Assembly: GCA_021323675.1 (NCBI GenBank)
Contig: JAJPKP010000026.1
Coordinates: forward strand, 1-64,000
Direction: 5' to 3'
Source: Pseudomonadota bacterium
Lineage (GTDB): Bacteria; Desulfobacterota; Binatia; Binatales; Binataceae
Length of the DNA: 64,000 nucleotides
Shown: positions 1 to 64,000 of the stretch, piece after piece
How the letters are laid out: each line of letters opens with the position of its first letter
Position numbering within the stretch: the stretch's first letter is position 1
Notes under the pieces: generated by a model
Databases searched by the model: none
Told to the model about the DNA's origin: nothing
The model's input: only the letters and a program-made list of their open reading frames with translations
Made by a program: the position numbers and the translations under genes

Positions 1-345
<345 letters not shown>

Positions 346-350
346 GAAAC

Positions 351-413
351 TCCGCAGGTTCACCGGGTTCGCGCAAATGCTTCATTTCGCGAGCATCCGC
401 GTGAACCTGCGGA
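351..413. terminator. Bidirectional terminator-like inverted repeat
   Basis: TCCGCAGGTTCAC (351-363) and GTGAACCTGCGGA (401-413) are perfect inverted repeats between convergent genes. Confidence 0.6.
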
Positions 414-422
414 TTTGTCTCT

Positions 423-1652
423 CTATCTGAAGCCGCCGCCGTCTCTCACGCCGCGCCCGAAATCCCACGCTCGGCCCTGTTTGAACTCCCGGACAATTCG
501 ACGGGCCACGGTCATCCGATGTACCTCGTCGGGTCCGTCGTAGATCCGTGCAAACCGGGCGTGCCGGTACATCCGGGCAAGCGGAGTGTCCTCCGAAACG
601 CCCATCGCGCCGTGCACCTGGATAGCCCGGTCGATTACGTCGTGCAGCACCTTGGCGCCGAAGAATTTGATTAGCGCGATCTCGACGCGGGCTTCGTCGC
701 CGGAATCGATCTTGGCGGCGGCGTTGAGCGTCAGAAGCCGTGCCGCCTGAATCTCGGCGGCCGAGTCGGCAATCCAGTTCTGGATGGTCTGTTTGTCCGC
801 CAGCGGCCCGCCGAACGCCTGACGGTTGATCGCCCGGTTCACCATCAGCTCGAACGCGCGCTGCGCCTGCCCAAGCCATCGCATGCAGTGATAGATGCGT
901 CCGGGCCCAAGCCTCCGCTGCGCGATCTTGAATGCCTGTCCGCGCGGACCGAGCAGGTTGGTGAGCGGAACGCGAGCGTTGTTGAAGCGGATTTCGCAAT
1001 GACCGCCCGACGTTTCGCCCATCACCGGAACCACTCGCACGATCTCGAAGCCCGGCGTATCGGTCGGCACGATTATCATGCTGAAGCGTTCGTAGGTCGG
1101 CGCGTCGGGGTCCGTCACCGCCATCACGGTCGTGTACGCGGCGTGATTGGCGCCACTGGAAAACCATTTGTGTCCGTTGATCACCCATTCGTCGCCGTCC
1201 TGCACCGCCCGAGTGCGAAGCCCCGTAGGATCGGCCCCCGAGACCTCCGGCTCCGTCATCGAAAAGCACGGGTAGATGTCGCCGCTGACGAGCGGAATCA
1301 TCCAGCGTTTCTTCTGCTCGGGACTCCCGTACAGATAAAGCATCGTGGCGTCCTGCGCCGAATGCGTTCCCAGCCCGGCCATCGCAAACTCGCTGCGCCC
1401 GACGATCTCGTTGACGAACACGTAGGGCATGAAGTCGAGGCCGCCGCCGCCGATCTCCTTCGGCAGCCCGAGCGCCCACAGGCCGCGCTCCTTGGCCTTG
1501 GCCTGAATCGAGCGCATCGTGCGCGCCGCTTCTTCGTCGTGCTTGAGCAGAATCGGCTCGTTGGGGTAGATGAATTCCTCCAGAAATCCCAGCACGCGGC
1601 GGCGCAAATCCTGAATTTCCGGACTGGCTTCGAGTTCGACCACGCTTTGCAT
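423..1652 (-). CDS. Acyl-CoA dehydrogenase
   Basis: Full-length ACAD fold motifs: CFSMTEPEVSGADPTGLRTRA, QVHGAMGVSEDTPLARMYRHAR. Confidence 0.93.
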   Translation of the reverse strand: MQSVVELEASPEIQDLRRRVLGFLEEFIYPNEPILLKHDEEAARTMRSIQAKAKERGLWALGLPKEIGGGGLDFMPYVFVNEIVGRSEFAMAGLGTHSAQDATMLYLYGSPEQKKRWMIPLVSGDIYPCFSMTEPEVSGADPTGLRTRAVQDGDEWVINGHKWFSSGANHAAYTTVMAVTDPDAPTYERFSMIIVPTDTPGFEIVRVVPVMGETSGGHCEIRFNNARVPLTNLLGPRGQAFKIAQRRLGPGRIYHCMRWLGQAQRAFELMVNRAINRQAFGGPLADKQTIQNWIADSAAEIQAARLLTLNAAAKIDSGDEARVEIALIKFFGAKVLHDVIDRAIQVHGAMGVSEDTPLARMYRHARFARIYDGPDEVHRMTVARRIVREFKQGRAWDFGRGVRDGGGFR

Positions 1653-1800
1653 CGCAATGCCTCCTCGGGCTTCGGGCGAATGCCCGGCCGATTGCAGATG
1701 AAAGAAACCTGAAGCCTGCTTATCGCGCGCGACGCATCGCTGGCAACCCTTTGAATGAATTCGCCGGTCCGGCAGGGAGCGCCGCCCGCGGGGAGTTCGG

Positions 1801-2172
1801 TCATCGCGATGGCGGCGACGGCGCGGGCGGAGCGGGTCCGAGGCTATAAGGGACCTTGCCGCCGAGGCGGGGGTCGTCGCTCAACACGCATTTTCCCTGC
1901 GAGGCGACGAGGTCCACGATGCGCGATGGCGCGCGGTTCTTCCTGTAATCCTCGGCCAGGCTTCGCCTGGCGGCGGTGCATTCGGCTTCGCTGTCGAAAA
2001 TTCCTTCTTCGTTCCAGTCAGACATCGGCAACGAGATAACCTTGCCCGACTTCGGGTCGAACATCGGTATCAGCAGGTACCAGCTCGCCAGCGCGAGGGC
2101 AGCCACGTGTCGCAACTTCATCCGGATGCGCATCTTACCCGCATCGCGAGCGCGGCTGAACAACGGTTGCAA
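1801..2172 (-). CDS. Small hypothetical protein with N-terminal hydrophobic segment
   Basis: ORF with MRIRMKLRHVAALALASWYLLIPM N-terminus. Confidence 0.5.
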   Translation of the reverse strand: MQPLFSRARDAGKMRIRMKLRHVAALALASWYLLIPMFDPKSGKVISLPMSDWNEEGIFDSEAECTAARRSLAEDYRKNRAPSRIVDLVASQGKCVLSDDPRLGGKVPYSLGPAPPAPSPPSR

Positions 2173-2252
2173 AACGAGACTTGCCCCGCGCTCGTCGCTG
2201 GCATATGGCTACGATCGTCCCCTTCATTTTAACCACCCAAGGAATAACCACG

Positions 2253-2879
2253 ATGATCGATCTTTACACCTGGACAACTCCCAACGGCCGCAAGATCTCC
2301 GTAATGCTCGAAGAGTGCGGCCTGCCGTACACGGTCCATCCCGTGAATATCCGGGAAGGCGATCAGTTCAAGCCGGAATACGTGGCGATATGCCCGAACA
2401 GCAAGATTCCCGCGATTGTCGATCGCGATGAAAACGATCTCGCGATCTTCGAGTCGGGCGCAATCCTGATCCATCTTGCTGAGAAGACCGGCAGGTTCCT
2501 GCCTCGCACCGTCGCGGGACGCGCCAAAGCGATCGAGTGGCTGATGTGGCAGATGGCCAACATCGGGCCGATGATCGGGCAGGCGAACCACTTTCTGAAT
2601 GTCGCCCCGGAAAAGATTCCCTACGCGATCAATCGCTACGTCACCGAATGCGCGCGCCTGCTCAAGGTGATGGATTCGCAGCTTGCCCGCGAACAGTTTC
2701 TTGCCGGCGACTACTCGATCGCCGACATTGCGACCTACCCCTGGGTTTCGGCGGCGTTTCCTTTGCTGAAACAAGCCAGCCCGGAAGGCGTAGGCGAGGG
2801 CAGGAACGTCCAGCGCTGGATCGATGCGATCGCGGCCCGGCCTGCGGTGCAAAAGGGCATGACGATTCCGAAGGTCTGA
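2253..2879 (+). CDS. Glutathione S-transferase family protein
   Basis: MIDLYTWTTPNGRKISVMLEECGLPY...SKIPAIVD; AAGGA ribosome site just upstream of ATG 2253. Confidence 0.9.
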   Translation: MIDLYTWTTPNGRKISVMLEECGLPYTVHPVNIREGDQFKPEYVAICPNSKIPAIVDRDENDLAIFESGAILIHLAEKTGRFLPRTVAGRAKAIEWLMWQMANIGPMIGQANHFLNVAPEKIPYAINRYVTECARLLKVMDSQLAREQFLAGDYSIADIATYPWVSAAFPLLKQASPEGVGEGRNVQRWIDAIAARPAVQKGMTIPKV

Positions 2880-3029
2880 ACCAAGCCTGGAATTCGGACT
2901 CTGGCGCCGTTGCGCGGAGGCGCTCGAGTTGCGCCGGTCGGCCGCGCGGCCGGTTATCGACATACCAAGCGTTCAATTGCGTTTGACTTTCGCGGTATCG
3001 CTGCGGTCGAATGCCCCCGGGGACGGCTT

Positions 3030-4256
3030 ATGCGCTACCGCGCGCTCAGCGACATCCGGGTCATCGATCTCACGCATTTCATCGCGGGTCCTTACGCGAC
3101 GAAGCTGCTCGCCGATTACGGGGCGGAAGTAATCAAGGTCGAGCCTCCCTGGGGCGAAGGAGGCCGCAAGATCGGTCCGTTTCGCGCCAACGGAGAGCCT
3201 TCACGCGATCGCGGGGGGCTGTTCGCGTTTCTCAACACCAACAAGCTCGGCATCACGCTCGACCTGCGCGATCGGCCGGGGCGCGATGCGTTGCTGCGGC
3301 TGCTCGGCGATGCCGACCTGATGGTTGAGAATTTCGCGCCGGGCACGCTGGCGAAGCTCGGAATCGCTCCGAGCGAATTGATGGCCAGATTTCCGCGTCT
3401 GTCGATCATCTCGATCTCTAACTTTGGGCAGGACGGGCCCGATCGCGACGGCATCCTGAACGACCTGACGCTGTACGCGCGCGGAGGATGGACCTATCCG
3501 GTCGGCGAGCCCAATCGGGAACCGCTCACCCCGCCGGGCTCGCTCGCCCAGTACATCGGGGGACTTTACGCCGCGATTGCTGCGATGCAGGCGATGCTGG
3601 CGCGCAAAATCGGCACCGCCAGCGGCCAGCATATCGATATTTCCCTGCTCGAAGCCGCGGTCGCGACCATGATCTATGAGACGGTGACCTTCCAATATGC
3701 GGGTGTCGTGCGCGAGCGCGCGGGCCGGCGCTTCGCGGTGGGGCCGTTTCTGATCGTCACGCTCAAGTGCCGCGACGGTTATGCCGGCCTGCAATGCGTG
3801 ACTGACAAACAGTTCGAAGGGCTTTGCGACCTGATGGGACGGCCCGAAATGGCGCGAGACCAGCGCTTTGCCACCGCTTTGCAACGGATGGTCAACAATG
3901 ATGCGCTGCTCGAAATCGTTGCCGCCTTCTTTCTGAAACATGACCGCGGATGGCTGTATCGCGAAGGGCAGCGCCGCGCCATCCCCCTCGTCCCCATCCC
4001 AAGCATCGGCGAGGTCCTTGAGTGGGAGCAGACCAAAGCGCGCGGCTTTTTTGAGACCATCGACGATCCCGAACTCGGCCGCATCCGTATTCCCGGCGCG
4101 CCGCTGCGGCTTACTTCGCATCGTCCTGAGCCGTCGCGGCCGGCGCCGCGCCTTGGAGAACACAATCAGGAGATCCTGGGAAACCGATTGGGCATTGATG
4201 CCGCCGAAATCGCGCGGATGAGCGCGGGAACCGATTCTGTCGCGAGGACGCTATGA
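3030..4256 (+). CDS. CaiB/BaiF family CoA transferase
   Basis: IRVIDLTHFIAGPYATKLLADYGAEVIKVEPP motif. Confidence 0.92.
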   Translation: MRYRALSDIRVIDLTHFIAGPYATKLLADYGAEVIKVEPPWGEGGRKIGPFRANGEPSRDRGGLFAFLNTNKLGITLDLRDRPGRDALLRLLGDADLMVENFAPGTLAKLGIAPSELMARFPRLSIISISNFGQDGPDRDGILNDLTLYARGGWTYPVGEPNREPLTPPGSLAQYIGGLYAAIAAMQAMLARKIGTASGQHIDISLLEAAVATMIYETVTFQYAGVVRERAGRRFAVGPFLIVTLKCRDGYAGLQCVTDKQFEGLCDLMGRPEMARDQRFATALQRMVNNDALLEIVAAFFLKHDRGWLYREGQRRAIPLVPIPSIGEVLEWEQTKARGFFETIDDPELGRIRIPGAPLRLTSHRPEPSRPAPRLGEHNQEILGNRLGIDAAEIARMSAGTDSVARTL

Positions 4257-5503
4257 CCACGATTCTCGAGAAGAAAGTCCGGGTGCTCGACCTGTCGATG
4301 GGATGGGCCGGGCCCCTGCTTGGGATGCTGCTCGCCGAGATGGGAGCGGAAGTGATCAAAATCGAAGACACGCAATTCTTCGACTGGTGGCGCGGATCGA
4401 TCTCGATGGGGCCGCCGGAGATGCAGCCGATCGAGCGCGCATCCACGTTCAATACCGTCAATCGCGGCAAAATTGGCGTGACCCTCGACCTCAACAACCC
4501 CCGCGGGATCGATTTGGTCAAAAGGCTGGCCGCAACCGCCGACATCCTGCTCGAGAACTACAGTCCGGGGATCATGAAGCGCTTCGGACTCGATTGGGAC
4601 GTGCTCCATTCCATCAATCCGCGGCTGATAATGATTTCGATGCCGTCGTTCGGGTACGGCGGTCCCGAAACCAATGCGCGCGGCTACGGCAACACCGTCG
4701 AGGCGATGGCAGGTGTGACGGGGCTCACCCGCTATCACGATGCGGAGCAGCCCTACACGCTTTCCAATGCGCTTGGCGATCCCGTGAGCGGTCTGACGGG
4801 AACCTTCGGTGTCCTGGCCGCCCTGCATGAGCGAGAACGGACCGGAAAGGGGCAATGGATCGAGCTTGCGCAGGTCGAGGGCGCGATCGAACTGATGGCC
4901 GGGCCGATAGTTGAATATCAGCTCAGCGGCCAGGAGCCGCGCGCCCAGGGCAATCGAAATCGCGCTTACGCACCGCACGGGATCTATCGATGCGCCGGCG
5001 ATGGCGCATGGATTGCGGTCGCCGCGCCTACCGACGAGCAATGGCGCGCGCTGGCCGCTGCGCTCGGTATCGATCATCTCGCCGAAGATTCGCGGTTTTC
5101 AGACGCCGCTCGGCGCAAGGCAAACGAAGACGCCCTCGATGCGGAGTTGAACCGCGCGATGTCCACGATGGCGATTGAGGACGTCCTGGATCGACTCAAG
5201 ACGGCCGGCCTGTACGCGGCGCCGGTGAACTCCGCGGCCGCGGTCCTGGCCGATCCTCAAATTACAGACCGGGGGTACTTTGTAGCCGTCGATCGCGCGG
5301 TGGTGGGCACGCATCTTTACCCCGGGGTGGTCGCCCGTTTTTCGCATACTCCCCTCAAGGGCGACGAGCCGGCGCCGCTTCTCGGGGAACATAACGGCGA
5401 TGTCTTCCGGGGCATGCTTGGAATGACCGACACGGAAATCGCGGAACTCGAAGCCGCAGGCGTGATCGGCACCGCTCCGCGGCAATACAGCAAGGCTTCC
5501 TGA
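4253..5503 (+). CDS. CaiB/BaiF family CoA transferase
   Basis: VRVLDLSMGWAGPLLGMLLAEMGAEVIKIED motif; 4-bp overlap with previous gene. Confidence 0.92.
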   Translation: MTTILEKKVRVLDLSMGWAGPLLGMLLAEMGAEVIKIEDTQFFDWWRGSISMGPPEMQPIERASTFNTVNRGKIGVTLDLNNPRGIDLVKRLAATADILLENYSPGIMKRFGLDWDVLHSINPRLIMISMPSFGYGGPETNARGYGNTVEAMAGVTGLTRYHDAEQPYTLSNALGDPVSGLTGTFGVLAALHERERTGKGQWIELAQVEGAIELMAGPIVEYQLSGQEPRAQGNRNRAYAPHGIYRCAGDGAWIAVAAPTDEQWRALAAALGIDHLAEDSRFSDAARRKANEDALDAELNRAMSTMAIEDVLDRLKTAGLYAAPVNSAAAVLADPQITDRGYFVAVDRAVVGTHLYPGVVARFSHTPLKGDEPAPLLGEHNGDVFRGMLGMTDTEIAELEAAGVIGTAPRQYSKAS

Positions 5504-5530
5504 TCTGAACCGCCGGCGAGGGTTAATGGC

Positions 5531-5547
5531 GGGCGGATTCTCCGCCC
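5531..5547. terminator. Hairpin between convergent genes
   Basis: GGGCGGA-TTC-TCCGCCC followed by a T-rich stretch. Confidence 0.4.
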
Positions 5548-5607
5548 GGCAGAGCGGTTTTTCTCGACCGGTTGGAGACCGTTATGGCCGGCCGAACTTG
5601 ACGCGAG

Positions 5608-5955
5608 TCAATCGACGTTCGCCTTCGGCACGAACCCCTTCATCCCCTTCGAGGGGCCGTCGGTTACCTCGACTTGGGATCCGATGTCATCGCTGGAGAT
5701 GATCTTTACCGGAGTGCCGTTGTCGAGTTTGCCGGCTGCCAGGTTTTCGCCCATCCCGCCGAGCATTCCGGCGACGCCGCCCTGCGCCTTCATCTGGGCC
5801 AGCTTCTTGTAGGTATCTTCGTCGGGAAAGATCGCGACCTGGGTCTGGCCTTCGGTCGCCACCAGCTTGTGGCTGCATCCTGCCATGAACAAGAGAGCCG
5901 CCAGGGCGATAGCCGCGGAGATGGTCCTTTGGTTAAGCATATTTCCTCCGGTCAA
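5608..5955 (-). CDS. Putative lipoprotein
   Basis: Lipobox-like LLFMAGC near N-terminus. Confidence 0.6.
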   Translation of the reverse strand: MTGGNMLNQRTISAAIALAALLFMAGCSHKLVATEGQTQVAIFPDEDTYKKLAQMKAQGGVAGMLGGMGENLAAGKLDNGTPVKIISSDDIGSQVEVTDGPSKGMKGFVPKANVD

Positions 5956-6072
5956 AGGGCTTTTATCACGCGAGGACAGACGTTAATCAACCGCAAATTG
6001 CTCCGCGTGTCGGGCCCATGATACGCTTGTCGCTCCGCGTCTTGGGGCCCTGTCTGCCCTGAGCGTATCACG

Positions 6073-6621
6073 ATGCGCATCGGCCTGATTTCGGACACTC
6101 ATATTCCCGAAGCCTGCGAGCATCTTCCTGCCCGTGTGCACGAAGTCTTTCGCGGAATCGATCTCGTGATGCATGCCGGCGACGTGTACGTCAATCGGGT
6201 GCTCGATGAGCTGTCGCGCATCGCGCCGGTTATCGCGGCGCTGGGCAACGGCGACGAAGGGTTGGATGGCCACCAGCATCGCCTCGAGCCGGACGATCGC
6301 GTGCGCGAGGCGCATCTGGTGGAACTCGAAGGGTTGAAGATCGGCCTGGTGCACGCCATCCCGACCCCCGACGAAACCTCGCAGGAGGTCTTCGAGCGGG
6401 CGATGCACCGGCATTTTGGCGGCCCGGTCGATATCATCGTGCAAGGCCATAGCCACGTCGAAGGAGTCGTCCGCTACGGCGCGACCCTGGTGGTGAATCC
6501 GGGCAGCGCTACGCTGCCGCGCAACCTCATCGATGTGCCAGGGACGGTCGCAATTCTGGAAATCGCCGGCGGATCGATCTTGTCGGCGGAGATCATTCGG
6601 CTCGGCGACCAGGGCGAATGA
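6073..6621 (+). CDS. YfcE/MJ0936-family metallophosphoesterase
   Basis: MRIGLISDTHIPE, GNGD, GHSH motifs. Confidence 0.9.
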   Translation: MRIGLISDTHIPEACEHLPARVHEVFRGIDLVMHAGDVYVNRVLDELSRIAPVIAALGNGDEGLDGHQHRLEPDDRVREAHLVELEGLKIGLVHAIPTPDETSQEVFERAMHRHFGGPVDIIVQGHSHVEGVVRYGATLVVNPGSATLPRNLIDVPGTVAILEIAGGSILSAEIIRLGDQGE

Positions 6622-6640
6622 AGGAGCGAGGGAGGGTTTT

Positions 6641-7987
6641 TTGTCCGACGAACAACCGATGACCGCGCGCAAAGGCGCGGTCACGATGGAAAAGCTGGTC
6701 AACCTCTGCAAGCGAAGGGGAATCGTGTTTCCCACCAGCGATATCTACGGCGGCCTCGGCGCAACGTACGACTACGGTCCGCTGGGCATCGAACTCAAGC
6801 GCAACGTCAAAGAGGCGTGGTGGCGCGAGATGGTGCAGTTTCGCACCGACGTGCTGGGACTCGATTCCGCCATCTTTCAGCATCCCCGCACCTGGGAGGC
6901 CTCAGGCCATCTGCAGAACTTCACCGATCCGTTGGTCGATTGCAAAAGCTGCAAGCAACGCTTTCGCGCCGACAAGATCGAGGGCGACCGATGCCCCGAG
7001 TGCGGCGGAGAACTGACGGCCGCGCGACAGTTCAACCTGATGTTCAAGACCTTCATGGGGCCGGTCGAGGACACCGCCAACACCGTTTATCTCCGTCCCG
7101 AGACCGCGCAGGGCATCTTCGCGAATTTTCAAAATGTCGTAGATACGCAGCGCGTGAAACTGCCGTTCGGCGTCGCGCAAATCGGAAAATCGTTCCGCAA
7201 CGAAATCACCACCGAGAACTTCATCTTCCGCACCCGCGAGTTCGAGCAGATGGAGATGGAATTCTTCATCCGTCCCGATCCCGCCGAAGAGGAGAAGTGG
7301 TACCGCTACTGGGTGGATTTTCGATTCAACTGGCACGTGAAGTATGGTCTCAAGCCGGACCATCTGCGCCGCCGCGAGCACGGCACCGAAGAGCTCTCGC
7401 ATTACTCGAGCGGAACCACCGACATCGAATTTCTGTACCCGTTCGGATGGGGCGAGCTGGAAGGCATCGCCAAGCGCGGCAGCTTCGACCTCGATCAGCA
7501 TGCCAAGGCGAGCGGCAAGGACCTGACCTACTTCGACGAGGAAGCGAAGGCCCGCTACCGGCCATGGGTTATCGAGCCGGCGCTGGGCGTCGATCGCGCG
7601 ATGCTCGCGTTTATGCTCGATGCCTACGATGAAGACGTGGTCGAGAACGAAGAGCGAATCGTGATGCGTTTCGAGCCGCGGCTGGCTCCCGTCAAGGTCG
7701 CCGTCTATCCGCTGCTGCGAAAGGGCGGACAGCCGGAAAAGGCGCACGCCGTGCGCGCGATGCTCGCGCGGCACTTCACGACGGCTTACGATCAAGCGGG
7801 ATCGATCGGACGCCGCTACCGCCGGCAGGACGAGGTCGGCACTCCCTTCGGCGTGACGATCGACCATCAGACCATGGAAGACGACACCGTGACCCTGCGC
7901 GATCGCGATACCACCACCCAGGAGCGCTACCCGATCGGTGCGCTGGTGGATGTGCTGAACAAGAAGATCGGTTGGGGCGCGGACTGA
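6641..7987 (+). CDS. glyS: Glycine--tRNA ligase (single-chain type)
   Basis: MEKLVNLCKRRGIVFPTSDIYGGLGATYDYGPLG; TTG start at 6641 preceded by GGAGGG, ATG alternatives at 6659/6686. Confidence 0.93.
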   Translation: MSDEQPMTARKGAVTMEKLVNLCKRRGIVFPTSDIYGGLGATYDYGPLGIELKRNVKEAWWREMVQFRTDVLGLDSAIFQHPRTWEASGHLQNFTDPLVDCKSCKQRFRADKIEGDRCPECGGELTAARQFNLMFKTFMGPVEDTANTVYLRPETAQGIFANFQNVVDTQRVKLPFGVAQIGKSFRNEITTENFIFRTREFEQMEMEFFIRPDPAEEEKWYRYWVDFRFNWHVKYGLKPDHLRRREHGTEELSHYSSGTTDIEFLYPFGWGELEGIAKRGSFDLDQHAKASGKDLTYFDEEAKARYRPWVIEPALGVDRAMLAFMLDAYDEDVVENEERIVMRFEPRLAPVKVAVYPLLRKGGQPEKAHAVRAMLARHFTTAYDQAGSIGRRYRRQDEVGTPFGVTIDHQTMEDDTVTLRDRDTTTQERYPIGALVDVLNKKIGWGAD

Positions 7988-8058
7988 ACAATCCCAACCG
8001 ATTGAAGTTATAACACTGACCCCGCCATGATGCGGGAAGCTGGAGACAAAAATTCGAA

Positions 8059-10806
8059 ATGGCGCGTGTTCATCCTGAAATCTACTTTTTTGGCGCCGGC
8101 GTGGCCGAAGGCCGCGCTTCCATGCGCGAAATTCTCGGCGGCAAGGGCGCAAATCTTGCCGAAATGGCTTCGCTCAAACTCCCGGTCCCGCCCGGCTTCA
8201 CCATTTCAACCCGGGTCTGCAACTACTACTACGACCACGACGGCAAATATCCGAAGGGACTCGCCGAGGGCGTGAAGAAAAGCATCGCGCGGGTCGAAAA
8301 GGCGCTGGGACGCCGCTTCGGCGATCCATCCAATCCTCTCCTCGTTTCGGTGCGTTCCGGCGCGCGGGTTTCGATGCCGGGAATGATGGATACGGTGCTC
8401 AACCTCGGACTCACCGACGAGACCGTGGTCGGGCTGGAGGCGGTTTCCAACAATCCGCGTTTCGCATGGGATTCCTATCGGCGCTTCTGCCAGATGTACG
8501 GAGACGTCGTCCTGAAGCTCAAGCCCGAGAACAAGAACGATCCCGATCCGTTTGAGGAACTAATCGATCAGAAGAAGGCCGCGCGCGGGGTCTCGCAGGA
8601 CGTCGATCTCACGGTCGATGATCTGAGAGAGCTCGTGAGCCAGTTCCGCGATCTGATTCGCCGCCGGGTGGGCCGGGATATTCCGCAGGACCCCAACGAG
8701 CAGCTCTGGGAGGCGATCGGCGCCGTGTTCGGATCATGGAACAACGAGCGCGCGATCACTTATCGCCGAATCAACAATATTCCGGGCGATTGGGGCACGG
8801 CGGTGACCGTCCAATCGATGGTGTTCGGAAACCTTGGGGCCGATTGCGCCACCGGCGTCGCCTTCACGCGCGACCCGGGCACGGGTGAAAAGGGCATCTA
8901 CGGCGAATTTCTGCCCAACGCCCAGGGCGAGGACGTGGTCGCCGGAATACGCACTCCCCTGCAGATCAGTCTCGCCGCGGGCCGCAAATGGGCGCAGCGC
9001 AACAATATCGGGGAAGAGGAGCGGCGCGAGAAGTATTCGACGCTCGAAGAGCTGTTCCCCGCCGTTTACAAGGAACTGCTCGCGATTTCCAAGCGCCTGG
9101 AAAATCACTTCAAAGACTGCCAGGACATGGAGTTCACCATCGAGCGCCAGCGCCTGTTCATGCTCCAGACCCGCACCGGCAAACGCACCGCCGAGGCCGC
9201 GGTTCGAATCGCCGTGGATATGGCCGACGAAAAACTCATCGACCGCGCCACCGCGCTGACCCGCGTCGAGCCCGATTCGCTCGAACAGTTCCTCCATCCG
9301 CGGCTCGATCCGAACAGCAGGAAGGAAGTGATCGCGCGGGGCTTGCCGGCATCTCCCGGCGCGGTGTTTGGCGAAGTCGCGTTTTCCGCGGATGAGGCGG
9401 TCGCGGTCAACGCCGCAGGACGTCCGGTTATCCTCGTGCGCATCGAGACGTCGCCCGAGGATATTCATGGGATGCAGGTCGCGGAGGGCATCCTGACCGC
9501 GCGTGGAGGCATGACCAGCCATGCCGCCGTGGTGGCGCGCGGAATGGGGAAGTGCTGTGTGGCCGGATCGACCGCGCTCGAAATCAACTACGCGGCGGGC
9601 ACTCTCTCGGCCAACGGTTATGTGGTCCGGCGCGGCGAATACATCACGCTCGACGGCTCGGCGGGCGAGGTGATTCTCGGGCGCGTGCCGACGGTTCAGC
9701 CTGAGATTCCGCCGTATCTGAAGAAGTTCATGTCGTGGGCGGACAAGGAACGGCGGCTCGGAGTATGGGCGAATGCCGACACGCCCACCGATGCGCGAAT
9801 CGCGCGCGAGTTCGGCGCCGAGGGAATCGGCCTGTGCCGCACCGAGCATATGTTTTTCGATCCTGAGCGGATCGAAGCGGTGCGCCAGATGATCATGGCG
9901 GAGAATACCGAGCAGCGGGTCGCCGCGCTCAAGAAGATTCTGCCGATGCAGCGGCAGGACTTCGAGGGGATTCTCGGCGAAATGAAAGGCTTGCCGGTAA
10001 CGATTCGCCTGCTTGATCCGCCCCTGCACGAATTTCTTCCCAGGGAAGACGAAGAGATTCGCGAGCTGGCGGCGAAGATCGGCGTTACGCCCGACCATCT
10101 GAAGCAGGTCCGCGACAGCCTGTTCGAGTTCAACCCGATGCTGGGGCATCGCGGGTCGCGGCTCGGGATCAGCTATCCGGAGATTTACAAGGCGCAGGCT
10201 CGCGCGATCCTGGAAGCGGCCTGCGCTCTGCGCAAGCGCGGCATCAAGGCGATGCCGGAAATTATGCTGCCGCTGATCGGCGACAAAAAAGAATTCGACC
10301 TTCTGGCGGCCGAGATCAACGCGGTGGCGAAAGAGGTTTTCGCGGAGACCCGAACCAAAGTGCCGTTTACCATCGGCACGATGGTGGAAGTGCCGCGCGC
10401 GTGCGTGATGGCGGGCGAGATTGCCAAATCGGCGCAGTTCTTCTCCTTCGGCACCAATGACCTTACGCAAATGACCTACGGGCTTTCGCGCGACGATTCG
10501 TCAAAATTCCTCGACGACTATCTGCGCCGCGGCGTGTACAAGAAGGATCCGTTTCAGGAACTCGACGCGAGCGGTGTCGCCGATCTGATGCGGATGGCGA
10601 TAGAGCGCGGCCGCAAAGCCAACAAGAAGCTGAAGATCGGAATCTGCGGAGAGCACGGCGGGAACCCCGCGAGTGTGAAAACCTGCCATCGCCTCGGCCT
10701 CGACTACGTGTCCTGCTCACCGTACAGGATTCCGGTCGCGCGGCTGGCGGCGGCGCAGGCCGCGATCGAATCAAAGCAGAAGAAGGTTGCATTCAAGGAC
10801 GTGTAG
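8059..10806 (+). CDS. ppdK: Pyruvate, phosphate dikinase
   Basis: GGKGANLAEMA, GGMTSHAAVVARGMGKCCV and GICGEHGG motifs; 915 aa. Confidence 0.96.
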   Translation: MARVHPEIYFFGAGVAEGRASMREILGGKGANLAEMASLKLPVPPGFTISTRVCNYYYDHDGKYPKGLAEGVKKSIARVEKALGRRFGDPSNPLLVSVRSGARVSMPGMMDTVLNLGLTDETVVGLEAVSNNPRFAWDSYRRFCQMYGDVVLKLKPENKNDPDPFEELIDQKKAARGVSQDVDLTVDDLRELVSQFRDLIRRRVGRDIPQDPNEQLWEAIGAVFGSWNNERAITYRRINNIPGDWGTAVTVQSMVFGNLGADCATGVAFTRDPGTGEKGIYGEFLPNAQGEDVVAGIRTPLQISLAAGRKWAQRNNIGEEERREKYSTLEELFPAVYKELLAISKRLENHFKDCQDMEFTIERQRLFMLQTRTGKRTAEAAVRIAVDMADEKLIDRATALTRVEPDSLEQFLHPRLDPNSRKEVIARGLPASPGAVFGEVAFSADEAVAVNAAGRPVILVRIETSPEDIHGMQVAEGILTARGGMTSHAAVVARGMGKCCVAGSTALEINYAAGTLSANGYVVRRGEYITLDGSAGEVILGRVPTVQPEIPPYLKKFMSWADKERRLGVWANADTPTDARIAREFGAEGIGLCRTEHMFFDPERIEAVRQMIMAENTEQRVAALKKILPMQRQDFEGILGEMKGLPVTIRLLDPPLHEFLPREDEEIRELAAKIGVTPDHLKQVRDSLFEFNPMLGHRGSRLGISYPEIYKAQARAILEAACALRKRGIKAMPEIMLPLIGDKKEFDLLAAEINAVAKEVFAETRTKVPFTIGTMVEVPRACVMAGEIAKSAQFFSFGTNDLTQMTYGLSRDDSSKFLDDYLRRGVYKKDPFQELDASGVADLMRMAIERGRKANKKLKIGICGEHGGNPASVKTCHRLGLDYVSCSPYRIPVARLAAAQAAIESKQKKVAFKDV

Positions 10807-10844
10807 CCTTTGACTCCGCGCCCCTCCCGGGCCGCGGATCAGGA

Positions 10845-11768
10845 TTGCGAGGTGTAGTGATGCCCCAAAGCGCGCAAGCAGCCGAAACCGTTCGCCGCCT
10901 CAGCGAAGGCATCATCCTCCGGCCCGATGATGCCGCGCCGTCCCTGATTACGGTGGCACCCGATGCTCCGATCGAGCGGATCCTCCGCATGATAGAGACC
11001 GACGGCGGCGTCATCGTCCGTGATTTTTTGCCGCCCGATCTTCTGCGCCGCTTGCAGGCGGACCTTCGCCCGTTTGTCGAGGACAGCGTTCCCGGCAGCA
11101 AGGAGCAGGGTGAGATATGGCGCTTGTTCCACGGACCCAGGACCAAGCGCTTCTGCGGTCTTGCGTCCAAGTCGCCGGCATTCGTGGAGCTGCTGCTTGA
11201 CGAAAGGCTCAAAGCGTATGCCGATCGCTTTCTGCTGCCGAATTGCGGGAGCTACTGGCTGAACACCGGCCAGATGATGGTGGTCGGTCCGGGCGAGCCC
11301 GCCCAACTGCTGCATCGCGATTCCGCGAACTGGCCGCACTTCCCGTGGCCGGCGCCGGAGGTGACGGTGAGCTGTATGTTCGCGCTCAGCGACTTCGAAG
11401 TAGAGACCGGAGCGACGCAGGTCGCGCCCGGAAGCCATCGATGGAGCGATCCCGACCGCGCGCCTTCACCTGCGGAAGTCACGCAGGCCGTGATGCCGGC
11501 CGGGTCCGTGCTTCTCTACACCGGCAACGTGATTCACGCCGCCGGAGAGAATCGCACCAAGGATCGCTGGCGATGGGGTATGCATGTGAGCTGGGTGCTG
11601 GGATGGCTCCGGCCGGAAGAATGCCATTATCTTGCGGTGCCGATCGAAACCGCGCGCAAACTTCCGGAACGCGTTCAGCATATGCTCGGCTATCATTCGT
11701 ACCATCCGTCACTTTATGGCGGGCGCCTGGGATTGGTCGATTTCGAGGACGCGAAACGGGTTCTCTGA
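10845..11768 (+). CDS. Phytanoyl-CoA dioxygenase (PhyH) family protein
   Basis: HRD metal motif and distal H (NVIHAAGENRTKDRWRW). Confidence 0.85.
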   Translation: MRGVVMPQSAQAAETVRRLSEGIILRPDDAAPSLITVAPDAPIERILRMIETDGGVIVRDFLPPDLLRRLQADLRPFVEDSVPGSKEQGEIWRLFHGPRTKRFCGLASKSPAFVELLLDERLKAYADRFLLPNCGSYWLNTGQMMVVGPGEPAQLLHRDSANWPHFPWPAPEVTVSCMFALSDFEVETGATQVAPGSHRWSDPDRAPSPAEVTQAVMPAGSVLLYTGNVIHAAGENRTKDRWRWGMHVSWVLGWLRPEECHYLAVPIETARKLPERVQHMLGYHSYHPSLYGGRLGLVDFEDAKRVL

Positions 11769-11826
11769 CGAGCGCCTGACGGGAAAAAAGACGCTGCGCG
11801 TCCGCCCGGACGGCGGCGCCACTCGG

Positions 11827-13497
11827 TCAGGCTGAGGCGCCAGGCTGCACACGTCCGCCGAGCACCGTCCCCAACACCCGGATGTCGCGTATCGCCATCG
11901 GATCGACCGCTGTGGGGTCGGCGCTCAGCACGGTAAAATCCGCAAACTTTCCCACTTCCAGGCTCCCGATCTCGCGCTCCATTCCCAGAACGTAGGCGGC
12001 GTCGATAGTGATCGCGCGCAGCGCCCGCTCGACTCCGATACGTTCGCCCGGCGCCTGCACCGTGACTCCATCGGCCGCGATTCGATTCACGGCAATCCAC
12101 ACCGCCATCAGAGGATCGAGCGGCGCGACCACCAGCGAAAAATCCGAGTGCAGCGCGAACGTTACCCCTTCCCGCTCCAGGGAGCCGAGCCGGGCGGTAG
12201 CTTCCGCGCGGTCGGGGCCGAATGCGTGTTCGTTATGAATCTGGCTGCGGAAATGGACGAAATAGCAGTTTACGCTGGCAAGACCGCCGAGAGCCTTCAG
12301 CCGGCGCGCCTGATCGGTTGTGCTGATGCAGTAATGCTCGATGGTCAGCCGATGGTCGAAGCGGGGATGAATCGATTGCAGTTTCGCGAGCGCATCCAGC
12401 ACCGCGTCGATCGCTTCATCGCCGTTGGCGTGCGCGTGAATCTGCACGCCCGCCTTCCAGAACGGCAGCATCCGACCGGCCAGTTCATCCCACGGAACAT
12501 CGCCGCGCAGGCCGTTGCCGCCGTCGAGGTAGCCGGGCGGGCGCACGCGCAACGACATTGCGGGATACGAACCGTCGCTGAAGAATTTCACGCCGTGAAA
12601 GCGGATCTTGTCGGTCGCGCGGGCCTTCAGGTCCGCCATCCACCCGTCCGCGTCGCTTTCGAAACGCTCTCGAATCGCGGCCTCATACGGCACCAGCACC
12701 ATCCGCAGCGGAAACTCGGGATCGCTGACTACGGATTGCTGCAAACGCCATTCGGACTCGAAGTTGCGCGCGCCGAACAGCATGTCCGCCGTGGTGGTCA
12801 CTCCGGCCCGCTGAGCCACGTCGCCCATTCGCCTGAGCCCAAGACTGTGCTGACCCGCGCGCACGAACTGTCCGCGGACGGGCGCCAGTGCATAGTTGAG
12901 CGCTTCCATCTCGACGAACCGTCCGTTCAATCTTCCGTCGCCATCGCGTCCCACTCCGTGCATCGCGAGCGATTCGTCCGCTCCCAGCAGCCGCAGCATC
13001 GCGCTGTTCGTGTAAACGAAATGCGGCGCGTAAGAGAGAATCGCAATCGGGCGATCGGCTGAGATGCGATCGAGATCGTCGCGATGCAGATGTCCGCCCT
13101 GCATTGCGGGATCGAATCCCCACGCAAACAAAGGCTCCTTCGCGCCGGCAGTTGCGGCGCTCATCTCACCAAGCCGCGCCATCACCGCCTCGCGCGTCGG
13201 CAGTGCCGGATTGATTCGGTCGGGGCCGGGCGACGGAATCGGCCCGACGTAGTTCAGATACATGTAAGTGCCGGACTGGCTCAGATGCGTGTGCGGATCG
13301 ATAAACCCCGGCATCACGATCCGGTCCGCGAAAGTGCCGTCGATTCGATGCGGGTAGCGCCTGAGCCACGGCCGCATCGACTCGACGCTGCCCACGGACA
13401 GGATGCGTCCGTCGCGCACGGCGACGGCGCTCGCGAAAGGCCGCCCGGGATCCATCGTGATTATCTTTCGCGCGATGAAGACGGTGATCTCGCTCAT
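11827..13497 (-). CDS. Amidohydrolase (YtcJ-like)
   Basis: VMPGFIDPHTHL motif and C-terminal GSLEVGKFADFTVLSADP. Confidence 0.9.
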   Translation of the reverse strand: MSEITVFIARKIITMDPGRPFASAVAVRDGRILSVGSVESMRPWLRRYPHRIDGTFADRIVMPGFIDPHTHLSQSGTYMYLNYVGPIPSPGPDRINPALPTREAVMARLGEMSAATAGAKEPLFAWGFDPAMQGGHLHRDDLDRISADRPIAILSYAPHFVYTNSAMLRLLGADESLAMHGVGRDGDGRLNGRFVEMEALNYALAPVRGQFVRAGQHSLGLRRMGDVAQRAGVTTTADMLFGARNFESEWRLQQSVVSDPEFPLRMVLVPYEAAIRERFESDADGWMADLKARATDKIRFHGVKFFSDGSYPAMSLRVRPPGYLDGGNGLRGDVPWDELAGRMLPFWKAGVQIHAHANGDEAIDAVLDALAKLQSIHPRFDHRLTIEHYCISTTDQARRLKALGGLASVNCYFVHFRSQIHNEHAFGPDRAEATARLGSLEREGVTFALHSDFSLVVAPLDPLMAVWIAVNRIAADGVTVQAPGERIGVERALRAITIDAAYVLGMEREIGSLEVGKFADFTVLSADPTAVDPMAIRDIRVLGTVLGGRVQPGASA

Positions 13498-13511
13498 GCG
13501 CTCATTTCCCT

Positions 13512-14657
13512 TTACGAGGCCTTTAAGGCAGGCCGTCCCAGGCGCAAAAAGTCGAGGTCATGGCGAGAGGAGCCGTTGTCGGCCGCCAGGTCGGCGAGAA
13601 TCTCGCCGATCACGCTGCAAAATTTGTATCCGTGCCCGGAACACGGCGAGGCGAGAACTACCTGCGGATGATCGGGATGGCGATCGATGATGAAATGCTC
13701 GTCGGGAGTGTTGGTGAACATGCAGGTGCGCAGCGCCATCGTCGGTCCGCTGCCCTCGGGAAAGTAGCGATCGGCAAACCGGCGCAGCAGCCGTTCATCT
13801 TTCGCATCGGGATCGCGCCTAGGTTCGTCGGCTGTCGCGAGAGTCTCCCCGCGATGATGATAGCGGCCGAACTTGAAGCCGGGGATTTCGAATACCGGCA
13901 GCCCGTAGTAGCGGCCTTCATCCACGGCGACATTGAAAACCGGAAACCTTCCCGGATCGAATAGTTCCGGCCGCCTGGGCTGGAGCCAGGCAAGCACCTG
14001 ACGCTCGGGAACCGCGATCCGCTTCAATATCGCCGCCATCTCTCCCATCCACGCGCCCGCCGCCAGCACCAGGCGCCGCGCGCGGTATCGCCCCTTGTCG
14101 GTGACGACCGATACGCCGTTGTCGCCGAGCGGGGTCCATTCGAGGACGCGCTCGCGAGCGTGAATCTCCGCTCCGGCCGATTGAGCCGCGCGAACATGTG
14201 CGACGATTGCGCGCTCGGAAGCGATGAATCCGCCGTCGGGCTGATAGATCGCGCGATGATCCGCCGGTAGTCGATAGGCGGGGAATCGATCCGCAATTTG
14301 CGCCCCGGTCAGAATTTCGTGCTCGAGATGATGAAGCCGGGCGGAGGCGAGGGCGCCCTGGAACAATTCCCCATCCTCCGGACTGGCATCGATCGAGCCG
14401 GTCTTCACGAATAGCCGCTCACCCGATGCGGCTTCGATCTCGCGCCACAATTCGTACGCGCGCCTGAGCAGCGGAACATAGCGAGGGTCTTCGTAGTACG
14501 GCAGCCGGATAATTCGCGTGACTCCGTGCGAGGAACCCATCGTATGCGGGATGTCGAATCGCTCGATTCCGAGAACACGCCGGCCGCGGCGGGCGAGCTG
14601 CCAGATGGCTGCGCTGCCCATCCCGCCTACACCCACAACGATTACATCGAAGTTCAT
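13512..14657 (-). CDS. FAD-dependent amino acid oxidase (sarcosine oxidase / N-methyl-tryptophan oxidase type)
   Basis: VIVVGVGGMGSAAIWQLARRGRRVLGIERF and SGHGYKFCSVIGEILADL. Confidence 0.88.
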   Translation of the reverse strand: MNFDVIVVGVGGMGSAAIWQLARRGRRVLGIERFDIPHTMGSSHGVTRIIRLPYYEDPRYVPLLRRAYELWREIEAASGERLFVKTGSIDASPEDGELFQGALASARLHHLEHEILTGAQIADRFPAYRLPADHRAIYQPDGGFIASERAIVAHVRAAQSAGAEIHARERVLEWTPLGDNGVSVVTDKGRYRARRLVLAAGAWMGEMAAILKRIAVPERQVLAWLQPRRPELFDPGRFPVFNVAVDEGRYYGLPVFEIPGFKFGRYHHRGETLATADEPRRDPDAKDERLLRRFADRYFPEGSGPTMALRTCMFTNTPDEHFIIDRHPDHPQVVLASPCSGHGYKFCSVIGEILADLAADNGSSRHDLDFLRLGRPALKAS

Positions 14658-14829
14658 CTGATGTTCCGGTCCTGCAATTTAAACCACCGTGACGCCAAGG
14701 CACCAACCGAAAGAAGTTGCGCGCCGGATCCCCCATAACTGAGGACAAGGCAAAAACCTTTGAAAATCGGGCGATTTGGAGCCTCGGCTGAGACATCTTT
14801 TGACATAAAAGCGAAAAAAAAGCGAAAAT

Positions 14830-15639
14830 ATGCCCGTGGCTGTCGTTATCCTGCGCAAACCCGATTCGGACCCACAGGCTCCTGCCTCTGTCTTTCGGGG
14901 TCATGAGCTGACCTTGAAGCATCGACGGCTCGGCTCCGGGATTGCCGCTCTCGATGCGATCATCGACGGAGGCATCGTTCGAGGCCGGGTCAGTGAAATT
15001 GTTGGTCCGGTAGGGGCCGGGCGCACTACCGTTGCCGCGCGTTTCGTCTCCGCGGCAACGCGAGCCGGAGAAGTTGCCGCGTGGATCGAAAGCACACGGA
15101 GCTTCAATCCCGGCGACATCACCGCGGGCAGTGCGGATCTTAATCGAGTGCTATGGGCCTCGGTGGACGATCGCCGCAAGCTGGCCCTGGGTTTTTCCGG
15201 CCGATTTCGCCGTTATCGTTTCTCCTCCGTTTTCAAAGCCGCCGAGCTTGTCCTGAAGGCGGGTGGATTCGGGCTGGTTGTGCTCGATGCCGGCGCAAGC
15301 GTCGCGCCGTTGCCCCAGAGCATCGCGTTGCGTCTCGCACGCGAAGCGGAGCGCAGCGGCGCGGCGGTGCTTGTGGTCGCGCCATATCGCATATGCGGCA
15401 CGTTCGCCGCCTTGAGCCTCAGGCTCGAGCGCATTGAAGCGTCGTTCAACCGGCTTACGCCCGCGTCGCCCGCGTTGTTCGACGGATTCGTGATCCGGGC
15501 ATCGACCGTGCGCAACAAGCTGGGCCGCACCGGCGGCCGTGCGATGATTTGCGGCGCGGTCGATCCTTATGCGCCTTCATTCGCGCGTCCGCGCGGGCAG
15601 GAGACCGCCGCGCCAATCCGCAACGCCTCGAACGCGTGA
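14830..15639 (+). CDS. imuA: ImuA-like RecA-fold protein
   Basis: Degenerate Walker A GPVGAGRTT; directly upstream of ImuB-like gene. Confidence 0.8.
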   Translation: MPVAVVILRKPDSDPQAPASVFRGHELTLKHRRLGSGIAALDAIIDGGIVRGRVSEIVGPVGAGRTTVAARFVSAATRAGEVAAWIESTRSFNPGDITAGSADLNRVLWASVDDRRKLALGFSGRFRRYRFSSVFKAAELVLKAGGFGLVVLDAGASVAPLPQSIALRLAREAERSGAAVLVVAPYRICGTFAALSLRLERIEASFNRLTPASPALFDGFVIRASTVRNKLGRTGGRAMICGAVDPYAPSFARPRGQETAAPIRNASNA

Positions 15640-15648
15640 TCGTCCGCC

Positions 15649-17175
15649 ATGCCGCGCATCGCATGCATCCTGGTCGGCAATTTTCCTATCGCGGCGTTGG
15701 TCCGCTCCGATTCTTCCCTAGCCGCGGTACCGCTGGTCATCAGCGAAAGCCGCGCCGCGCACGCCGAAATTCTGTTTGTCTCCGAGACCGCGCGGAAGCA
15801 GGGTGCGCGCGCCGGGATGACGATTGCGCAGGCGCGCGCGATGGCCGCGCAGTTGGCCTCGATGCCGCGTTCGGAGGCGGCGGAGCGGTCCGCATCGGAA
15901 GCGCTGGCGGATGCGGCGGAGTCGGTCTCGCCGATCGTCGAGCCCGGCGCGGACGGATGCGTATGGCTCGATCTTTCGGGACTCGGCAGATTCTATGAAT
16001 CGGAAGAGGAAATCGCATCCGACTTGATGCGCCGCGTGCAGCGCGTCGGAATGGATGCCGCCGTGGGAATCGCGGCGAATCGCGAGATCGCGCAACTGGC
16101 GGCGCGCTGCGGCGGCATCCGGGTAATTCCGCCGCGCCGCGAGCGTGAATTTATCGACTGGCTGCCGATCGATTCCATGAATCTTGCCGCGCGTGACGGC
16201 GGCCCCGAGCTGGAAGCGACGCTGGCGCGATGGGGACTCAAGCGGCTGGGCGACCTTGCGCGGCTCGATCCCGATGCGCTCGGGAGCAGGCTCGGCCGCA
16301 ATGGTATCGAACTGGTGCGCCTGGCGCGCGGCGAGAGCCCTCGCCCGCTTCATCCCCGCCGCCGGGCCGAGATTTTCACCGAATCCATCGAACTGGAATA
16401 CGGAATCGAGACGCTGGAGCCGCTCGCATTCATAATGCGCGGGATGCTCGATCGGCTTGCCGAGCGCCTGGAGTTGCGCGGCCTGGTGGCGGGCGACCTG
16501 CTGCTGACGCTCGGACTTGCCGATCGCCGCATCAATACGCGCAGGGTCGCAATCGCCGCGCCGACCAATGACATTCGCGCAATTCTTACCCTGATCAATC
16601 TGAGCCTCGAATCTTCGCCGCCTCAAGCGCCTGCTGATTCGATACGAATCGAGATAACTCCGCGGGCCCCGCGGCCCGCGCAGGCCGACATGTTTCTGCC
16701 GCCGGCGCCCGCGCCCGACAAGCTCGAGACCACAATTGCGCGCCTGGCGGTGTTGTGCGGCCCGGAGAATGTCGGGATGCTGGCGCCTGACAACAGCCAT
16801 CGTCCGGAGGCCATCCGGCTCGAAAGCTTCAATCCTTCTCCGCCGAGCCCGGATGCGGCGCGAGTCGAACCCAGTGCGGACATCACCCGGCTGGTGATTC
16901 GCGCCATTCGTCCCGCGATGGAAGTCGAGGTGATGAGCGTGCGCGGAGTGCCGGAATTTGTGCGAGGACCGAAGCTTGGCGCGCGCGTGATTTCGATTGC
17001 CGGGCCATGGCGGCGCGACGGGGAATGGTGGCGCGAAGGCGATGGAGAATCATCGCCGCAAACGGCCGCGTTCTGCCGCGACTATTACGAAATGGAACTG
17101 GACGACGGATGCGTATATCGCGCGTTTTGCGATCCGCATTCCGGCCGATGGTTTGTCGATGGCGTTTACGACTGA
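15649..17175 (+). CDS. imuB: ImuB-like Y-family DNA polymerase homologue
   Basis: Y-family fold without the catalytic DxD/DE motifs; adjacent to imuA. Confidence 0.82.
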   Translation: MPRIACILVGNFPIAALVRSDSSLAAVPLVISESRAAHAEILFVSETARKQGARAGMTIAQARAMAAQLASMPRSEAAERSASEALADAAESVSPIVEPGADGCVWLDLSGLGRFYESEEEIASDLMRRVQRVGMDAAVGIAANREIAQLAARCGGIRVIPPRREREFIDWLPIDSMNLAARDGGPELEATLARWGLKRLGDLARLDPDALGSRLGRNGIELVRLARGESPRPLHPRRRAEIFTESIELEYGIETLEPLAFIMRGMLDRLAERLELRGLVAGDLLLTLGLADRRINTRRVAIAAPTNDIRAILTLINLSLESSPPQAPADSIRIEITPRAPRPAQADMFLPPAPAPDKLETTIARLAVLCGPENVGMLAPDNSHRPEAIRLESFNPSPPSPDAARVEPSADITRLVIRAIRPAMEVEVMSVRGVPEFVRGPKLGARVISIAGPWRRDGEWWREGDGESSPQTAAFCRDYYEMELDDGCVYRAFCDPHSGRWFVDGVYD

Positions 17176-17218
17176 AAGTTCCTGACCTGCGCCGACAACC
17201 CTCGGCGACCCGCAGGCC

Positions 17219-18448
17219 TCAGATCACTTTCCCCGCGCGCAGCCGCACGCGCTCTTCGGAGCCGATTCCCAACTCGCCGAGAATCTCCTCATTGTCCGCG
17301 CCCAGGGCCGCCGCGCCGCTGCGGATGCGGACGGGCGTGCGCGAGAATTTTGCCGCTGGCCCGGTAATCGGCGCCATCGAGCCGTCCTCCTGGATCGTAT
17401 TCTGCAACATGTCGCGTTCCAGGATCTGTGGATCGCCCGCCGCTTCCGCATAGGTGTTGACCCGTGCGCACGGAATGGCCTCGCGTGCGCAGATTTCAAC
17501 CACCTCCGCGACGGTGTGGTCCGCGCACCACTTCGCCGCCATCGCGTTGCATTCACCGCGATGCTTCATCCGGCCCGGGATCGTCGCATAGTCCGGGTTT
17601 TCCGCCAGATCGTGGCGTCCGCACACGCGGGCGAGAACCTTCCAATGAGTATCCAGCAGCGTGCCCATCATCACGATTCCGTCGCGGCAGTGGAACGTGT
17701 TGCAGGGAATCGTAAAAGTGAACTCGTTGCCCATCCGCGGCATCGGAATTCCCAGCGCTCCCAAAGTCAGGTAGCCGTTGGACTGGAATATCGCCGCATC
17801 GAGCAGCGATACGTCGCAATGTTGTCCTTCGCCGGTACGAGCGCGATGCTGCAACGCGGCGAGCGCCGCAATCGCGCCGTGCAGTCCCGCCAGGTCATCG
17901 CATAGAAATGTCGGCGCCTTGGTCGGGCCTCCTTCCACCGGGCCATTCAGCGACATGAATCCTGACATCGCCTGCGCCAGCGGATCGTAACCGACCCGAT
18001 CGTGAGCAGGTCCGAACTGTCCGAAGCCGCTGATCGATACGTAGATGATGTCGGGTTTGACCTCGCGGCACGCCTGGTAGCCGACGCTCCATTTGTCGAA
18101 GGTGCCGGGGCGGAAATTCTGCACGATTATGTCCGAGCGCTTTGCGAGCTTGAGAAAGATTTCACGGCCTGCGGATGTGCGCAAATCGAGCGTCAGGCTG
18201 CGCTTGTTGCGGTTGACCGTCGCGTGCAGAAAGCTGATCGGACGGCTGGCGCCCGGCAGGAACGGAGGAACGCGCCGGCCGACTTCCCCCGCCGGGTCCT
18301 CGACCTTGATCACGTCAGCCCCAAGGTCCGCCAGGATGCATCCGCACATCGGCCCAGCCCAACTTGTGGTGGCTTCAAGTACCCTGATTCCGGCGAGCGG
18401 GCCGGGCAGATCGCCGCGGGCATCTCGATAGAAGTCGGCTTTCTCCAT
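17219..18448 (-). CDS. CaiB/BaiF family CoA transferase
   Basis: GIRVLEATTSWAGPMCGCILADLGADVIKVEDP motif. Confidence 0.92.
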   Translation of the reverse strand: MEKADFYRDARGDLPGPLAGIRVLEATTSWAGPMCGCILADLGADVIKVEDPAGEVGRRVPPFLPGASRPISFLHATVNRNKRSLTLDLRTSAGREIFLKLAKRSDIIVQNFRPGTFDKWSVGYQACREVKPDIIYVSISGFGQFGPAHDRVGYDPLAQAMSGFMSLNGPVEGGPTKAPTFLCDDLAGLHGAIAALAALQHRARTGEGQHCDVSLLDAAIFQSNGYLTLGALGIPMPRMGNEFTFTIPCNTFHCRDGIVMMGTLLDTHWKVLARVCGRHDLAENPDYATIPGRMKHRGECNAMAAKWCADHTVAEVVEICAREAIPCARVNTYAEAAGDPQILERDMLQNTIQEDGSMAPITGPAAKFSRTPVRIRSGAAALGADNEEILGELGIGSEERVRLRAGKVI

Positions 18449-18569
18449 CGGAAGCGAAACCCTCCGTCTGTCGTTCGCGGCGATGTTACTTCGCGATTGC
18501 GCCTCTCGACAAACGCGGCTGGCGAGGCTTGCCCGCCCGCGCTAGCCTGATTTCGGCTGAGAATCGGAG

Positions 18570-18980
18570 ATGGCGGAAGCTCAATTTTTTGTCGGCGTTC
18601 ACGGAGTAATTGCGAATCGCGGCCGGCTGCTCGTGCTCAAGCGGGCGGGCACGATGGTTTATCGGCCGGGTGCGTGGGATCTGCCGGGCGGACATCTCGC
18701 GATAGGCGAGAGTTCCGAAGAGTGCCTGCTGCGCGAGATTCGCGAAGAAACCTCCCTCGAAGTCGCGATCGATCGCCTGCTCGGCCTGCACAACATGATC
18801 GACGAGCCCTACATGCAGGCGCTATACGCGTGCCGGCTTACCGTCTATCGAAGCCTGAGACTTGCGCCCAACGAACACGTCGAGGCGCGATGGGTCACAC
18901 CGGAAGAACTCGCCGGGATGGAACTGATTCCTTACCTGGAAGGCGTACTGAAACGCGGCATGCTGTCGTCTGTGAAATAA
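18570..18980 (+). CDS. NUDIX hydrolase
   Basis: Nudix box GGHLAIGESSEECLLREIREETSLEV. Confidence 0.9.
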   Translation: MAEAQFFVGVHGVIANRGRLLVLKRAGTMVYRPGAWDLPGGHLAIGESSEECLLREIREETSLEVAIDRLLGLHNMIDEPYMQALYACRLTVYRSLRLAPNEHVEARWVTPEELAGMELIPYLEGVLKRGMLSSVK

Positions 18981-19031
18981 GCGACGGAGTTCGCGGACAA
19001 TCGTGCCGTGGTCCGATGAGAAAGCGAGAGC

Positions 19032-19937
19032 CTACTTCCGCAGCGCAAGACGGCCGCGCCAGTATCCGAAGAAGTTGGCGCATTCGAGTTCGTGGTAAAT
19101 GGCGCGTTCCGAGTCTCCGCGCATCGCCGCCGCCGCCATCCGCACCGCGTTTCTTACGAGTTTGTCGATTTGATTGTGGCTGCGGCCGCCCGCGATGGCG
19201 CTGCCGAATCCGTAGGCGAAGCTCTTGCGCCGCAGGTAGTGGCGCGTCATCCGCTCGGCGGGAATCTGATGATGAACGATGGCGCGCGGCGCAAAACCCA
19301 TCGCTCCGCCGCGCGCAATGATACGCTCGAACAGTTCGGTGTCCTCGCCCGAGATCGGATTGCCGCCTACGACGCCAAGGTCTTCGCGAAATCTTCCGAA
19401 GCGCTCGAAGGCCTGTCTGCGAAAGCCGACGTTGGCGCTGAAGTAATTGGCCATGGTTTCCGCCTTTTCCACCGGGGCCTCGTCTATCTGTTCGCGCACG
19501 TGGACCGCCAGCTTCACCCACAGGCTGGGGCCCAGCCACTCGGGCGGGGGCGCAAGCCATCGCGGCAACACCATCCCGCACGCCGCATCGAGGTTGCGGC
19601 TTCGCAGCGCATCGAGCATCTCCGATACCCATGACGGCTCCGCGATCGCGTCATCGTCGATGAAGAAAATGAAATCGCCTCGCGCTTCATCGACGGCGCG
19701 GTTGCGGGCAAAGCTGGAGCCCAGGCGGGCCTCGAAGGCGCGGCGCATCGGGAAGGGAGCCGCCGCCGCGGAAGCCTCGACGACGGCCGGGGTCGAGTCG
19801 GTCGAGCCATTGTCGATGACGAGGCAATCGAGTTCCGCCGCCTCGGGCATTCGTTGCGCGGCGATACTGGCGAGCGTGGCGCCCAGCGTCGAGGCGCGAT
19901 TATGGGTGGGAACTGCGACGGTGATGCTGATCGTCAA
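19032..19937 (-). CDS. Family 2 glycosyltransferase
   Basis: ITVAVPTHNRASTLGATLASI..CLVIDNGSTDST..FIDDDAI; probable TTG start at 19937 rather than the long ORF-track start. Confidence 0.85.
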   Translation of the reverse strand: MTISITVAVPTHNRASTLGATLASIAAQRMPEAAELDCLVIDNGSTDSTPAVVEASAAAAPFPMRRAFEARLGSSFARNRAVDEARGDFIFFIDDDAIAEPSWVSEMLDALRSRNLDAACGMVLPRWLAPPPEWLGPSLWVKLAVHVREQIDEAPVEKAETMANYFSANVGFRRQAFERFGRFREDLGVVGGNPISGEDTELFERIIARGGAMGFAPRAIVHHQIPAERMTRHYLRRKSFAYGFGSAIAGGRSHNQIDKLVRNAVRMAAAAMRGDSERAIYHELECANFFGYWRGRLALRK

Positions 19938-19950
19938 AGGCGAAAGGCGC

Positions 19951-20034
19951 GGCGCGCCCAAGCCGCATAATAGCGGAACCGCGCCCGCCGCCGGATACTC
20001 CGGCGACGGGCGCGGTCCGTGGTTTGGGCGCGCC
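19951..20034. terminator. Large nested inverted repeat
   Basis: Outer arms GGCGCGCCCAA/TTGGGCGCGCC enclosing a near-perfect GC-rich stem around 19975-20018. Confidence 0.6.
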
Positions 20035-20041
20035 CGACGAT

Positions 20042-21211
20042 CTAGTGCTTGGCTGGCGCCGCCGGCGATGCGGCCGCGGCCGGCGACGGCGTGGCGGTCG
20101 GCGTCGGTGTAGGCGGCTTGGGCAGCGGCGCGGTGGACTGCGTGAATACGATCTGCGTCACGTTCAGGTCCGGCGTCGCCTTCTGCTGAATATCGGCCGG
20201 AGCCGTCAGGCGAAAGCCGAAGTTGCGCGTCTCGCCGGGAACGAACGGCAACACCGGGCGGTTGAAGTCGGTAAACTCGAGCGGAGTCGCCACCGGGGTG
20301 TGCACTTCCGTGTACACCTGCTTCTTCTTGGCGCCCTTGCCCTCGTAGTAGGTGACGGTGAATTGAATTTCGTCGATCGCTTTGTCGCCGTTGTTGGTCA
20401 GCTTTCCGAAAATTCCGGGCACCCGCGACGCGGACATCTTCATGTCCACGTCGGTGAGGCCGATTTTCGGAATGTATGCCTGCGCCTCGGGAATCTGGTT
20501 CTTGACGTTCTGAACCGTCTGCATCTCGCGGTTGAGAAGAAACTTGATTCCCGCGTTGCCGGTGGCCTGTTCCTTGTCGAGCTCGGCGATCGCGTTCTGA
20601 TAGGTCGAAATCGCCTTGTCGTAGTCGTACTTGTGGAAGGCCTCGATCGCGTCCTTGCGCATCTTGGCGACGTTTTCCTTGGCGGGAAAATCCACGAAAA
20701 TTCGCCAATCGTCACCCTGTTTTATCAACGCGATATTGTCGTCGTATTCGAGCTTCGGATAGGTCTTCTCGTTGATGTCCTTCTGAGCCACCGAATTGGC
20801 CGCATCGTTGGGACCGAGGTTCGCGTCGATAGTGCGCTCCCAAAGGGCCAGATCGGGCCGCGTAATCTTTATCGTCACGTTGGCCTTGTCGCCTTCGATC
20901 TTCGCGTCCCCGACCTGGTAGTCGACCGCGTGCAGGATGGTCTTGAACCAGTCGCGGCTGACATCCGGGGCGAGCGGTATTTCGGTCAGAAACTGATCCA
21001 TGGTCCTATCTACCTGATCCTGATGGGACAGGAGTTGATAGGCCCCCGGATAATTGTAGAGCTTCAGATCATCAAGATACGACTGGGCGGTATGCTGCGG
21101 CGTCTTGCCCATGCATCCCGCCGCCAGCGCGGCGCAAATGGCGGCAAGACCAACGAGTCGGCGCTTTGCAAGAAACGCAGGTTTGATCATGTTTTTAAAA
21201 TCCCCTCCCAC
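20042..21211 (-). CDS. Putative lipoprotein of unknown function
   Basis: N-terminal signal with ALAAGC lipobox; Pro/Thr/Ala-rich C-terminus. Confidence 0.7.
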   Translation of the reverse strand: MGGDFKNMIKPAFLAKRRLVGLAAICAALAAGCMGKTPQHTAQSYLDDLKLYNYPGAYQLLSHQDQVDRTMDQFLTEIPLAPDVSRDWFKTILHAVDYQVGDAKIEGDKANVTIKITRPDLALWERTIDANLGPNDAANSVAQKDINEKTYPKLEYDDNIALIKQGDDWRIFVDFPAKENVAKMRKDAIEAFHKYDYDKAISTYQNAIAELDKEQATGNAGIKFLLNREMQTVQNVKNQIPEAQAYIPKIGLTDVDMKMSASRVPGIFGKLTNNGDKAIDEIQFTVTYYEGKGAKKKQVYTEVHTPVATPLEFTDFNRPVLPFVPGETRNFGFRLTAPADIQQKATPDLNVTQIVFTQSTAPLPKPPTPTPTATPSPAAAASPAAPAKH

Positions 21212-21291
21212 GGGTCGCCAAACGATAGGATTCTAATGTCTCGTCGCTCAAAAACAAGTTCCGCGGGCGGGATTCAGAAGGCCGCGCGCAA

Positions 21292-21690
21292 TCAGGACAC
21301 TGACGGCATCTGCTTCAATTCGATGACGTTTCCTTCCGGATCGCGCACGTAAATCGACTTGCCCACGCCGCGCGCTCCGTAGCGATCGACCGGATCGCCC
21401 ATCACCTCTACGCCTTCGGCCCGAAGCTGCGCCGCAACCGAATTCAGATCGCCGGTCTCGATGCCCAGGCATACGTGATCGACATTGAGCGCATCTTCCG
21501 AGCGCGGAGTCCGCGCCGCAATCAGATCGACCATACTTCGGCCGGCGCGCAGTTGGATGAGGCCCAACTGCTCGATGCGGCGCTCCTCGGTCATCCCGAG
21601 AATCCGCACATAGAAGGCAAGCGCGCGTTCGATGTCGCGGCATCGGAGGACCACGTGATCGATTTCAGCGACCTTGAGCGGCTTATCCAT
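21292..21690 (-). CDS. VOC (glyoxalase) family protein
   Basis: EIDHVVLRCRDIERALAFYVRILGM and YVRDPEGNVIEL. Confidence 0.9.
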   Translation of the reverse strand: MDKPLKVAEIDHVVLRCRDIERALAFYVRILGMTEERRIEQLGLIQLRAGRSMVDLIAARTPRSEDALNVDHVCLGIETGDLNSVAAQLRAEGVEVMGDPVDRYGARGVGKSIYVRDPEGNVIELKQMPSVS

Positions 21691-22888
21691 CGCGGTATTC
21701 TCCCGCCCGGCTGACCGCCTCGCCGCGCGGCGGAAATTCGAATCGCTTCACTTCGGTGGCGCGCACCGCCTCCGCCACCATCCGCTCGATCTCGAAACGC
21801 GACTCGAGCGCTTCGACTTCGGCGAGGCGTGCGTGGGTCTCGGGATGCTCGGGGACAAACAGAGTGCAGCAATCCTGGTCGGGCAGGATCGAGATCTCGA
21901 AAGTGCCGAGCGCGCGCGCCTGCTCCACAATTTCGTTCTTGTCCATTCCGACAAGCGGGCGCAAGACCGGCAGGGCGGCAGCGTTTTCGATCACGGCCAT
22001 ATTGTCGAGGGTCTGCGACGCGACCTGGCCAAGGCTTTCGCCCGTGACCAGGGCGCGCGAGCGAAAGCGCGATGCGAGCGCCGATGCGATCCGCAGCATG
22101 AAGCGCCGGTACAGCACCACGCGCAGCGGCCGGTCGGAATTCGCAACGATTTCGCGTTGAAGCGCGCCGAACGGCACCAGCGCCAGCGTCGAATGCGCCT
22201 GGTAGCGGGTGAGATGCGCCACCAGGTCGCAGGCCTTCTCGCGGCTGGCGGCAGATACCAGGGGATAGGCGTGAAAATGCACAAAGTCGAGCGCCAGCCC
22301 GCGCCGCATCATCCGGTACCCCGCGACCGGAGAATCGATGCCGCCCGAAATCAGCGCCAGCGCCCGGCCCGAAATTCCCACCGGAAGCCCGCCCGGACCC
22401 GGGAGCTTGCCGGCCGAGACGAACGCCGCGTCCGACAGTATTTCGATCGAAACCGTGAGTTCGGGGTTGTGGAGGTCGACCTTCAGTCCCAGGGCCTCGA
22501 CAATCGCCGCGCCGACCTCGCGATCGACGTCCATCGAGGTCATCGCGAACCGCTTGTCGCCGCGCCGGGTACTGACGCGAAAAGTGCGCGCCGGGTACTT
22601 TCGAGCCTCGGCGATTGCCTCCGCCTTGATCGCCTCGAGGTCCAGCGCAACGCGATGGCTCAGCGAGAAATTGGCAAACCCGAAGACCGCTGATGCGCGT
22701 TCCGCCGCCGTGGCGTCATCGATCTCGTCGGGAAGCTCGACGATGATGCGCGGGCCCTCGCCGCGCATACGGCCGAGCTTCACATCGCCGAACATCGCCC
22801 GGAGGTTATGGCGGAGCTGCTCGATGAAGCGCCACTGGTTGCGCCCTTTCAGCGCGATTTCATGTTATCTTCCGATCAGGTAGCGCAT
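21683..22888 (-). pseudogene. thiI: tRNA 4-thiouridine synthase ThiI, interrupted near N-terminus by TAA
   Basis: ALISGGIDSPVAGYRMMRRG PP-loop; same-frame upstream sequence reads MRYLIGR-TAA-HEIALKGRNQWRFIEQLRHNLRAMFGDV. Intact ORF from 22795 remains. Confidence 0.75.
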
Positions 22889-23006
22889 CGACGATTCAAC
22901 CGCGGCGGGGGACTTGCCCGCGCGGCCGGGACACGAGCTTACGCGCAGCCACGCCGCGATCCAATCCCGCTTGCGCGCGGCACCCGCACCATGATGATTT
23001 GAAGCT

Positions 23007-23615
23007 ATGGCACAGCCCAGACTATCCGGAAAACCCGTCGCCAACGGCCATTATATTGAGCGGCTGCGCCGGACGCTCTCGAAGCAAACGCCCGTTCCCC
23101 GGGAAAAGCTTGCCAACAATTCCAGAGGCGCGGCCGTGCTGGTTCCAATCCTGGAGCGGAGCGGCGAGCTGCATGTGGTTTACATCCGCCGCGCCGATCA
23201 CGTATCGAGCCATCGCGGGCAGGTTGCCTTTCCCGGCGGGCGCGTCGATCCGGGCGATACGACCCTGCTCGATACGGCACTGCGCGAGGCGCGGGAGGAG
23301 GTCGGAATCGATCCGGAAACCGTGGACGTGCTCGGCGCGTTTCCGGAGATGAGCACGCTTACCAGCGGAATCACAGTCGCGCCGTTCGCGGGCGTAATTC
23401 CCGCCGCCTCCGATTTGATTCCATGCTTCGACGAGGTCGCGGAAATTTTCGAGGTGCCAATCAGCGCGCTCGCCGATCGCCGCTATCGCGGCGAATACCA
23501 GTGGGGCTCGAATGGTTCGAAGTTCCCGGCGATCCTCTACGGCGGCCAGACGATCTGGGGTTTGACGCTGCGAATCACGATGAATCTGCTCGAGATCGCG
23601 GGCGCCGAGCGATAA
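23007..23615 (+). CDS. NUDIX hydrolase (CoA pyrophosphatase-like)
   Basis: SSHRGQVAFPGGRVDPGDTTLLDTALREAREEVGI. Confidence 0.9.
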   Translation: MAQPRLSGKPVANGHYIERLRRTLSKQTPVPREKLANNSRGAAVLVPILERSGELHVVYIRRADHVSSHRGQVAFPGGRVDPGDTTLLDTALREAREEVGIDPETVDVLGAFPEMSTLTSGITVAPFAGVIPAASDLIPCFDEVAEIFEVPISALADRRYRGEYQWGSNGSKFPAILYGGQTIWGLTLRITMNLLEIAGAER

Positions 23616-23702
23616 ACGAGACCTCGCCCGCGCGTCCCGGATGAAGCCGGGGGCGGCCGCCGGTCTTGTATTTGCATTATCACTGAAATAATATCACGAA
23701 AT

Positions 23703-24308
23703 GTGAGCAATTCCGGCGCAGTTCCAAAGGACGGACGCGCCGCCCGGAGCTATCGCGCGCGCCGCGCGCTCGCCGAGGCGGTGCTCGACCTGCTGAACGA
23801 AGGCGTCGCGAAACCGACCGCGATGGAAATAGCCAGGCGGGCGGGAGTTTCGCTTCGCCTGGTCTTTCATCATTTCGACGATTTGGAAGCGATCTACGCG
23901 AGCGCGGCCGACCTCCAGTTCGAGCGCATCGGGCCGCTGATCAACCCGATCGATCGGACGCTGGCATTCGACCAGCGCGTCGCGGCGTTCGTGCGCCAGC
24001 GCGCGAGGCTGTTCGAGTACGTAACCCCGGTCCGCCGCGCGGGCATCCGGATGGAGGAGTCGTCGGGCGAGATCGCGCGGCGGCTGCGGATCGCGTACGA
24101 GATGGCTCGCGATCACATGCAGGCGGCATTCAGCCGGGAGCTGGCGGCGCTTTCTCCGGACGAGGCCGCCGAACTGTCGGCGGCGCTGGATGGCGCGGCA
24201 AGCTGGGAGATGTGGGATTTTCTGCGCCGCCGGCGTGGACTTTCAGTCAAGCGGGCCGGTGTGGTCGTCGAGCGCATGATTCGCTCGCTGTTGGCCGACC
24301 GAAAGTGA
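23703..24308 (+). CDS. TetR family transcriptional regulator
   Basis: N-terminal HTH TAMEIARRAGVSLRLVFHHFDDLEAIY; GTG start. Confidence 0.85.
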   Translation: MSNSGAVPKDGRAARSYRARRALAEAVLDLLNEGVAKPTAMEIARRAGVSLRLVFHHFDDLEAIYASAADLQFERIGPLINPIDRTLAFDQRVAAFVRQRARLFEYVTPVRRAGIRMEESSGEIARRLRIAYEMARDHMQAAFSRELAALSPDEAAELSAALDGAASWEMWDFLRRRRGLSVKRAGVVVERMIRSLLADRK

Positions 24309-24324
24309 ACGGAGATCTTTAGCA

Positions 24325-25902
24325 ATGGGCCGGAATATCCTTTTCGTCACCACCGACCAACAACGCTACGATGCGCTGGGATGCAACGGCGGAAGGATCG
24401 CGCGAACTCCGGTCGCCGACCGCCTCGCCGCCGAAGGCCTCAACTACCGCCGCGCGCACAACCAGAACACCGTGTGCATGCCTGCGCGATCGACGATGGT
24501 GACGGGGCAATACGTGCGCACTCACGGCGTCTTCGCCAACGGCATCGCCCTTCCCCCGGACGCTCCCAGCATCGCGGGATGGCTGCATGAAAAGGGCGGG
24601 TATCGCACCGCGCTTATCGGCAAGGCGCACTTCGAGCCGGCGTTCGATTTCCAGGGGCGATGGTTCGAAAACCGCATGGCGCGCGAAGGTTCGACCGGTC
24701 CCTACCGCGGGTTCGAGCGGATGGAACTGGCGATGCACGCGCCGATCGGCGGATGGCATTACTCGCTGTGGCTGCAGAACAATTTTCCGGCCGAAGTCGG
24801 CGGCTTCGCGCGCGTGCTGAGCGCGAGCCCCGGAGGCGACACGGGCGCGCCCGAAGTCGCTTACAATCCAATCCCCCGCGAGCATTACCATACCGACTGG
24901 GTTGCGGACCGCACTATCGCCTACCTGGATTCGCTGGATGAAGATGCGGATTGGTTTGTGTGGATGAGCTTTCCGGATCCGCATCATCCGTGGGATCCTC
25001 CGGCAAGCGAGGCGCGGCGCATCAAGTGGCGCGATTTGGATTTGCCCCCCGGTTACCCCGGCTCACGCGAGCGCATCGAAAAGATTCTCGCGCAAAAGCC
25101 CCGCCATTGGCTCGAGTGGTATCAGGGCCGCTTCGGCAACGACGAGGGCGGGCCGGGAACTTTCGTGCCGTGCAAGATGACCACGGATCAAATTCGCGAA
25201 ATCAACGCTCTGATCCATGTCGAAAATGAGCTTATCGACGAGGCCGTCGGACGAGTGCTGGCGCGAATCGCAAGCCGCAAATGGGCGGACCGCACCGACG
25301 TGTTCTTCACGACCGATCACGGCGAGCTTCAGGGCGACTTCGGGCTGCTCTACAAGGGGCCGTATCATGTCGATGCGCTGATGCGGGTGCCGCTCATCTG
25401 GCGTCCCGCGCCGGTTGCGGCGATCTCTCCCGCCGAAATAACCGACCCTGTTGGACATCTCGATCTCGCTCCGACGTTCTGCCGGATAGCAGGCGTTCCA
25501 ATTCCCGAGTGGGCGCAGGGCAAGCCGTTGCCCGTCAACCGCGTGGATCGGCGCGAGCGTGTGATCACGGAATGGGACAGCCAGTTCCGGCAGATCGGGA
25601 TGCATATGCGGTCGATTTATCGCGACGGATGGTTGTGCACGGTGTACGAAAAATCGACCCGCGATATCGGCTTTGATATGGCGCAAATTCCGCCGCTATT
25701 GCGCGGAAACGCCCCCACGCCCGACATTACCTACGACGGTACCGAGGGCGAACTCTACAACCTCGCCGAAGATCCGCTCCAGTGGCGCAACCTGTGGAAC
25801 GATCCCGGCTGTCAAAAGGTCAGGTCGGACCTGGTCGCCGACCTGTACGACAACCTGCCAAAGCCGCGCGATCCGATGCTGCCGGTCGAAGCGCCGGCCT
25901 GA
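24325..25902 (+). CDS. Sulfatase-like hydrolase
   Basis: CMPARSTMVTGQY sulfatase CxPxR signature; FTTDHGELQGDFG. Confidence 0.92.
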   Translation: MGRNILFVTTDQQRYDALGCNGGRIARTPVADRLAAEGLNYRRAHNQNTVCMPARSTMVTGQYVRTHGVFANGIALPPDAPSIAGWLHEKGGYRTALIGKAHFEPAFDFQGRWFENRMAREGSTGPYRGFERMELAMHAPIGGWHYSLWLQNNFPAEVGGFARVLSASPGGDTGAPEVAYNPIPREHYHTDWVADRTIAYLDSLDEDADWFVWMSFPDPHHPWDPPASEARRIKWRDLDLPPGYPGSRERIEKILAQKPRHWLEWYQGRFGNDEGGPGTFVPCKMTTDQIREINALIHVENELIDEAVGRVLARIASRKWADRTDVFFTTDHGELQGDFGLLYKGPYHVDALMRVPLIWRPAPVAAISPAEITDPVGHLDLAPTFCRIAGVPIPEWAQGKPLPVNRVDRRERVITEWDSQFRQIGMHMRSIYRDGWLCTVYEKSTRDIGFDMAQIPPLLRGNAPTPDITYDGTEGELYNLAEDPLQWRNLWNDPGCQKVRSDLVADLYDNLPKPRDPMLPVEAPA

Positions 25903-25925
25903 TCCCGCTTCGCGGTCTTCGACGA

Positions 25926-26444
25926 TCATTCCCGCGGCGATGCGTGAGCGGCCAGCTCGAAGTAAGAGACGTCGATCAATTCATCGGCAGAGATCCCAAG
26001 GGCCGTCAGGGTTTCATCGATGGAGGCCCTGCTGTCTTCGGGGTCGTCTCCTTCCGCGACAACCGCCTCCAACTCGCCGAACTCGCCGAGCCCCTCGACG
26101 CGGTCCAGATGAAGTCGCACGTTTGCGCGCGTCAGCAGGACGCGCTCCTTGCGGACTACAGCCACCACGCCGAGGGCGGCAGCCAGAATCGCGCGCGTAT
26201 TCTCCGGATCGGCAACGGGCACGATTTCGTAATTGCTGAGCTGCAGCGAGCTGGTCGCGATGCGGCCATAGTGAATCAGCGATCCTTTGCCGCCTTCCTC
26301 GCGAAGCTTGAGCTTGCCGCGCGCGACGCGGAAAAAAGTGTCTCGCTGGCGCAGCGTGTCGCGATACGTGTAGCCGATTGCGAGAGCGCGCCGGCGCGCG
26401 TCGGCGAGGCTGGCCAGGCGAAATTTGGCTTCGAGGTTGCGCAT
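25926..26444 (-). CDS. CYTH-domain protein (class IV adenylate cyclase-like)
   Basis: NLEAKFRLASLADAR EXEXK-like start; LHLDRVEGLGEFGELE. Confidence 0.85.
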   Translation of the reverse strand: MRNLEAKFRLASLADARRRALAIGYTYRDTLRQRDTFFRVARGKLKLREEGGKGSLIHYGRIATSSLQLSNYEIVPVADPENTRAILAAALGVVAVVRKERVLLTRANVRLHLDRVEGLGEFGELEAVVAEGDDPEDSRASIDETLTALGISADELIDVSYFELAAHASPRE

Positions 26445-26489
26445 GTGACGGTCACTTGAGAAGCGAATCGTTCTCTCCGCGCGGGCATT

Positions 26490-27281
26490 TCACGATGCCG
26501 CGAAGGTGGCCAACACCGCTATCTCAACAATTTCGCCGCAGGCGCCGATCAGATCGCCGGTCACGCCGCCGAGCCATCGCCTGTAAAACCATCGGGCGCC
26601 CGCAGTGGCAAGGATTGCGACGAGCGCCGATTCGATCGCTCGCGGCGACATCGTGGCGGCAACCGCAACCGCGGCGGTGATGCTTGCGACGACGATGCTC
26701 CGGGCGTCGCGCTGCAGAAGGCTCGCTCCGGCGCCGCCTTGGCCGCGCAGATATTCAAGGCCTCCCGCCACCGCTACCATCGCCCATCGCGCGAGACCCG
26801 CCGCGGTGAACAGGGCCACAAAGCGGTGGGACGCGGGAACGGCGCCCAACGCGATAATCTTGAGGCCCAGCGACAAAACGATCGCGGCCGCTCCGAAACT
26901 GCCGATTCTGCTGTCGCGCAGGATGGCAAGCGCGCGGGAGCGATCGCGACCGGCACCGAGCGCATCCGCCGTGTCTGCAAGCGCATCGAGATGTACGGCT
27001 CCGGTCACGGCCGTGAGAGACAAAATTACAATCGCCGCGCTCAAGATCGGCGGAAAAACAAGCAGCAAGATCCGATCCTCGATCGCCAGAGCCGCGCCAA
27101 GAAGGAAGCCCACCAGCGGAAACCATCGAAACGACGCCGCAACGACGGCATTGTCGGCCTGAAGCGAACCGAGCGGAATGATGGTCAGAAAGCTCGCGGC
27201 GAGGCGTAGCTGAGCGGCCACGTCCCACCTTCCGTTCTCGCGGCTGCGAGCGATGTTGGCTTGCCAGCTCTGATCGCTCAT
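26490..27281 (-). CDS. cobS: Adenosylcobinamide-GDP ribazoletransferase
   Basis: LTAVTGAVHLDALADTADALGAGRDRSRALAILRDSRIGSFG. Confidence 0.93.
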   Translation of the reverse strand: MSDQSWQANIARSRENGRWDVAAQLRLAASFLTIIPLGSLQADNAVVAASFRWFPLVGFLLGAALAIEDRILLLVFPPILSAAIVILSLTAVTGAVHLDALADTADALGAGRDRSRALAILRDSRIGSFGAAAIVLSLGLKIIALGAVPASHRFVALFTAAGLARWAMVAVAGGLEYLRGQGGAGASLLQRDARSIVVASITAAVAVAATMSPRAIESALVAILATAGARWFYRRWLGGVTGDLIGACGEIVEIAVLATFAAS

Positions 27282-28342
27282 CGCACCTTGCCTGACACGC
27301 CGGCGGACGCGAAGGTCGCCATCGAATGAAACAACTCGAGCGCCGCCTCGAGCGTATTCATCGCGAGCGCGGCGCCGGTCCCCTCGCCAAGGCGCATATC
27401 AAGGTCAAGGATGGGCCGCACTCCCATCCGCTCCAGCGCCGGGGCATGGCCGCCTTCCGCCGATCGATGGCTGAAGAACAGGTACTCGAACAGGCCCGGA
27501 GAGATACGCTCGGCGGCGGATGCGGCGGCAGTCGCGATGAACCCGTCGACGACCACCGGAACACGCAGCGCCGCGCCAGCCACGCATACCCCAGCCATCG
27601 CCGCGATTTCGAATCCACCGATCGCGGCAAGGATCGACCTGCCATCAACGAGCGCGGAGCGATGCAAATCGAGCGCGCGCTCGATGACACCGACCTTGCG
27701 GCGTACTCCGGCGTCATCAAGACCGGTTCCGCGCCCAGCCAGCTCGGCGGGCGCCAATCCGGTTGTGGCGCTCAGGATCGCGGCGGCGGAAGTGCTGTTG
27801 GCAATCCCCATCTCGCCGATTCCGATAAGGGTTGCCCCGTCGTGCGCAAGTTCCCGGGCGATCTCGATTCCCGCTTCAATCGCGCGCAAGGCCTGCTCCG
27901 AACTCATCGCGGGCCCGCGTGTGAAATTCGCGGTTGCGGAGCCGACGCGGCGATAGGTTACTGCCGCGAAAGGCGCCGCACTGGTGTCGCTTTTGACTCC
28001 CACATCGATCACGCGAAGGTCATAGCCGAAGCGGCGCGCGAGCACGCTGATAGCGGCGCCGCCCGCCGCGATATTGCGCAGCATCTCGACCGTGACCGCC
28101 TGCGGAAAGGCGCTCACGCCTTCGTCGGCAACCCCATGGTCGGCTACAAACACGGCGATCGCGCCGCGATTCATCCGAGCGTCCTTGTCGCCCCGGATTG
28201 CCGCGTAGCGTCGCACAGCTTTTTCGAGATAGCCGAGGCTACCGGGAGGCTTGGTCAGAGAATCCAGATGCGCGGCCGCCGCCCGCTCGGCTTCCGAATC
28301 GAGCGGACGGATGGCTCGCAGGGTTTCATCGAGAAGGTTCAT
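27278..28342 (-). CDS. cobT: Nicotinate-nucleotide--dimethylbenzimidazole phosphoribosyltransferase
   Basis: LTKPPGSLGYLEKAVRRYAAI, IGEMGIANSTSAAAI, HRSAEGGH. Confidence 0.95.
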   Translation of the reverse strand: MNLLDETLRAIRPLDSEAERAAAAHLDSLTKPPGSLGYLEKAVRRYAAIRGDKDARMNRGAIAVFVADHGVADEGVSAFPQAVTVEMLRNIAAGGAAISVLARRFGYDLRVIDVGVKSDTSAAPFAAVTYRRVGSATANFTRGPAMSSEQALRAIEAGIEIARELAHDGATLIGIGEMGIANSTSAAAILSATTGLAPAELAGRGTGLDDAGVRRKVGVIERALDLHRSALVDGRSILAAIGGFEIAAMAGVCVAGAALRVPVVVDGFIATAAASAAERISPGLFEYLFFSHRSAEGGHAPALERMGVRPILDLDMRLGEGTGAALAMNTLEAALELFHSMATFASAGVSGKVR

Positions 28343-28415
28343 CGCTCGAGTTCAGAGAATCATAAAGGCAATCGCGCACCAGAAGAAGATCTTTGGTGCG
28401 CAGCCCTCCAGATCG

Positions 28416-29480
28416 CTACTCCTTCCATTTCGCGACGGCTTCGATCAGGCGCTGGTTGTCGGCGCGGCTGCGGATGCCAACCCGGTAGAGGCCCGCCGAG
28501 CAACCGGGCATCGCGCGCAAGTCGCGCACCGCGATGCCGCGCCGGATCAGATTCTCGCCGAATTGTCCCGGCGAGGACTCATCCGCAATCGCGATCATCA
28601 GAAAATTCGCCGCCGACCCAAACACGCGCACGCCCGCGATTGCGCTGAGAGACCGAACCAGGTGTTCTCGCTCGCGCCCCACAAACTTGCGGGTACGCCG
28701 CAGATAATCGTCCGCCGATTCAAGGCAGGCGAGCCCGACACTCTCGGCAACGACACTCACCGACCAGGGTTCGATCGCATCGCGCATCGCCGCGGCGACT
28801 TCAGGATCCGCGACCACGCATCCCAGCCGCAGCCCGGGAATCGCGAAAGACTTGGTCAACGAGCGAAGCACGATCAGGCGCCCGTTGCGAGCGGTCATCC
28901 CGACCGCCGACTCCGGAGGATCCGCGAAATCGACGAACGCCTCATCCAGCACGAGCCAGCATCCCCGCGCGGCGCATCGCGCGGCAATCTCCTCCACCTC
29001 GCCCATCGAGAGCATCGTCCCCGTCGGGCTGTTCGGACGGCCGATGAAGATTGCTCCCGCGTGGTCCGCGAGCGCGCGATCGATCTGGTCCATATCGAGG
29101 CGATATTCGCGGTCGCGATCCAGTTGAATCGGCTCGGGCGGCGAGCCTTCGCCCGCCAGCGCATTTGCGATTTCGCTGAAGGTTGGGATGGCGACGAAGG
29201 GGCGCGCGGGCTCGAGCACGCGCGCCAGGAGATAAATGAGCTGCGTCGTTCCGTTCCCCGCCAGCACGCTCTCGGGATCGACCCCGAGCCAGCTCGCCAT
29301 CCGATGCTCCAGTGCGGCGCTCTTCGGCGGCGGATATGACGTTATTCGCGCGACCGCGGAATGGTACGCCTCGATTGCGCCAGGCGGAGGCCCGAGAGGA
29401 TTGATGCTTGCGCTGAAGTCGATCGCGCCGGGCGGCGCCGCGCCCCCGTGGACGCGGTCGATGGGCACGGGACGAGTCAT
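28416..29480 (-). CDS. cobD: Threonine-phosphate decarboxylase-like aminotransferase
   Basis: HGGAAPPGAIDFSASINPLGPP; LRSLTKSFAIPGLRLG PLP lysine motif; cobalamin context. Confidence 0.9.
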   Translation of the reverse strand: MTRPVPIDRVHGGAAPPGAIDFSASINPLGPPPGAIEAYHSAVARITSYPPPKSAALEHRMASWLGVDPESVLAGNGTTQLIYLLARVLEPARPFVAIPTFSEIANALAGEGSPPEPIQLDRDREYRLDMDQIDRALADHAGAIFIGRPNSPTGTMLSMGEVEEIAARCAARGCWLVLDEAFVDFADPPESAVGMTARNGRLIVLRSLTKSFAIPGLRLGCVVADPEVAAAMRDAIEPWSVSVVAESVGLACLESADDYLRRTRKFVGREREHLVRSLSAIAGVRVFGSAANFLMIAIADESSPGQFGENLIRRGIAVRDLRAMPGCSAGLYRVGIRSRADNQRLIEAVAKWKE

Positions 29481-30445
29481 GTAAGGATCATCCTGAAGGC
29501 GGCAAACGACGCAAACGCGATCGCCGCCGCGATTTTGAAAATCATCCGCGCACTCGCGATGTCATCGATCGTAACCGGGCATTCAGAGTCTCCAAGCGTC
29601 GCGTGTTCGATCTTCTCGCCCTCATAGATGGCCGGACCGCCGAGGCGCATCCCCAGGCCGCCGGCCATCGCCGCCTCCGGATAGCCGGCGTTCGGACTTT
29701 CATGTTTGCGCGCGTCGCGACCGCATATGGCAAGCGCTTGGCGCCCGCGCCCGAGCCACAGTTCCGATGCGGCCGCGATGCAAACCGCGGTTAGGCGCGC
29801 GGGAATCCAGTTTGCGGCGTCATCGAGCCGCGCCGCAGCCTTGCCGAAGTACGCGTAGCGCGCGTCGCGATGACCGATCATCGAGTCCAGCGTGTTGACC
29901 GCCTTGTAAGCGATAGCACCCGCCGGGCCCGCGATGAAAAGAAACAGCAGAGGCGCGACGACGCCGTCGCTGGAATTCTCCGCGACCGACTCAACCGCCG
30001 CCCGTACCATCCCCTCGCGGTCGAGACAGGAGGGATCGCGTCCAACCAGCGCGGGCATCGCGCGGCGCGCCGCGCCGTCATCGCGACGTAGCAGGGCGTC
30101 CTGAACTTCCGCCGCCGCGCGATCGAGGCTCCGAAGCGCCAGCGTTGTCCAGGCAATCGCAATCGCGGCAAGTGCGCCAACCGCCGGATGAAGCCGGTCG
30201 CATAGCGCAACTAACGCCCACGCCGCCGTCGCGGACAGCGCGACTATGGCTACGGTCAGGATAGCGCCGCGTCCAAGGTCGCGCCGCGGGTCTCCGGTGT
30301 GAAGAACGGTTTCGCCGCGGGAGATTGCCGCGCCGATTATCCGGACCGGATGAGGAAGCCAGGCGGGGTCGCCCAGAGAACAGTCAAGCAAAATCGCCGC
30401 CGCGATCAGCGCAGTCGATAGATGCAGCGCGTGGGTCATCGCCAT
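29477..30445 (-). CDS. cbiB: Adenosylcobinamide-phosphate synthase
   Basis: LLDCSLGDPAWLPHPVRIIGAAIS; VAENSSDGVVAPLLF. Confidence 0.93.
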   Translation of the reverse strand: MAMTHALHLSTALIAAAILLDCSLGDPAWLPHPVRIIGAAISRGETVLHTGDPRRDLGRGAILTVAIVALSATAAWALVALCDRLHPAVGALAAIAIAWTTLALRSLDRAAAEVQDALLRRDDGAARRAMPALVGRDPSCLDREGMVRAAVESVAENSSDGVVAPLLFLFIAGPAGAIAYKAVNTLDSMIGHRDARYAYFGKAAARLDDAANWIPARLTAVCIAAASELWLGRGRQALAICGRDARKHESPNAGYPEAAMAGGLGMRLGGPAIYEGEKIEHATLGDSECPVTIDDIASARMIFKIAAAIAFASFAAFRMILT

Positions 30446-30534
30446 GCAATCGAACTAGCGCATCGCCGGGCATTCAAGAGGCCGCTCGCCCCGCACCTTC
30501 AGGCCGTTGCTCGCGAAAGAGCATCCGCTTGGCG

Positions 30535-31209
30535 TCACTCCTGCTCCTTGCCGCGGCGAGCCAGCGCGCGGGCGCAGGCCGCCAGCGCGGCGCGTCCGAT
30601 CAGTTCTCCAGCCAGGGTGTGTTTGCCGCAGTAGCGATGCGCGCGGGGGGTGAGCGGAGCGGCGACCACGATGCAATCGGTGCCGGTGCCGGTCGCGAGT
30701 TCGCCGGAGCGAGTGCTCACGATTCCGGCGTTTTGCACGGCCAACACGCGCGCCTCGGTAGCGATCTGTACCGCCTCGACCATCGCGCTCTGTTCGAGCG
30801 GCTCGTTGATCGCGACGATCAGATTAATCGTGCCAGGACGGCGTTCGGCGAAGGTCGCGCGATCGCCCACTCGCAGCGCATTGGTGCATCCCGCCGTACA
30901 CCAGCATCCGGCCATCAGCGTGCCGCGGCGCGCTGAAGCGTAAGCGGCACGGCGAATCTTCGCGCCCGTCATCATCGCCACCGCATCGCGCGGATCGATC
31001 GCAAGATCGCGAAGGATGCGGCGCAGATATGCGGCGGGCCGATCGGTGGGCGAACGATCTCCGTCCGGCACCTGATGATTGGCGAGTACGGTCGCGCGTG
31101 CCGAACCTCCCCCCAGGGGAGCCCATCCGAGCGTCCGAAACGGCGCATCGAAGCGCACCAGCAGGGTGCGGCCTTGAATCTCCCATCGCCAAGGAGTCGA
31201 GCGGGCCAA
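30535..31209 (-). CDS. cbiZ: Adenosylcobinamide amidohydrolase
   Basis: NHQVP..MMTGAKIRRAAYASARRG..CTAGCTNALRVGD..GTINLIVAINEPL; no ATG near start, TTG at 31209 likely. Confidence 0.85.
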   Translation of the reverse strand: MARSTPWRWEIQGRTLLVRFDAPFRTLGWAPLGGGSARATVLANHQVPDGDRSPTDRPAAYLRRILRDLAIDPRDAVAMMTGAKIRRAAYASARRGTLMAGCWCTAGCTNALRVGDRATFAERRPGTINLIVAINEPLEQSAMVEAVQIATEARVLAVQNAGIVSTRSGELATGTGTDCIVVAAPLTPRAHRYCGKHTLAGELIGRAALAACARALARRGKEQE

Positions 31210-31217
31210 AGTGGGTT

Positions 31218-31988
31218 TCAGCGTTCTCCGGGATCTTCGCCGGGAAAGATCTCGCGCCAGATGGCGGGATCGTCGATTGCGGCGGCGAGGTCGGTTCCGA
31301 TGGCGTCGGCGCCCTGCCACGAATCGAAGTGCAGGACCGATCGGGGCGGCAACCTGCGCGCCCATCCTTTGGTAGCCAGAACCGGGCGATCCGGGAAATC
31401 CCGCACGTAGCCGACGCAGAGATACGCGAGCGGAATCGTGCCGCTCGGGATCGAAAAGATCTCCGCGAGCGCATCGTTGCGCAGGATGCTGACCCATCCG
31501 ACCCCCAGGCCTTCCGCGCGCGCCGCCAGCCACAGATTCTCGACCGCGAGACATGCCGAGTAAATCTCGACTTCGCGGATGCTCACCTTGCCCAGCACCG
31601 CGGGACCAAAACGGCCGGGAGTGCAGGTCACCAGCACATTGAGGGGCGAGTCGAGGATGCCTTCGAGCTTCAGCGACAGGAACTTCGATCGGCGGTCGCC
31701 GGCGAACTGGTCGGCATTCTTGATGCGCTCTTCGTCGAAGACCGCGTGCACGCGGCGGCGGCGTTCGAGGTCGCGAATAATCACGAAGTCCCACGGCTGG
31801 GTAAAGCCGACGCTGGCCGCATGATGGGCCGCGATCAGCACCCGCGCCAGCACGTCGTTGGGAACAGGGTCGGGCAGAAATTCGCGGATGTCGCGGCGGC
31901 GAAAGATGGCTTCGTAGAGGCCGCGCTTGAGGCCGGCCGCAAACGACAGCACATGCGCGGGTGACTCAGGCGAATTGTTCCCCTGCAA
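31218..31988 (-). CDS. bluB: 5,6-dimethylbenzimidazole synthase
   Basis: YEAIFRRRDIREFLPDPVP..AAHHAASVGFTQPWDFVII..GLGVGWVSI; TTG 31988 preferred because the longer ORF start runs through a hairpin. Confidence 0.9.
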   Translation of the reverse strand: MQGNNSPESPAHVLSFAAGLKRGLYEAIFRRRDIREFLPDPVPNDVLARVLIAAHHAASVGFTQPWDFVIIRDLERRRRVHAVFDEERIKNADQFAGDRRSKFLSLKLEGILDSPLNVLVTCTPGRFGPAVLGKVSIREVEIYSACLAVENLWLAARAEGLGVGWVSILRNDALAEIFSIPSGTIPLAYLCVGYVRDFPDRPVLATKGWARRLPPRSVLHFDSWQGADAIGTDLAAAIDDPAIWREIFPGEDPGER

Positions 31989-32017
31989 GATGATGCTCCA
32001 AAAGGATGAGGTGTAAA

Positions 32018-32047
32018 CGCGGGAGATGCGGCGTAGCATCTCCCGCG
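32018..32047 (-). terminator. Hairpin downstream of tpx
   Basis: CGCGGGAGATGC-GGCGTA-GCATCTCCCGCG, perfect 12-bp stem. Confidence 0.65.
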
Positions 32048-32063
32048 ATGGTTGATGTTCGGC

Positions 32064-32588
32064 TCAGGCGCCGGCCGCCTTGCGCGCCGCTTCGAGCGCC
32101 GCTTCGTAGTTGGGATGCTCGGCGACTTCCTTCACGTATTCCGCGTAGGTGACCTTGTCGTTCTTGTCGACCACGAACACGGTGCGCGCGAGCAGATGCA
32201 GCTCCTTGATCAGCACGCCGTATTTCTGGCCAAACTCGGCGGCGCGATAGTCGCTGAGCGGCGTGACCTTATCGACTCCCGCCGCGCCGCACCATCGCGC
32301 CTGCGCGAACGGCAAGTCCATCGAGATGCTGAGAATCTGCACGTCGCCGGGAAGTTTCGCGGCTTCCTGGTTGAAGCGGCGCGTCTCCGCGTCGCACACC
32401 GGCGTGTCGAGCGAGGGAACGGTGGTGATGATTTTGACCTTGCCTTTGAATTGTTCCAGCGTAGCCGGCTGAAGGCCTTTGCCGACCAGCGTAAAATCGG
32501 GAGCCTTTTGTCCGGGCTTGATTTCGGGGCCGACCAGGGTCATCGGGTTGCCCCTCATCGTAACGGCGCCTTTGCGTTCTTCCGCCAT
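32064..32588 (-). CDS. tpx: Thiol peroxidase
   Basis: GQKAPDFTLV..TVPSLDTPVCDAETRRFN. Confidence 0.95.
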   Translation of the reverse strand: MAEERKGAVTMRGNPMTLVGPEIKPGQKAPDFTLVGKGLQPATLEQFKGKVKIITTVPSLDTPVCDAETRRFNQEAAKLPGDVQILSISMDLPFAQARWCGAAGVDKVTPLSDYRAAEFGQKYGVLIKELHLLARTVFVVDKNDKVTYAEYVKEVAEHPNYEAALEAARKAAGA

Positions 32589-32724
32589 GGAAATTCTCCT
32601 TGCGTCAGGAATGGATAGTAATGACAGAGCAGAAATTCCGAGAACCTGACTCTAATAGTTCAGCGCAAATCTGCCAAGCGACAAATTCCGACGCATCGTA
32701 AGTGCCGGAAAAATCGCCGCGACG

Positions 32725-33117
32725 TCAGTGGGCGCGCATATGATGAACTATCGGGCCGATGACCGCGCCAAGCACCAGGATGCCGTTGATTGTGAAAGTG
32801 ATGATCGCGCCGGGCGCGCGCTTCTGCGGCGCGTTGATATAGCCCGCCGCGTATATGATGCGGCCGGCCAGGAACAGCAATCCGAGCGCGATCGCTATCG
32901 AGACGCTCACATACCTCGCGAACAGGAACAACGCCGGGATGAAGACGACCAGCGCCTCCATCGAGTTCTGATGCACGCGAAAGTAGCGCTCGAAGGCGGG
33001 GTCTCCGGTCGTCGCCGGCGCTTCGACGTGGTACCTGGCGCGCGCGCGGCCGACCATCGCGCCCAGGATCATGTATTCGAACAATGCGAGACCGGCGATC
33101 GCGGCCACACCATTCAT
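32725..33117 (-). CDS. MAPEG family membrane protein
   Basis: ARARYHVEAPATTGDPAFERYFRVHQNSMEALVVFIPALFLFARYV. Confidence 0.9.
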   Translation of the reverse strand: MNGVAAIAGLALFEYMILGAMVGRARARYHVEAPATTGDPAFERYFRVHQNSMEALVVFIPALFLFARYVSVSIAIALGLLFLAGRIIYAAGYINAPQKRAPGAIITFTINGILVLGAVIGPIVHHMRAH

Positions 33118-33151
33118 GGTTCGCTCTTCCTCCGTCCTGTATCGCTGCGCT

Positions 33152-34006
33152 TTATTTCGCGTAGCGTGCGCGGCGTTCGGCTTCCTCCCGGTCCGCCTCT
33201 TCCTTCGACGGCCGCTCGGGCATCCATCCCTTCGTGTAGTCGCGGGTTTCCCAGGTGCGATCGTTGGGATCCCAGACATAGGGCAGCTCGACGATCGTGC
33301 CGGGCCGGGCGATGGTCTCGAATGCGCGCATCGCATCCTTGACGATTTGCCTTTGCAAATCCGGCTGGTTCGGTTTGCCGGTCTGATGGCCGAGCGGGAA
33401 ATTCAGGAACACGGCCCGCGGCGGCTTGACTGCCTGTGTAATGTCCAGCGCCGAAGTCATGCACAACGTCGGAATACCGGCTTCTTCGACTACTCGCGCG
33501 ATCAGTCCAACGGACTGATGGCATACGGGTCAGGCAGGCACCAGGTAAAAGGCGTCAACGTGCGCGCGCTTGAGGTCATCGGCGATTTGCGGCGCCAGCT
33601 CATCGCGGACCTTGCGCGCCGAGTAGATGCCTCCCATGAAACTGAAGCAGGGGTCGGACAGCGCGCCGATCACTTTTTCGCGTTCCAGTTCCTTGAGGCG
33701 TTCCCAGGGAAACACACAATTGGGATCCTGTTGCGCGTCGCGGGTCGGATAGCCGAAATGCCAGATGTTGAGATCGGCGCGCGTTGCGTCTTTGGGGATG
33801 CGCCGGTAGGAAGCGTCTTCGCGATGGAACCGCGGCTGATCGCGATACATGATGCCGCCGGAGCTGATCAGCGCAACCTTGCATTCGGCGATTGGCTTGC
33901 GAAGGGGAGTCCAGGGCGCCGAGTCGTTGGTGACCCATCGATACGGGTTGTTGTAATCGGCGTAGAGCTCGCGGGTACGCGGAATATAAGCTACCGGCAT
34001 CGCCAT
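33152..34006 (-). CDS. GrdB/PrdB-like selenoprotein with in-frame UGA read as selenocysteine
   Basis: ORF-track ORFs 33530..34105 and 33152..33466 are in the same frame; the intervening codons give VPA-(TGA)-PVCHQSVGLIARVVEEAGIPTLC. AGGAGGT precedes ATG 34006; SECIS-like hairpin follows the UGA. Confidence 0.85.
33501..33532 (-). promoter_or_regulatory. Putative bacterial SECIS element (UGA plus hairpin)
   Basis: UGA-CCCGUAUGCC-AUCAGUCC-GUU-GGACUGAU: perfect 8-bp stem, apical loop beginning with G 19 nt after the UGA. Confidence 0.75.
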
Positions 34007-34020
34007 AGACCTCCTCTCGC

Positions 34021-34791
34021 TCAAACTCCCTCGGGCGGAAACATCATCTTGCCGCCGCGAAATTCGCGCGCGACGAAATCGATAAATCCGCGGCGAACCG
34101 GCCATTCCAGGCGGCTGTCGCGCCAGTGAACTTTGCCGTCGGGTCCTTCCAGCTCGCTGGTAATATCATGAACTTTGGAGAGTGCCGCGACCAGGCGTTT
34201 GCGGTCCTCGCGGACTGCCGCGATCTTGTTCATCCGCGCCGCCCACGCCTTGAGCTGCGGCATCAGGGCAATATCAATGCCCATCGCCCCCGCCGCGGGC
34301 ACGTAACAAATCGCGGCAAGGTCGGCGATGCTGACCGAGCCGCAGAAGAAATCGCGGCCGTCCAGTTGACGATCCAGTTTTTCGAGCAGCAGGGTGAATT
34401 CCGCGCGCGCGGCCGCGGTCATCGCCCCCGCTTCGGGAACATCCTTGCGCGCCGCGGCGATCCAGTAGCCGTAACTGACGGCATCGAACGCGCGATCGCA
34501 CAGGTCTTCGATTTGCCGCATCCTGGCCCGTTCGTATGGATCGGCGGGACGCAGGGGAGGATCGGGAAACGCATCCTCGAGGTATTCGCAGATGATCGTC
34601 GAGTCGGCGATGGTGCGGCCGTCGTCCAGGACCAGCGCCGGCACCTCGGCGCGGGGACTCGCGCTGAGCAGGTCATGCTTGCGGTCGAGCGAATAGCATC
34701 GCTCGATGGGATCATACGGGATGCCTTTGAAGTCGAGCGCCATTCGGGCCTTTCGCGCGTAGGGACTGGTGGCGAATGTGAACAGTTTCAT
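34021..34791 (-). CDS. Glutathione S-transferase family protein
   Basis: MKLFTFATSPYARKARMALDFKGIPYD..EVPALVLDDGRTIADSTIICEYLED. Confidence 0.93.
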   Translation of the reverse strand: MKLFTFATSPYARKARMALDFKGIPYDPIERCYSLDRKHDLLSASPRAEVPALVLDDGRTIADSTIICEYLEDAFPDPPLRPADPYERARMRQIEDLCDRAFDAVSYGYWIAAARKDVPEAGAMTAAARAEFTLLLEKLDRQLDGRDFFCGSVSIADLAAICYVPAAGAMGIDIALMPQLKAWAARMNKIAAVREDRKRLVAALSKVHDITSELEGPDGKVHWRDSRLEWPVRRGFIDFVAREFRGGKMMFPPEGV

Positions 34792-34879
34792 CGTCGTTAG
34801 CTCCCCGCCGTCGGATGGAGGTTAAGACTAGCTTCCGCGCCGATGAAAACCTATGGCCGAACGCATCCGCGCCATGAAC

Positions 34880-35905
34880 CTATCTGAACGCAGGCAGAAC
34901 TTCGCGGCCGAAGCGTTCCAGCGAGCGGCGTGCCTTCGAGGGATCGAGTCCGGGCAGTTGCGTGACCGTGATCAGATCGGTGATCGGCGCCGACTCGATT
35001 ACTTCCGCGATCCGCGCGCGGACTTTGTCGGGCGGGCCGAGGATGCTGGTGTGCTTCAGGCGGTCCGGGTCGGGACGGATCAGCACCTTGCTCATGTCAG
35101 TAGTGCCGGCGGCGGCGCTGAGCCATCTGCCGTAGTGCTCGGCCTGATACATGAGCGCATCGCCCACCTCGCGCCATGCCTCCTCTTCGCTCGAAGCGAT
35201 ATAGACGACGCGGCTGTTGACCACGCTGAACGAAGCAGGATCGCGTCCTGCCGCCTTGAGCGCATCCGTGTATATCCCGACTTCGCGGCGTCCCGCCACG
35301 CACGCGAACGAGAGCCCCATCCTGGCCGCGCGCTGGATTGCCTTGGGAGCGCCCGCGCCCCACAACAATTCCGGATAGGGGCGGCTTGCGGGGGTCGGCA
35401 GCACGCGCACATCTTTGAATCGGAAGTATTTTCCTTCAAAGCTGAAGCGCTCGCCGGTCCATGCGCGCTTGAGAATCTCGATCGTCTCGAGCGTGCGGCC
35501 GAGCCGCTCGGAACGCGCAACGCCGAAGCCGTCGAATTCTTCCTGCCGATAACCCTGGCCAAGTCCGAGCCGCAGCCGCCCGTTCGAGATCACATCGACG
35601 ACAGCGGCATCCTCGGCGAGCTTGAGGGGATGCTGAAACGGGGCGAGGAGGACAAAAGTGCCGATCGCGACCCGGCTGGTGCGCGCCGCAATCGCCGCGG
35701 CCGCCGGCAGCATCGCGGGCAGGTAGCCGTCGTCGGTGAAATTATGCTCAGTAAGCCAGATCGAGTCGAATCCGAGCGACTCCGCCAGTTCCGCCTGCCC
35801 GAGCAGATCGCGATAAAGATCCGGAAAGCTGCGGCCGGAACCGGGCGGATTTCGGAAGTCGAGTTGATAGCCGAATCTCATCCTGGGCATCGTTGCCTCA
35901 CTCAA
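34880..35905 (-). CDS. LLM class flavin-dependent oxidoreductase
   Basis: Luciferase-like fold: AELAESLGFDSIWLTEHNF..RLRLGLGQGYRQEEFDGFG. Confidence 0.92.
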   Translation of the reverse strand: MSEATMPRMRFGYQLDFRNPPGSGRSFPDLYRDLLGQAELAESLGFDSIWLTEHNFTDDGYLPAMLPAAAAIAARTSRVAIGTFVLLAPFQHPLKLAEDAAVVDVISNGRLRLGLGQGYRQEEFDGFGVARSERLGRTLETIEILKRAWTGERFSFEGKYFRFKDVRVLPTPASRPYPELLWGAGAPKAIQRAARMGLSFACVAGRREVGIYTDALKAAGRDPASFSVVNSRVVYIASSEEEAWREVGDALMYQAEHYGRWLSAAAGTTDMSKVLIRPDPDRLKHTSILGPPDKVRARIAEVIESAPITDLITVTQLPGLDPSKARRSLERFGREVLPAFR

Positions 35906-35932
35906 TCGAGTTTTCCAAGCCGTTCGCGCGTG

Positions 35933-36712
35933 TCAGCCCATCGAGAGGCCGCCGTCCACGATCAGTTCCGTGCCGGTTATGTAGGATGCGTCGTCGGAGA
36001 GCAGGAAGACGATCGCCTTGGCGATTTCCCACGGCGTTCCCTGCCGCCGCATCGGGATGCGCGGGGCGACGGCGGCCTCGCGATCGCCGATCTCGCGCCG
36101 CACCATCGTCGAGTTGATCAGTCCGGGCAGGATGGTGTTGACGCGAATATTATCGCGGGCGTGCGATGCGGCGGCGGAACGCGACAGCCCGAGCAGCGCC
36201 GCCTTGGTCGCTTCGTAGGGAATCAGGCGATTGCTCCGGAGCGCCGCCATCGAGGAGACGTTTACGATCGCGCCGCCCCCGGCTTTCGCGATTTCCGCAA
36301 CCGCATAGCGCATCGTGAGGAAGTGGCTGCGCAGGTTCACCGCCACCATCCGGTCGAACTGCTCGGTGGTGGTCTTGAGAAGGCTTCCGCCGATGCCTAT
36401 TCCAACGTTGTTGACCAGCAGATGAAGCTTGCCGAATTCGCGCACCGCCGCTTCGACCGCGCCGCGGCAGTCTTCTTCCTTGCTTGCGTCGCAGGCGACA
36501 GCTTTGGCGCGGCCGCCTTCAGCGCGGATGGCGGCGGCGGTTTCTTCAGCCAGCGGGAGTCTCAGATCCGCGACCATCACGGCGGCGCCTTCGCGCGCGC
36601 ACATGATCGCGGTCGCGCGGCCGTTGCCGATCGCGAGCGCTTCGCCCTTGTTGGGAGGTCCGTCGGCGCCTCCGCCGACAATCAGCGCAACCTTGCCGTC
36701 AAGCCGGCCCAT
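35933..36712 (-). CDS. SDR family oxidoreductase
   Basis: NNVGIGIGG, VNVSSMAALRS, YEATKAALLGLSR, YITGTELIVDGGLSMG. Confidence 0.93.
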   Translation of the reverse strand: MGRLDGKVALIVGGGADGPPNKGEALAIGNGRATAIMCAREGAAVMVADLRLPLAEETAAAIRAEGGRAKAVACDASKEEDCRGAVEAAVREFGKLHLLVNNVGIGIGGSLLKTTTEQFDRMVAVNLRSHFLTMRYAVAEIAKAGGGAIVNVSSMAALRSNRLIPYEATKAALLGLSRSAAASHARDNIRVNTILPGLINSTMVRREIGDREAAVAPRIPMRRQGTPWEIAKAIVFLLSDDASYITGTELIVDGGLSMG

Positions 36713-36851
36713 ACTGGTCTCTCCTCATCGATGGATAGGCTGACCAATAGCGCAATCGGCGATACGTTGAACAGCGGGGCGGAAATTCGCACTGCCCGCC
36801 GCTCGTGGTAGTCTGCTGTGCAACTTTTCCTGACCTGGAGAGGGACACTGG

Positions 36852-38651
36852 GTGAACCTGGCGATAGAGGATTACGGCCTGATTGGAAACACGCGGACCG
36901 GGGCGCTGGTCGGACGCAACGGATCGATCGATTGGCTCTGCGTGCCGCGCTTTGATTCGGCGGCGTGCTTCAGCGCGTTGCTGGGCGAGCGGACCAATGG
37001 ACGATGGCTGATCGAGGCGGCCGGCGACGTGAAGAAAATCTCGCGCCGCTACCGCGGCGATACGCTGATTCTCGAAACCACCTTTGAAACCGCCGACGGA
37101 TCGGTCACGCTCATCGATTTCATGCCGATCTCGAAGCGCGAGGATCGCGTCGACCTCGTGCGCATCGCGCGATGCACTGCGGGATCGGTGATGATGCGAA
37201 CGGAGTTCGTGCTGCGCTTCGGCTACGGCCACGAAATTCCCTGGGTGCGCCGCGCCGACTACGGGCTGCGCGCGGTGGCGGGCCCGGATGCGATGGAGCT
37301 ACGTACTCCCGTCCGGCTGCTCGGACACAACCTGACTCACAGCGGTGAGTTCCGCCTCTCCGCCAACGACGAAGCCGCTTTCATCCTGACCTGGTACCCG
37401 TCGCACCGGCCCACTCCCCGCGCCGGCGAAGTGAAGGCGATGCTCGCGGAGACCGAAAAGTGGTGGACCGACTGGTCGGCGCGATGCAAGTGCTCGGGAG
37501 AATGGCGCGATCAGATGATGCGGTCGCTGATCACGCTAAAGGCGCTCACCTACGCGCCCACGGGCGGGATGGTGGCGGCGCCGACCACCTCGCTGCCCGA
37601 GGCGCTCGGAGGAGTGCGCAACTGGGATTACCGCTACTGCTGGCTGCGCGACGCGACCCTGACCCTTTATGCGCTGCTGATCGCGGGCTACACGCAGGAA
37701 GCGCGCGCATGGCGCGAATGGCTGCTGCGCGCGGTCGCCGGCCATCCCCAGGAAATGCAGATCATGTACGGCATCGCCGGCGAACGCCAGCTCACCGAGG
37801 GTGAAATTCCGTGGCTCTCCGGGTACGCCGGCAGCCATCCGGTCAGAATCGGCAACGCCGCTCATCAGCAATTCCAGCTCGACGTGTATGGAGAGGTGAT
37901 GGATACGATGCACGTCGCGCGAAAGCATCGCGTGCCCGAGCAGCACGACGCCTGGAACCTGCAGAAGCGGCTGATGGACTACCTCGAATCGGTCTGGGAC
38001 CAGCCCGACGAGGGAATCTGGGAAGTGCGCGGGCCGCGGCGCCATTTCACCCATTCCAAGGTGATGGCCTGGGTGGCGGTCGATCGCGCGGTCAAAGCCG
38101 TTGAGAAGTTCAAGCTCAATGGCCCGGTCGAGCAATGGCGGTCGCTGCGCCAGCTTATCCATGACGACGTGTGCCGCAACGGCTACGACCCCAAGCGCAA
38201 CGCTTTCATGCAGTACTACGGAGCGACCACCCTCGACGCCTCCATCCTGATGATGCCGCTGGTGGGATTTCTTCCGGTAGACGACCCGCGCGTGCTCGGC
38301 ACCATCAAGGCCATCGAGGAAGAACTGATGGTGGACGGCTTCGTGATGCGCTATTCGGGATCGGGCAACGTGGACGGATTGCCGAGCGGGGAAGGCGCCT
38401 TTCTGGCTTGCACTTACTGGTACGCGGACAATCTGGCGGCGATGGGCCGGACGGAGGAAGCGCGCGCCATCTTCGATCGGCTGCTGTCAATCTCGAACGA
38501 TCTCGGCCTGCTCGCGGAGGAGTACGATCCGGGTCTGAAGCGCCAGCTCGGCAACTTCCCGCAGGCGTTCACTCACGTCTGCCTGATCAACACCGCGCAC
38601 AACCTGTCTGCGACGAAAAAGCGCCCGGCACTGGATCGCGCCACGCAGTAG
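36852..38651 (+). CDS. Glycoside hydrolase family 15 protein
   Basis: YGLIGNTRTGALVGRNGSIDWLCVPRFDSAACFSALLG; RNWDYRYCWLRDAT. Confidence 0.94.
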   Translation: MNLAIEDYGLIGNTRTGALVGRNGSIDWLCVPRFDSAACFSALLGERTNGRWLIEAAGDVKKISRRYRGDTLILETTFETADGSVTLIDFMPISKREDRVDLVRIARCTAGSVMMRTEFVLRFGYGHEIPWVRRADYGLRAVAGPDAMELRTPVRLLGHNLTHSGEFRLSANDEAAFILTWYPSHRPTPRAGEVKAMLAETEKWWTDWSARCKCSGEWRDQMMRSLITLKALTYAPTGGMVAAPTTSLPEALGGVRNWDYRYCWLRDATLTLYALLIAGYTQEARAWREWLLRAVAGHPQEMQIMYGIAGERQLTEGEIPWLSGYAGSHPVRIGNAAHQQFQLDVYGEVMDTMHVARKHRVPEQHDAWNLQKRLMDYLESVWDQPDEGIWEVRGPRRHFTHSKVMAWVAVDRAVKAVEKFKLNGPVEQWRSLRQLIHDDVCRNGYDPKRNAFMQYYGATTLDASILMMPLVGFLPVDDPRVLGTIKAIEEELMVDGFVMRYSGSGNVDGLPSGEGAFLACTYWYADNLAAMGRTEEARAIFDRLLSISNDLGLLAEEYDPGLKRQLGNFPQAFTHVCLINTAHNLSATKKRPALDRATQ

Positions 38652-38715
38652 GAACGGAATCACCGGGGTTCGCGGCCGGCTCGCCTCGGGCCCCGGCGAT
38701 CGGCGGAATTTCTCA

Positions 38716-41022
38716 CTACTTCAGGATCTGGAACAGGTTGCTGTAGTCGTCGGTCCAGGCGCGCACCTGGCGCACATGATCGCTCGATTGCAGATGCGCC
38801 GCGACTGCCGGCAGGCCGAGGATCTTGTCGTTGCGTGCGAGCAACACCCAGTCACTGCCCCAATCCACGATATCCTTGTCGTCGGTGTGGACGAAGCCGT
38901 AGCGAAGGCCCAGCGCGCGGCTGTGCCCGGCAAGCACCGGCCGCAGATCCAGGTAGAGATTCGAGATGTGCACCGCAAGCACGCCGTCCGGTTTCATCTC
39001 CGCCAGGTAGATGTACATCGCTTCGCGGGTCAGCAGATGGACTGGAATCGAGTCGCCGTTGAACGCATCGATCACGAGCACATCGAACTGTTGAGGATGT
39101 CCTTCAGCGATCTCGCGTTCCATCGAAAGGCGCGCATCGCCGGGAACGAGGTCTATCTTCGCGCTCGAGTCGCGAAGGTAGGTAAAGAAGCCGACAGGGT
39201 CGTTATCGGCGCGTATGATTTCCGGATTTATTTCATAAAAGCGGAAGTAGTCGCCCGGCCGCGCCCACGCCGATATCGCTCCCGCGCCGAGACCAATCAC
39301 TCCCACGCGCAGCGACGAGTCCTCGGATCGCACGCGGCGCGGATGGTTCATCATGACCAGCCCGATGCCGCTGTCGGGTGAATAATAGGTCGCCGGATAG
39401 TAGCGCAGGCGCTCGTCGGTGGAGGAAAAGAACTGAGCGCCGTGGCTGACGCGGCCGTTGAGCAGCCGGTAGGATCGGATGCGATGGTCGGGGGTGTCCG
39501 TTTCGACTACCCGGAATACTCCGTAGAAATTCCGCGTCATCCAGAGCGTGTCATGCATCGCGATGACCGTCGTTTCGACAAAGATCGCGGCGAGCATCGC
39601 GATCGCTCCGAGCATCGACACCAGGACGATACGCCCCGGCTGCGACAGCCATCGCGGCGGGCTCTCGGCGCGGGCGGTGAACGCCGCGGCCCCGACGACG
39701 GCAAACACGAGCCCGGCGTAAATCTCCTTGTGCGTGACGATGCGGATAAGCAGAGGATAGGCAAGAGCGACGGCGAGAATCGCGATTCCGTAAGCCGGCC
39801 GGCAGCGATAGATCCACGATTCGCGATCGCGCATCAGCGCCACCGTCATCAGCACTACGCAGGTCCATACCGCCAGCCGAAAATCCCAGAAACCCGCAAA
39901 CACGATCGGAGCGACCACGACCGACAGGAGGCCGCCGAGCGCGCCGCCCGCTGAAACCATCAGATAGAACGCGGTGAGATCGCGCCGATGAGGTTTGAGG
40001 CGAACCAGTTCGCCGTGACAAACCATGCAGCCCGCGAACATCAGCAGCAGCACGTTTCCGATCTCGAAAATCAGGCTGACCTTGTTCGGGCTTAAAACCA
40101 GATGGCCCAAAGCGGCGGAGATTCGGCTTACGTAGATCACGATGAAGAAGCTTGCGAAGATCGCGGCGCCGAGCAGCGGATGGAAAATCTCGCGCCGGTA
40201 CCATCGCTCGCTGTCAAAACAGATGATGAACGAAAGCAGATAGAGCGCGAGCGGCAACACCCACAGAAACGGAATCGGCGCCGTGTCCTGCGTCATCTGG
40301 CTGGTGCTGGCGTAGAGCAGGAATGAGGCGCACGCCGGCAGCACTATCCAGAGCGCTCGCACCCCCGGAGCTGCCGTCTCGGCCGCTTCGTCGCGTGTTT
40401 CGACTGCCGGCCGCGCCGCGCTCATCACCGGTATCGCGCAGAGCGCGATACCGATCGCGAACAGGAGGTAGGCGGCGGACCATATGTTGGCCTGCGCCCT
40501 TAGCGCCAGACTCGGTTCGACCACGAACGGATAGGTCAGCAGCGCGATCAGCGATCCCAGGTTGGAAAGAGCGTAAAGCCGGTACGGCGATGCCGCCGGA
40601 TAGACGCGGGCAAACCACGACTGCAACAGCGGAGCCGTGGCTGAGAGCACGAAATACGGTAGTCCGATGCTGACCGAAAGAATGATCAGGATTCGCGCCA
40701 CCGGGAACTCCAGGCGCTGCGGCTTCCAGGCCGCGCCCGGGATCACCGGCGAATGCCAACGCAGGGCCATCAGACCCATCGCGACGATGCACACCGCGAC
40801 CAGACCGAGATGCAGGGCAGCCTGACGCCGCGGCGCAATCCTGGTGCCGATCAGATGCGCGTACGTGTAGCCGGCCAGCAGAAGCATCTGGAAGAAAAGC
40901 AGGCACGTGGTCCATACAGCCGCGGTCCCGCCGAACCAGGGCAGGATGTACTTCGCGATGATCGGCTCGATCTGGAAGAGGAGAAATGCGGCGATGAAGA
41001 CGGTGGCGGCGTAGATGCGCAT
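38716..41022 (-). CDS. Membrane-fused spermidine synthase-like protein
   Basis: Multi-pass N-terminal half plus SAM-dependent domain (VGVIGLGAGAISAW..FYEINPEII..DVLVIDAFNGDSIPVHLL). Confidence 0.88.
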   Translation of the reverse strand: MRIYAATVFIAAFLLFQIEPIIAKYILPWFGGTAAVWTTCLLFFQMLLLAGYTYAHLIGTRIAPRRQAALHLGLVAVCIVAMGLMALRWHSPVIPGAAWKPQRLEFPVARILIILSVSIGLPYFVLSATAPLLQSWFARVYPAASPYRLYALSNLGSLIALLTYPFVVEPSLALRAQANIWSAAYLLFAIGIALCAIPVMSAARPAVETRDEAAETAAPGVRALWIVLPACASFLLYASTSQMTQDTAPIPFLWVLPLALYLLSFIICFDSERWYRREIFHPLLGAAIFASFFIVIYVSRISAALGHLVLSPNKVSLIFEIGNVLLLMFAGCMVCHGELVRLKPHRRDLTAFYLMVSAGGALGGLLSVVVAPIVFAGFWDFRLAVWTCVVLMTVALMRDRESWIYRCRPAYGIAILAVALAYPLLIRIVTHKEIYAGLVFAVVGAAAFTARAESPPRWLSQPGRIVLVSMLGAIAMLAAIFVETTVIAMHDTLWMTRNFYGVFRVVETDTPDHRIRSYRLLNGRVSHGAQFFSSTDERLRYYPATYYSPDSGIGLVMMNHPRRVRSEDSSLRVGVIGLGAGAISAWARPGDYFRFYEINPEIIRADNDPVGFFTYLRDSSAKIDLVPGDARLSMEREIAEGHPQQFDVLVIDAFNGDSIPVHLLTREAMYIYLAEMKPDGVLAVHISNLYLDLRPVLAGHSRALGLRYGFVHTDDKDIVDWGSDWVLLARNDKILGLPAVAAHLQSSDHVRQVRAWTDDYSNLFQILK

Positions 41023-41139
41023 CTCAGCGACAGACTGAAGGTACCATGTTCGGCGACATATGCGACCGGCGGATTCGACGCTGTGCGGTTTGCGCCCTCT
41101 TTCTCTCAGGAAGACGAGTCGAAGGATCGCGGGCGCCTC

Positions 41140-42582
41140 TCAGTTTGCACGGGTTGCCCGCATCAGGTCCGAAACGCTTGCCGCGTCCTCCGCCGCCAGC
41201 GCCGAAGACGCCAGCGCCTGCGCGCCTTGCTTTCCGAGCACCGGCGCCGTCAGAGCGAGAAACTTGCCAAGCAGCCGATCGCGCTGAAATGCGAGGTCGG
41301 CGGCGGGTTCGCCTGAATCCGATTCTGCCTCGTAGCGCCGGCCTTTGGCGGTCACGACGATGCGCGCGCGAGTCTGCGGCGTGCGCTCGACCGTTACCAC
41401 ACGCACCTTGTCGCGAAGCGCGACCAGGGCAGGGTCGTTGACGCGATCGTCACTGAAGGTCGCGAGGTCGCTCGTATTCTCGCCCCGTAGCGCCATCGCC
41501 GTCGTGACCCGCAAGCTGAATTTTCCTTCCAGTCCTGTGGCGGGTGCCTGGATGTTGCAAATCCTGAGCAGGCTGCGAGCGACCCGCACTTCCACATCTT
41601 CGATATCGGCGGGATCGAGATGGGTTTCGGCCCGGATTTGCGCGGCCGCATTGATCGGCGCGTGCGTCAGATAGCACGAGGCGTGGTACTTGAAGAGCGT
41701 GTCGCGAATCAGGAAACGTCCGGCGAACGCGTCGAGCGCATCGCGCGAGGGAGCCGCACCCGCGTGGGTGGCCAAAAACCCCTGGTCAGCTTCCAGTATC
41801 GCGCGGTTCGAAGTGAATCCGCCATGCGCCGCCGCGGCGCTCAGCAGGCCATTCGATGCGGCGCGGCCCGCGTGCAGCGGCTTCGCCATCGTGCCGAAGC
41901 CCGACTTAAGCCCGGCTGCCTGGGTTCCCGCCAGTCCAATCGCGCGCAGCCATCCGTCTTCGTCGAGCCTGAGCAGATGCGCACAGGCGGCGGCTGCGCC
42001 GAAAGTGCCGATCGTGCCCGTAGAATGGAAGCCGATGGCATAATGCTCGCCGCCGACCATCGCGCCCAGCCGGCATTCGAGTTCGATTCCCGCGGCGACG
42101 GCCTCGAGCAGCGCGCGGCCGCTTGCGCCGATTGTCTCCGCGAGCGCGAGCGCGGCGGGAATGACCGGCACGGACGGATGGCCACCCATCGCCATGTGTG
42201 TATCGTCAAAATCGAGCGCATGGCCCGCGGCTCCGTTCAGCAACGCGGCGGTCACGCGGGAGCATCGAGCGCGATGGCCGATCAGCGAGGCTTCCGACGA
42301 TCCTTCGCGCGCGGCGATTTCGTCGAACAGGATGCGCGCGAGCGGCTCGCGCGAGCCCGCGGCAGCACATCCGAGAAAATCCAGCAAACAGTGTCGAGCC
42401 GCTTCTTTCGCATCCGGCGGCATCTGATCCCATCGGATGTCGCGAACGGCGCGCACCAGCGCAAGCGTTGGACCGCATTCTCGTGCTTCAACGTTCATCG
42501 CGGCCTCCAGGCATAGGGGCGCCGCCCGCGGGCGGCGCGGACGTTTTGTAATAACGCTCGCGCAATGTGTGTCGAACTTCAA
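41140..42582 (-). CDS. MmgE/PrpD family protein
   Basis: GHALDFDDTHMAMGGHPSVPVIPAALALAE; likely start near 42498 (MNVEARECG). Confidence 0.9.
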   Translation of the reverse strand: MKFDTHCASVITKRPRRPRAAPLCLEAAMNVEARECGPTLALVRAVRDIRWDQMPPDAKEAARHCLLDFLGCAAAGSREPLARILFDEIAAREGSSEASLIGHRARCSRVTAALLNGAAGHALDFDDTHMAMGGHPSVPVIPAALALAETIGASGRALLEAVAAGIELECRLGAMVGGEHYAIGFHSTGTIGTFGAAAACAHLLRLDEDGWLRAIGLAGTQAAGLKSGFGTMAKPLHAGRAASNGLLSAAAAHGGFTSNRAILEADQGFLATHAGAAPSRDALDAFAGRFLIRDTLFKYHASCYLTHAPINAAAQIRAETHLDPADIEDVEVRVARSLLRICNIQAPATGLEGKFSLRVTTAMALRGENTSDLATFSDDRVNDPALVALRDKVRVVTVERTPQTRARIVVTAKGRRYEAESDSGEPAADLAFQRDRLLGKFLALTAPVLGKQGAQALASSALAAEDAASVSDLMRATRAN

Positions 42583-42671
42583 GGCTGAGCAACGGCGCCG
42601 GTGCGGCGGCTTTTCATGAGGCGGCTACCCGAGTGCCGTTCTCATCATACGCGTCTTGAACCGGGACGAGA

Positions 42672-43517
42672 GTGTTCGCTAACAACAGGCGGGGCTTGCG
42701 AATGGCCGAATCTCAAACTGTCCACGTGCCCGGGCCGCCGCGCATCGCTTTGGAGCATGCCGGAGCGGGCGAGCCCGCGATTTTTCTGCACGGTATCGGA
42801 GGCAATCGCACCAATTGGAACGAGCAGCTTCCCGCTTTCGCGCGCCATTTTCATGCGATCGCGTGGGATGCCCGCGGCTACGGCGACAGCGACGATTACG
42901 AAGGTGCTCTCGACTTCGGCGATTTTGCCGCCGACCTGAGGCGCGCCCTCGATTACCTTGGCGCGCCGCGCGCGCATCTGATCGGGCTTTCGATGGGCGG
43001 GGTGATCGCGCTGGACTTCGCCGAGCGGTTTCCCGAGCGCGTAGCCACGCTTACGCTGTGCGACTCGATGCCTGGGTTCGGGCATCTGACCGACGCGCAG
43101 CGCGCGGAGTTTATCCGGCTCAGGCAGGAGCCGCTGCTTGCGGGCAAGGAACCGAGCGAGATGGCGCCCGCGGTTGCGCGCACCCTTCTTGGCAAGCATC
43201 CGCGCGCCGGAGTTTTCGAGCGGCTGGTCGCGAGCATGTCGGCGCTGCACAAGCAGTCGTACTTGAAGACCATCGCGGCTTCGGTGAACTATCCGCGGAG
43301 GTTCGCGCTCGAAAAAATCGCGGCGCCGACCCATATCGTGGTGGGCGATGAAGATACGCTCACGCCGTCGGCCGCATCGCGCGAGATGGCGCGGCGAATA
43401 CCGGGCGCGCGACTTACGATCATTGAAGGCGCCGGGCACCTGAGTAATATTGAGCAGCCCGGCGCGTTCAACCACGCGGTGCTGAATTTTCTTTTGCAAC
43501 ATCGCGGCCGGGGATGA
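42672..43517 (+). CDS. Alpha/beta hydrolase
   Basis: FLHGIGGNRTNW, IGLSMGGVIAL, catalytic GAGHLSNIEQP. Confidence 0.93.
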   Translation: MFANNRRGLRMAESQTVHVPGPPRIALEHAGAGEPAIFLHGIGGNRTNWNEQLPAFARHFHAIAWDARGYGDSDDYEGALDFGDFAADLRRALDYLGAPRAHLIGLSMGGVIALDFAERFPERVATLTLCDSMPGFGHLTDAQRAEFIRLRQEPLLAGKEPSEMAPAVARTLLGKHPRAGVFERLVASMSALHKQSYLKTIAASVNYPRRFALEKIAAPTHIVVGDEDTLTPSAASREMARRIPGARLTIIEGAGHLSNIEQPGAFNHAVLNFLLQHRGRG

Positions 43518-43565
43518 ACGCACGCGGCGCAAGGCGCCGGACCAGAAACCGCGGAGGAAATCACT

Positions 43566-43949
43566 ATGCCCGTAGTCAGCAACTCGTCACTGCCGCAGTT
43601 CAACCTGCCGGGCCTGAGCCATCGCACTTTCGCCGGCCCGGAACACGGAATGAAAAACCTCGAGGTCTGGGGACAGGTGATCGAGGCGGGTGCCGCGACG
43701 CCGGTTCATCGCCACGCCTGCGAAGAAGCGATCGTGATCCTTGAAGGGTCCGGAACCCTGACCATCGAGGGCAAGACCACCGCATTCGGCCCGAACTCGA
43801 CGTTGATAATCCCGCCAGACGTCGTACACCAGATCGCCAACACCGGCGATACGAAGATGGTGATAATTGCGGCGCTCAGCACCGCGCCGGTAAAGGTCTG
43901 CCACGCGGACAATGCGGCGATGCCGCTGCCATGGCAGGCGCCGCGCTAA
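43566..43949 (+). CDS. Cupin domain protein
   Basis: TPVHRHACEEAIVILEGSGTLTIEG..PPDVVHQIANTG. Confidence 0.9.
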   Translation: MPVVSNSSLPQFNLPGLSHRTFAGPEHGMKNLEVWGQVIEAGAATPVHRHACEEAIVILEGSGTLTIEGKTTAFGPNSTLIIPPDVVHQIANTGDTKMVIIAALSTAPVKVCHADNAAMPLPWQAPR

Positions 43950-44002
43950 GGCGCATCGGGCCGCGAAATCGAATCGCCTGTCGGCGAAACGGACGGAATA
44001 GG

Positions 44003-44030
44003 ACGGCCGCCCGCGGATGCGGGCGGCCGT
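44003..44030. terminator. Bidirectional terminator hairpin
   Basis: ACGGCCGCCCGC-GGAT-GCGGGCGGCCGT perfect 12-bp stem between convergent genes. Confidence 0.75.
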
Positions 44031-44054
44031 TCTGTCATGGCACGATTTAGCCGA

Positions 44055-45359
44055 TCAGCGGCCGGCGGACATCTTCACCATCGCGTCGGTGGTAAAGTCG
44101 GCGCGGGTAACCGATCCCATGTTGATGTACCAGCATTCGCGCTCCGGCGCGCCCGGCGTCGGCAGGTCGCAGAAGCTCGAAAGTCCGGTCTGAACGTTGG
44201 TGCTGGTGCCGTTGACCTGGAACAGGCGCTTGTACGGATAGATAGCGATCTTGGCGTCCGGCACGGGGCGGTCGCGGTAGGTGAGCCAGTTGGTGAAGTT
44301 CACCATCAACTCGCCCGCGCGATCGTACATGTCGTGCGAGAGCACCACGTCCGCTTCGGCATCGATATATACGACGTGCCGGGAATAGAGGTCGTTGGGA
44401 TTGCGCGCGGGATTCGCCCTGGTCTCGATCACGTACACGCGGCGCAGCTCCCACTCGGCCGGACATACGCTGCCGCCGCCGTCGGTGGGGCACACGTTGC
44501 CCGGATCCTGCACCACGTGCAGCGCGCCCAGCATCGTCTTCTCGCCCAGGAACCGGTAGTTGTAGTCCTCGATCTTGGGGTTGTAACCCTCGGCATCGTC
44601 CTGGTTGAACTGGAGCGTGCCGGTGGCGTCCCCGCGGATCGCATCATCGAGCCGGCGCACGCGCCGCGCGGCGGGATTGTAGCTCCACGAGTCGTCGCCT
44701 CTCGTCGGATCGCCGTAGCGGTAGCCGATGATGCCGGAGCCGCGCAGTTGGGCGGGCGACAGCCACGGATAGGCGCGCCATCGGAACATGATGTTGCTGA
44801 TCTTGTAGTCGGGGTCGGTCGGCAAAGGCTCGACCTCGGTGCGGCCCACCTCGTTGTACGCGCCATAGTGGCCGATCAACTGGTAGTCGATTTCCTTGTA
44901 GGGGTTGTTGAGCTTCTCGTACACCTCGACGCATCCGAAGTAGCGCGCATCGAAGTCGTCGGTCCACATCGGCCGGAAGTCCATGTTCCACATGATCTTC
45001 ACGGCGGCGTCCGGATCGTTGTCGTCGATAATCGGGAAGGGCTGTCCCGCCACGTACCCGACCATCGAGAGCCGGTTCGGAGCGAGGCGCACCTGCGACG
45101 AATATTTCTCGGTGGCTTCCTTGTAAGGCGGCGGCCAGTCGATCCGCTCGGTCGGCACGATCTTCATCGACATCCCGTTCTCCGCTCGCCAATACTCACC
45201 AGGCGAAAGAAGGTCCTTGACCTTGGAGGCGGTGGCCGCGGTGATGAAGTCGCCGGGCTTTACCTGCGCCGAGGCGGAATACGGCGCGATCAACAACAAA
45301 GACAGTACAACGAAAGCGGCAAGGGTTGGTTTCCCCGGAAAAACGCTGATGCTTCGCAT
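44055..45359 (-). CDS. DUF1329 family protein
   Basis: Signal peptide; WRYNPAARRVRR-like WSYNPAARRVRRLDDAI and FLGEKTMLG; GAGGAG RBS upstream of ATG 45359. Confidence 0.85.
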   Translation of the reverse strand: MRSISVFPGKPTLAAFVVLSLLLIAPYSASAQVKPGDFITAATASKVKDLLSPGEYWRAENGMSMKIVPTERIDWPPPYKEATEKYSSQVRLAPNRLSMVGYVAGQPFPIIDDNDPDAAVKIMWNMDFRPMWTDDFDARYFGCVEVYEKLNNPYKEIDYQLIGHYGAYNEVGRTEVEPLPTDPDYKISNIMFRWRAYPWLSPAQLRGSGIIGYRYGDPTRGDDSWSYNPAARRVRRLDDAIRGDATGTLQFNQDDAEGYNPKIEDYNYRFLGEKTMLGALHVVQDPGNVCPTDGGGSVCPAEWELRRVYVIETRANPARNPNDLYSRHVVYIDAEADVVLSHDMYDRAGELMVNFTNWLTYRDRPVPDAKIAIYPYKRLFQVNGTSTNVQTGLSSFCDLPTPGAPERECWYINMGSVTRADFTTDAMVKMSAGR

Positions 45360-45892
45360 CGCAAATCTCCTCTCATCGAACCATGCGTTGGCAGGAAACC
45401 GAGAGCCCTGAAACGCCCGGGGCGGGCAGTTTCTGCGCGGCATGACTCGTTGTATCTCACTTGCGCAAACGTCAAACTAACTTCGCATACTAGAGCTCTT
45501 TACCCCACATTCGAGACTCTGTACTGCGATGACCGCTACACCCTTACTGCGGTGTTTGTCAATAAAGAATCCGCATCGAACGACCGGCAGTTATGGAGCG
45601 GGCCTGACGGGTGCGTGCGGGTCTGCTGATCGATAGTGGTGCAGGTCCACTCTCGGTTGACTACTCTCGCGCGCGCGAGGGAGGTCCATGGAATCGGGCT
45701 TTGACGAGGGTTCGAAGCCTGGAATGCTCGCAGCGGATTTACGATGTTCCCCACGCGTCCTCTTTGGGATATGGTCGAGAGGCCGCCGCCCGTGCGCATC
45801 GGCTCGCGCGGTGATGCGCGAGGTCCAGGGCGCTTGCGATCCGCAACGCAAAGCCGGCGAGGGGTTCCGCCAGGCGAAACGCGCAGTCATCC

Positions 45893-46759
45893 ATGAAAAA
45901 GCTAAGAGACATCCTCTACGAAGCCGAGCGGGACAAAGTCGCGGTAGGCCATTTCAATTTCTCGGACCTGCCGAGCTTGAGCGCGATCGCGGCGGCGGCG
46001 CGCACGCTGAACGTGCCGGTGATGGTCGGGGTGTCAGAGGGCGAACGAGCGTTCGTCGGCGTTCGCGAGGCCGCGGCGCTGGTTCGGACTATTCGGGAAG
46101 AACATTCCCAGCCGATCTTTCTCAACGCCGATCATACGCACTCGCTGGACAAGGCGATGGAGGCGGCGCGCGCCGGGTTCGACGAGATCATCTTCGATGG
46201 CTCGGCGTTGCCGATGGAAGAGAACATCGTTCAGACCGCGAGAGCGGTCGAGGCGATCAAGTCCATCGATCCCGCGATCCTGGTCGAAGGAGAAATCGGG
46301 TGGATCGGCGCCTCTTCGGAAATTCTGGACGAGCCTCCCGAGGGAACCGGAGTTCTAACGACGCCCGAACAGGCCAGGCAGTTCGTGGACGCGACCAAAG
46401 TGGACGTGCTTGCGCCCGCCGTGGGCAACATGCACGGGATGCTCAAGGAGATGATCCAGGGCGGCGCGGAAAAGCGCCTCGACATCCGGAGGATAGCTGA
46501 AATCAAGGCGGCGGCCGGAATTTTCATGACCTTGCACGGCGGTTCCGGAACCCGCGACGCGGATTTTCAGGCGGCGATCAGGGCCGGGATGACGATCGTC
46601 CACGTCAACACCGAGCTGCGCCTTGCATGGCGCCGCGGCATCGAAAGCGCACTTCACGACCATCCGAACGAAATCGCTCCCTACAAGATTCTCCCGCAGG
46701 TGGTCCGATCGATAAGCGAAGTCGTGGAAAGGCGCTTGCGTCTTTTCAACTTCCGATAA
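45893..46759 (+). CDS. Class II fructose-bisphosphate / ketose-bisphosphate aldolase family protein
   Basis: VGHFNFSDLPSLSAI..LNADHTHSLDKAMEAARAGFDEIIFDGSALPMEENI..LHGGSGT. Confidence 0.88.
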   Translation: MKKLRDILYEAERDKVAVGHFNFSDLPSLSAIAAAARTLNVPVMVGVSEGERAFVGVREAAALVRTIREEHSQPIFLNADHTHSLDKAMEAARAGFDEIIFDGSALPMEENIVQTARAVEAIKSIDPAILVEGEIGWIGASSEILDEPPEGTGVLTTPEQARQFVDATKVDVLAPAVGNMHGMLKEMIQGGAEKRLDIRRIAEIKAAAGIFMTLHGGSGTRDADFQAAIRAGMTIVHVNTELRLAWRRGIESALHDHPNEIAPYKILPQVVRSISEVVERRLRLFNFR

Positions 46760-47100
46760 GCGCACGCCAGGACCCGCCTGCGAAGCGGTAGGCGGAGTCC
46801 CTGTCCTCTCGCATCCAACTCCTCGCCGGTCCCCGGCAGGCCGGCAAGACGACGGCTCCGGCTGTCTAACGCCTGGGCCTTGCCGCTTTGCCGTGGTCAA
46901 CCTACCTGCTCGACGGTCTGATAGCCGCGATACGCAATCAAAACTCAGCGGGCGCTAGCCGCAGAGACGCCCGGGCCGGCCAGGTTCGAACGGAATTCGA
47001 CCGATCGGTAGGTTCAAATGAAAATCATCGTCCGGAGAGGGAGGAGGTGCTTTGGGTGAGGCTCGCTCGATAACCACTCGCCGCGATAAGGCTATCCACA

Positions 47101-47160
47101 GGGTCAAAAGTCCACACTCATGAGTCGAAAGTCCGCACTACTGGTGCGAATGGTTACACT
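47101..47160. repeat. Three imperfect 18-bp direct repeats with exact 21-bp period
   Basis: GGGTCAAAAGTCCACACT (47101), GAGTCGAAAGTCCGCACT (47122), GGTGCGAATGGTTACACT (47143). Confidence 0.6.
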
Positions 47161-47649
47161 AATGCGAGTGCCATTATGAAATCCGATGGGGCACATTACC
47201 GAGAAAGTGTTATTTCCTTAAGGCGCGAGACTGGGTGCTGTCCCGTCTCCTTCCTTACATCCAAAATCGGAGCGCCCGAGCATCCGTTCGGAGACGCAAG
47301 GTTCGACGAATTGTCCAATATACTTGTCTTTGCGCATAATCCTGTGTAAGAGGAAGCGCATAACCGGACAATTTCACAAGAACGCTCAGAGAAATCGCAC
47401 CGCGTGTCGGTGCAGCCTCCCGACCTCATGACGGTCGAACTTCAGTTGAGCATGATACCAACTATCCAGGAAGTCGGGGTAGTGGCGGAAAAGCACAGCC
47501 TTGGCACTTCTATACTGCGGGGTAGTTAATCGGAGGTTTCAAATACCGAGTCGAGTTGTTGAATAGCAAGCGAAGAGGCTGGCCGGGGCGGTAGGTGCGA
47601 TCGCAAGGAACTTTGGGTCCTTCCGAGTGAGCCCCGGACGCGGGAACCG

Positions 47650-48444
47650 TTGTTCGAAGTCAGCGAATTAATCGCGATGATGCCGCAAGAAGCAGACGCG
47701 ACGCGCTTGTCGATCGAACTCTTCCAGGAGAATGGCTATGCCGGGCCTTTTTCCCTGCTGGACCTGGACCAGTCCTGTTTCCTGGAGCGTATGATTCTGG
47801 CCGCCTTCAGGCGCGGGCAATTCTCGGTGCTCAAAACCGGAAGGAACCGGCATCTTGATTGGAAACCGATAGCAGATATCTGCCGACTTGGCCCCATAGT
47901 TCAGCATGTCGCGAGCCTGCTCGGTTCCAATCTCCTTCTTTGGCGAACCCAGATCTTCTATCAAGGGACGGATCGCGCTCTCCCGTGGCACCGGGACACG
48001 TTTAGGAATCTGCTGGATGGTCCGCCGAAGGGGCTTTCCCTTCACGTTGCGATCACTTCCGCGAGCGAATCCAACTGCGTTTCGGTAATTCCCGGAAGTC
48101 ATCTAATTGACGACGCCACGCCCTTGGGACTCGAGGAAGACCGGGGGAAAGCCGCATATGGCAACACCCGGTACCGGCAGGTTGGCTCTCTCCCGTGTGA
48201 GAAGAAGATGGTTTTAAAGCGCGGCGAATTCTTCATCTTTCATCCGATGCTGATACATCAGACCAGCAGGGTGAATGATACCGCTCCGGCCCCTCGTCTT
48301 GCCCTCACATTACGAATCATCACGCCGGATGTGAAAGTGCTACCCGCGGCATTTTCCGATGTTCCGCCATCGCGGCGCGGTGTCGTGGTGCTCGCGGGTG
48401 AAGATACTCATCGCCTTAACCAGGCCGCCAGGTGGCCCCAATAG
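47650..48444 (+). CDS. Phytanoyl-CoA dioxygenase (PhyH) family protein
   Basis: ALPWHRDTFRNL metal motif; FIFHPMLIHQTSRVNDT distal His; TTG start. Confidence 0.8.
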   Translation: MFEVSELIAMMPQEADATRLSIELFQENGYAGPFSLLDLDQSCFLERMILAAFRRGQFSVLKTGRNRHLDWKPIADICRLGPIVQHVASLLGSNLLLWRTQIFYQGTDRALPWHRDTFRNLLDGPPKGLSLHVAITSASESNCVSVIPGSHLIDDATPLGLEEDRGKAAYGNTRYRQVGSLPCEKKMVLKRGEFFIFHPMLIHQTSRVNDTAPAPRLALTLRIITPDVKVLPAAFSDVPPSRRGVVVLAGEDTHRLNQAARWPQ

Positions 48445-49166
48445 GACCGCGGTGTGGATTCGCCTTCGTCGTTGAATTTCACGTACATGGGATAGTCTTT
48501 CCCTTTTCGGAAAAAGCGTCCGTTCGGTCCGCCTCGCGGCAATTCCACCAACTGTCGACAGTAGGGAAACACGGCTTCGGGCTTCTGGCCACTCATCGGG
48601 TGAGACGAAGTGTTTGTAGGGCCCGGGATGAGCCCGTTGACCAGAACGTCATGCGCCTTTAGCTCTTGAAGCTCTCTGGCGAGGACCTTGGTAAACGTGA
48701 TTACGGCGGCCTTGGCGGCCGAGTATGCCGTCCTGCCGGAGACCGGGTCTTCCGCGGATCGTGACACTATATTCACTATTCGTCCGTAGCCAGCCTTGAC
48801 CATCAAAGGAAGAACTTCGCGTGTACACAGTGCGGTTCCGACAAGGTTGACGTTGACTACTTTAAGCCAGTCCTCGAAATCGCACTCAGCAAATGTGGCA
48901 ATACGATTCAGTCCCGCGTTGTTGATTAGGGCATCGATCCGTCCAAATCGCCGCAGGGAAATGTCAATAAGCTTTCGTACGTCGTCGGTCGAAGTCACAT
49001 CTCCGACGATCGTGACCAAGCGGTCCTGCTCGGCGCCGGACACGCTGAATGGCGCAGGCTCGCTCCGGGTCAGCGTCGCGACGCGAGCACCCGCGTGAAG
49101 GAAGCCCTCGACCAGCGCGCGCCCTATGCCTTTGCCTCCTCCGGTTACGAGGATGGTCTTGTCCAT
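48408..49166 (-). CDS. SDR family oxidoreductase
   Basis: MDKTILVTGGGKGIGRALVEGFL..INNAGLNR..AYSAAKAAVITFTKVLARE. Confidence 0.92.
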   Translation of the reverse strand: MDKTILVTGGGKGIGRALVEGFLHAGARVATLTRSEPAPFSVSGAEQDRLVTIVGDVTSTDDVRKLIDISLRRFGRIDALINNAGLNRIATFAECDFEDWLKVVNVNLVGTALCTREVLPLMVKAGYGRIVNIVSRSAEDPVSGRTAYSAAKAAVITFTKVLARELQELKAHDVLVNGLIPGPTNTSSHPMSGQKPEAVFPYCRQLVELPRGGPNGRFFRKGKDYPMYVKFNDEGESTPRSYWGHLAAWLRR

Positions 49167-49475
49167 CGAACACCCTTATTTCGAACGTCAGAGTCGTTGA
49201 CCCAGCTCTCGTTCGCGACGGATGAAGCAGCACCCTGGGCCCAAGTCTGTTCGCGCTGCTGCGGCATCGCCAATCTCTATGCCGTCTCGCCGACGTTGAC
49301 TTTATTGGTCGGGACGGTTCCGTCAAGAGCCATGCGCGGGAGCCAGGGAAAATGCAGGCCGACTGCGGAAGCGGCGAAGATACCGGGAGTGATCTTGCCA
49401 ATAGCCGAATCGCAGACTAGGTTGCACACCAATCAATCGGGACGAGCACACACGCAATTGAGTTTTGGACGAGCC

Positions 49476-50297
49476 ATGATGTTGCGCAGCCGTGTCGGTC
49501 AGGCTGTGGCTGACAGACTTGGCTTCGCCGCGATTCTCCGCCATCCGATCGTAGTCGGCGGCACGGGAGGCTCCGGAACGCGAGCGATCCGCGACCTGTT
49601 GATCCGGGCAGGCGTCGCGATGGGCACCAATGTCAACGGCCCGGGCGATGCTCTGGATTTCGAGCCGATGTTGGAGCGCTGGATCAATCGAATTCTGGAA
49701 AGCGCTGGAACCGTCGCGTTTCGGGTCGGCGATTTGCCCAGGGATGTGCGGCGAGGATTTACTCGCCAGTTTCATCAGAGGATGCGCCGATACCTGCGCG
49801 CGGTTCCGCCCGGCCAACGCTGGGGATGGAAGAACCCGCGGTCGATATACATTCTGCCGCTTATCCACTCATTGATTCCGGGATTCTATTTCGTCCACGT
49901 ACTCAGAGATGGACGCGATATGGCAATTTCCTCGAATCAAAATCAATACCGGAAACACTTCGCGTCACTGTTTCGCGCCGAACCTGGTCAAGAGAGAGAT
50001 CCAATTGCGGAGTCATGCACGATGTGGGCACGCGTCAATTCCGAAGCGGCGGATTGGTGTGAGAAGAACCTTGGACGGCGCTATGTCCGGATTAGGTTGG
50101 AAGAATTGTGCGCCCGACCCGAGCTTGCCGCGGAGGTCTTCGTCGCACTCGGCCTGAACCCCGCGATCGCCGAAAACGCGGCCGCCGTTCTGAAGCAACC
50201 GGCAAGCGTCGGCCGATGGAAATCGCTGTCCGCCGACGTTTCGGCTCGCCTCACCACGATTGCCGCGGGAGCTCTTCGGCGTTTTGGCTACGAATGA
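49476..50297 (+). CDS. Sulfotransferase family protein
   Basis: PIVVGGTGGSGTRAIRDLL (5'-PSB-like) and FVHVLRDGRDMAISSN (3'-PB-like) motifs. Confidence 0.8.
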   Translation: MMLRSRVGQAVADRLGFAAILRHPIVVGGTGGSGTRAIRDLLIRAGVAMGTNVNGPGDALDFEPMLERWINRILESAGTVAFRVGDLPRDVRRGFTRQFHQRMRRYLRAVPPGQRWGWKNPRSIYILPLIHSLIPGFYFVHVLRDGRDMAISSNQNQYRKHFASLFRAEPGQERDPIAESCTMWARVNSEAADWCEKNLGRRYVRIRLEELCARPELAAEVFVALGLNPAIAENAAAVLKQPASVGRWKSLSADVSARLTTIAAGALRRFGYE

Positions 50298-51217
50298 GTT
50301 CTTGCCGCGGCTACGGCGGACAACGAAACGGATTTGAGAAAACGGAACGATGCTTCGCTGCGGCGCGAGTTCTGGCCGCCGGACCCTGCCAAAGCGCAAG
50401 AGCCGTAGCATTTCGCCATTCGAGCCACCGGTCCATCGAGCGGTGCATCCGAGGAACACAATGAACGGAAACGCTTCAGCCTGAGCGAAGCTGTTCTGCG
50501 TTCCTCGCGTTGGGAAATCGCAACGACTGCGGGAATTTTTCTGTCTCTGAATCTCTCTGAATCCGTAACCGAGAATCACACGCCCGGCATGGCACGAATT
50601 TGGCGATTAAGGGCGCTGTGGAGAACTTCAGGCTGCGGCCCGATAAGACTGTCGCAAAGCGAGACAGCTTTTTGTCCGGATTGAGTAACCGCGCGCCCGC
50701 CGCCGCATCGGCAAAATCTGGCTCGAGGCCAACATCTCCCCGCATGAGTACGCCTTGGAAAGCGGCATCATCGCGCCGATCTTCAGCCTCACCACCGTGA
50801 ACGCGATGTCCGGATAAGTGTTCGCGTCGTCACCGTGGATCACGCCGGCGACGGCACGGCGACAGTGGCTGCCGCCGGAAGCTACGTGATGGTGAGCGGC
50901 GCACCGAACAGGTTCATTTCAGAGACCATGGCTCAATAGCCGGCAGCATCGAGGGTCGAGCCGCGCGGGAACGCCTCCGCGGCGCACGAGAAGGATGGCG
51001 GCTTGCGATGGAATCGCGTTCGAGGCCATCGTAAGCTCACGGGCGTTTGTCTGCTCGCACCAGCAACGGCGAATAAGGAGCGGCTTTGCGCGGATCGATT
51101 CCCCGCGGCGTCGCGCCACCGAACGCGCTGAAGCCGTGTGAACAAGGGCAGGCCCAAACGCGAGCGGCCTCAAGGCCGGATGGAGGCATAAAGCCGCACG
51201 AACGGTTCGAACCGATA

Positions 51218-51313
51218 GGAGGAGGAAGGGGCCCGGTGGCCCCACCGGTCTTCAAAACCGGCCTGGCAGCTATTGCGGCTGCCGGAGGGTTCGACTCCCT
51301 CCCCCCTCCGCCA
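51218..51313 (+). tRNA. selC: tRNA-Sec (anticodon UCA)
   Basis: 8-bp acceptor GGAGGAGG/CCCCCTCC (one A-C mismatch), 6-bp D stem GGGGCC-CGGT-GGCCCC, anticodon loop CTTCAAA, long variable arm GGCAGC/GCTGCC, T arm GAGGG-TTCGACT-CCCTC, discriminator G and encoded CCA. Confidence 0.95.
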
Positions 51314-51334
51314 GCTAAGTATTTAATTTTATTG

Positions 51335-51359
51335 AGGAATTTGGATTTTCAAAATTCCT
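51335..51359 (+). terminator. Hairpin downstream of selC
   Basis: AGGAATTT-(9 nt)-AAATTCCT perfect 8-bp arms. Confidence 0.35.
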
Positions 51360-51595
51360 GCGTTCCTAATTCACCCCTGCAGTGCCGCAAGGGCGGTGGC
51401 TGGGGATAAGTGGCGGAGGCGGCACATGCCTGAACGGTTGGTTTCTGGAAATTTAGAAGAAGAAGTACCTGTCGAGGTAAACCCGAAAATTGTAGGCGAA
51501 CTGAAGCGGCAATATCGCCTGCTTACGACCGTCTGGAATTTCACTCATGGTTCCTTCTCCTGCCGATCCAGAAGCGAGAGTACCGCGTGCTTCCC

Positions 51596-51623
51596 TATTA
51601 GTAAAGGATATTCTTTACTAATA
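51596..51623. repeat. Perfect 11-bp inverted repeat
   Basis: TATTAGTAAAG-GATATT-CTTTACTAATA. Confidence 0.7.
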
Positions 51624-51757
51624 TCGGTCGAGGTGAACGCCGAAGTTGACTTTGTTTCTGAGAACTATCCGCGACCGACGGCGGCCCCGGTCCCAGCGTA
51701 GCCGGGTTGACAGCGAGGTCGAACCGCCGCGTCGGACCTTCACGCCGCTATGAATCG

Positions 51758-52320
51758 CTATGACGGTAAGCAGGCCGTCGCGGCTCGCCACCACGTTCGC
51801 AAATAGTTGCTCGCCAGCAGGTCCATGCGTCGCGCGACGAAATTTACGAACCATCGCGTCAGGCCGTCCCATTCCCCAATGTTTCCCGGCGGCACCAATT
51901 TCCAGGAGAGTTCCTCAAGTGTCCAGTTGGCCTTTGCTGAGTTTCGTAACTGTGAGGCTGTAACCCAATTCTCGTCGGCGTCGACGCCGCCGCGCGCCAC
52001 TGGAATTACGTGGTCAATGGTTGGAAATAATTCCCAGAATGCGGGGTGCGTTGAATCCATCTTCCGTTTTGGTGGAAAGGGAAGTCTTCAGGCAACAGCA
52101 AGGAGAGCAGCCCAAGCGTTCCGGGAAATACGAGGCGTTCGCCCGAGTATCGGTCGATGAATCCATCTCGAACGAAAACCTTGGTGCACTCCACCGCGGT
52201 ATAGTTGCGCTTGGAGGGCGCGATCTTCTCCCACGGATAATTCTCTCGAACCAGCCGCTGAGCTTCCTTGGAATCCCGTTCGACAAACGTAACACACTTG
52301 GGCGACTATGTGGCTCCGGT
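51758..52320 (-). pseudogene. HNH endonuclease-like gene, frameshifted
   Basis: CVTFVERDSKEAQRLVRENYPWEKIAPSKRNYTAVECTKVFVRDGFIDRYSGERLVFPGTLGLL..FPFH then -1 shift to KMDSTHPAFWELFPTIDHVIPVARGGVDADENWV. Confidence 0.7.
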
Positions 52321-52416
52321 TCATAACGAGCTTGACCCTTAAGCAGTAGTTAACGTTCTCAAAACGCGGCTCTCTCCGAGCGAACGACAAGACAATTTCG
52401 ATACCTTCCGACCCGT

Positions 52417-52797
52417 TTGAGTTGCGGCGTCGAACGCCTTTGTGGATTGATCCACTGTCATTGTGGAAACGATGCGGCGGTCGCGAAGCTCAACGAGCTG
52501 GTCGACGAGGTCGGCGACAATCCCCGCGACCCGCGCCATCGCTTCATCGATACACTGAGCGTCCTCATCGAAGCTTACGACGAGGAGCATCATCCAATCC
52601 CGGACGTGACAGGAGCGCAGCTCCTCGCTTTCCTTATGGAACAGCACGGCCTGTCACAAGGTGACCTGCCCGAGATCGGTAGCCAGGGCGTCGTGTCCGA
52701 GATCCTGCGAGGCAAACGAGAGCTCAACGTGCGCCAGATTCGGGCGCTGGCGCGCCGCTTCGGCCTGCCCGCGGGAGCCTTTCTGGAGGCGGTGTAG
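52417..52797 (+). CDS. HigA-like antitoxin / HTH protein
   Basis: FLMEQHGLSQGDLPEIGSQGVVSEILRGKRELNVRQIRALARRFGLPAGAFL. Confidence 0.8.
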   Translation: MSCGVERLCGLIHCHCGNDAAVAKLNELVDEVGDNPRDPRHRFIDTLSVLIEAYDEEHHPIPDVTGAQLLAFLMEQHGLSQGDLPEIGSQGVVSEILRGKRELNVRQIRALARRFGLPAGAFLEAV

Positions 52798-52825
52798 CCC
52801 GCAATGAAGTTCGCGTCCGTTTGTT

Positions 52826-53646
52826 CTAATCGGCGGTGCTCCATTCAATCGCGTTCTGAATCAGGCGGTTGAGTTCCGGGGATTCCCACGAGCCGCGAAA
52901 GGTCAGCGGGGTTTTGCCGGATGGCTCGACGGACGCGTCCACGAACGGTTGCACGTTGTTGGTGGGGTTGTGGCAATGGCCCAGCGCCACATACGTCACC
53001 GCGCCTTTGCCGATTTTGCGCGTGTAGCCCAGCACGCGGGTTTTGCCGTCCGCTTGCAGCGAAGTGTCGCGGTCGTACACGAAGCCGAAGCCCGGCGGTG
53101 AGGGATCCTGCGGCAGCTCGGTCGTGAGCAGCACCTTGGTGTCCTCGGGATGCTGCAGCTCGACCAGGTAGAGTTGGTCTGACACTTCGAACGACGCGGG
53201 CAAGCCGCGCGTGATAGGGCTTTCCGGATCGGTCACGTTAACGCGGAATTTCCTTACCGGAGGATGATTCAAAAAGAAGCCGCCGAGCGTGTCATGGTAC
53301 GGTCCTTTGACCATCGCGCGCCGATGCTCGCCGACTCTGGCGGCCTTGCCGCCGCTGGTGCCGTGCAGCGCGAGCCATCGGCCGCCCGCTTCGATCCATC
53401 CGCGGATGAATGCATTCTGCGCATCGTCCGGGTACGGCCCCGCCACGTAGGTGATGAGCATCCGCGCGTCGGGAAGCCATCGCGCGATATCGCCGTAGTC
53501 GTTGCTGACGGTCGCGTAGATCGCGGGTTTTCCTGCAGCAACCCAAGCAGCCGCAGCCGCGCGTAGTTCATGTCGTGGCCGGCGGCGGTGCCGGGCGGAA
53601 AACCGCCGGCAATCAGATGAACGCGGATTACATTGCGCCTGCTCAT
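52826..53646 (-). pseudogene. ThuA-domain protein, apparent frameshift
   Basis: N-term MSRRNVIRVHLIAGGFPPGTAAGHDMNYARLRLLGLLQE then shift to KPAIYATVSNDYGDIARWLPDARMLITYVAGPYPDD.. Confidence 0.75.
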
Positions 53647-53723
53647 GATCTTCTCTTACTCAAAATGCGGCGCAACCACCACGGCCGCGAGCACATCCTC
53701 CGCTGTCCGCCGCGCGTGGCTGG

Positions 53724-54599
53724 TTAGAAACTCCGGTCGGCGTACTCGGCGAGGATGCTTGCCCGGCCGGGGTAGCCGTTGATTCTCACGGCGCGGACGA
53801 TGGTGCCTTCGCGTTCGAGGCGGCGCGCGGCTGATTCCACGAGCGCGGGCGGAATCGCGAGCAGGCGCGCGATCGTCTTTTCGGTGGAGAAGGCCGCCGT
53901 CTCGAAATAACGGCGGACAATTCGATAGGCGGCTTCGCGCGGCGTGAGCTCGCGCGCCTCGCGCATCGCGTCGCCCCATCGATGCTCCATTGTGTCCCAG
54001 ACGTAGGTGAAAGGGTCGTAGCGTTCCTCGACTTTGAGGGCGAGGAATTTTTCCTGCAGCTCTTTCATCGCGCGGTCGAAGGCGGGCCGATGCTTCGGCT
54101 GGGAATAACCGGAAGTCAGCTTGAGGGCGCGGGTTTCGGCGGCGCCGCGCTTCACGAGCGCATCCATGACCAGCTTCGCGCAATGCGACAGCATCCCCGC
54201 CGCGTACAGCTTGCGATATCCGCCGGGCGCGGCCCGAAGGCGCAGGAAGGCGCCGAGCAGATCGCGCGCGATGAAGCTCGGGCGGCCTGCGATCGCCTTG
54301 CCGTAGTAAGCAAGGCGGCAGGCGGCAAAATCGTCCTTCAGCCGCCAGGTCATCCCGATCGCATGGTCGTGCTGGATGTGCTCGGGGAGTTCAGGCTCTC
54401 GCGCGCCGACGATTGCTTCGCGCAGGCACGGCACGCCAAGGCCGGCGGTAAAGGCGGCGCAAAAGCCGACCTGGTTTATGAAATCGAGCGCGGCTTTTTG
54501 GTTGGTGATGCGGCGGGCGCGAGTGCGGCGAAAGTGATGGTCGCGATGCGATTCGAGGCGTTCAAGAATTGAATCGGCGTTCAACGTCGGTTGGGTCAT
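53724..54599 (-). CDS. Conserved hypothetical protein with winged-helix-like C-terminus
   Basis: Single intact 291-aa ORF; C-terminal KTIARLLAIPPALVESAARRLEREGTIVRAVRINGYPGRA. Confidence 0.6.
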   Translation of the reverse strand: MTQPTLNADSILERLESHRDHHFRRTRARRITNQKAALDFINQVGFCAAFTAGLGVPCLREAIVGAREPELPEHIQHDHAIGMTWRLKDDFAACRLAYYGKAIAGRPSFIARDLLGAFLRLRAAPGGYRKLYAAGMLSHCAKLVMDALVKRGAAETRALKLTSGYSQPKHRPAFDRAMKELQEKFLALKVEERYDPFTYVWDTMEHRWGDAMREARELTPREAAYRIVRRYFETAAFSTEKTIARLLAIPPALVESAARRLEREGTIVRAVRINGYPGRASILAEYADRSF

Positions 54600-54674
54600 C
54601 GGAACAATCGGCGCATTTCGCAGATCTTCCCCGATTCATCCACCTGCGCGAAATCCGCGCCAACCGGGGAATCG

Positions 54675-56006
54675 TCAGGATTGCGCGGCCTCGGCGTGCT
54701 CGACGCATCTTTTGAAGATGCGCCGATAGTTGGTCTTGACGCCCAGATGGCGGATTATGCCTTCGAGCCCGATCAGCGCGCGCAGCAGAAAGACGCCGTG
54801 CGCGGGCGATTTGTAGAGCTTGTGCTCGAAGGCGATCTCGCCGACCTTGGTCGCGTTGCCGACGGTATCGTAATCGGCGGGGTCGAAATCGCGATCGACC
54901 ATCATCGGTTGAAACAGGATGCGCACGATTTTGACCATCGGGGCCGGGTCCTGTCCGCGCTCGAGCCATCCGAGCTTCTGCATCCCGGCGCCGATTGCGT
55001 GCGCGTCGTTGTCGATGATTCCCCGCGCCACCATTGTGTAGGCCTTTCGCTCCGAGTCGCGGAAGCGGCGAATCGACCCGAAGTCGAGAATTCCGAGCCG
55101 GGGATGGTAGCTGACGAGGTAGTTGCCGGGATGGAAATCGGTGTGCAGCACTCCGAACTCCATGATCTGGCGCCACACGATGGCGTGGCATTTGTTGGCG
55201 ACCCAGGTGCGCAGCTCCAAATCGACCTCGGGCCCCATCACATCGGCGAGCGGGTAGCCGTCGATAAACGTCATCGTAAGCACGCGGCGCGAACTGAGCT
55301 CGCCGATCACGGTTGGGATTTCGACTTCGGGATCGTCGGCGAACAGGCGGCCGAACTCGGCCATGTTGCGCGCTTCGTTGACGTAATCCAGCTCCTCGCG
55401 CAGGCGCTCGTCCAGCTCGGTGTAGATGGCGGCGGTATCGACCTTCTGCCGCATCACGTCCCGTCCGATCGCCTGCAGGGTGCGCAGCAGGAGCTTCATG
55501 TTCTTGAGGTCTTCTTCAACGGTGGCCTCGACTCCGGGATACTGCACCTTCACGGCGACATCGCGGCCGTCTTTCAGCTTTGCGCGATGGACCTGGCCGA
55601 GCGAGGCGGCGGCGAAGGCGGTCTGATCGAAGCTTCGGAACAGATGCTCGGGACGTTTGCCGATCTCGCGGCGAATCTGCTCGGCGATCATCGAGTAGCT
55701 CATCGGCGGCACGCTCGATTGCGTGGCGCGCAGGACATCGAGCGCCTCGCCGGGCAGCAAATCCTGGCGCATCGAGAGCATCTGGATAAGTTTCATGAAG
55801 GCGCCGCGCAGGTTCTTCGAGCTTTCGAGAATGCGTTCGGCGTTGCGGATATGGGTTTCGAGCAGCTCGCGTTCCTGCTCGCTGCGCGAAAGGAAGGGGC
55901 GGCGGATCGAGGTCCACAGGTAGCTGGTGCCGACCTGCGAGGCGAGCCCGCCCATCTTGATTGCCCGCCGCGCGCGGCCTTGCGTGATAGGATTGCGCGA
56001 CGCCAT
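54675..56006 (-). CDS. ABC1/UbiB-family atypical kinase
   Basis: AAASLGQVHRAKLKDGRDVAVKVQYPGV..FGVLHTDFHPGNYLV..LGILDFG. Confidence 0.93.
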   Translation of the reverse strand: MASRNPITQGRARRAIKMGGLASQVGTSYLWTSIRRPFLSRSEQERELLETHIRNAERILESSKNLRGAFMKLIQMLSMRQDLLPGEALDVLRATQSSVPPMSYSMIAEQIRREIGKRPEHLFRSFDQTAFAAASLGQVHRAKLKDGRDVAVKVQYPGVEATVEEDLKNMKLLLRTLQAIGRDVMRQKVDTAAIYTELDERLREELDYVNEARNMAEFGRLFADDPEVEIPTVIGELSSRRVLTMTFIDGYPLADVMGPEVDLELRTWVANKCHAIVWRQIMEFGVLHTDFHPGNYLVSYHPRLGILDFGSIRRFRDSERKAYTMVARGIIDNDAHAIGAGMQKLGWLERGQDPAPMVKIVRILFQPMMVDRDFDPADYDTVGNATKVGEIAFEHKLYKSPAHGVFLLRALIGLEGIIRHLGVKTNYRRIFKRCVEHAEAAQS

Positions 56007-56779
56007 CAGTCGCACCCGTCGCGGTCGATGCCGACGCGGTTGATCAGCGTCGCCGCGAGCGCCGCGCCGAATCCGTTGTCGATATTGACGACGGTCACGC
56101 CGCTCGCGCACGTGTTCAGCATCCCGAGCAAAGCGGCCAATCCGCCGAACGCGGTGCCGTAACCGACGCTGGTCGGGACCGCGACGACGGGGCGGTCGAT
56201 GAGGCCCGCCACCACCGACGGCAGCGCGCCTTCCATCCCCGCCACGACGATCAGCACGCTGGATTTGCGGATCAGATCCAGGTTGGTGGTGAGGCGATGA
56301 ATTCCCGCGACGCCCACGTCGTAAACGCGCCGCACCCGGTTGCCGAACAACTCGGCGCACAGCGCGGCCTCTTCGGCGACCGGCAAATCCGAGGTTCCCG
56401 CGCTTACCACCATCACGTCTCCGTGGCCGCGGACCGGCGCGGGTTCGATCACGACCGCGCCGAGGCGTGCCTCGGGATGATACTTCATCCGCCTCAGTTT
56501 CGATTTTACGGCGCGGGCCTTGTCGGGGCCGATACGGGTGACGACCAGGCTGGTGCCGGCGGTTATCACGCGCCGGCCGATCGCGGCGATCTGCGCCGCG
56601 GTCTTTCCTTCGCCGAAGATCACCTCGGGCACGCCGCGGCGCAGCGATCGATGGTTATCGATCTTGGCGAAGCCGAGATCGTGAAAGGGCAGCTCGCGCA
56701 ATGAGCGCATCGCGGCCGCGGCGCTGGTCTTGCCCGACGCCACGGAATCGAGGATTGCGCGAATCTGCTTTTCCGTCAT
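56006..56779 (-). CDS. larB: Nickel pincer cofactor biosynthesis protein LarB
   Basis: DNHRSLRRGVPEVIFGEGKT; SAGTSDLPVAEEAA; GMEGALPSVVAGLIDRPVVAVPTSVGYG. Confidence 0.93.
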   Translation of the reverse strand: MTEKQIRAILDSVASGKTSAAAAMRSLRELPFHDLGFAKIDNHRSLRRGVPEVIFGEGKTAAQIAAIGRRVITAGTSLVVTRIGPDKARAVKSKLRRMKYHPEARLGAVVIEPAPVRGHGDVMVVSAGTSDLPVAEEAALCAELFGNRVRRVYDVGVAGIHRLTTNLDLIRKSSVLIVVAGMEGALPSVVAGLIDRPVVAVPTSVGYGTAFGGLAALLGMLNTCASGVTVVNIDNGFGAALAATLINRVGIDRDGCD

Positions 56780-58071
56780 CGCCGCCGCTTAAGTAGGTCG
56801 GCTCGAAGCGGCCGCTCCAGCTTCAGCATCACCTCGCGCACCGCGCGCTGGTCGCTGCGCGTGACGGTGATGGCGATTCCTCCGGCGCTGAGTTGTTCAC
56901 CGGGTTTGGGGATATGGCCCAGGCGTTCGAGCACCAACCCGCCAATGGTAGCATACTCGTCGCCCTCGGGCAGACGCAGTCCGAAGCGCTCGTTGAGTTC
57001 GGCGATGGGCGCGCGCGCCATTACAATCATTGTGCGCGGATCGGCGACGCGGGCGACGTCTTCCTCGCGGTCGTGCTCGTCTTCGATTTCGCCGACCACC
57101 TCTTCGAGCAGATCTTCCATCGTGATAATTCCCGCCGCTCCGCCGTACTCGTCGACGATAACCGCGAGATTCTCGCCGGTGCGCTGCAACGCAACCATCA
57201 CTTCATCCAGCGGCATCGATTCCGGAAAGTAACTGACCGGGCGCATCATCTCGCTAACGGGATGGCTCAAGTCGGGCGCTTCGAGCAAATCGAACACGTG
57301 CACTACGCCGACGATGTCCGTGATGCGGTTGCTGAACACTGGGAGGCGGCTGAATCCCACGCGGCGCACGGTTTCGACCGCGGCAGCCAGGGTCGTGTCC
57401 TGGGGAATCGCATCCACGCGCACCAGCGGCACCATCGCCTTGCGCGCCTCGGCGCGCGAGAAGCGGAAGATGCGGCTGATCATCTGCCGCTCCGACGGCA
57501 GAATCGCATCCTGAGGCGGCGCGGCGTGCGCCGTGTCGGATTCGCGCCGATGGAGCAGGCGCACGAGATCCTCGCGCTCCAAAAAAACGCTTTCCGCCTC
57601 GGAAGGAACGCCCGCGACAAAACGCAGAGCGCGGCTAAGCAGAGTTTCGACGAAGAGCAGCGGTGACAGAACTATCGTGAGGATTCGCAGGGGAGGAGCG
57701 GCAAAGCGCGCCAATCCGAGCGGATTGCGAAGCGCAAGCAGCTTCGGAATCGATTCGCCCAGCACGAGCGTGAGGGGCGCCAGGATGAACGGCGCCCAGA
57801 AGGAAAGCCCGGGCTTGAGATCGTGCAGGAAGGCGGTGAGCGTGACCGCGGCAAGGACGGTGGCGAGATTGTTGCTCGTCAGGGCGAGGGCGAGCAGGCG
57901 GTCGCGCCGTTCGAGCAGCCATCCGAGCATCCGCGCCCGCGCGCTGCCGCGCTCCTCCTCCGCCAGCACCTTAAACTCGTCGGCCGAGACGACCGCTATC
58001 TCGCTTGCCGCGAAAAACGCCTGAACCGCGATACAGGCGGCGACCGCCACGATCAAGCCGGCCAGGCTCAT
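56776..58071 (-). CDS. CNNM/CorC-family protein with CBS domains
   Basis: AAFFAASEIAVVSADEFK; VIVDEYGGAAGIITMEDLLEEVVGEIEDEHD. Confidence 0.92.
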   Translation of the reverse strand: MSLAGLIVAVAACIAVQAFFAASEIAVVSADEFKVLAEEERGSARARMLGWLLERRDRLLALALTSNNLATVLAAVTLTAFLHDLKPGLSFWAPFILAPLTLVLGESIPKLLALRNPLGLARFAAPPLRILTIVLSPLLFVETLLSRALRFVAGVPSEAESVFLEREDLVRLLHRRESDTAHAAPPQDAILPSERQMISRIFRFSRAEARKAMVPLVRVDAIPQDTTLAAAVETVRRVGFSRLPVFSNRITDIVGVVHVFDLLEAPDLSHPVSEMMRPVSYFPESMPLDEVMVALQRTGENLAVIVDEYGGAAGIITMEDLLEEVVGEIEDEHDREEDVARVADPRTMIVMARAPIAELNERFGLRLPEGDEYATIGGLVLERLGHIPKPGEQLSAGGIAITVTRSDQRAVREVMLKLERPLRADLLKRRR

Positions 58072-59282
58072 CGCCGTATCCTCACCTGTTCGACCGTCGC
58101 GCCGCGCACGCGCTCGACGGTTGCCTGGAATTTTCCAAGCGCGAGCGTCTCTCCGACCGGGGGGATGCGGCCCAGGCGCCGGAGCATCTGGCTCGAGAGC
58201 GTGCGTCCCCCGCCGGGAACATCAAGGACGAAATCGCCGCCAAGAGCGGCCGCCAGCCTGGAGACTTCGATCGCGCCCGAGGCGATCCATTCGTTGTCCG
58301 AGACCTTCTGCAGCTCGGGCAGTTCGACATCGAACTCGTCGCGCAGTTCGCCGAACAGTTCTTCGAGCAGATCTTCCAGGGTGACCAGACCGAGCAGGCG
58401 GCCGTATTCGTCGACGATCAGCGCCATCTGGAAGCGGCCGCGACGCATTTCGTCGAACAGTTCGCCGAGCGGTTTGCGCGGCGGAATAAAGTAGGCGGGC
58501 CGGAGGAGGCGCTCGACCCGAGGCGGAGCGGCCGCAAGCCGCTGCATCGCGAGGTCCTTGGCGTGCAGCACGCCGACGACGTTTTCCGGGCTGCCCCGGT
58601 ACATCGGGATGCGCGAGAAGTGGCCGTGCGCAACTTCGGCGTTCAACTGAGCAGGCGGAGTTGCGATATCGAGAGCAAAAATTCGCTCGCGCGGAGTCAT
58701 CACCTCCGAAGCGCGGCGCGCCCCGAAATCGAACACGCGATGGATGAGCGCGCGCTCCTCGGGTTCAACCTCGCCCTGGGTCTCGCCCAGCCTGAGCAGC
58801 GCCTTGAATTCCGATTCGGAAAACGGTTCGGGCCGGGGAGCCGCGACGCTGGGAGCGAAATGTCGCGCCAGGGGATGGAGGAAGTCCGCGATCGCCGCAA
58901 GCGGCCGCGCGGTCAGGTAGGCGACCGCCCCCGGATGGCCGAGCGCGAAAGTCTTGGGGGTGATGTCGCAGAAGATCAGCACGACGACGAACATCACCGG
59001 CGCGGCGACATAGGGCCCCAGCTCGCCGCCCAGCCAGAAAAGAAAGAAGCTTGTGGCAAGGCATTCGGCGAACACGTTGCTCGCCTCGTTGATGCCGATA
59101 ACGACGATCAGCGACTCCAGCGGACGGCGCATCAGGCGGTCAACCGCGGCGCGAACGGACGTGCTGAAGTGATCGCGAATATGCTCCATCCGCGCCATCG
59201 TGAAGATCGCCGTCTCCGAGGCGGCGATGCTCGCGCTCAGCGCGATGAGCAGGAAGACCAGAACTGGCAGCAGCACCATCAC
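58068..59282 (-). CDS. CNNM/CorC-family protein with CBS domains
   Basis: SIAASETAIFTMARME; LIVDEYGRLLGLVTLEDLLEELFGELRDEFD. Confidence 0.92.
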   Translation of the reverse strand: MMVLLPVLVFLLIALSASIAASETAIFTMARMEHIRDHFSTSVRAAVDRLMRRPLESLIVVIGINEASNVFAECLATSFFLFWLGGELGPYVAAPVMFVVVLIFCDITPKTFALGHPGAVAYLTARPLAAIADFLHPLARHFAPSVAAPRPEPFSESEFKALLRLGETQGEVEPEERALIHRVFDFGARRASEVMTPRERIFALDIATPPAQLNAEVAHGHFSRIPMYRGSPENVVGVLHAKDLAMQRLAAAPPRVERLLRPAYFIPPRKPLGELFDEMRRGRFQMALIVDEYGRLLGLVTLEDLLEELFGELRDEFDVELPELQKVSDNEWIASGAIEVSRLAAALGGDFVLDVPGGGRTLSSQMLRRLGRIPPVGETLALGKFQATVERVRGATVEQVRIRR

Positions 59283-59294
59283 AGGAAGAATCGT

Positions 59295-60308
59295 TCAATT
59301 CCCGGACCGCAACTGATCCCATCCGGCGATCCCCGGCATCGCGCCGCCCTTGAGCCGTATTCCGCGGCCGCGAACGATCCGGCCGATGCGCCGGACGGGG
59401 ATGCCTAGCAATCGGGAAAGCCTGCGCTCGGAATGACCGGGGCGAGCGCAAAAGAGCAACTCGTAGTCTTCGCCGCCGCCGAGCGCGAGCGAAAGGTCGG
59501 AACCCATTAGCTCATTGTACGCTTTTGAGGTGGGGATCGACTCAGGGTCGATCTCCGCGCCAACGCGGCTTCGTTCGAGAATGTGCCCGAGGTCCTGAAG
59601 CAATCCATCGCTGATGTCGATAGCGGCGGGAGCCGGGCGAAGCGTGGCGAGGCGACGGCCGGCATCGATACGGGCGCGCGGGACGAGATAGCGCGAGAGA
59701 AGATGGCGGCGCGCCGGGCCGCGCGCGCGGAGCTTGCCCGCCAGAATTCGCCATCCAGCCGCCGCATCGCCGACGGTTCCGGTAACGAAGATTTCATCGC
59801 CGACTCGCGCCGCATCGCGCCTGAGCGGGCGGGCGGGCGAATCGCCCAAAAGCGCGATGGTTATCGCCAACTGGCTTGCAGCCGTGACGTTGCCGCCGAC
59901 TACATCGACCGAGCTTTCGCGCGCGGTGCGCCGCAGGCCGGAATAGAGCCGGTCGAAAAACGGCATCGTGAGGCCGGGGCGGATGGCGAGATTTATCACG
60001 CAGGCGGCCGGCTTTCCGCCCATCGCCGCGATATCGCTCAAATTGACCGTGAGCGATCGGGCTCCGAGCTGCTCGGGCGTTCCCCAATTCAGGTTGAAGT
60101 GGATGCCCTCGACCATCGAGTCGATCGTCACGAGTGTCGGGGCGGGGCTGGGCGCGAGGATGGCGCAATCGTCGCCGGGCCCCAAAATCGTGCGCGGGCT
60201 GAGCGGCAGCTTCGCAACCAGCCGGGCAATCAACTCGAACTCGCCCGGCAGCGCGGTCGTGCGTCGGTGCGCTGGCTTGTTTTTCGATTTCCGAATGGCA
60301 GGCGACAA
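59295..60308 (-). CDS. thiL: Thiamine-phosphate kinase
   Basis: GPGDDCAILAPSPAPTLVTIDSMVEGIHFNL; AMGGKPAACVINLA; GGGEDYELLF. Confidence 0.94.
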   Translation of the reverse strand: MSPAIRKSKNKPAHRRTTALPGEFELIARLVAKLPLSPRTILGPGDDCAILAPSPAPTLVTIDSMVEGIHFNLNWGTPEQLGARSLTVNLSDIAAMGGKPAACVINLAIRPGLTMPFFDRLYSGLRRTARESSVDVVGGNVTAASQLAITIALLGDSPARPLRRDAARVGDEIFVTGTVGDAAAGWRILAGKLRARGPARRHLLSRYLVPRARIDAGRRLATLRPAPAAIDISDGLLQDLGHILERSRVGAEIDPESIPTSKAYNELMGSDLSLALGGGEDYELLFCARPGHSERRLSRLLGIPVRRIGRIVRGRGIRLKGGAMPGIAGWDQLRSGN

Positions 60309-60419
60309 ATTGTCAGAGCCGGATTCGATGGTGGTAAAGGCGCGCGATGCGCGAGTTGGTGCGTTTGATGGAACGGACGCTAATCGATTGCGAACAGGCG
60401 GGCAAGACGTCTTCAGCCG

Positions 60420-61724
60420 TCAGGCCGAACGGCGATTCTGAAAGCTTCGGGCAGGAGCAATTTCGCCGCAGGGAATTTCCGCGCGCAGGCGCAATCCGGC
60501 AGGATTGGCGAGGTCCACGGTGAATGCGCCGTCGGCGGCCTCTGTCATCGCCCGCGCCAGAAAGAGTCCGATCTTTCCCGCGCCGGGAGAATGGCTGCGG
60601 CCGCGCGGATTCGCCATCATCTGCTCAAGGTCGGCGGCGGCGATAGAAGCGCTGGGAGCTTCAATTTCTATCGCGATCCGGCCATCGCGGACCGAGGTTG
60701 TGATGCGCACGTGGCCAGTTTTTGCGGCGCCGATAGCCGCCGCCGCGGAGTTCTGGATGATGCGCGAGAGCATTCGCGGATCGATCCGTACGCCGGGCAA
60801 ATCGGCCAGCTCGGACCGCCATCCCAGGCCCACCCGCCGCGCCTGCGCCGCGCAATCGTCGGCCACGTTGGCGATGATGGGGTTGGGATCGATATCGCCG
60901 TCGCGCATCGGGAAGCTACCGTTTTCTTCCATCCGGTACAGGTCGAGAGCGTTGTTGACGACCAGGTTGGTGTTCCAGGCGGTCGAGCCGATTCGCGCGA
61001 TCATCTGGTCGCGGTCCGCCGGCCTGGCGCCTGGCTCTTCCAGCAGTTCCACGTAGCCCGCCAGCGCCGACAGCGGGTTCCTGATGTCATGCGCCATGGT
61101 GGCGATTTCGCGCTCGCGAAACCGCGCGGCGGCCTCGAGCGCTTCGAGCTGGCCGCGGATGCGGTTGCGGTACTGTTCCACAAAGATCGCGGTGCTTTCG
61201 GCGAGCAGAACCGCGGCCAGCACGCCGAGCCATCGATAGATATTGAAGCCGTCCGGAATCGGCACCATCCACTGCGCGACCGCAAACGATCCGAGCGCCG
61301 CGAAGCTCATCGCCAACTGCCATCGCGCGCTCCAGTTGACGAACGACGCGGTGGCAAACGGGCAAAGAATTATCGCGATCATTCGCGACACCGGGTCGCC
61401 GGTGACCGCGCTGAACACGATGAACATCGCCATGATGAAGAGGCATATGGTGAAAGTCCAAAACTGCCAGAAGCGGCGGAAAATGCTCGTCCAGGTGAGC
61501 GCCAGGAATGCTGCGACGCCCGCGACACTGATACTATGGAGCTTGAAGTGCTCGGGCTCGTTGAGCGCTTGCGGATCAACGACTACGTAGAGCAGCAGGA
61601 ACACCAGTCCAATCGCGGCGGACAGACGAATGAGCCAAAGCCAGCCGTCATCGCCGAGCGGCAGGACCTCGAACGGGACCGCCCATTTGCTGTCTTTGCG
61701 AATCTGTTCGCGATGCTCCGGCAC
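60420..61724 (-). CDS. Sensor histidine kinase
   Basis: Multi-TM N-terminus; MAHDIRNPLSALAGYVELL H-box. Confidence 0.88.
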   Translation of the reverse strand: MPEHREQIRKDSKWAVPFEVLPLGDDGWLWLIRLSAAIGLVFLLLYVVVDPQALNEPEHFKLHSISVAGVAAFLALTWTSIFRRFWQFWTFTICLFIMAMFIVFSAVTGDPVSRMIAIILCPFATASFVNWSARWQLAMSFAALGSFAVAQWMVPIPDGFNIYRWLGVLAAVLLAESTAIFVEQYRNRIRGQLEALEAAARFREREIATMAHDIRNPLSALAGYVELLEEPGARPADRDQMIARIGSTAWNTNLVVNNALDLYRMEENGSFPMRDGDIDPNPIIANVADDCAAQARRVGLGWRSELADLPGVRIDPRMLSRIIQNSAAAAIGAAKTGHVRITTSVRDGRIAIEIEAPSASIAAADLEQMMANPRGRSHSPGAGKIGLFLARAMTEAADGAFTVDLANPAGLRLRAEIPCGEIAPARSFQNRRSA

Positions 61725-61739
61725 GGTTGGCCCGTCTCT

Positions 61740-62951
61740 TCACGCTCGGCTTTGGATGCGAGCCTCTTCCAGCGCATCTCGCATCGCGGCAATCGCAAAG
61801 TCAATGTCCTTTTCCGCTACAGCAAGCGGTGGCGCGAGTCTGACAACAGTGTCAGCATTCAGCGTCCAATTGATGATTACACCGCGTCTAATCGTCTCCG
61901 CGACGAAGCGATGAGCGAAGTCGGCGGAGCGAAAATCCACACCCACCAGCAAACCGATTCCGCGCACCGCGGCGATTTCGGGAGCTTTAAGCGCGAGCAA
62001 TCGGCTCCGCAGGTACTCGCCTATTTTTGCGGCTCGGGCAGGCAGGCCTTCATTGACGATCGTTTCGAGCGCTGCAAGCCCGGCGGCGCAGGAAAGAGGA
62101 TGGCCTCCGAAGGTGGTTATATGGCCCAGTGGAGGATCGTGCGAAAGCGTCCCGATGATCTCATCGCGGCCGGCGAACGCGCCCAGTGGCAATCCGCCGC
62201 CGAGCGCTTTTGCCATCACGATGATGTCGGGAACCGCGCCAAAATGTTCCAGCGCGAACAGGACGCCGGTTCGGCCGAGTCCGGTCAGGACTTCATCGAA
62301 AATCAGCAGCGTGCCGGTTTGGTCGCATCGATCGCGCAGCGCCGACATGAAAGCCGTCGAAGGAATGCGGACGCCGGCCTCGGCTTGAATCGGCTCGATG
62401 ACCACGGCGGCGACCGACGAATCGATGGCCGCGAGCGCCCCGATATCGCCATAGGGCAGGTGAAGAACGGGGCCGAGCAGCGGTGCGAACGGCGCGCGAA
62501 AAGCGGGATTGCCCGCAAGCGACAGCGCTCCGGCAGTATCGCCATGGTATGCGCCGTCGAAGGCGGCCAGTGCGCGGCGGCCGGTGAATTTGCGCGCGGC
62601 CTTAATCGACCCCTCGATCGCTTCGGCGCCGCTGTTCGTGAAATAGATGCGAGAGAGCGATGGGGGCAGCAAGTGCGCCAGGCGGGCGGCAAGCCGTGCC
62701 TGCGACTCGATCACGTATTCGCCGTAGACCATCACGTGAAGATGCCGGCGCATCTGGCGTTCGATCGCTTCGAGCACCGCGGGATGGCCGTGGCCGAGCG
62801 CGCTCACGCCGATTCCCGCGATCAGGTCCAGGTAGCGGCGGCCATCGGCCGTGTACAGCCACGATCCTTCGGCGCGAACGATTTCGAGGCCGATGGGGCT
62901 GTCGGAGGTCTGCGCCAGATAGCGCCGGAAGAGATCGCTGAGCTCCGTCAT
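61740..62951 (-). CDS. Class III PLP-dependent aminotransferase
   Basis: RIYFTNSGAEAIEGSIKAARKFTGRR..LIFDEVLTGLGRTG..MAKALGGGLPLGAF. Confidence 0.92.
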   Translation of the reverse strand: MTELSDLFRRYLAQTSDSPIGLEIVRAEGSWLYTADGRRYLDLIAGIGVSALGHGHPAVLEAIERQMRRHLHVMVYGEYVIESQARLAARLAHLLPPSLSRIYFTNSGAEAIEGSIKAARKFTGRRALAAFDGAYHGDTAGALSLAGNPAFRAPFAPLLGPVLHLPYGDIGALAAIDSSVAAVVIEPIQAEAGVRIPSTAFMSALRDRCDQTGTLLIFDEVLTGLGRTGVLFALEHFGAVPDIIVMAKALGGGLPLGAFAGRDEIIGTLSHDPPLGHITTFGGHPLSCAAGLAALETIVNEGLPARAAKIGEYLRSRLLALKAPEIAAVRGIGLLVGVDFRSADFAHRFVAETIRRGVIINWTLNADTVVRLAPPLAVAEKDIDFAIAAMRDALEEARIQSRA

Positions 62952-64000
62952 CGTCTGCTGGTCACTCGGCGCAGGAACTCGCCGCGCCCATGCCGCCAGG
63001 TGAGCGGCGGCGATTGCATCGCGCCAGGCTGCGCGAGATACGAGACCCCTGCTTCATCGAGGATTTCGCGCAACGCCGGCGTGGGAGCCTCTTCGGCGCC
63101 GGCGACCGCGAAGGCTTCAATTCGTCCCCGTGCGGACACAAGGCGCTCTCGCAGATCATCGAGGTCGCGCACGGGCGTGACGTAAACGCATCGAAGCCCG
63201 GGCGACGCCGTCAGAGGCGCGTCGCGATCGAAAGCAACCGCCCACGACAATCCCGGACCTTCGGTCAGGATGACCCCTTCGCCTCCGATCGAACGCCAGC
63301 GCGCAGCCTCGCGAAAGCCGCGCAGGGCGGCGCTATCTTCGAGTTCGAGGCGGATCGGCGGCGGCAACGCTTCGGCCAGATCGCGCATCGCATGTGCGAA
63401 GTCCTGAGCAAAGCGCTCCGCGCCGCCGTCGTCGCATTCGACGAACACATGGTGAGGCGAGAGGCAGCCGAGTTGTTCGAACAGAGTCGCATCACGAGCA
63501 AGCAGAGCCGCGGCCTTGCTAGCGCCATCGGTACGGACCGCGTCCCGGGTGACGAGAGCGGCGCTGAGCTTGCCGCCAAATCCGATTACGCCGGCATCGC
63601 CGCCGAAGGAAGAGACCGTTGAGTCGTCTCCATAGACGACGGTCGCGTCCACGCAGCGGCGAAGGGCCGAGGTAAGCTCGATGCGATCGCGGCTCCAACT
63701 GAACACGGCGATCCTTTGACCAAGCGCAGGGTCTTCATCGGCGAGAGTGTTCGCGAAAGCTTCAAACATATGCGGCTCGCGCGATGCCGTTTTGACGATC
63801 AGCCCGGTTCCCGCGATCAAGCCGAGCGCTACTTCGTGCATCCCCGATCCCGCCACGTTTCCCGCCATCACGAATCCGATCAGGTCTTCGCTCGGAACGA
63901 CCGTATCCGCCGCCTCCAAAAGAGCGGCGGGATTGAATGGCTGAAGGAGCGCATCGAGCGACTCCTCGAGCAACCGGGCGCTGAATCGGGTTTGCTCTGC
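62948..64000 (-). CDS. Acyl-CoA reductase (LuxC-like), truncated by window edge
   Basis: IGFVMAGNVAGSGMHEVALGLIAGTGLIVKTASREP; frame stays open to position 64000. Confidence 0.8.
   Translation of the reverse strand, partial: AEQTRFSARLLEESLDALLQPFNPAALLEAADTVVPSEDLIGFVMAGNVAGSGMHEVALGLIAGTGLIVKTASREPHMFEAFANTLADEDPALGQRIAVFSWSRDRIELTSALRRCVDATVVYGDDSTVSSFGGDAGVIGFGGKLSAALVTRDAVRTDGASKAAALLARDATLFEQLGCLSPHHVFVECDDGGAERFAQDFAHAMRDLAEALPPPIRLELEDSAALRGFREAARWRSIGGEGVILTEGPGLSWAVAFDRDAPLTASPGLRCVYVTPVRDLDDLRERLVSARGRIEAFAVAGAEEAPTPALREILDEAGVSYLAQPGAMQSPPLTWRHGRGEFLRRVTSRR

Follow-up and report, generated by a model that had tools for sequence, protein, structure and literature searches.

Results

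The locus

The 64,000-nucleotide stretch of DNA analysed here, which we call the window, carries on its minus strand a reading frame at 33152-34006(-) that ends at a TAA (33152-33154) and is interrupted only by the TGA at 33530-33532, codon 159 when counted from the ATG at 34006. A sequence-only reading of this DNA had taken two ORF entries in one frame, with this TGA as the sole stop, for a single gene that a gene caller would split; both fragments (33530-34105 and 33152-33466) are present, and one frame does appear as two separate ORFs. The minus-strand gene order is short-chain dehydrogenase, luciferase-like oxidoreductase, GST, PrdB-like gene, MAPEG, redoxin and a nitroreductase-family gene. 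The features considered below are:

35933..36712 (-): short-chain dehydrogenase, upstream (PF13561, 205.3 bits)
34880..35905 (-): luciferase-like (LLM) flavin oxidoreductase, upstream (PF00296, 215.9 bits)
34021..34791 (-): glutathione S-transferase (GST), directly upstream, ending in TGA (Pfam GST_N_3, 70.4 bits)
34009..34015 (-): Shine-Dalgarno-like AGGAGGT, 8 nt before ATG 34000
33152..34000 (-): predicted PrdB/GrdB-superfamily selenoprotein CDS, starting probably at ATG 34000 (282 aa) or else at ATG 34006 (284 aa)
33530..33532 (-): in-frame TGA of a UPVC motif, predicted to be read as selenocysteine (Sec); TGA in 121/121 motif-readable copies and in annotated PrdBs, true Cys in two homologues from aerobes
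33501..33519 (-): bacterial SECIS-type hairpin with an 8-bp stem and GUU loop, within the codons for QSVGL (folding, synonymous shuffles, covariation)
32725..33117 (-): MAPEG-family membrane protein, downstream (PF01124, 73.1 bits)
32064..32588 (-): thiol-peroxidase/redoxin family gene (PF08534, 101.4 bits)
51218..51309 (+): tRNA-Sec (selC) (matches Rfam RF01852 with 71.9 bits, threshold 47 bits, and is also called by ARAGORN)

The frame had previously been read as 284 residues from ATG 34006, behind a strong AGGAGGT site. The read-through frame and the site both stand, but the site (34015-34009) is only 2 nt from ATG 34006 compared to 8 nt from ATG 34000. Moreover, the ten relatives that we inspected (Binataceae and near relatives) have an ATG at the position matching 34000, which yields M(P/A)(V/I).YIPRTR, with MPVEYIPRTR.. 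as the N-terminus of the Binataceae-type relatives. Owing to the spacing and to the start position in these relatives, translation probably begins at ATG 34000, which gives a product of 282 aa with the selenocysteine as Sec157. When the 64-kb window was screened by codon bias for other TGA read-throughs, only apparent ordinary gene ends emerged besides the PrdB-like gene.

Conservation of the in-frame TGA

A search of 148 genomes sampled across the phylum found a PrdB-like relative in 40, with one in-frame TGA in nearly every full-length match, and the TGA occupies a single alignment column in all 31 of the phylum homologues that were aligned. Named genomes were searched with the pattern [CD][HNC]Q[ST]VGL[IVA][AQS]R, which leaves the Sec position outside, and at least 576 PrdB-like relatives were confirmed in one scan of named genomes. 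Among the loci from the phylum-wide and named-genome searches, every copy with a readable motif (121/121) has TGA at the Sec codon; these copies come from Binatota, Rokubacteria, Chloroflexota, Acidobacteriota, Gammaproteobacteria and others, and the 121 exclude one copy that has the TGA but misses the motif pattern and one fragment. The closest named relatives among the matches listed are Candidatus Binataceae and Binatus soli MAGs, at 75-80% identity.

The RefSeq-annotated PrdB genes of Peptoclostridium, Enterococcus and Ligilactobacillus also have an in-frame TGA at the aligned column, and homologues from Haematobacter and Roseomonas have a true Cys codon there; all copies read apart from these two are thus predicted to carry Sec. 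It had been suggested that one check whether the UGA column aligns with Cys or Sec in homologues, and it does so throughout, as a Sec-type TGA or as Cys. As the TGA is kept in every homologue with a readable motif, chance can be excluded.

A SECIS-type hairpin downstream of the UGA

The hairpin (33519-33501) reads AUCAGUCC-GUU-GGACUGAU, a perfect 8-bp stem with the loop GUU, and its stem starts about 10-11 nt downstream of the UGA. The window sequence gives a z-score of -2.39 against dinucleotide shuffles. Since the hairpin also encodes the conserved QSVGL, we compared the 42 nt that follow the UGA in each of 119 homologues with synonymous-codon shuffles, which keep the protein fixed. The real sequences fold more stably than their shuffles (mean z -1.71, with z below -1 in 73%), compared to a mean z of -0.03 for other windows of the same genes (308 windows). 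The case for stability rests on the homologue set, the window copy being weaker by itself (z -1.47; 7.5% of its synonymous shuffles are as stable).

Three stem pairs show compensatory changes: S1-G3 (T-A in 91, A-T in 10 and G-C in 7), Q3-L1 (G-C in 102, C-G in 7 and A-T in 6) and H3-I1 (T-A in 75, C-G in 28 and G-C in 6), where the figures are counts over related sequences rather than independent events and the variation in part follows amino-acid changes (e.g. Gln to Arg, Ser to Thr or Ala). The SECIS-like hairpin that had been noticed after the UGA is thus real, being stable across the homologue set and showing covariation.

Selenocysteine machinery

The selC gene reported earlier for the window was recovered both by the Rfam model and by ARAGORN. 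The proposed genome search for selA, selB and selD found all three by profile matches in the same genome (575.1, 367.9 and 382.9 bits, respectively), with selB and selD adjacent (G000:C33:27952-30864; L001, L006). Since its reading frame contains one TGA, selD probably encodes a selenoprotein too. As nearly every genome of the phylum has selA (136 of the 148 sampled), co-occurrence of the PrdB-like gene with selA is uninformative. Two genomes that have a PrdB-like gene (G005 and G043) gave no selA match, possibly through incompleteness.

Family membership

The sequence-only reading had called the protein GrdB/PrdB-like and had proposed an HMM comparison of the read-through product with GRDB. 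The product matches Pfam GRDB (PF07355) with 48.7 bits against a gathering threshold of 22 bits, over residues 18-155, the match ending just before the Sec residue. Against TIGR04483 (PrdB) it scores 175.8 bits over profile positions 18-234 of 238, spanning the Sec but below the equivalog cut-off of 300, and against TIGR01918 it scores 64.2 bits, just under the cut-off of 65.45, again with a match that runs across the Sec. Relative to GrdB, it covers the C-terminal half (PF07355 202-344; TIGR01918 219-429).

In a maximum-likelihood tree, drawn with a midpoint root, all PrdB-like proteins fall in one supported clade (99/94), with three annotated PrdBs outside it and GrdB more distant. The window protein sits among the Binataceae copies, adjoining Rokubacteria and Dehalococcoidia. 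It resembles PrdB in sequence family, size, Sec position and an in-frame UGA with UxxC, and is 32-39% identical to the three annotated PrdBs. It differs in its separate clade, its sub-cut-off score, the lack of PrdA in the genome, an N-terminal extension (YIPRTR..YRW) that the PrdBs do not have, and a UPxC/D-HQ motif in place of the UGTCHR of PrdB. GrdB, itself a UxxC selenoprotein (PMC13188914), aligns through its C-terminal half, but the window protein has half its length and falls under the TIGR01918 cut-off, and the genome has neither GrdA nor GrdE. The Haematobacter and Roseomonas proteins, from Alphaproteobacteria, which RefSeq names 'glycine/sarcosine/betaine reductase selenoprotein B family protein', share a similar N-terminus (MRRTR..Y..PY.W) and a CPxCHQT motif, though with a true Cys for Sec, 34 and 31% identity and different neighbours.

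Some further matches were seen during these searches. PrdB-like matches in Acetoanaerobium and Paraclostridium (NZ_CP154629.1 and CP124691.1) have no listed gene under the match, in a gene table that is incomplete. A plasmid of Photobacterium sp. DA100 gave a weak GrdB-like match by tblastn, which is unannotated and has a stop codon within its frame.

Partner subunits

Profile searches detected neither GrdA (PF04723) nor the GrdE/PrdA family (PF09338) nor PrdA (TIGR04480) in the genome, and the same models found nothing in 14 of 15 genomes that have PrdB-like genes. The fifteenth (G026) matches PF04723, PF09338 and TIGR04480, and therefore serves as a positive control that the partner searches work. 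On two contigs of that genome (C35 and C170; L083-L086), GrdA genes (with TGA) and GrdE-family genes, apparently of true glycine-reductase-type systems, are carried in addition to PrdB-like genes.

The Sec motif and a structure model

UPVCHQSVGL is by far the commonest form of the motif, with UPLDHQ in one subclade. To the latter belongs a second PrdB-like copy in the same genome (G000:C63:79031-79867(-); L039, L048), which is 41% identical and has no second Cys; a wider match of this copy has one TAG inside. The earlier placement of the UGA in a UxxC redox motif is therefore right for the UPVC of this protein but does not extend to a strictly conserved UxxC, the subclade having UxxD. As that subclade does without the second, resolving cysteine, this residue is not essential to the whole group and a simple UxxC redox cycle does not hold throughout.

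An AlphaFold2 model (with Cys for Sec) has a pLDDT of 94.4 and a pTM of 0.93, and places the Sec (159 in the 284-aa numbering) between a predicted strand (152-156) and helix (160-175). A fold search of the model against PDB and BFVD returned nothing at E <= 0.001, with top TM-scores near 0.2, and we therefore assign no fold. A sequence search for a solved structure gave no relevant chain, the single weak profile hit being a designed repeat protein.

Gene neighbourhood

Near PrdB-like genes on the same strand, a GST is found upstream at 7 Binataceae-type loci, a MAPEG gene at 8 loci (7 Binataceae-type, one far off) and a redoxin at 9 loci (nearly all Binataceae-type); two of the loci (L040 and L094) appear to be the same contig, and should count as one. 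Across phyla, no neighbourhood recurs beyond close relatives among 104 adjacent genes tallied, the commonest families having 4-6 members. As no neighbour recurs strongly across phyla, the link to glutathione would be a lineage-specific clue, the GST/MAPEG linkage being seen in Binataceae only.

Discussion

The conservation of the TGA, the Sec machinery, the stability of the hairpin and its compensatory changes together lead us to regard the product of this locus as a selenoprotein, in which SelB and tRNA-Sec, directed by the downstream hairpin, almost certainly insert Sec at the UGA (33530-33532). Were the TGA a real stop, the locus would have to be a pseudogene, a pair of genes or the product of a sequencing error. 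A gene caller would indeed split the frame, and TGA is the normal stop of the neighbouring GST and redoxin genes. However, the TGA is present in every motif-readable homologue with conserved sequence on both flanks, and the hairpin is preserved by compensatory changes, which makes a real stop highly improbable. An altered genetic code, by which the organism reads UGA as another residue, would also explain a translated in-frame TGA, but we consider it a still slighter prospect, barely worth entertaining: the adjacent GST and redoxin genes end in TGA, the genome has a complete Sec system, and the homologues have Cys or Sec at the column.

We very much doubt that the protein serves a genuine D-proline reductase as its PrdB subunit. 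Its best NCBIfam match is TIGR04483 over the full length, and it has appreciable identity with the annotated PrdBs, yet the score is far from the curated cut-off, the genome has no PrdA or PF09338 gene, the annotated PrdBs lie outside the supported clade, and the N-terminal extension is missing from them. Given that neither a pyruvoyl (GrdE/PrdA) nor a GrdA partner is detectable in the genome, the window protein is not, going by gene content, a subunit of glycine or D-proline reductase as known; the name GrdB/PrdB-like thus holds for the superfamily but not for a role in these reductases, for want of partners and given its place outside PrdB in the tree. A Sec protein just as described might equally have a function unrelated to glutathione, its GST and MAPEG neighbours being incidental. 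We see the scales as evenly poised on this point: outside Binataceae none of the adjacent genes recurs consistently, whereas the order and strand of GST, PrdB-like gene, MAPEG and redoxin are kept in several Binataceae genomes.

As a whole, the best explanation, and one in which we have considerable confidence, is a single PrdB/GrdB-superfamily selenoprotein with a Sec-decoded UGA, no role in the known reductases and a selenolate mechanism. The Sec is predicted to sit where a beta strand gives way to a helix, an arrangement seen in redox active sites. Acting as a selenolate, it would react with a small organic substrate that is oxidised or electrophilic, and resolution of the Se intermediate would fall to the UxxC cysteine in proteins that have it and to an external thiol in the others; we give this mechanism about an even chance of being right. 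Because GST, MAPEG and peroxidase genes are adjacent, glutathione-linked detoxification or redox metabolism is the likeliest context in Binataceae, though we propose it tentatively. With similar reserve, the stand-alone PrdB-like proteins could form a self-contained class of selenoenzymes, without a pyruvoyl partner and coupled to glutathione in Binataceae, that carries out an undescribed reductive reaction.

The window protein adds a member to a family already described, PrdB-type selenoproteins having been recognised in environmental sequence as early as 2005. Reports of PrdB-type UxxC selenoproteins came from the Sargasso Sea in that year (42 Sec genes; PMC1088965) and from GOS in 2008 (235 Sec and 110 Cys; PMC2398784), and both GrdB and D-proline reductase appear among the UxxC selenoprotein families of a 2026 review (PMC13188914). 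The marine-metagenome 'Proline reductase PrdB' selenoproteins, likewise PrdB-type UxxC proteins abundant in environmental bacteria, very likely belong to the same broad group, a comparison made by description rather than alignment. Our literature search found no paper on selenoproteins of Binatota or Rokubacteria and no biochemistry for the marine-metagenome PrdB selenoproteins. GrdB/GrdE relatives in Synergistota have been proposed to cleave C-F bonds (PMC10838667), and by analogy the chemistry of the superfamily may extend beyond amino acids.

The PrdB-like gene is a securely supported selenoprotein gene that a standard gene caller would break into two pieces. PrdB and GrdB, the named members of the family, work in anaerobic Stickland fermentation; unlike these, the proteins described here occur without partner subunits in most genomes examined, including this one. 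They also occur in lineages that are described as methylotrophic aerobes and would not be expected to carry out Stickland-type fermentation; Binatota, for instance, have been described with aerobic methylotrophic capacity (PMC8262859). If the proposed class is real, a PrdB-like reductive reaction would take place outside anaerobic amino-acid fermentation in several phyla, some of their lineages being described as aerobic. For Binataceae, the conserved GST/MAPEG cluster offers a concrete first handle on function. Separately, cobalamin genes of the CobD/CbiB type and CbiZ (by Pfam) lie downstream of the cluster on the same strand (window 26490-32039(-)), and the nitroreductase-family gene beside them could be BluB.

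Follow-up and report, generated by a model that had tools for sequence, protein, structure and literature searches.

The stretch of DNA analysed here (the window, 64,000 nucleotides of contig JAJPKP010000026.1 from a member of the Binataceae) carries between positions 31218 and 36712 genes for an SDR, a luciferase-like monooxygenase, a glutathione S-transferase (GST), a PrdB-like selenoprotein, a MAPEG-family protein, a Tpx-like redoxin and a nitroreductase, a neighbourhood that is partly conserved around orthologues. As a guess from context, the neighbours suggest a link to thiol-dependent or thiol-linked detoxification. The feature at issue is a hairpin within the selenoprotein gene, lying just downstream of an in-frame UGA and read as part of the coding sequence (Table 1).

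Table 1. Coordinates of the selenoprotein gene, the elements of its hairpin and other features of the window.
Feature	Positions	Strand	Remarks
PrdB/GrdB-like selenoprotein CDS	33152..34006	-	284 residues, one Sec; alternative start at the next ATG, 34000
UGA read as selenocysteine	33530..33532	-	In-frame; Sec159 if counted from a start at 34006; opens the UPVC (UxxC) motif; same UGA in nearly all homologues
Spacer CCCGUAUGCC, UGA to stem	33520..33529	-	10 nt; constant spacing in 92 aligned homologues
SECIS stem 5' arm AUCAGUCC	33512..33519	-	From sequence, fold and homologue pairing
Apical loop GUU	33509..33511	-	G and U invariant in 92/92 homologues; third base free
SECIS stem 3' arm GGACUGAU	33501..33508	-	From sequence, fold and homologue pairing
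Glutathione S-transferase	34021..34791	-	Directly upstream neighbour, outside the SECIS; adjacency kept in many orthologous loci
MAPEG-family protein	32728..33117	-	Downstream neighbour, context
Redoxin / thiol peroxidase (Tpx-like)	32064..32588	-	Context
selC, tRNA-Sec, anticodon UCA	51218..51313	+	ARAGORN; Rfam RF01852, 71.9 bits vs cut-off of 47

The encoded protein matches PF07355 (GRDB) above the gathering cut-off (48.7 vs 22 bits, 8.6e-13) and TIGR04483 (PrdB) at 9.5e-52. Its nearest family is that of D-proline reductase PrdB, but because its TIGR04483 score of 175.8 bits lies under the equivalog cut-off of 300 it is best described as PrdB-like and is not to be named a proline reductase. 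An AlphaFold2 model predicts one confident domain (pLDDT 92.9) in which Sec159 follows a strand (residues 152-156) and directly precedes the N-terminal end of a helix (160-175), a usual place for a redox residue. Sequence searches of the PDB returned no relative and a fold search of the PDB with the model returned no clear match, so that no function could be read from structure; judging from the model, this seems to be a PrdB/GrdB-like fold without a solved relative in the copy of the PDB that was searched. The same genome holds a second PrdB-like Sec gene (L010, G000:C63:79031-79867), 41% identical, in which UPLD replaces UPVC and the resolving Cys has thus become Asp; this UPLD subfamily is present in many genomes and keeps its SECIS.

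When 57 relatives and 395 genomes from the phylum were searched for homologues, more than 100 homologous stretches came to light. Almost every one has an in-frame TGA, the sole complete one without the stop being that of genome G402. Close orthologues, from Candidatus Binataceae genomes, are 77-81% identical. Across 20 orthologues, identity to the window protein is 74% ahead of the UGA and 80% beyond it, and the numbers of substitutions at the three codon positions hardly change on crossing it (0.17/0.16/0.50 before, 0.17/0.14/0.51 after), a comparison by which a conserved, continuous coding sequence is shown to run on past the UGA.

The means to decode such a codon as selenocysteine appear to be at hand, as the full set of selA, selB, selC and selD is present in the genome. 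The tRNA gene is in the window itself and the other three lie elsewhere, selB adjoining selD; the selB match is over its cut-off and carries the SelB-wing_2 and SelB-wing_3 domains. In the family to which this genome belongs, 37 of 39 genomes encode SelD itself as a selenoprotein (L123, L132-L169), and the Sec site of SelD has become Cys (TGC) in L161 (genome G032) and Trp (TGG) in L162 (genome G026), in each case with the hairpin that follows it intact. G026 and G032 belong to one genus (g15), yield no selB match over the cut-off and have no PrdB-like gene; they have apparently lost Sec decoding recently, and its targets along with it. These observations bear on the possibility that the UGA is read through a reassigned code or a suppressor, the hairpin then being a generic enhancer of readthrough and not a SelB-dependent SECIS. 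Sec at this UGA is, after all, deduced from a known pathway, which leaves such a reading some room, but it would have to account for the complete set of Sec genes, for the absence of the gene from these two genomes, which have no full-length selB and have replaced the UGA of selD, and for the Cys found at the UxxC site in Haematobacter and Roseomonas, which is the usual Sec/Cys exchange. We regard it as very improbable.

On the minus strand the order of elements is UGA, CCCGUAUGCC, AUCAGUCC, GUU, GGACUGAU, the two arms forming a perfect 8-bp stem; 18 nt separate the UGA from the loop, whose G is thus nucleotide 19 after the UGA. The original prediction, which had specified the UGA, the stem, a 3-nt loop with G first and the 19-nt distance, was correct to the base. 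The hairpin falls within the codons CAU CAG UCC GUU GGA CUG AUC, which the frame of the UGA reads as HQSVGLI. In folding, one of the checks offered with the prediction, the UGA with the following 38 nt (41 nt in all) folds at -15.8 kcal/mol (z -3.0; 1/200 shuffles as good), and the 19-nt hairpin by itself at -9.7 kcal/mol (z -4.7; 0/200 shuffles), while in longer sequence contexts the z-score drops to between -1.2 and -1.5, a small excess of stability. The two to three further pairs proposed below the stem are real in the window sequence, where the lower G-C/C-G pairs beyond a C-C mismatch form in the 41-nt fold, but are not general, as these UGC/GCN pairs are formed in 62, 59 and 71 of 92 homologues, that is in many and not in all. 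An Rfam search gave no matching family, its six matches all lying far below their cut-offs. All eight pairs arise from 144 of the 6912 synonymous encodings of HQSVGLI (usage-weighted P = 0.014), and so the hairpin of this single gene is by itself suggestive, only moderately surprising and not conclusive. What places it beyond chance is that it is conserved and covaries in homologues.

A set of 100 distinct Sec homologues shares both the position of the UGA and the register of the hairpin, and 98 of them retain seven or eight of the eight pairs; pairing is weaker in the other two (6/8 in L072, 5/8 in L087). The stem is absent in this register from the Sec homologues of Firmicutes (L118-L120) and Photobacterium (L121) and from L068. 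The original prediction had made its own standing depend on whether other UGA-containing orthologues have the stem; they do, with at least 7/8 pairs in 98/100, and pairing is kept by compensatory changes. For 92 distinct sequences, paired cells amount to 95.9%, against 85.5 +/- 0.7 when shuffled and 9-44% when the register is slid; the covariation score is 0.318 against 0.120 for shuffled alignments, with 0/500 shuffles as high; and both-sided compensatory changes occur at five of the eight pairs. RNAalifold, given no structure as input, recovers the same helix. When a covariance model of the hairpin was scanned over the genome it found this gene and the paralogue on C63, all other matches having E values of 0.13 and above; because selD was not picked up, this shows that the model is specific to the gene and is not a general SECIS finder.

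The way in which the pairs are kept can be followed at the level of codons. His CAU goes with Ile AUN and CAC with Val GUN (CAU..AUC becoming CAC..GUC); Ser UCC goes with Gly GGA, Thr ACC with GGU and Ala GCC with GGC (UCC..GGA becoming ACC..GGU); and Gln CAG goes with Leu CUG, CAA with UUG, and Glu GAG with CUC. In each coupling, a base whose change is synonymous is tied to a base of a different codon whose change alters the amino acid. When the stem columns were masked in building a protein tree, the two sides of the His3-Ile1 pair change 15 and 13 times singly with only 17 changes of pair state, and phylogenetically independent contrasts run in the same direction 6-7 times and in the opposite direction 0 times (median p 0.016); for Gln3-Leu1, four changes are joint out of 4+4. 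Among 21 close orthologues, a single codon is used throughout at exactly five of 113 invariant residues, and these are the five codons of the stem whose paired base is degenerate; they include the unpreferred UCC (18% usage) and GGA (19%), fixed in 21/21, whereas the loop Val and the third base of Ile, which falls outside the stem, vary freely. The stem is thus shown to be under selection at the level of RNA, and the claim that its codon choice is constrained by RNA structure is upheld both by the covariation and by the five single-codon residues.

A stem equally conserved in Cys-containing orthologues had been named as grounds for refuting the original prediction. The stem is lost in both of the Cys homologues available, a sample of two diverged and related sequences from plasmid records, 61% identical to each other: that of Haematobacter has 4/8 pairs at -2.0 kcal/mol and that of Roseomonas 5/8 at -1.0 kcal/mol, against 7/8 pairs and -9.7 kcal/mol in their nearest Sec relatives. 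Divergence alone does not explain this loss, since the stem is kept by Sec homologues whose distance from the window gene is similar or greater (30-38% identity). Searches of the 395 genomes of the phylum with both Sec and Cys queries found no Cys homologue. The Cys genes lie on alphaproteobacterial plasmids, L116 (Haematobacter) beside cobO and L117 (Roseomonas) beside selO. In the homologue of G402 (L076), the Sec site is Gly (GGA) and the stem is intact in a genome that retains selB and tRNA-Sec; Sec may have been lost here only recently, or the sequence may contain an error.

A second hairpin of this kind follows the UGA of selD in the same genomes. It reads GGUCC-GGC-GGACC (or, more generally, GGUCC-G(G)N-GGACC), with 17 nt between UGA and loop, and at three of 103 invariant residues of SelD one codon is used in all 37 genomes, namely GGU (10% usage), CCG and GAC, all three of them within the post-UGA hairpin. 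With this in hand, the idea that the stem of the PrdB-like gene is a chance palindrome, HQSVGLI happening to be encodable as a stem that codon bias and protein conservation then preserve, can be weighed. It draws on the 144 favourable encodings and on the conservation of the peptide in close orthologues, but it is contradicted by the covariation, in which synonymous bases follow the amino-acid changes of a partner codon (Ser/Gly, Thr, Ala, His/Ile/Val). Unpreferred codons are moreover fixed in all close orthologues, other peptides (CTRTVGVL and HETVSLV) still form the stem, and the same codon pattern recurs in SelD at a different place; we give the idea next to no credence. Just as hard to credit is a genuine stop or a decaying pseudogene, with the hairpin as a terminator or other regulatory element, which we rejected: standard tools do close the ORF at 33530 and treat the two sides of the UGA as separate ORFs, but identity and codon periodicity continue unchanged after a UGA whose position is shared by nearly all the more than 100 homologues, no U run follows the stem and no terminator is called there.

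The hairpin is thus almost certainly the SECIS element of a selenoprotein gene, because coding continues past the UGA, the genome has the Sec genes, the hairpin conforms to the bacterial SECIS consensus described below, its pairs covary, its codons are fixed in close orthologues, the stem is lost in the two Cys homologues and selD provides a parallel. By analogy with the known pathway, SelB loaded with Sec-tRNA-Sec would bind the stem-loop 10 nt downstream of the UGA through its C-terminal winged-helix region and, competing with release factor 2, would deliver Sec to the ribosomal A site, after which the ribosome would melt the stem and translate it as HQSVGLI; in the product, the Sec/Cys pair would presumably form the redox centre. 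It is tempting to go further and to propose that the SelB of this lineage recognises a bulge-less apex, CC-G(U/G)N-GG, common to selD and the PrdB-like gene, and that the PrdB-like protein, instead of being a subunit of D-proline reductase, acts on its own as a new selenoenzyme in thiol or glutathione metabolism, but we hold this combined proposal only tentatively and would put its chances at somewhat under even.

A SECIS is of course an element of a well-known kind, and what is new is a very well supported further example in a PrdB-like gene. A literature search combining Binatota with selenocysteine found no paper on the subject, the word being seen only within references. The case is one of the clearest demonstrations from sequence alone of a stretch of bacterial gene selected jointly for its peptide and its RNA fold, with about 100 natural variants of one SECIS in which synonymous sites follow amino-acid changes in the partner codon. 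It also draws attention to a PrdB-like selenoenzyme that standard annotation cuts off at the UGA and whose GST/redoxin/nitroreductase neighbourhood is conserved, and offers a large comparative set for the requirements of SelB in a lineage whose hairpins do not have the E. coli bulge.

It is instructive to set the hairpin beside systems already described. The bSECIS model calls for a stem of 4-16 bp, a loop of 3-9 nt, a UGA-to-loop distance of 16-37 nt and an energy of -7.5 kcal/mol or lower, with a G at loop position one or two and, in most cases, a G or U next to it (PMC13188914), and the window hairpin, in frame, with 8 bp, a 3-nt loop opening with GU, 18 nt and -9.7 kcal/mol, agrees with this consensus on every count, as had been supposed when it was likened to bacterial SECIS elements in general. 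Even the TVSL clade, in which the closing C-G has become C-A to give a 5-nt C-GUG-A loop, is still allowed by the model. As in E. coli fdhF, the stem-loop begins about 10-11 nt after the UGA and presents G-U in its apical loop. E. coli SelB, however, needs the bulged U17 of the fdhF SECIS (PMC8659212), whereas the window stem has no such bulge in its 5' strand, and its loop is GUN with no extra bases, placing the G one position nearer the UGA; recognition by SelB is a matter of experiment for fdhF, and for the window hairpin we infer it.

Few selenoproteins are commoner in marine metagenomes than the UxxC proteins of PrdB type, of which surveys of the Sargasso Sea and GOS listed 42 and 235 Sec members, respectively, with predicted bacterial SECIS elements (PMC1088965, PMC2398784). 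The window protein resembles these as a PF07355-related UxxC selenoprotein, a likeness drawn at the level of family and not of subfamily, but differs in coming from a Binataceae-like soil lineage and in lying beside GST, MAPEG, redoxin and nitroreductase genes. It is homologous to the clostridial D-proline reductase PrdB of TIGR04483 over residues 30-245, with Sec at the same place, but has UPVC where the clostridial protein has UGTC and, at 175.8 against 300 bits, is no equivalog, and the clostridial genes have no hairpin in this register. A further parallel is the selD SECIS of the same genomes, which has another stem, and a loop read in another frame, but in which CC-GGN-GG matches the CC-GUN-GG of the PrdB-like gene, so that the two have in common the apex CC-G(U/G)N-GG with a 3-nt loop at nearly the same distance from the UGA (17 vs 18 nt), as expected if one SelB recognises both hairpins.
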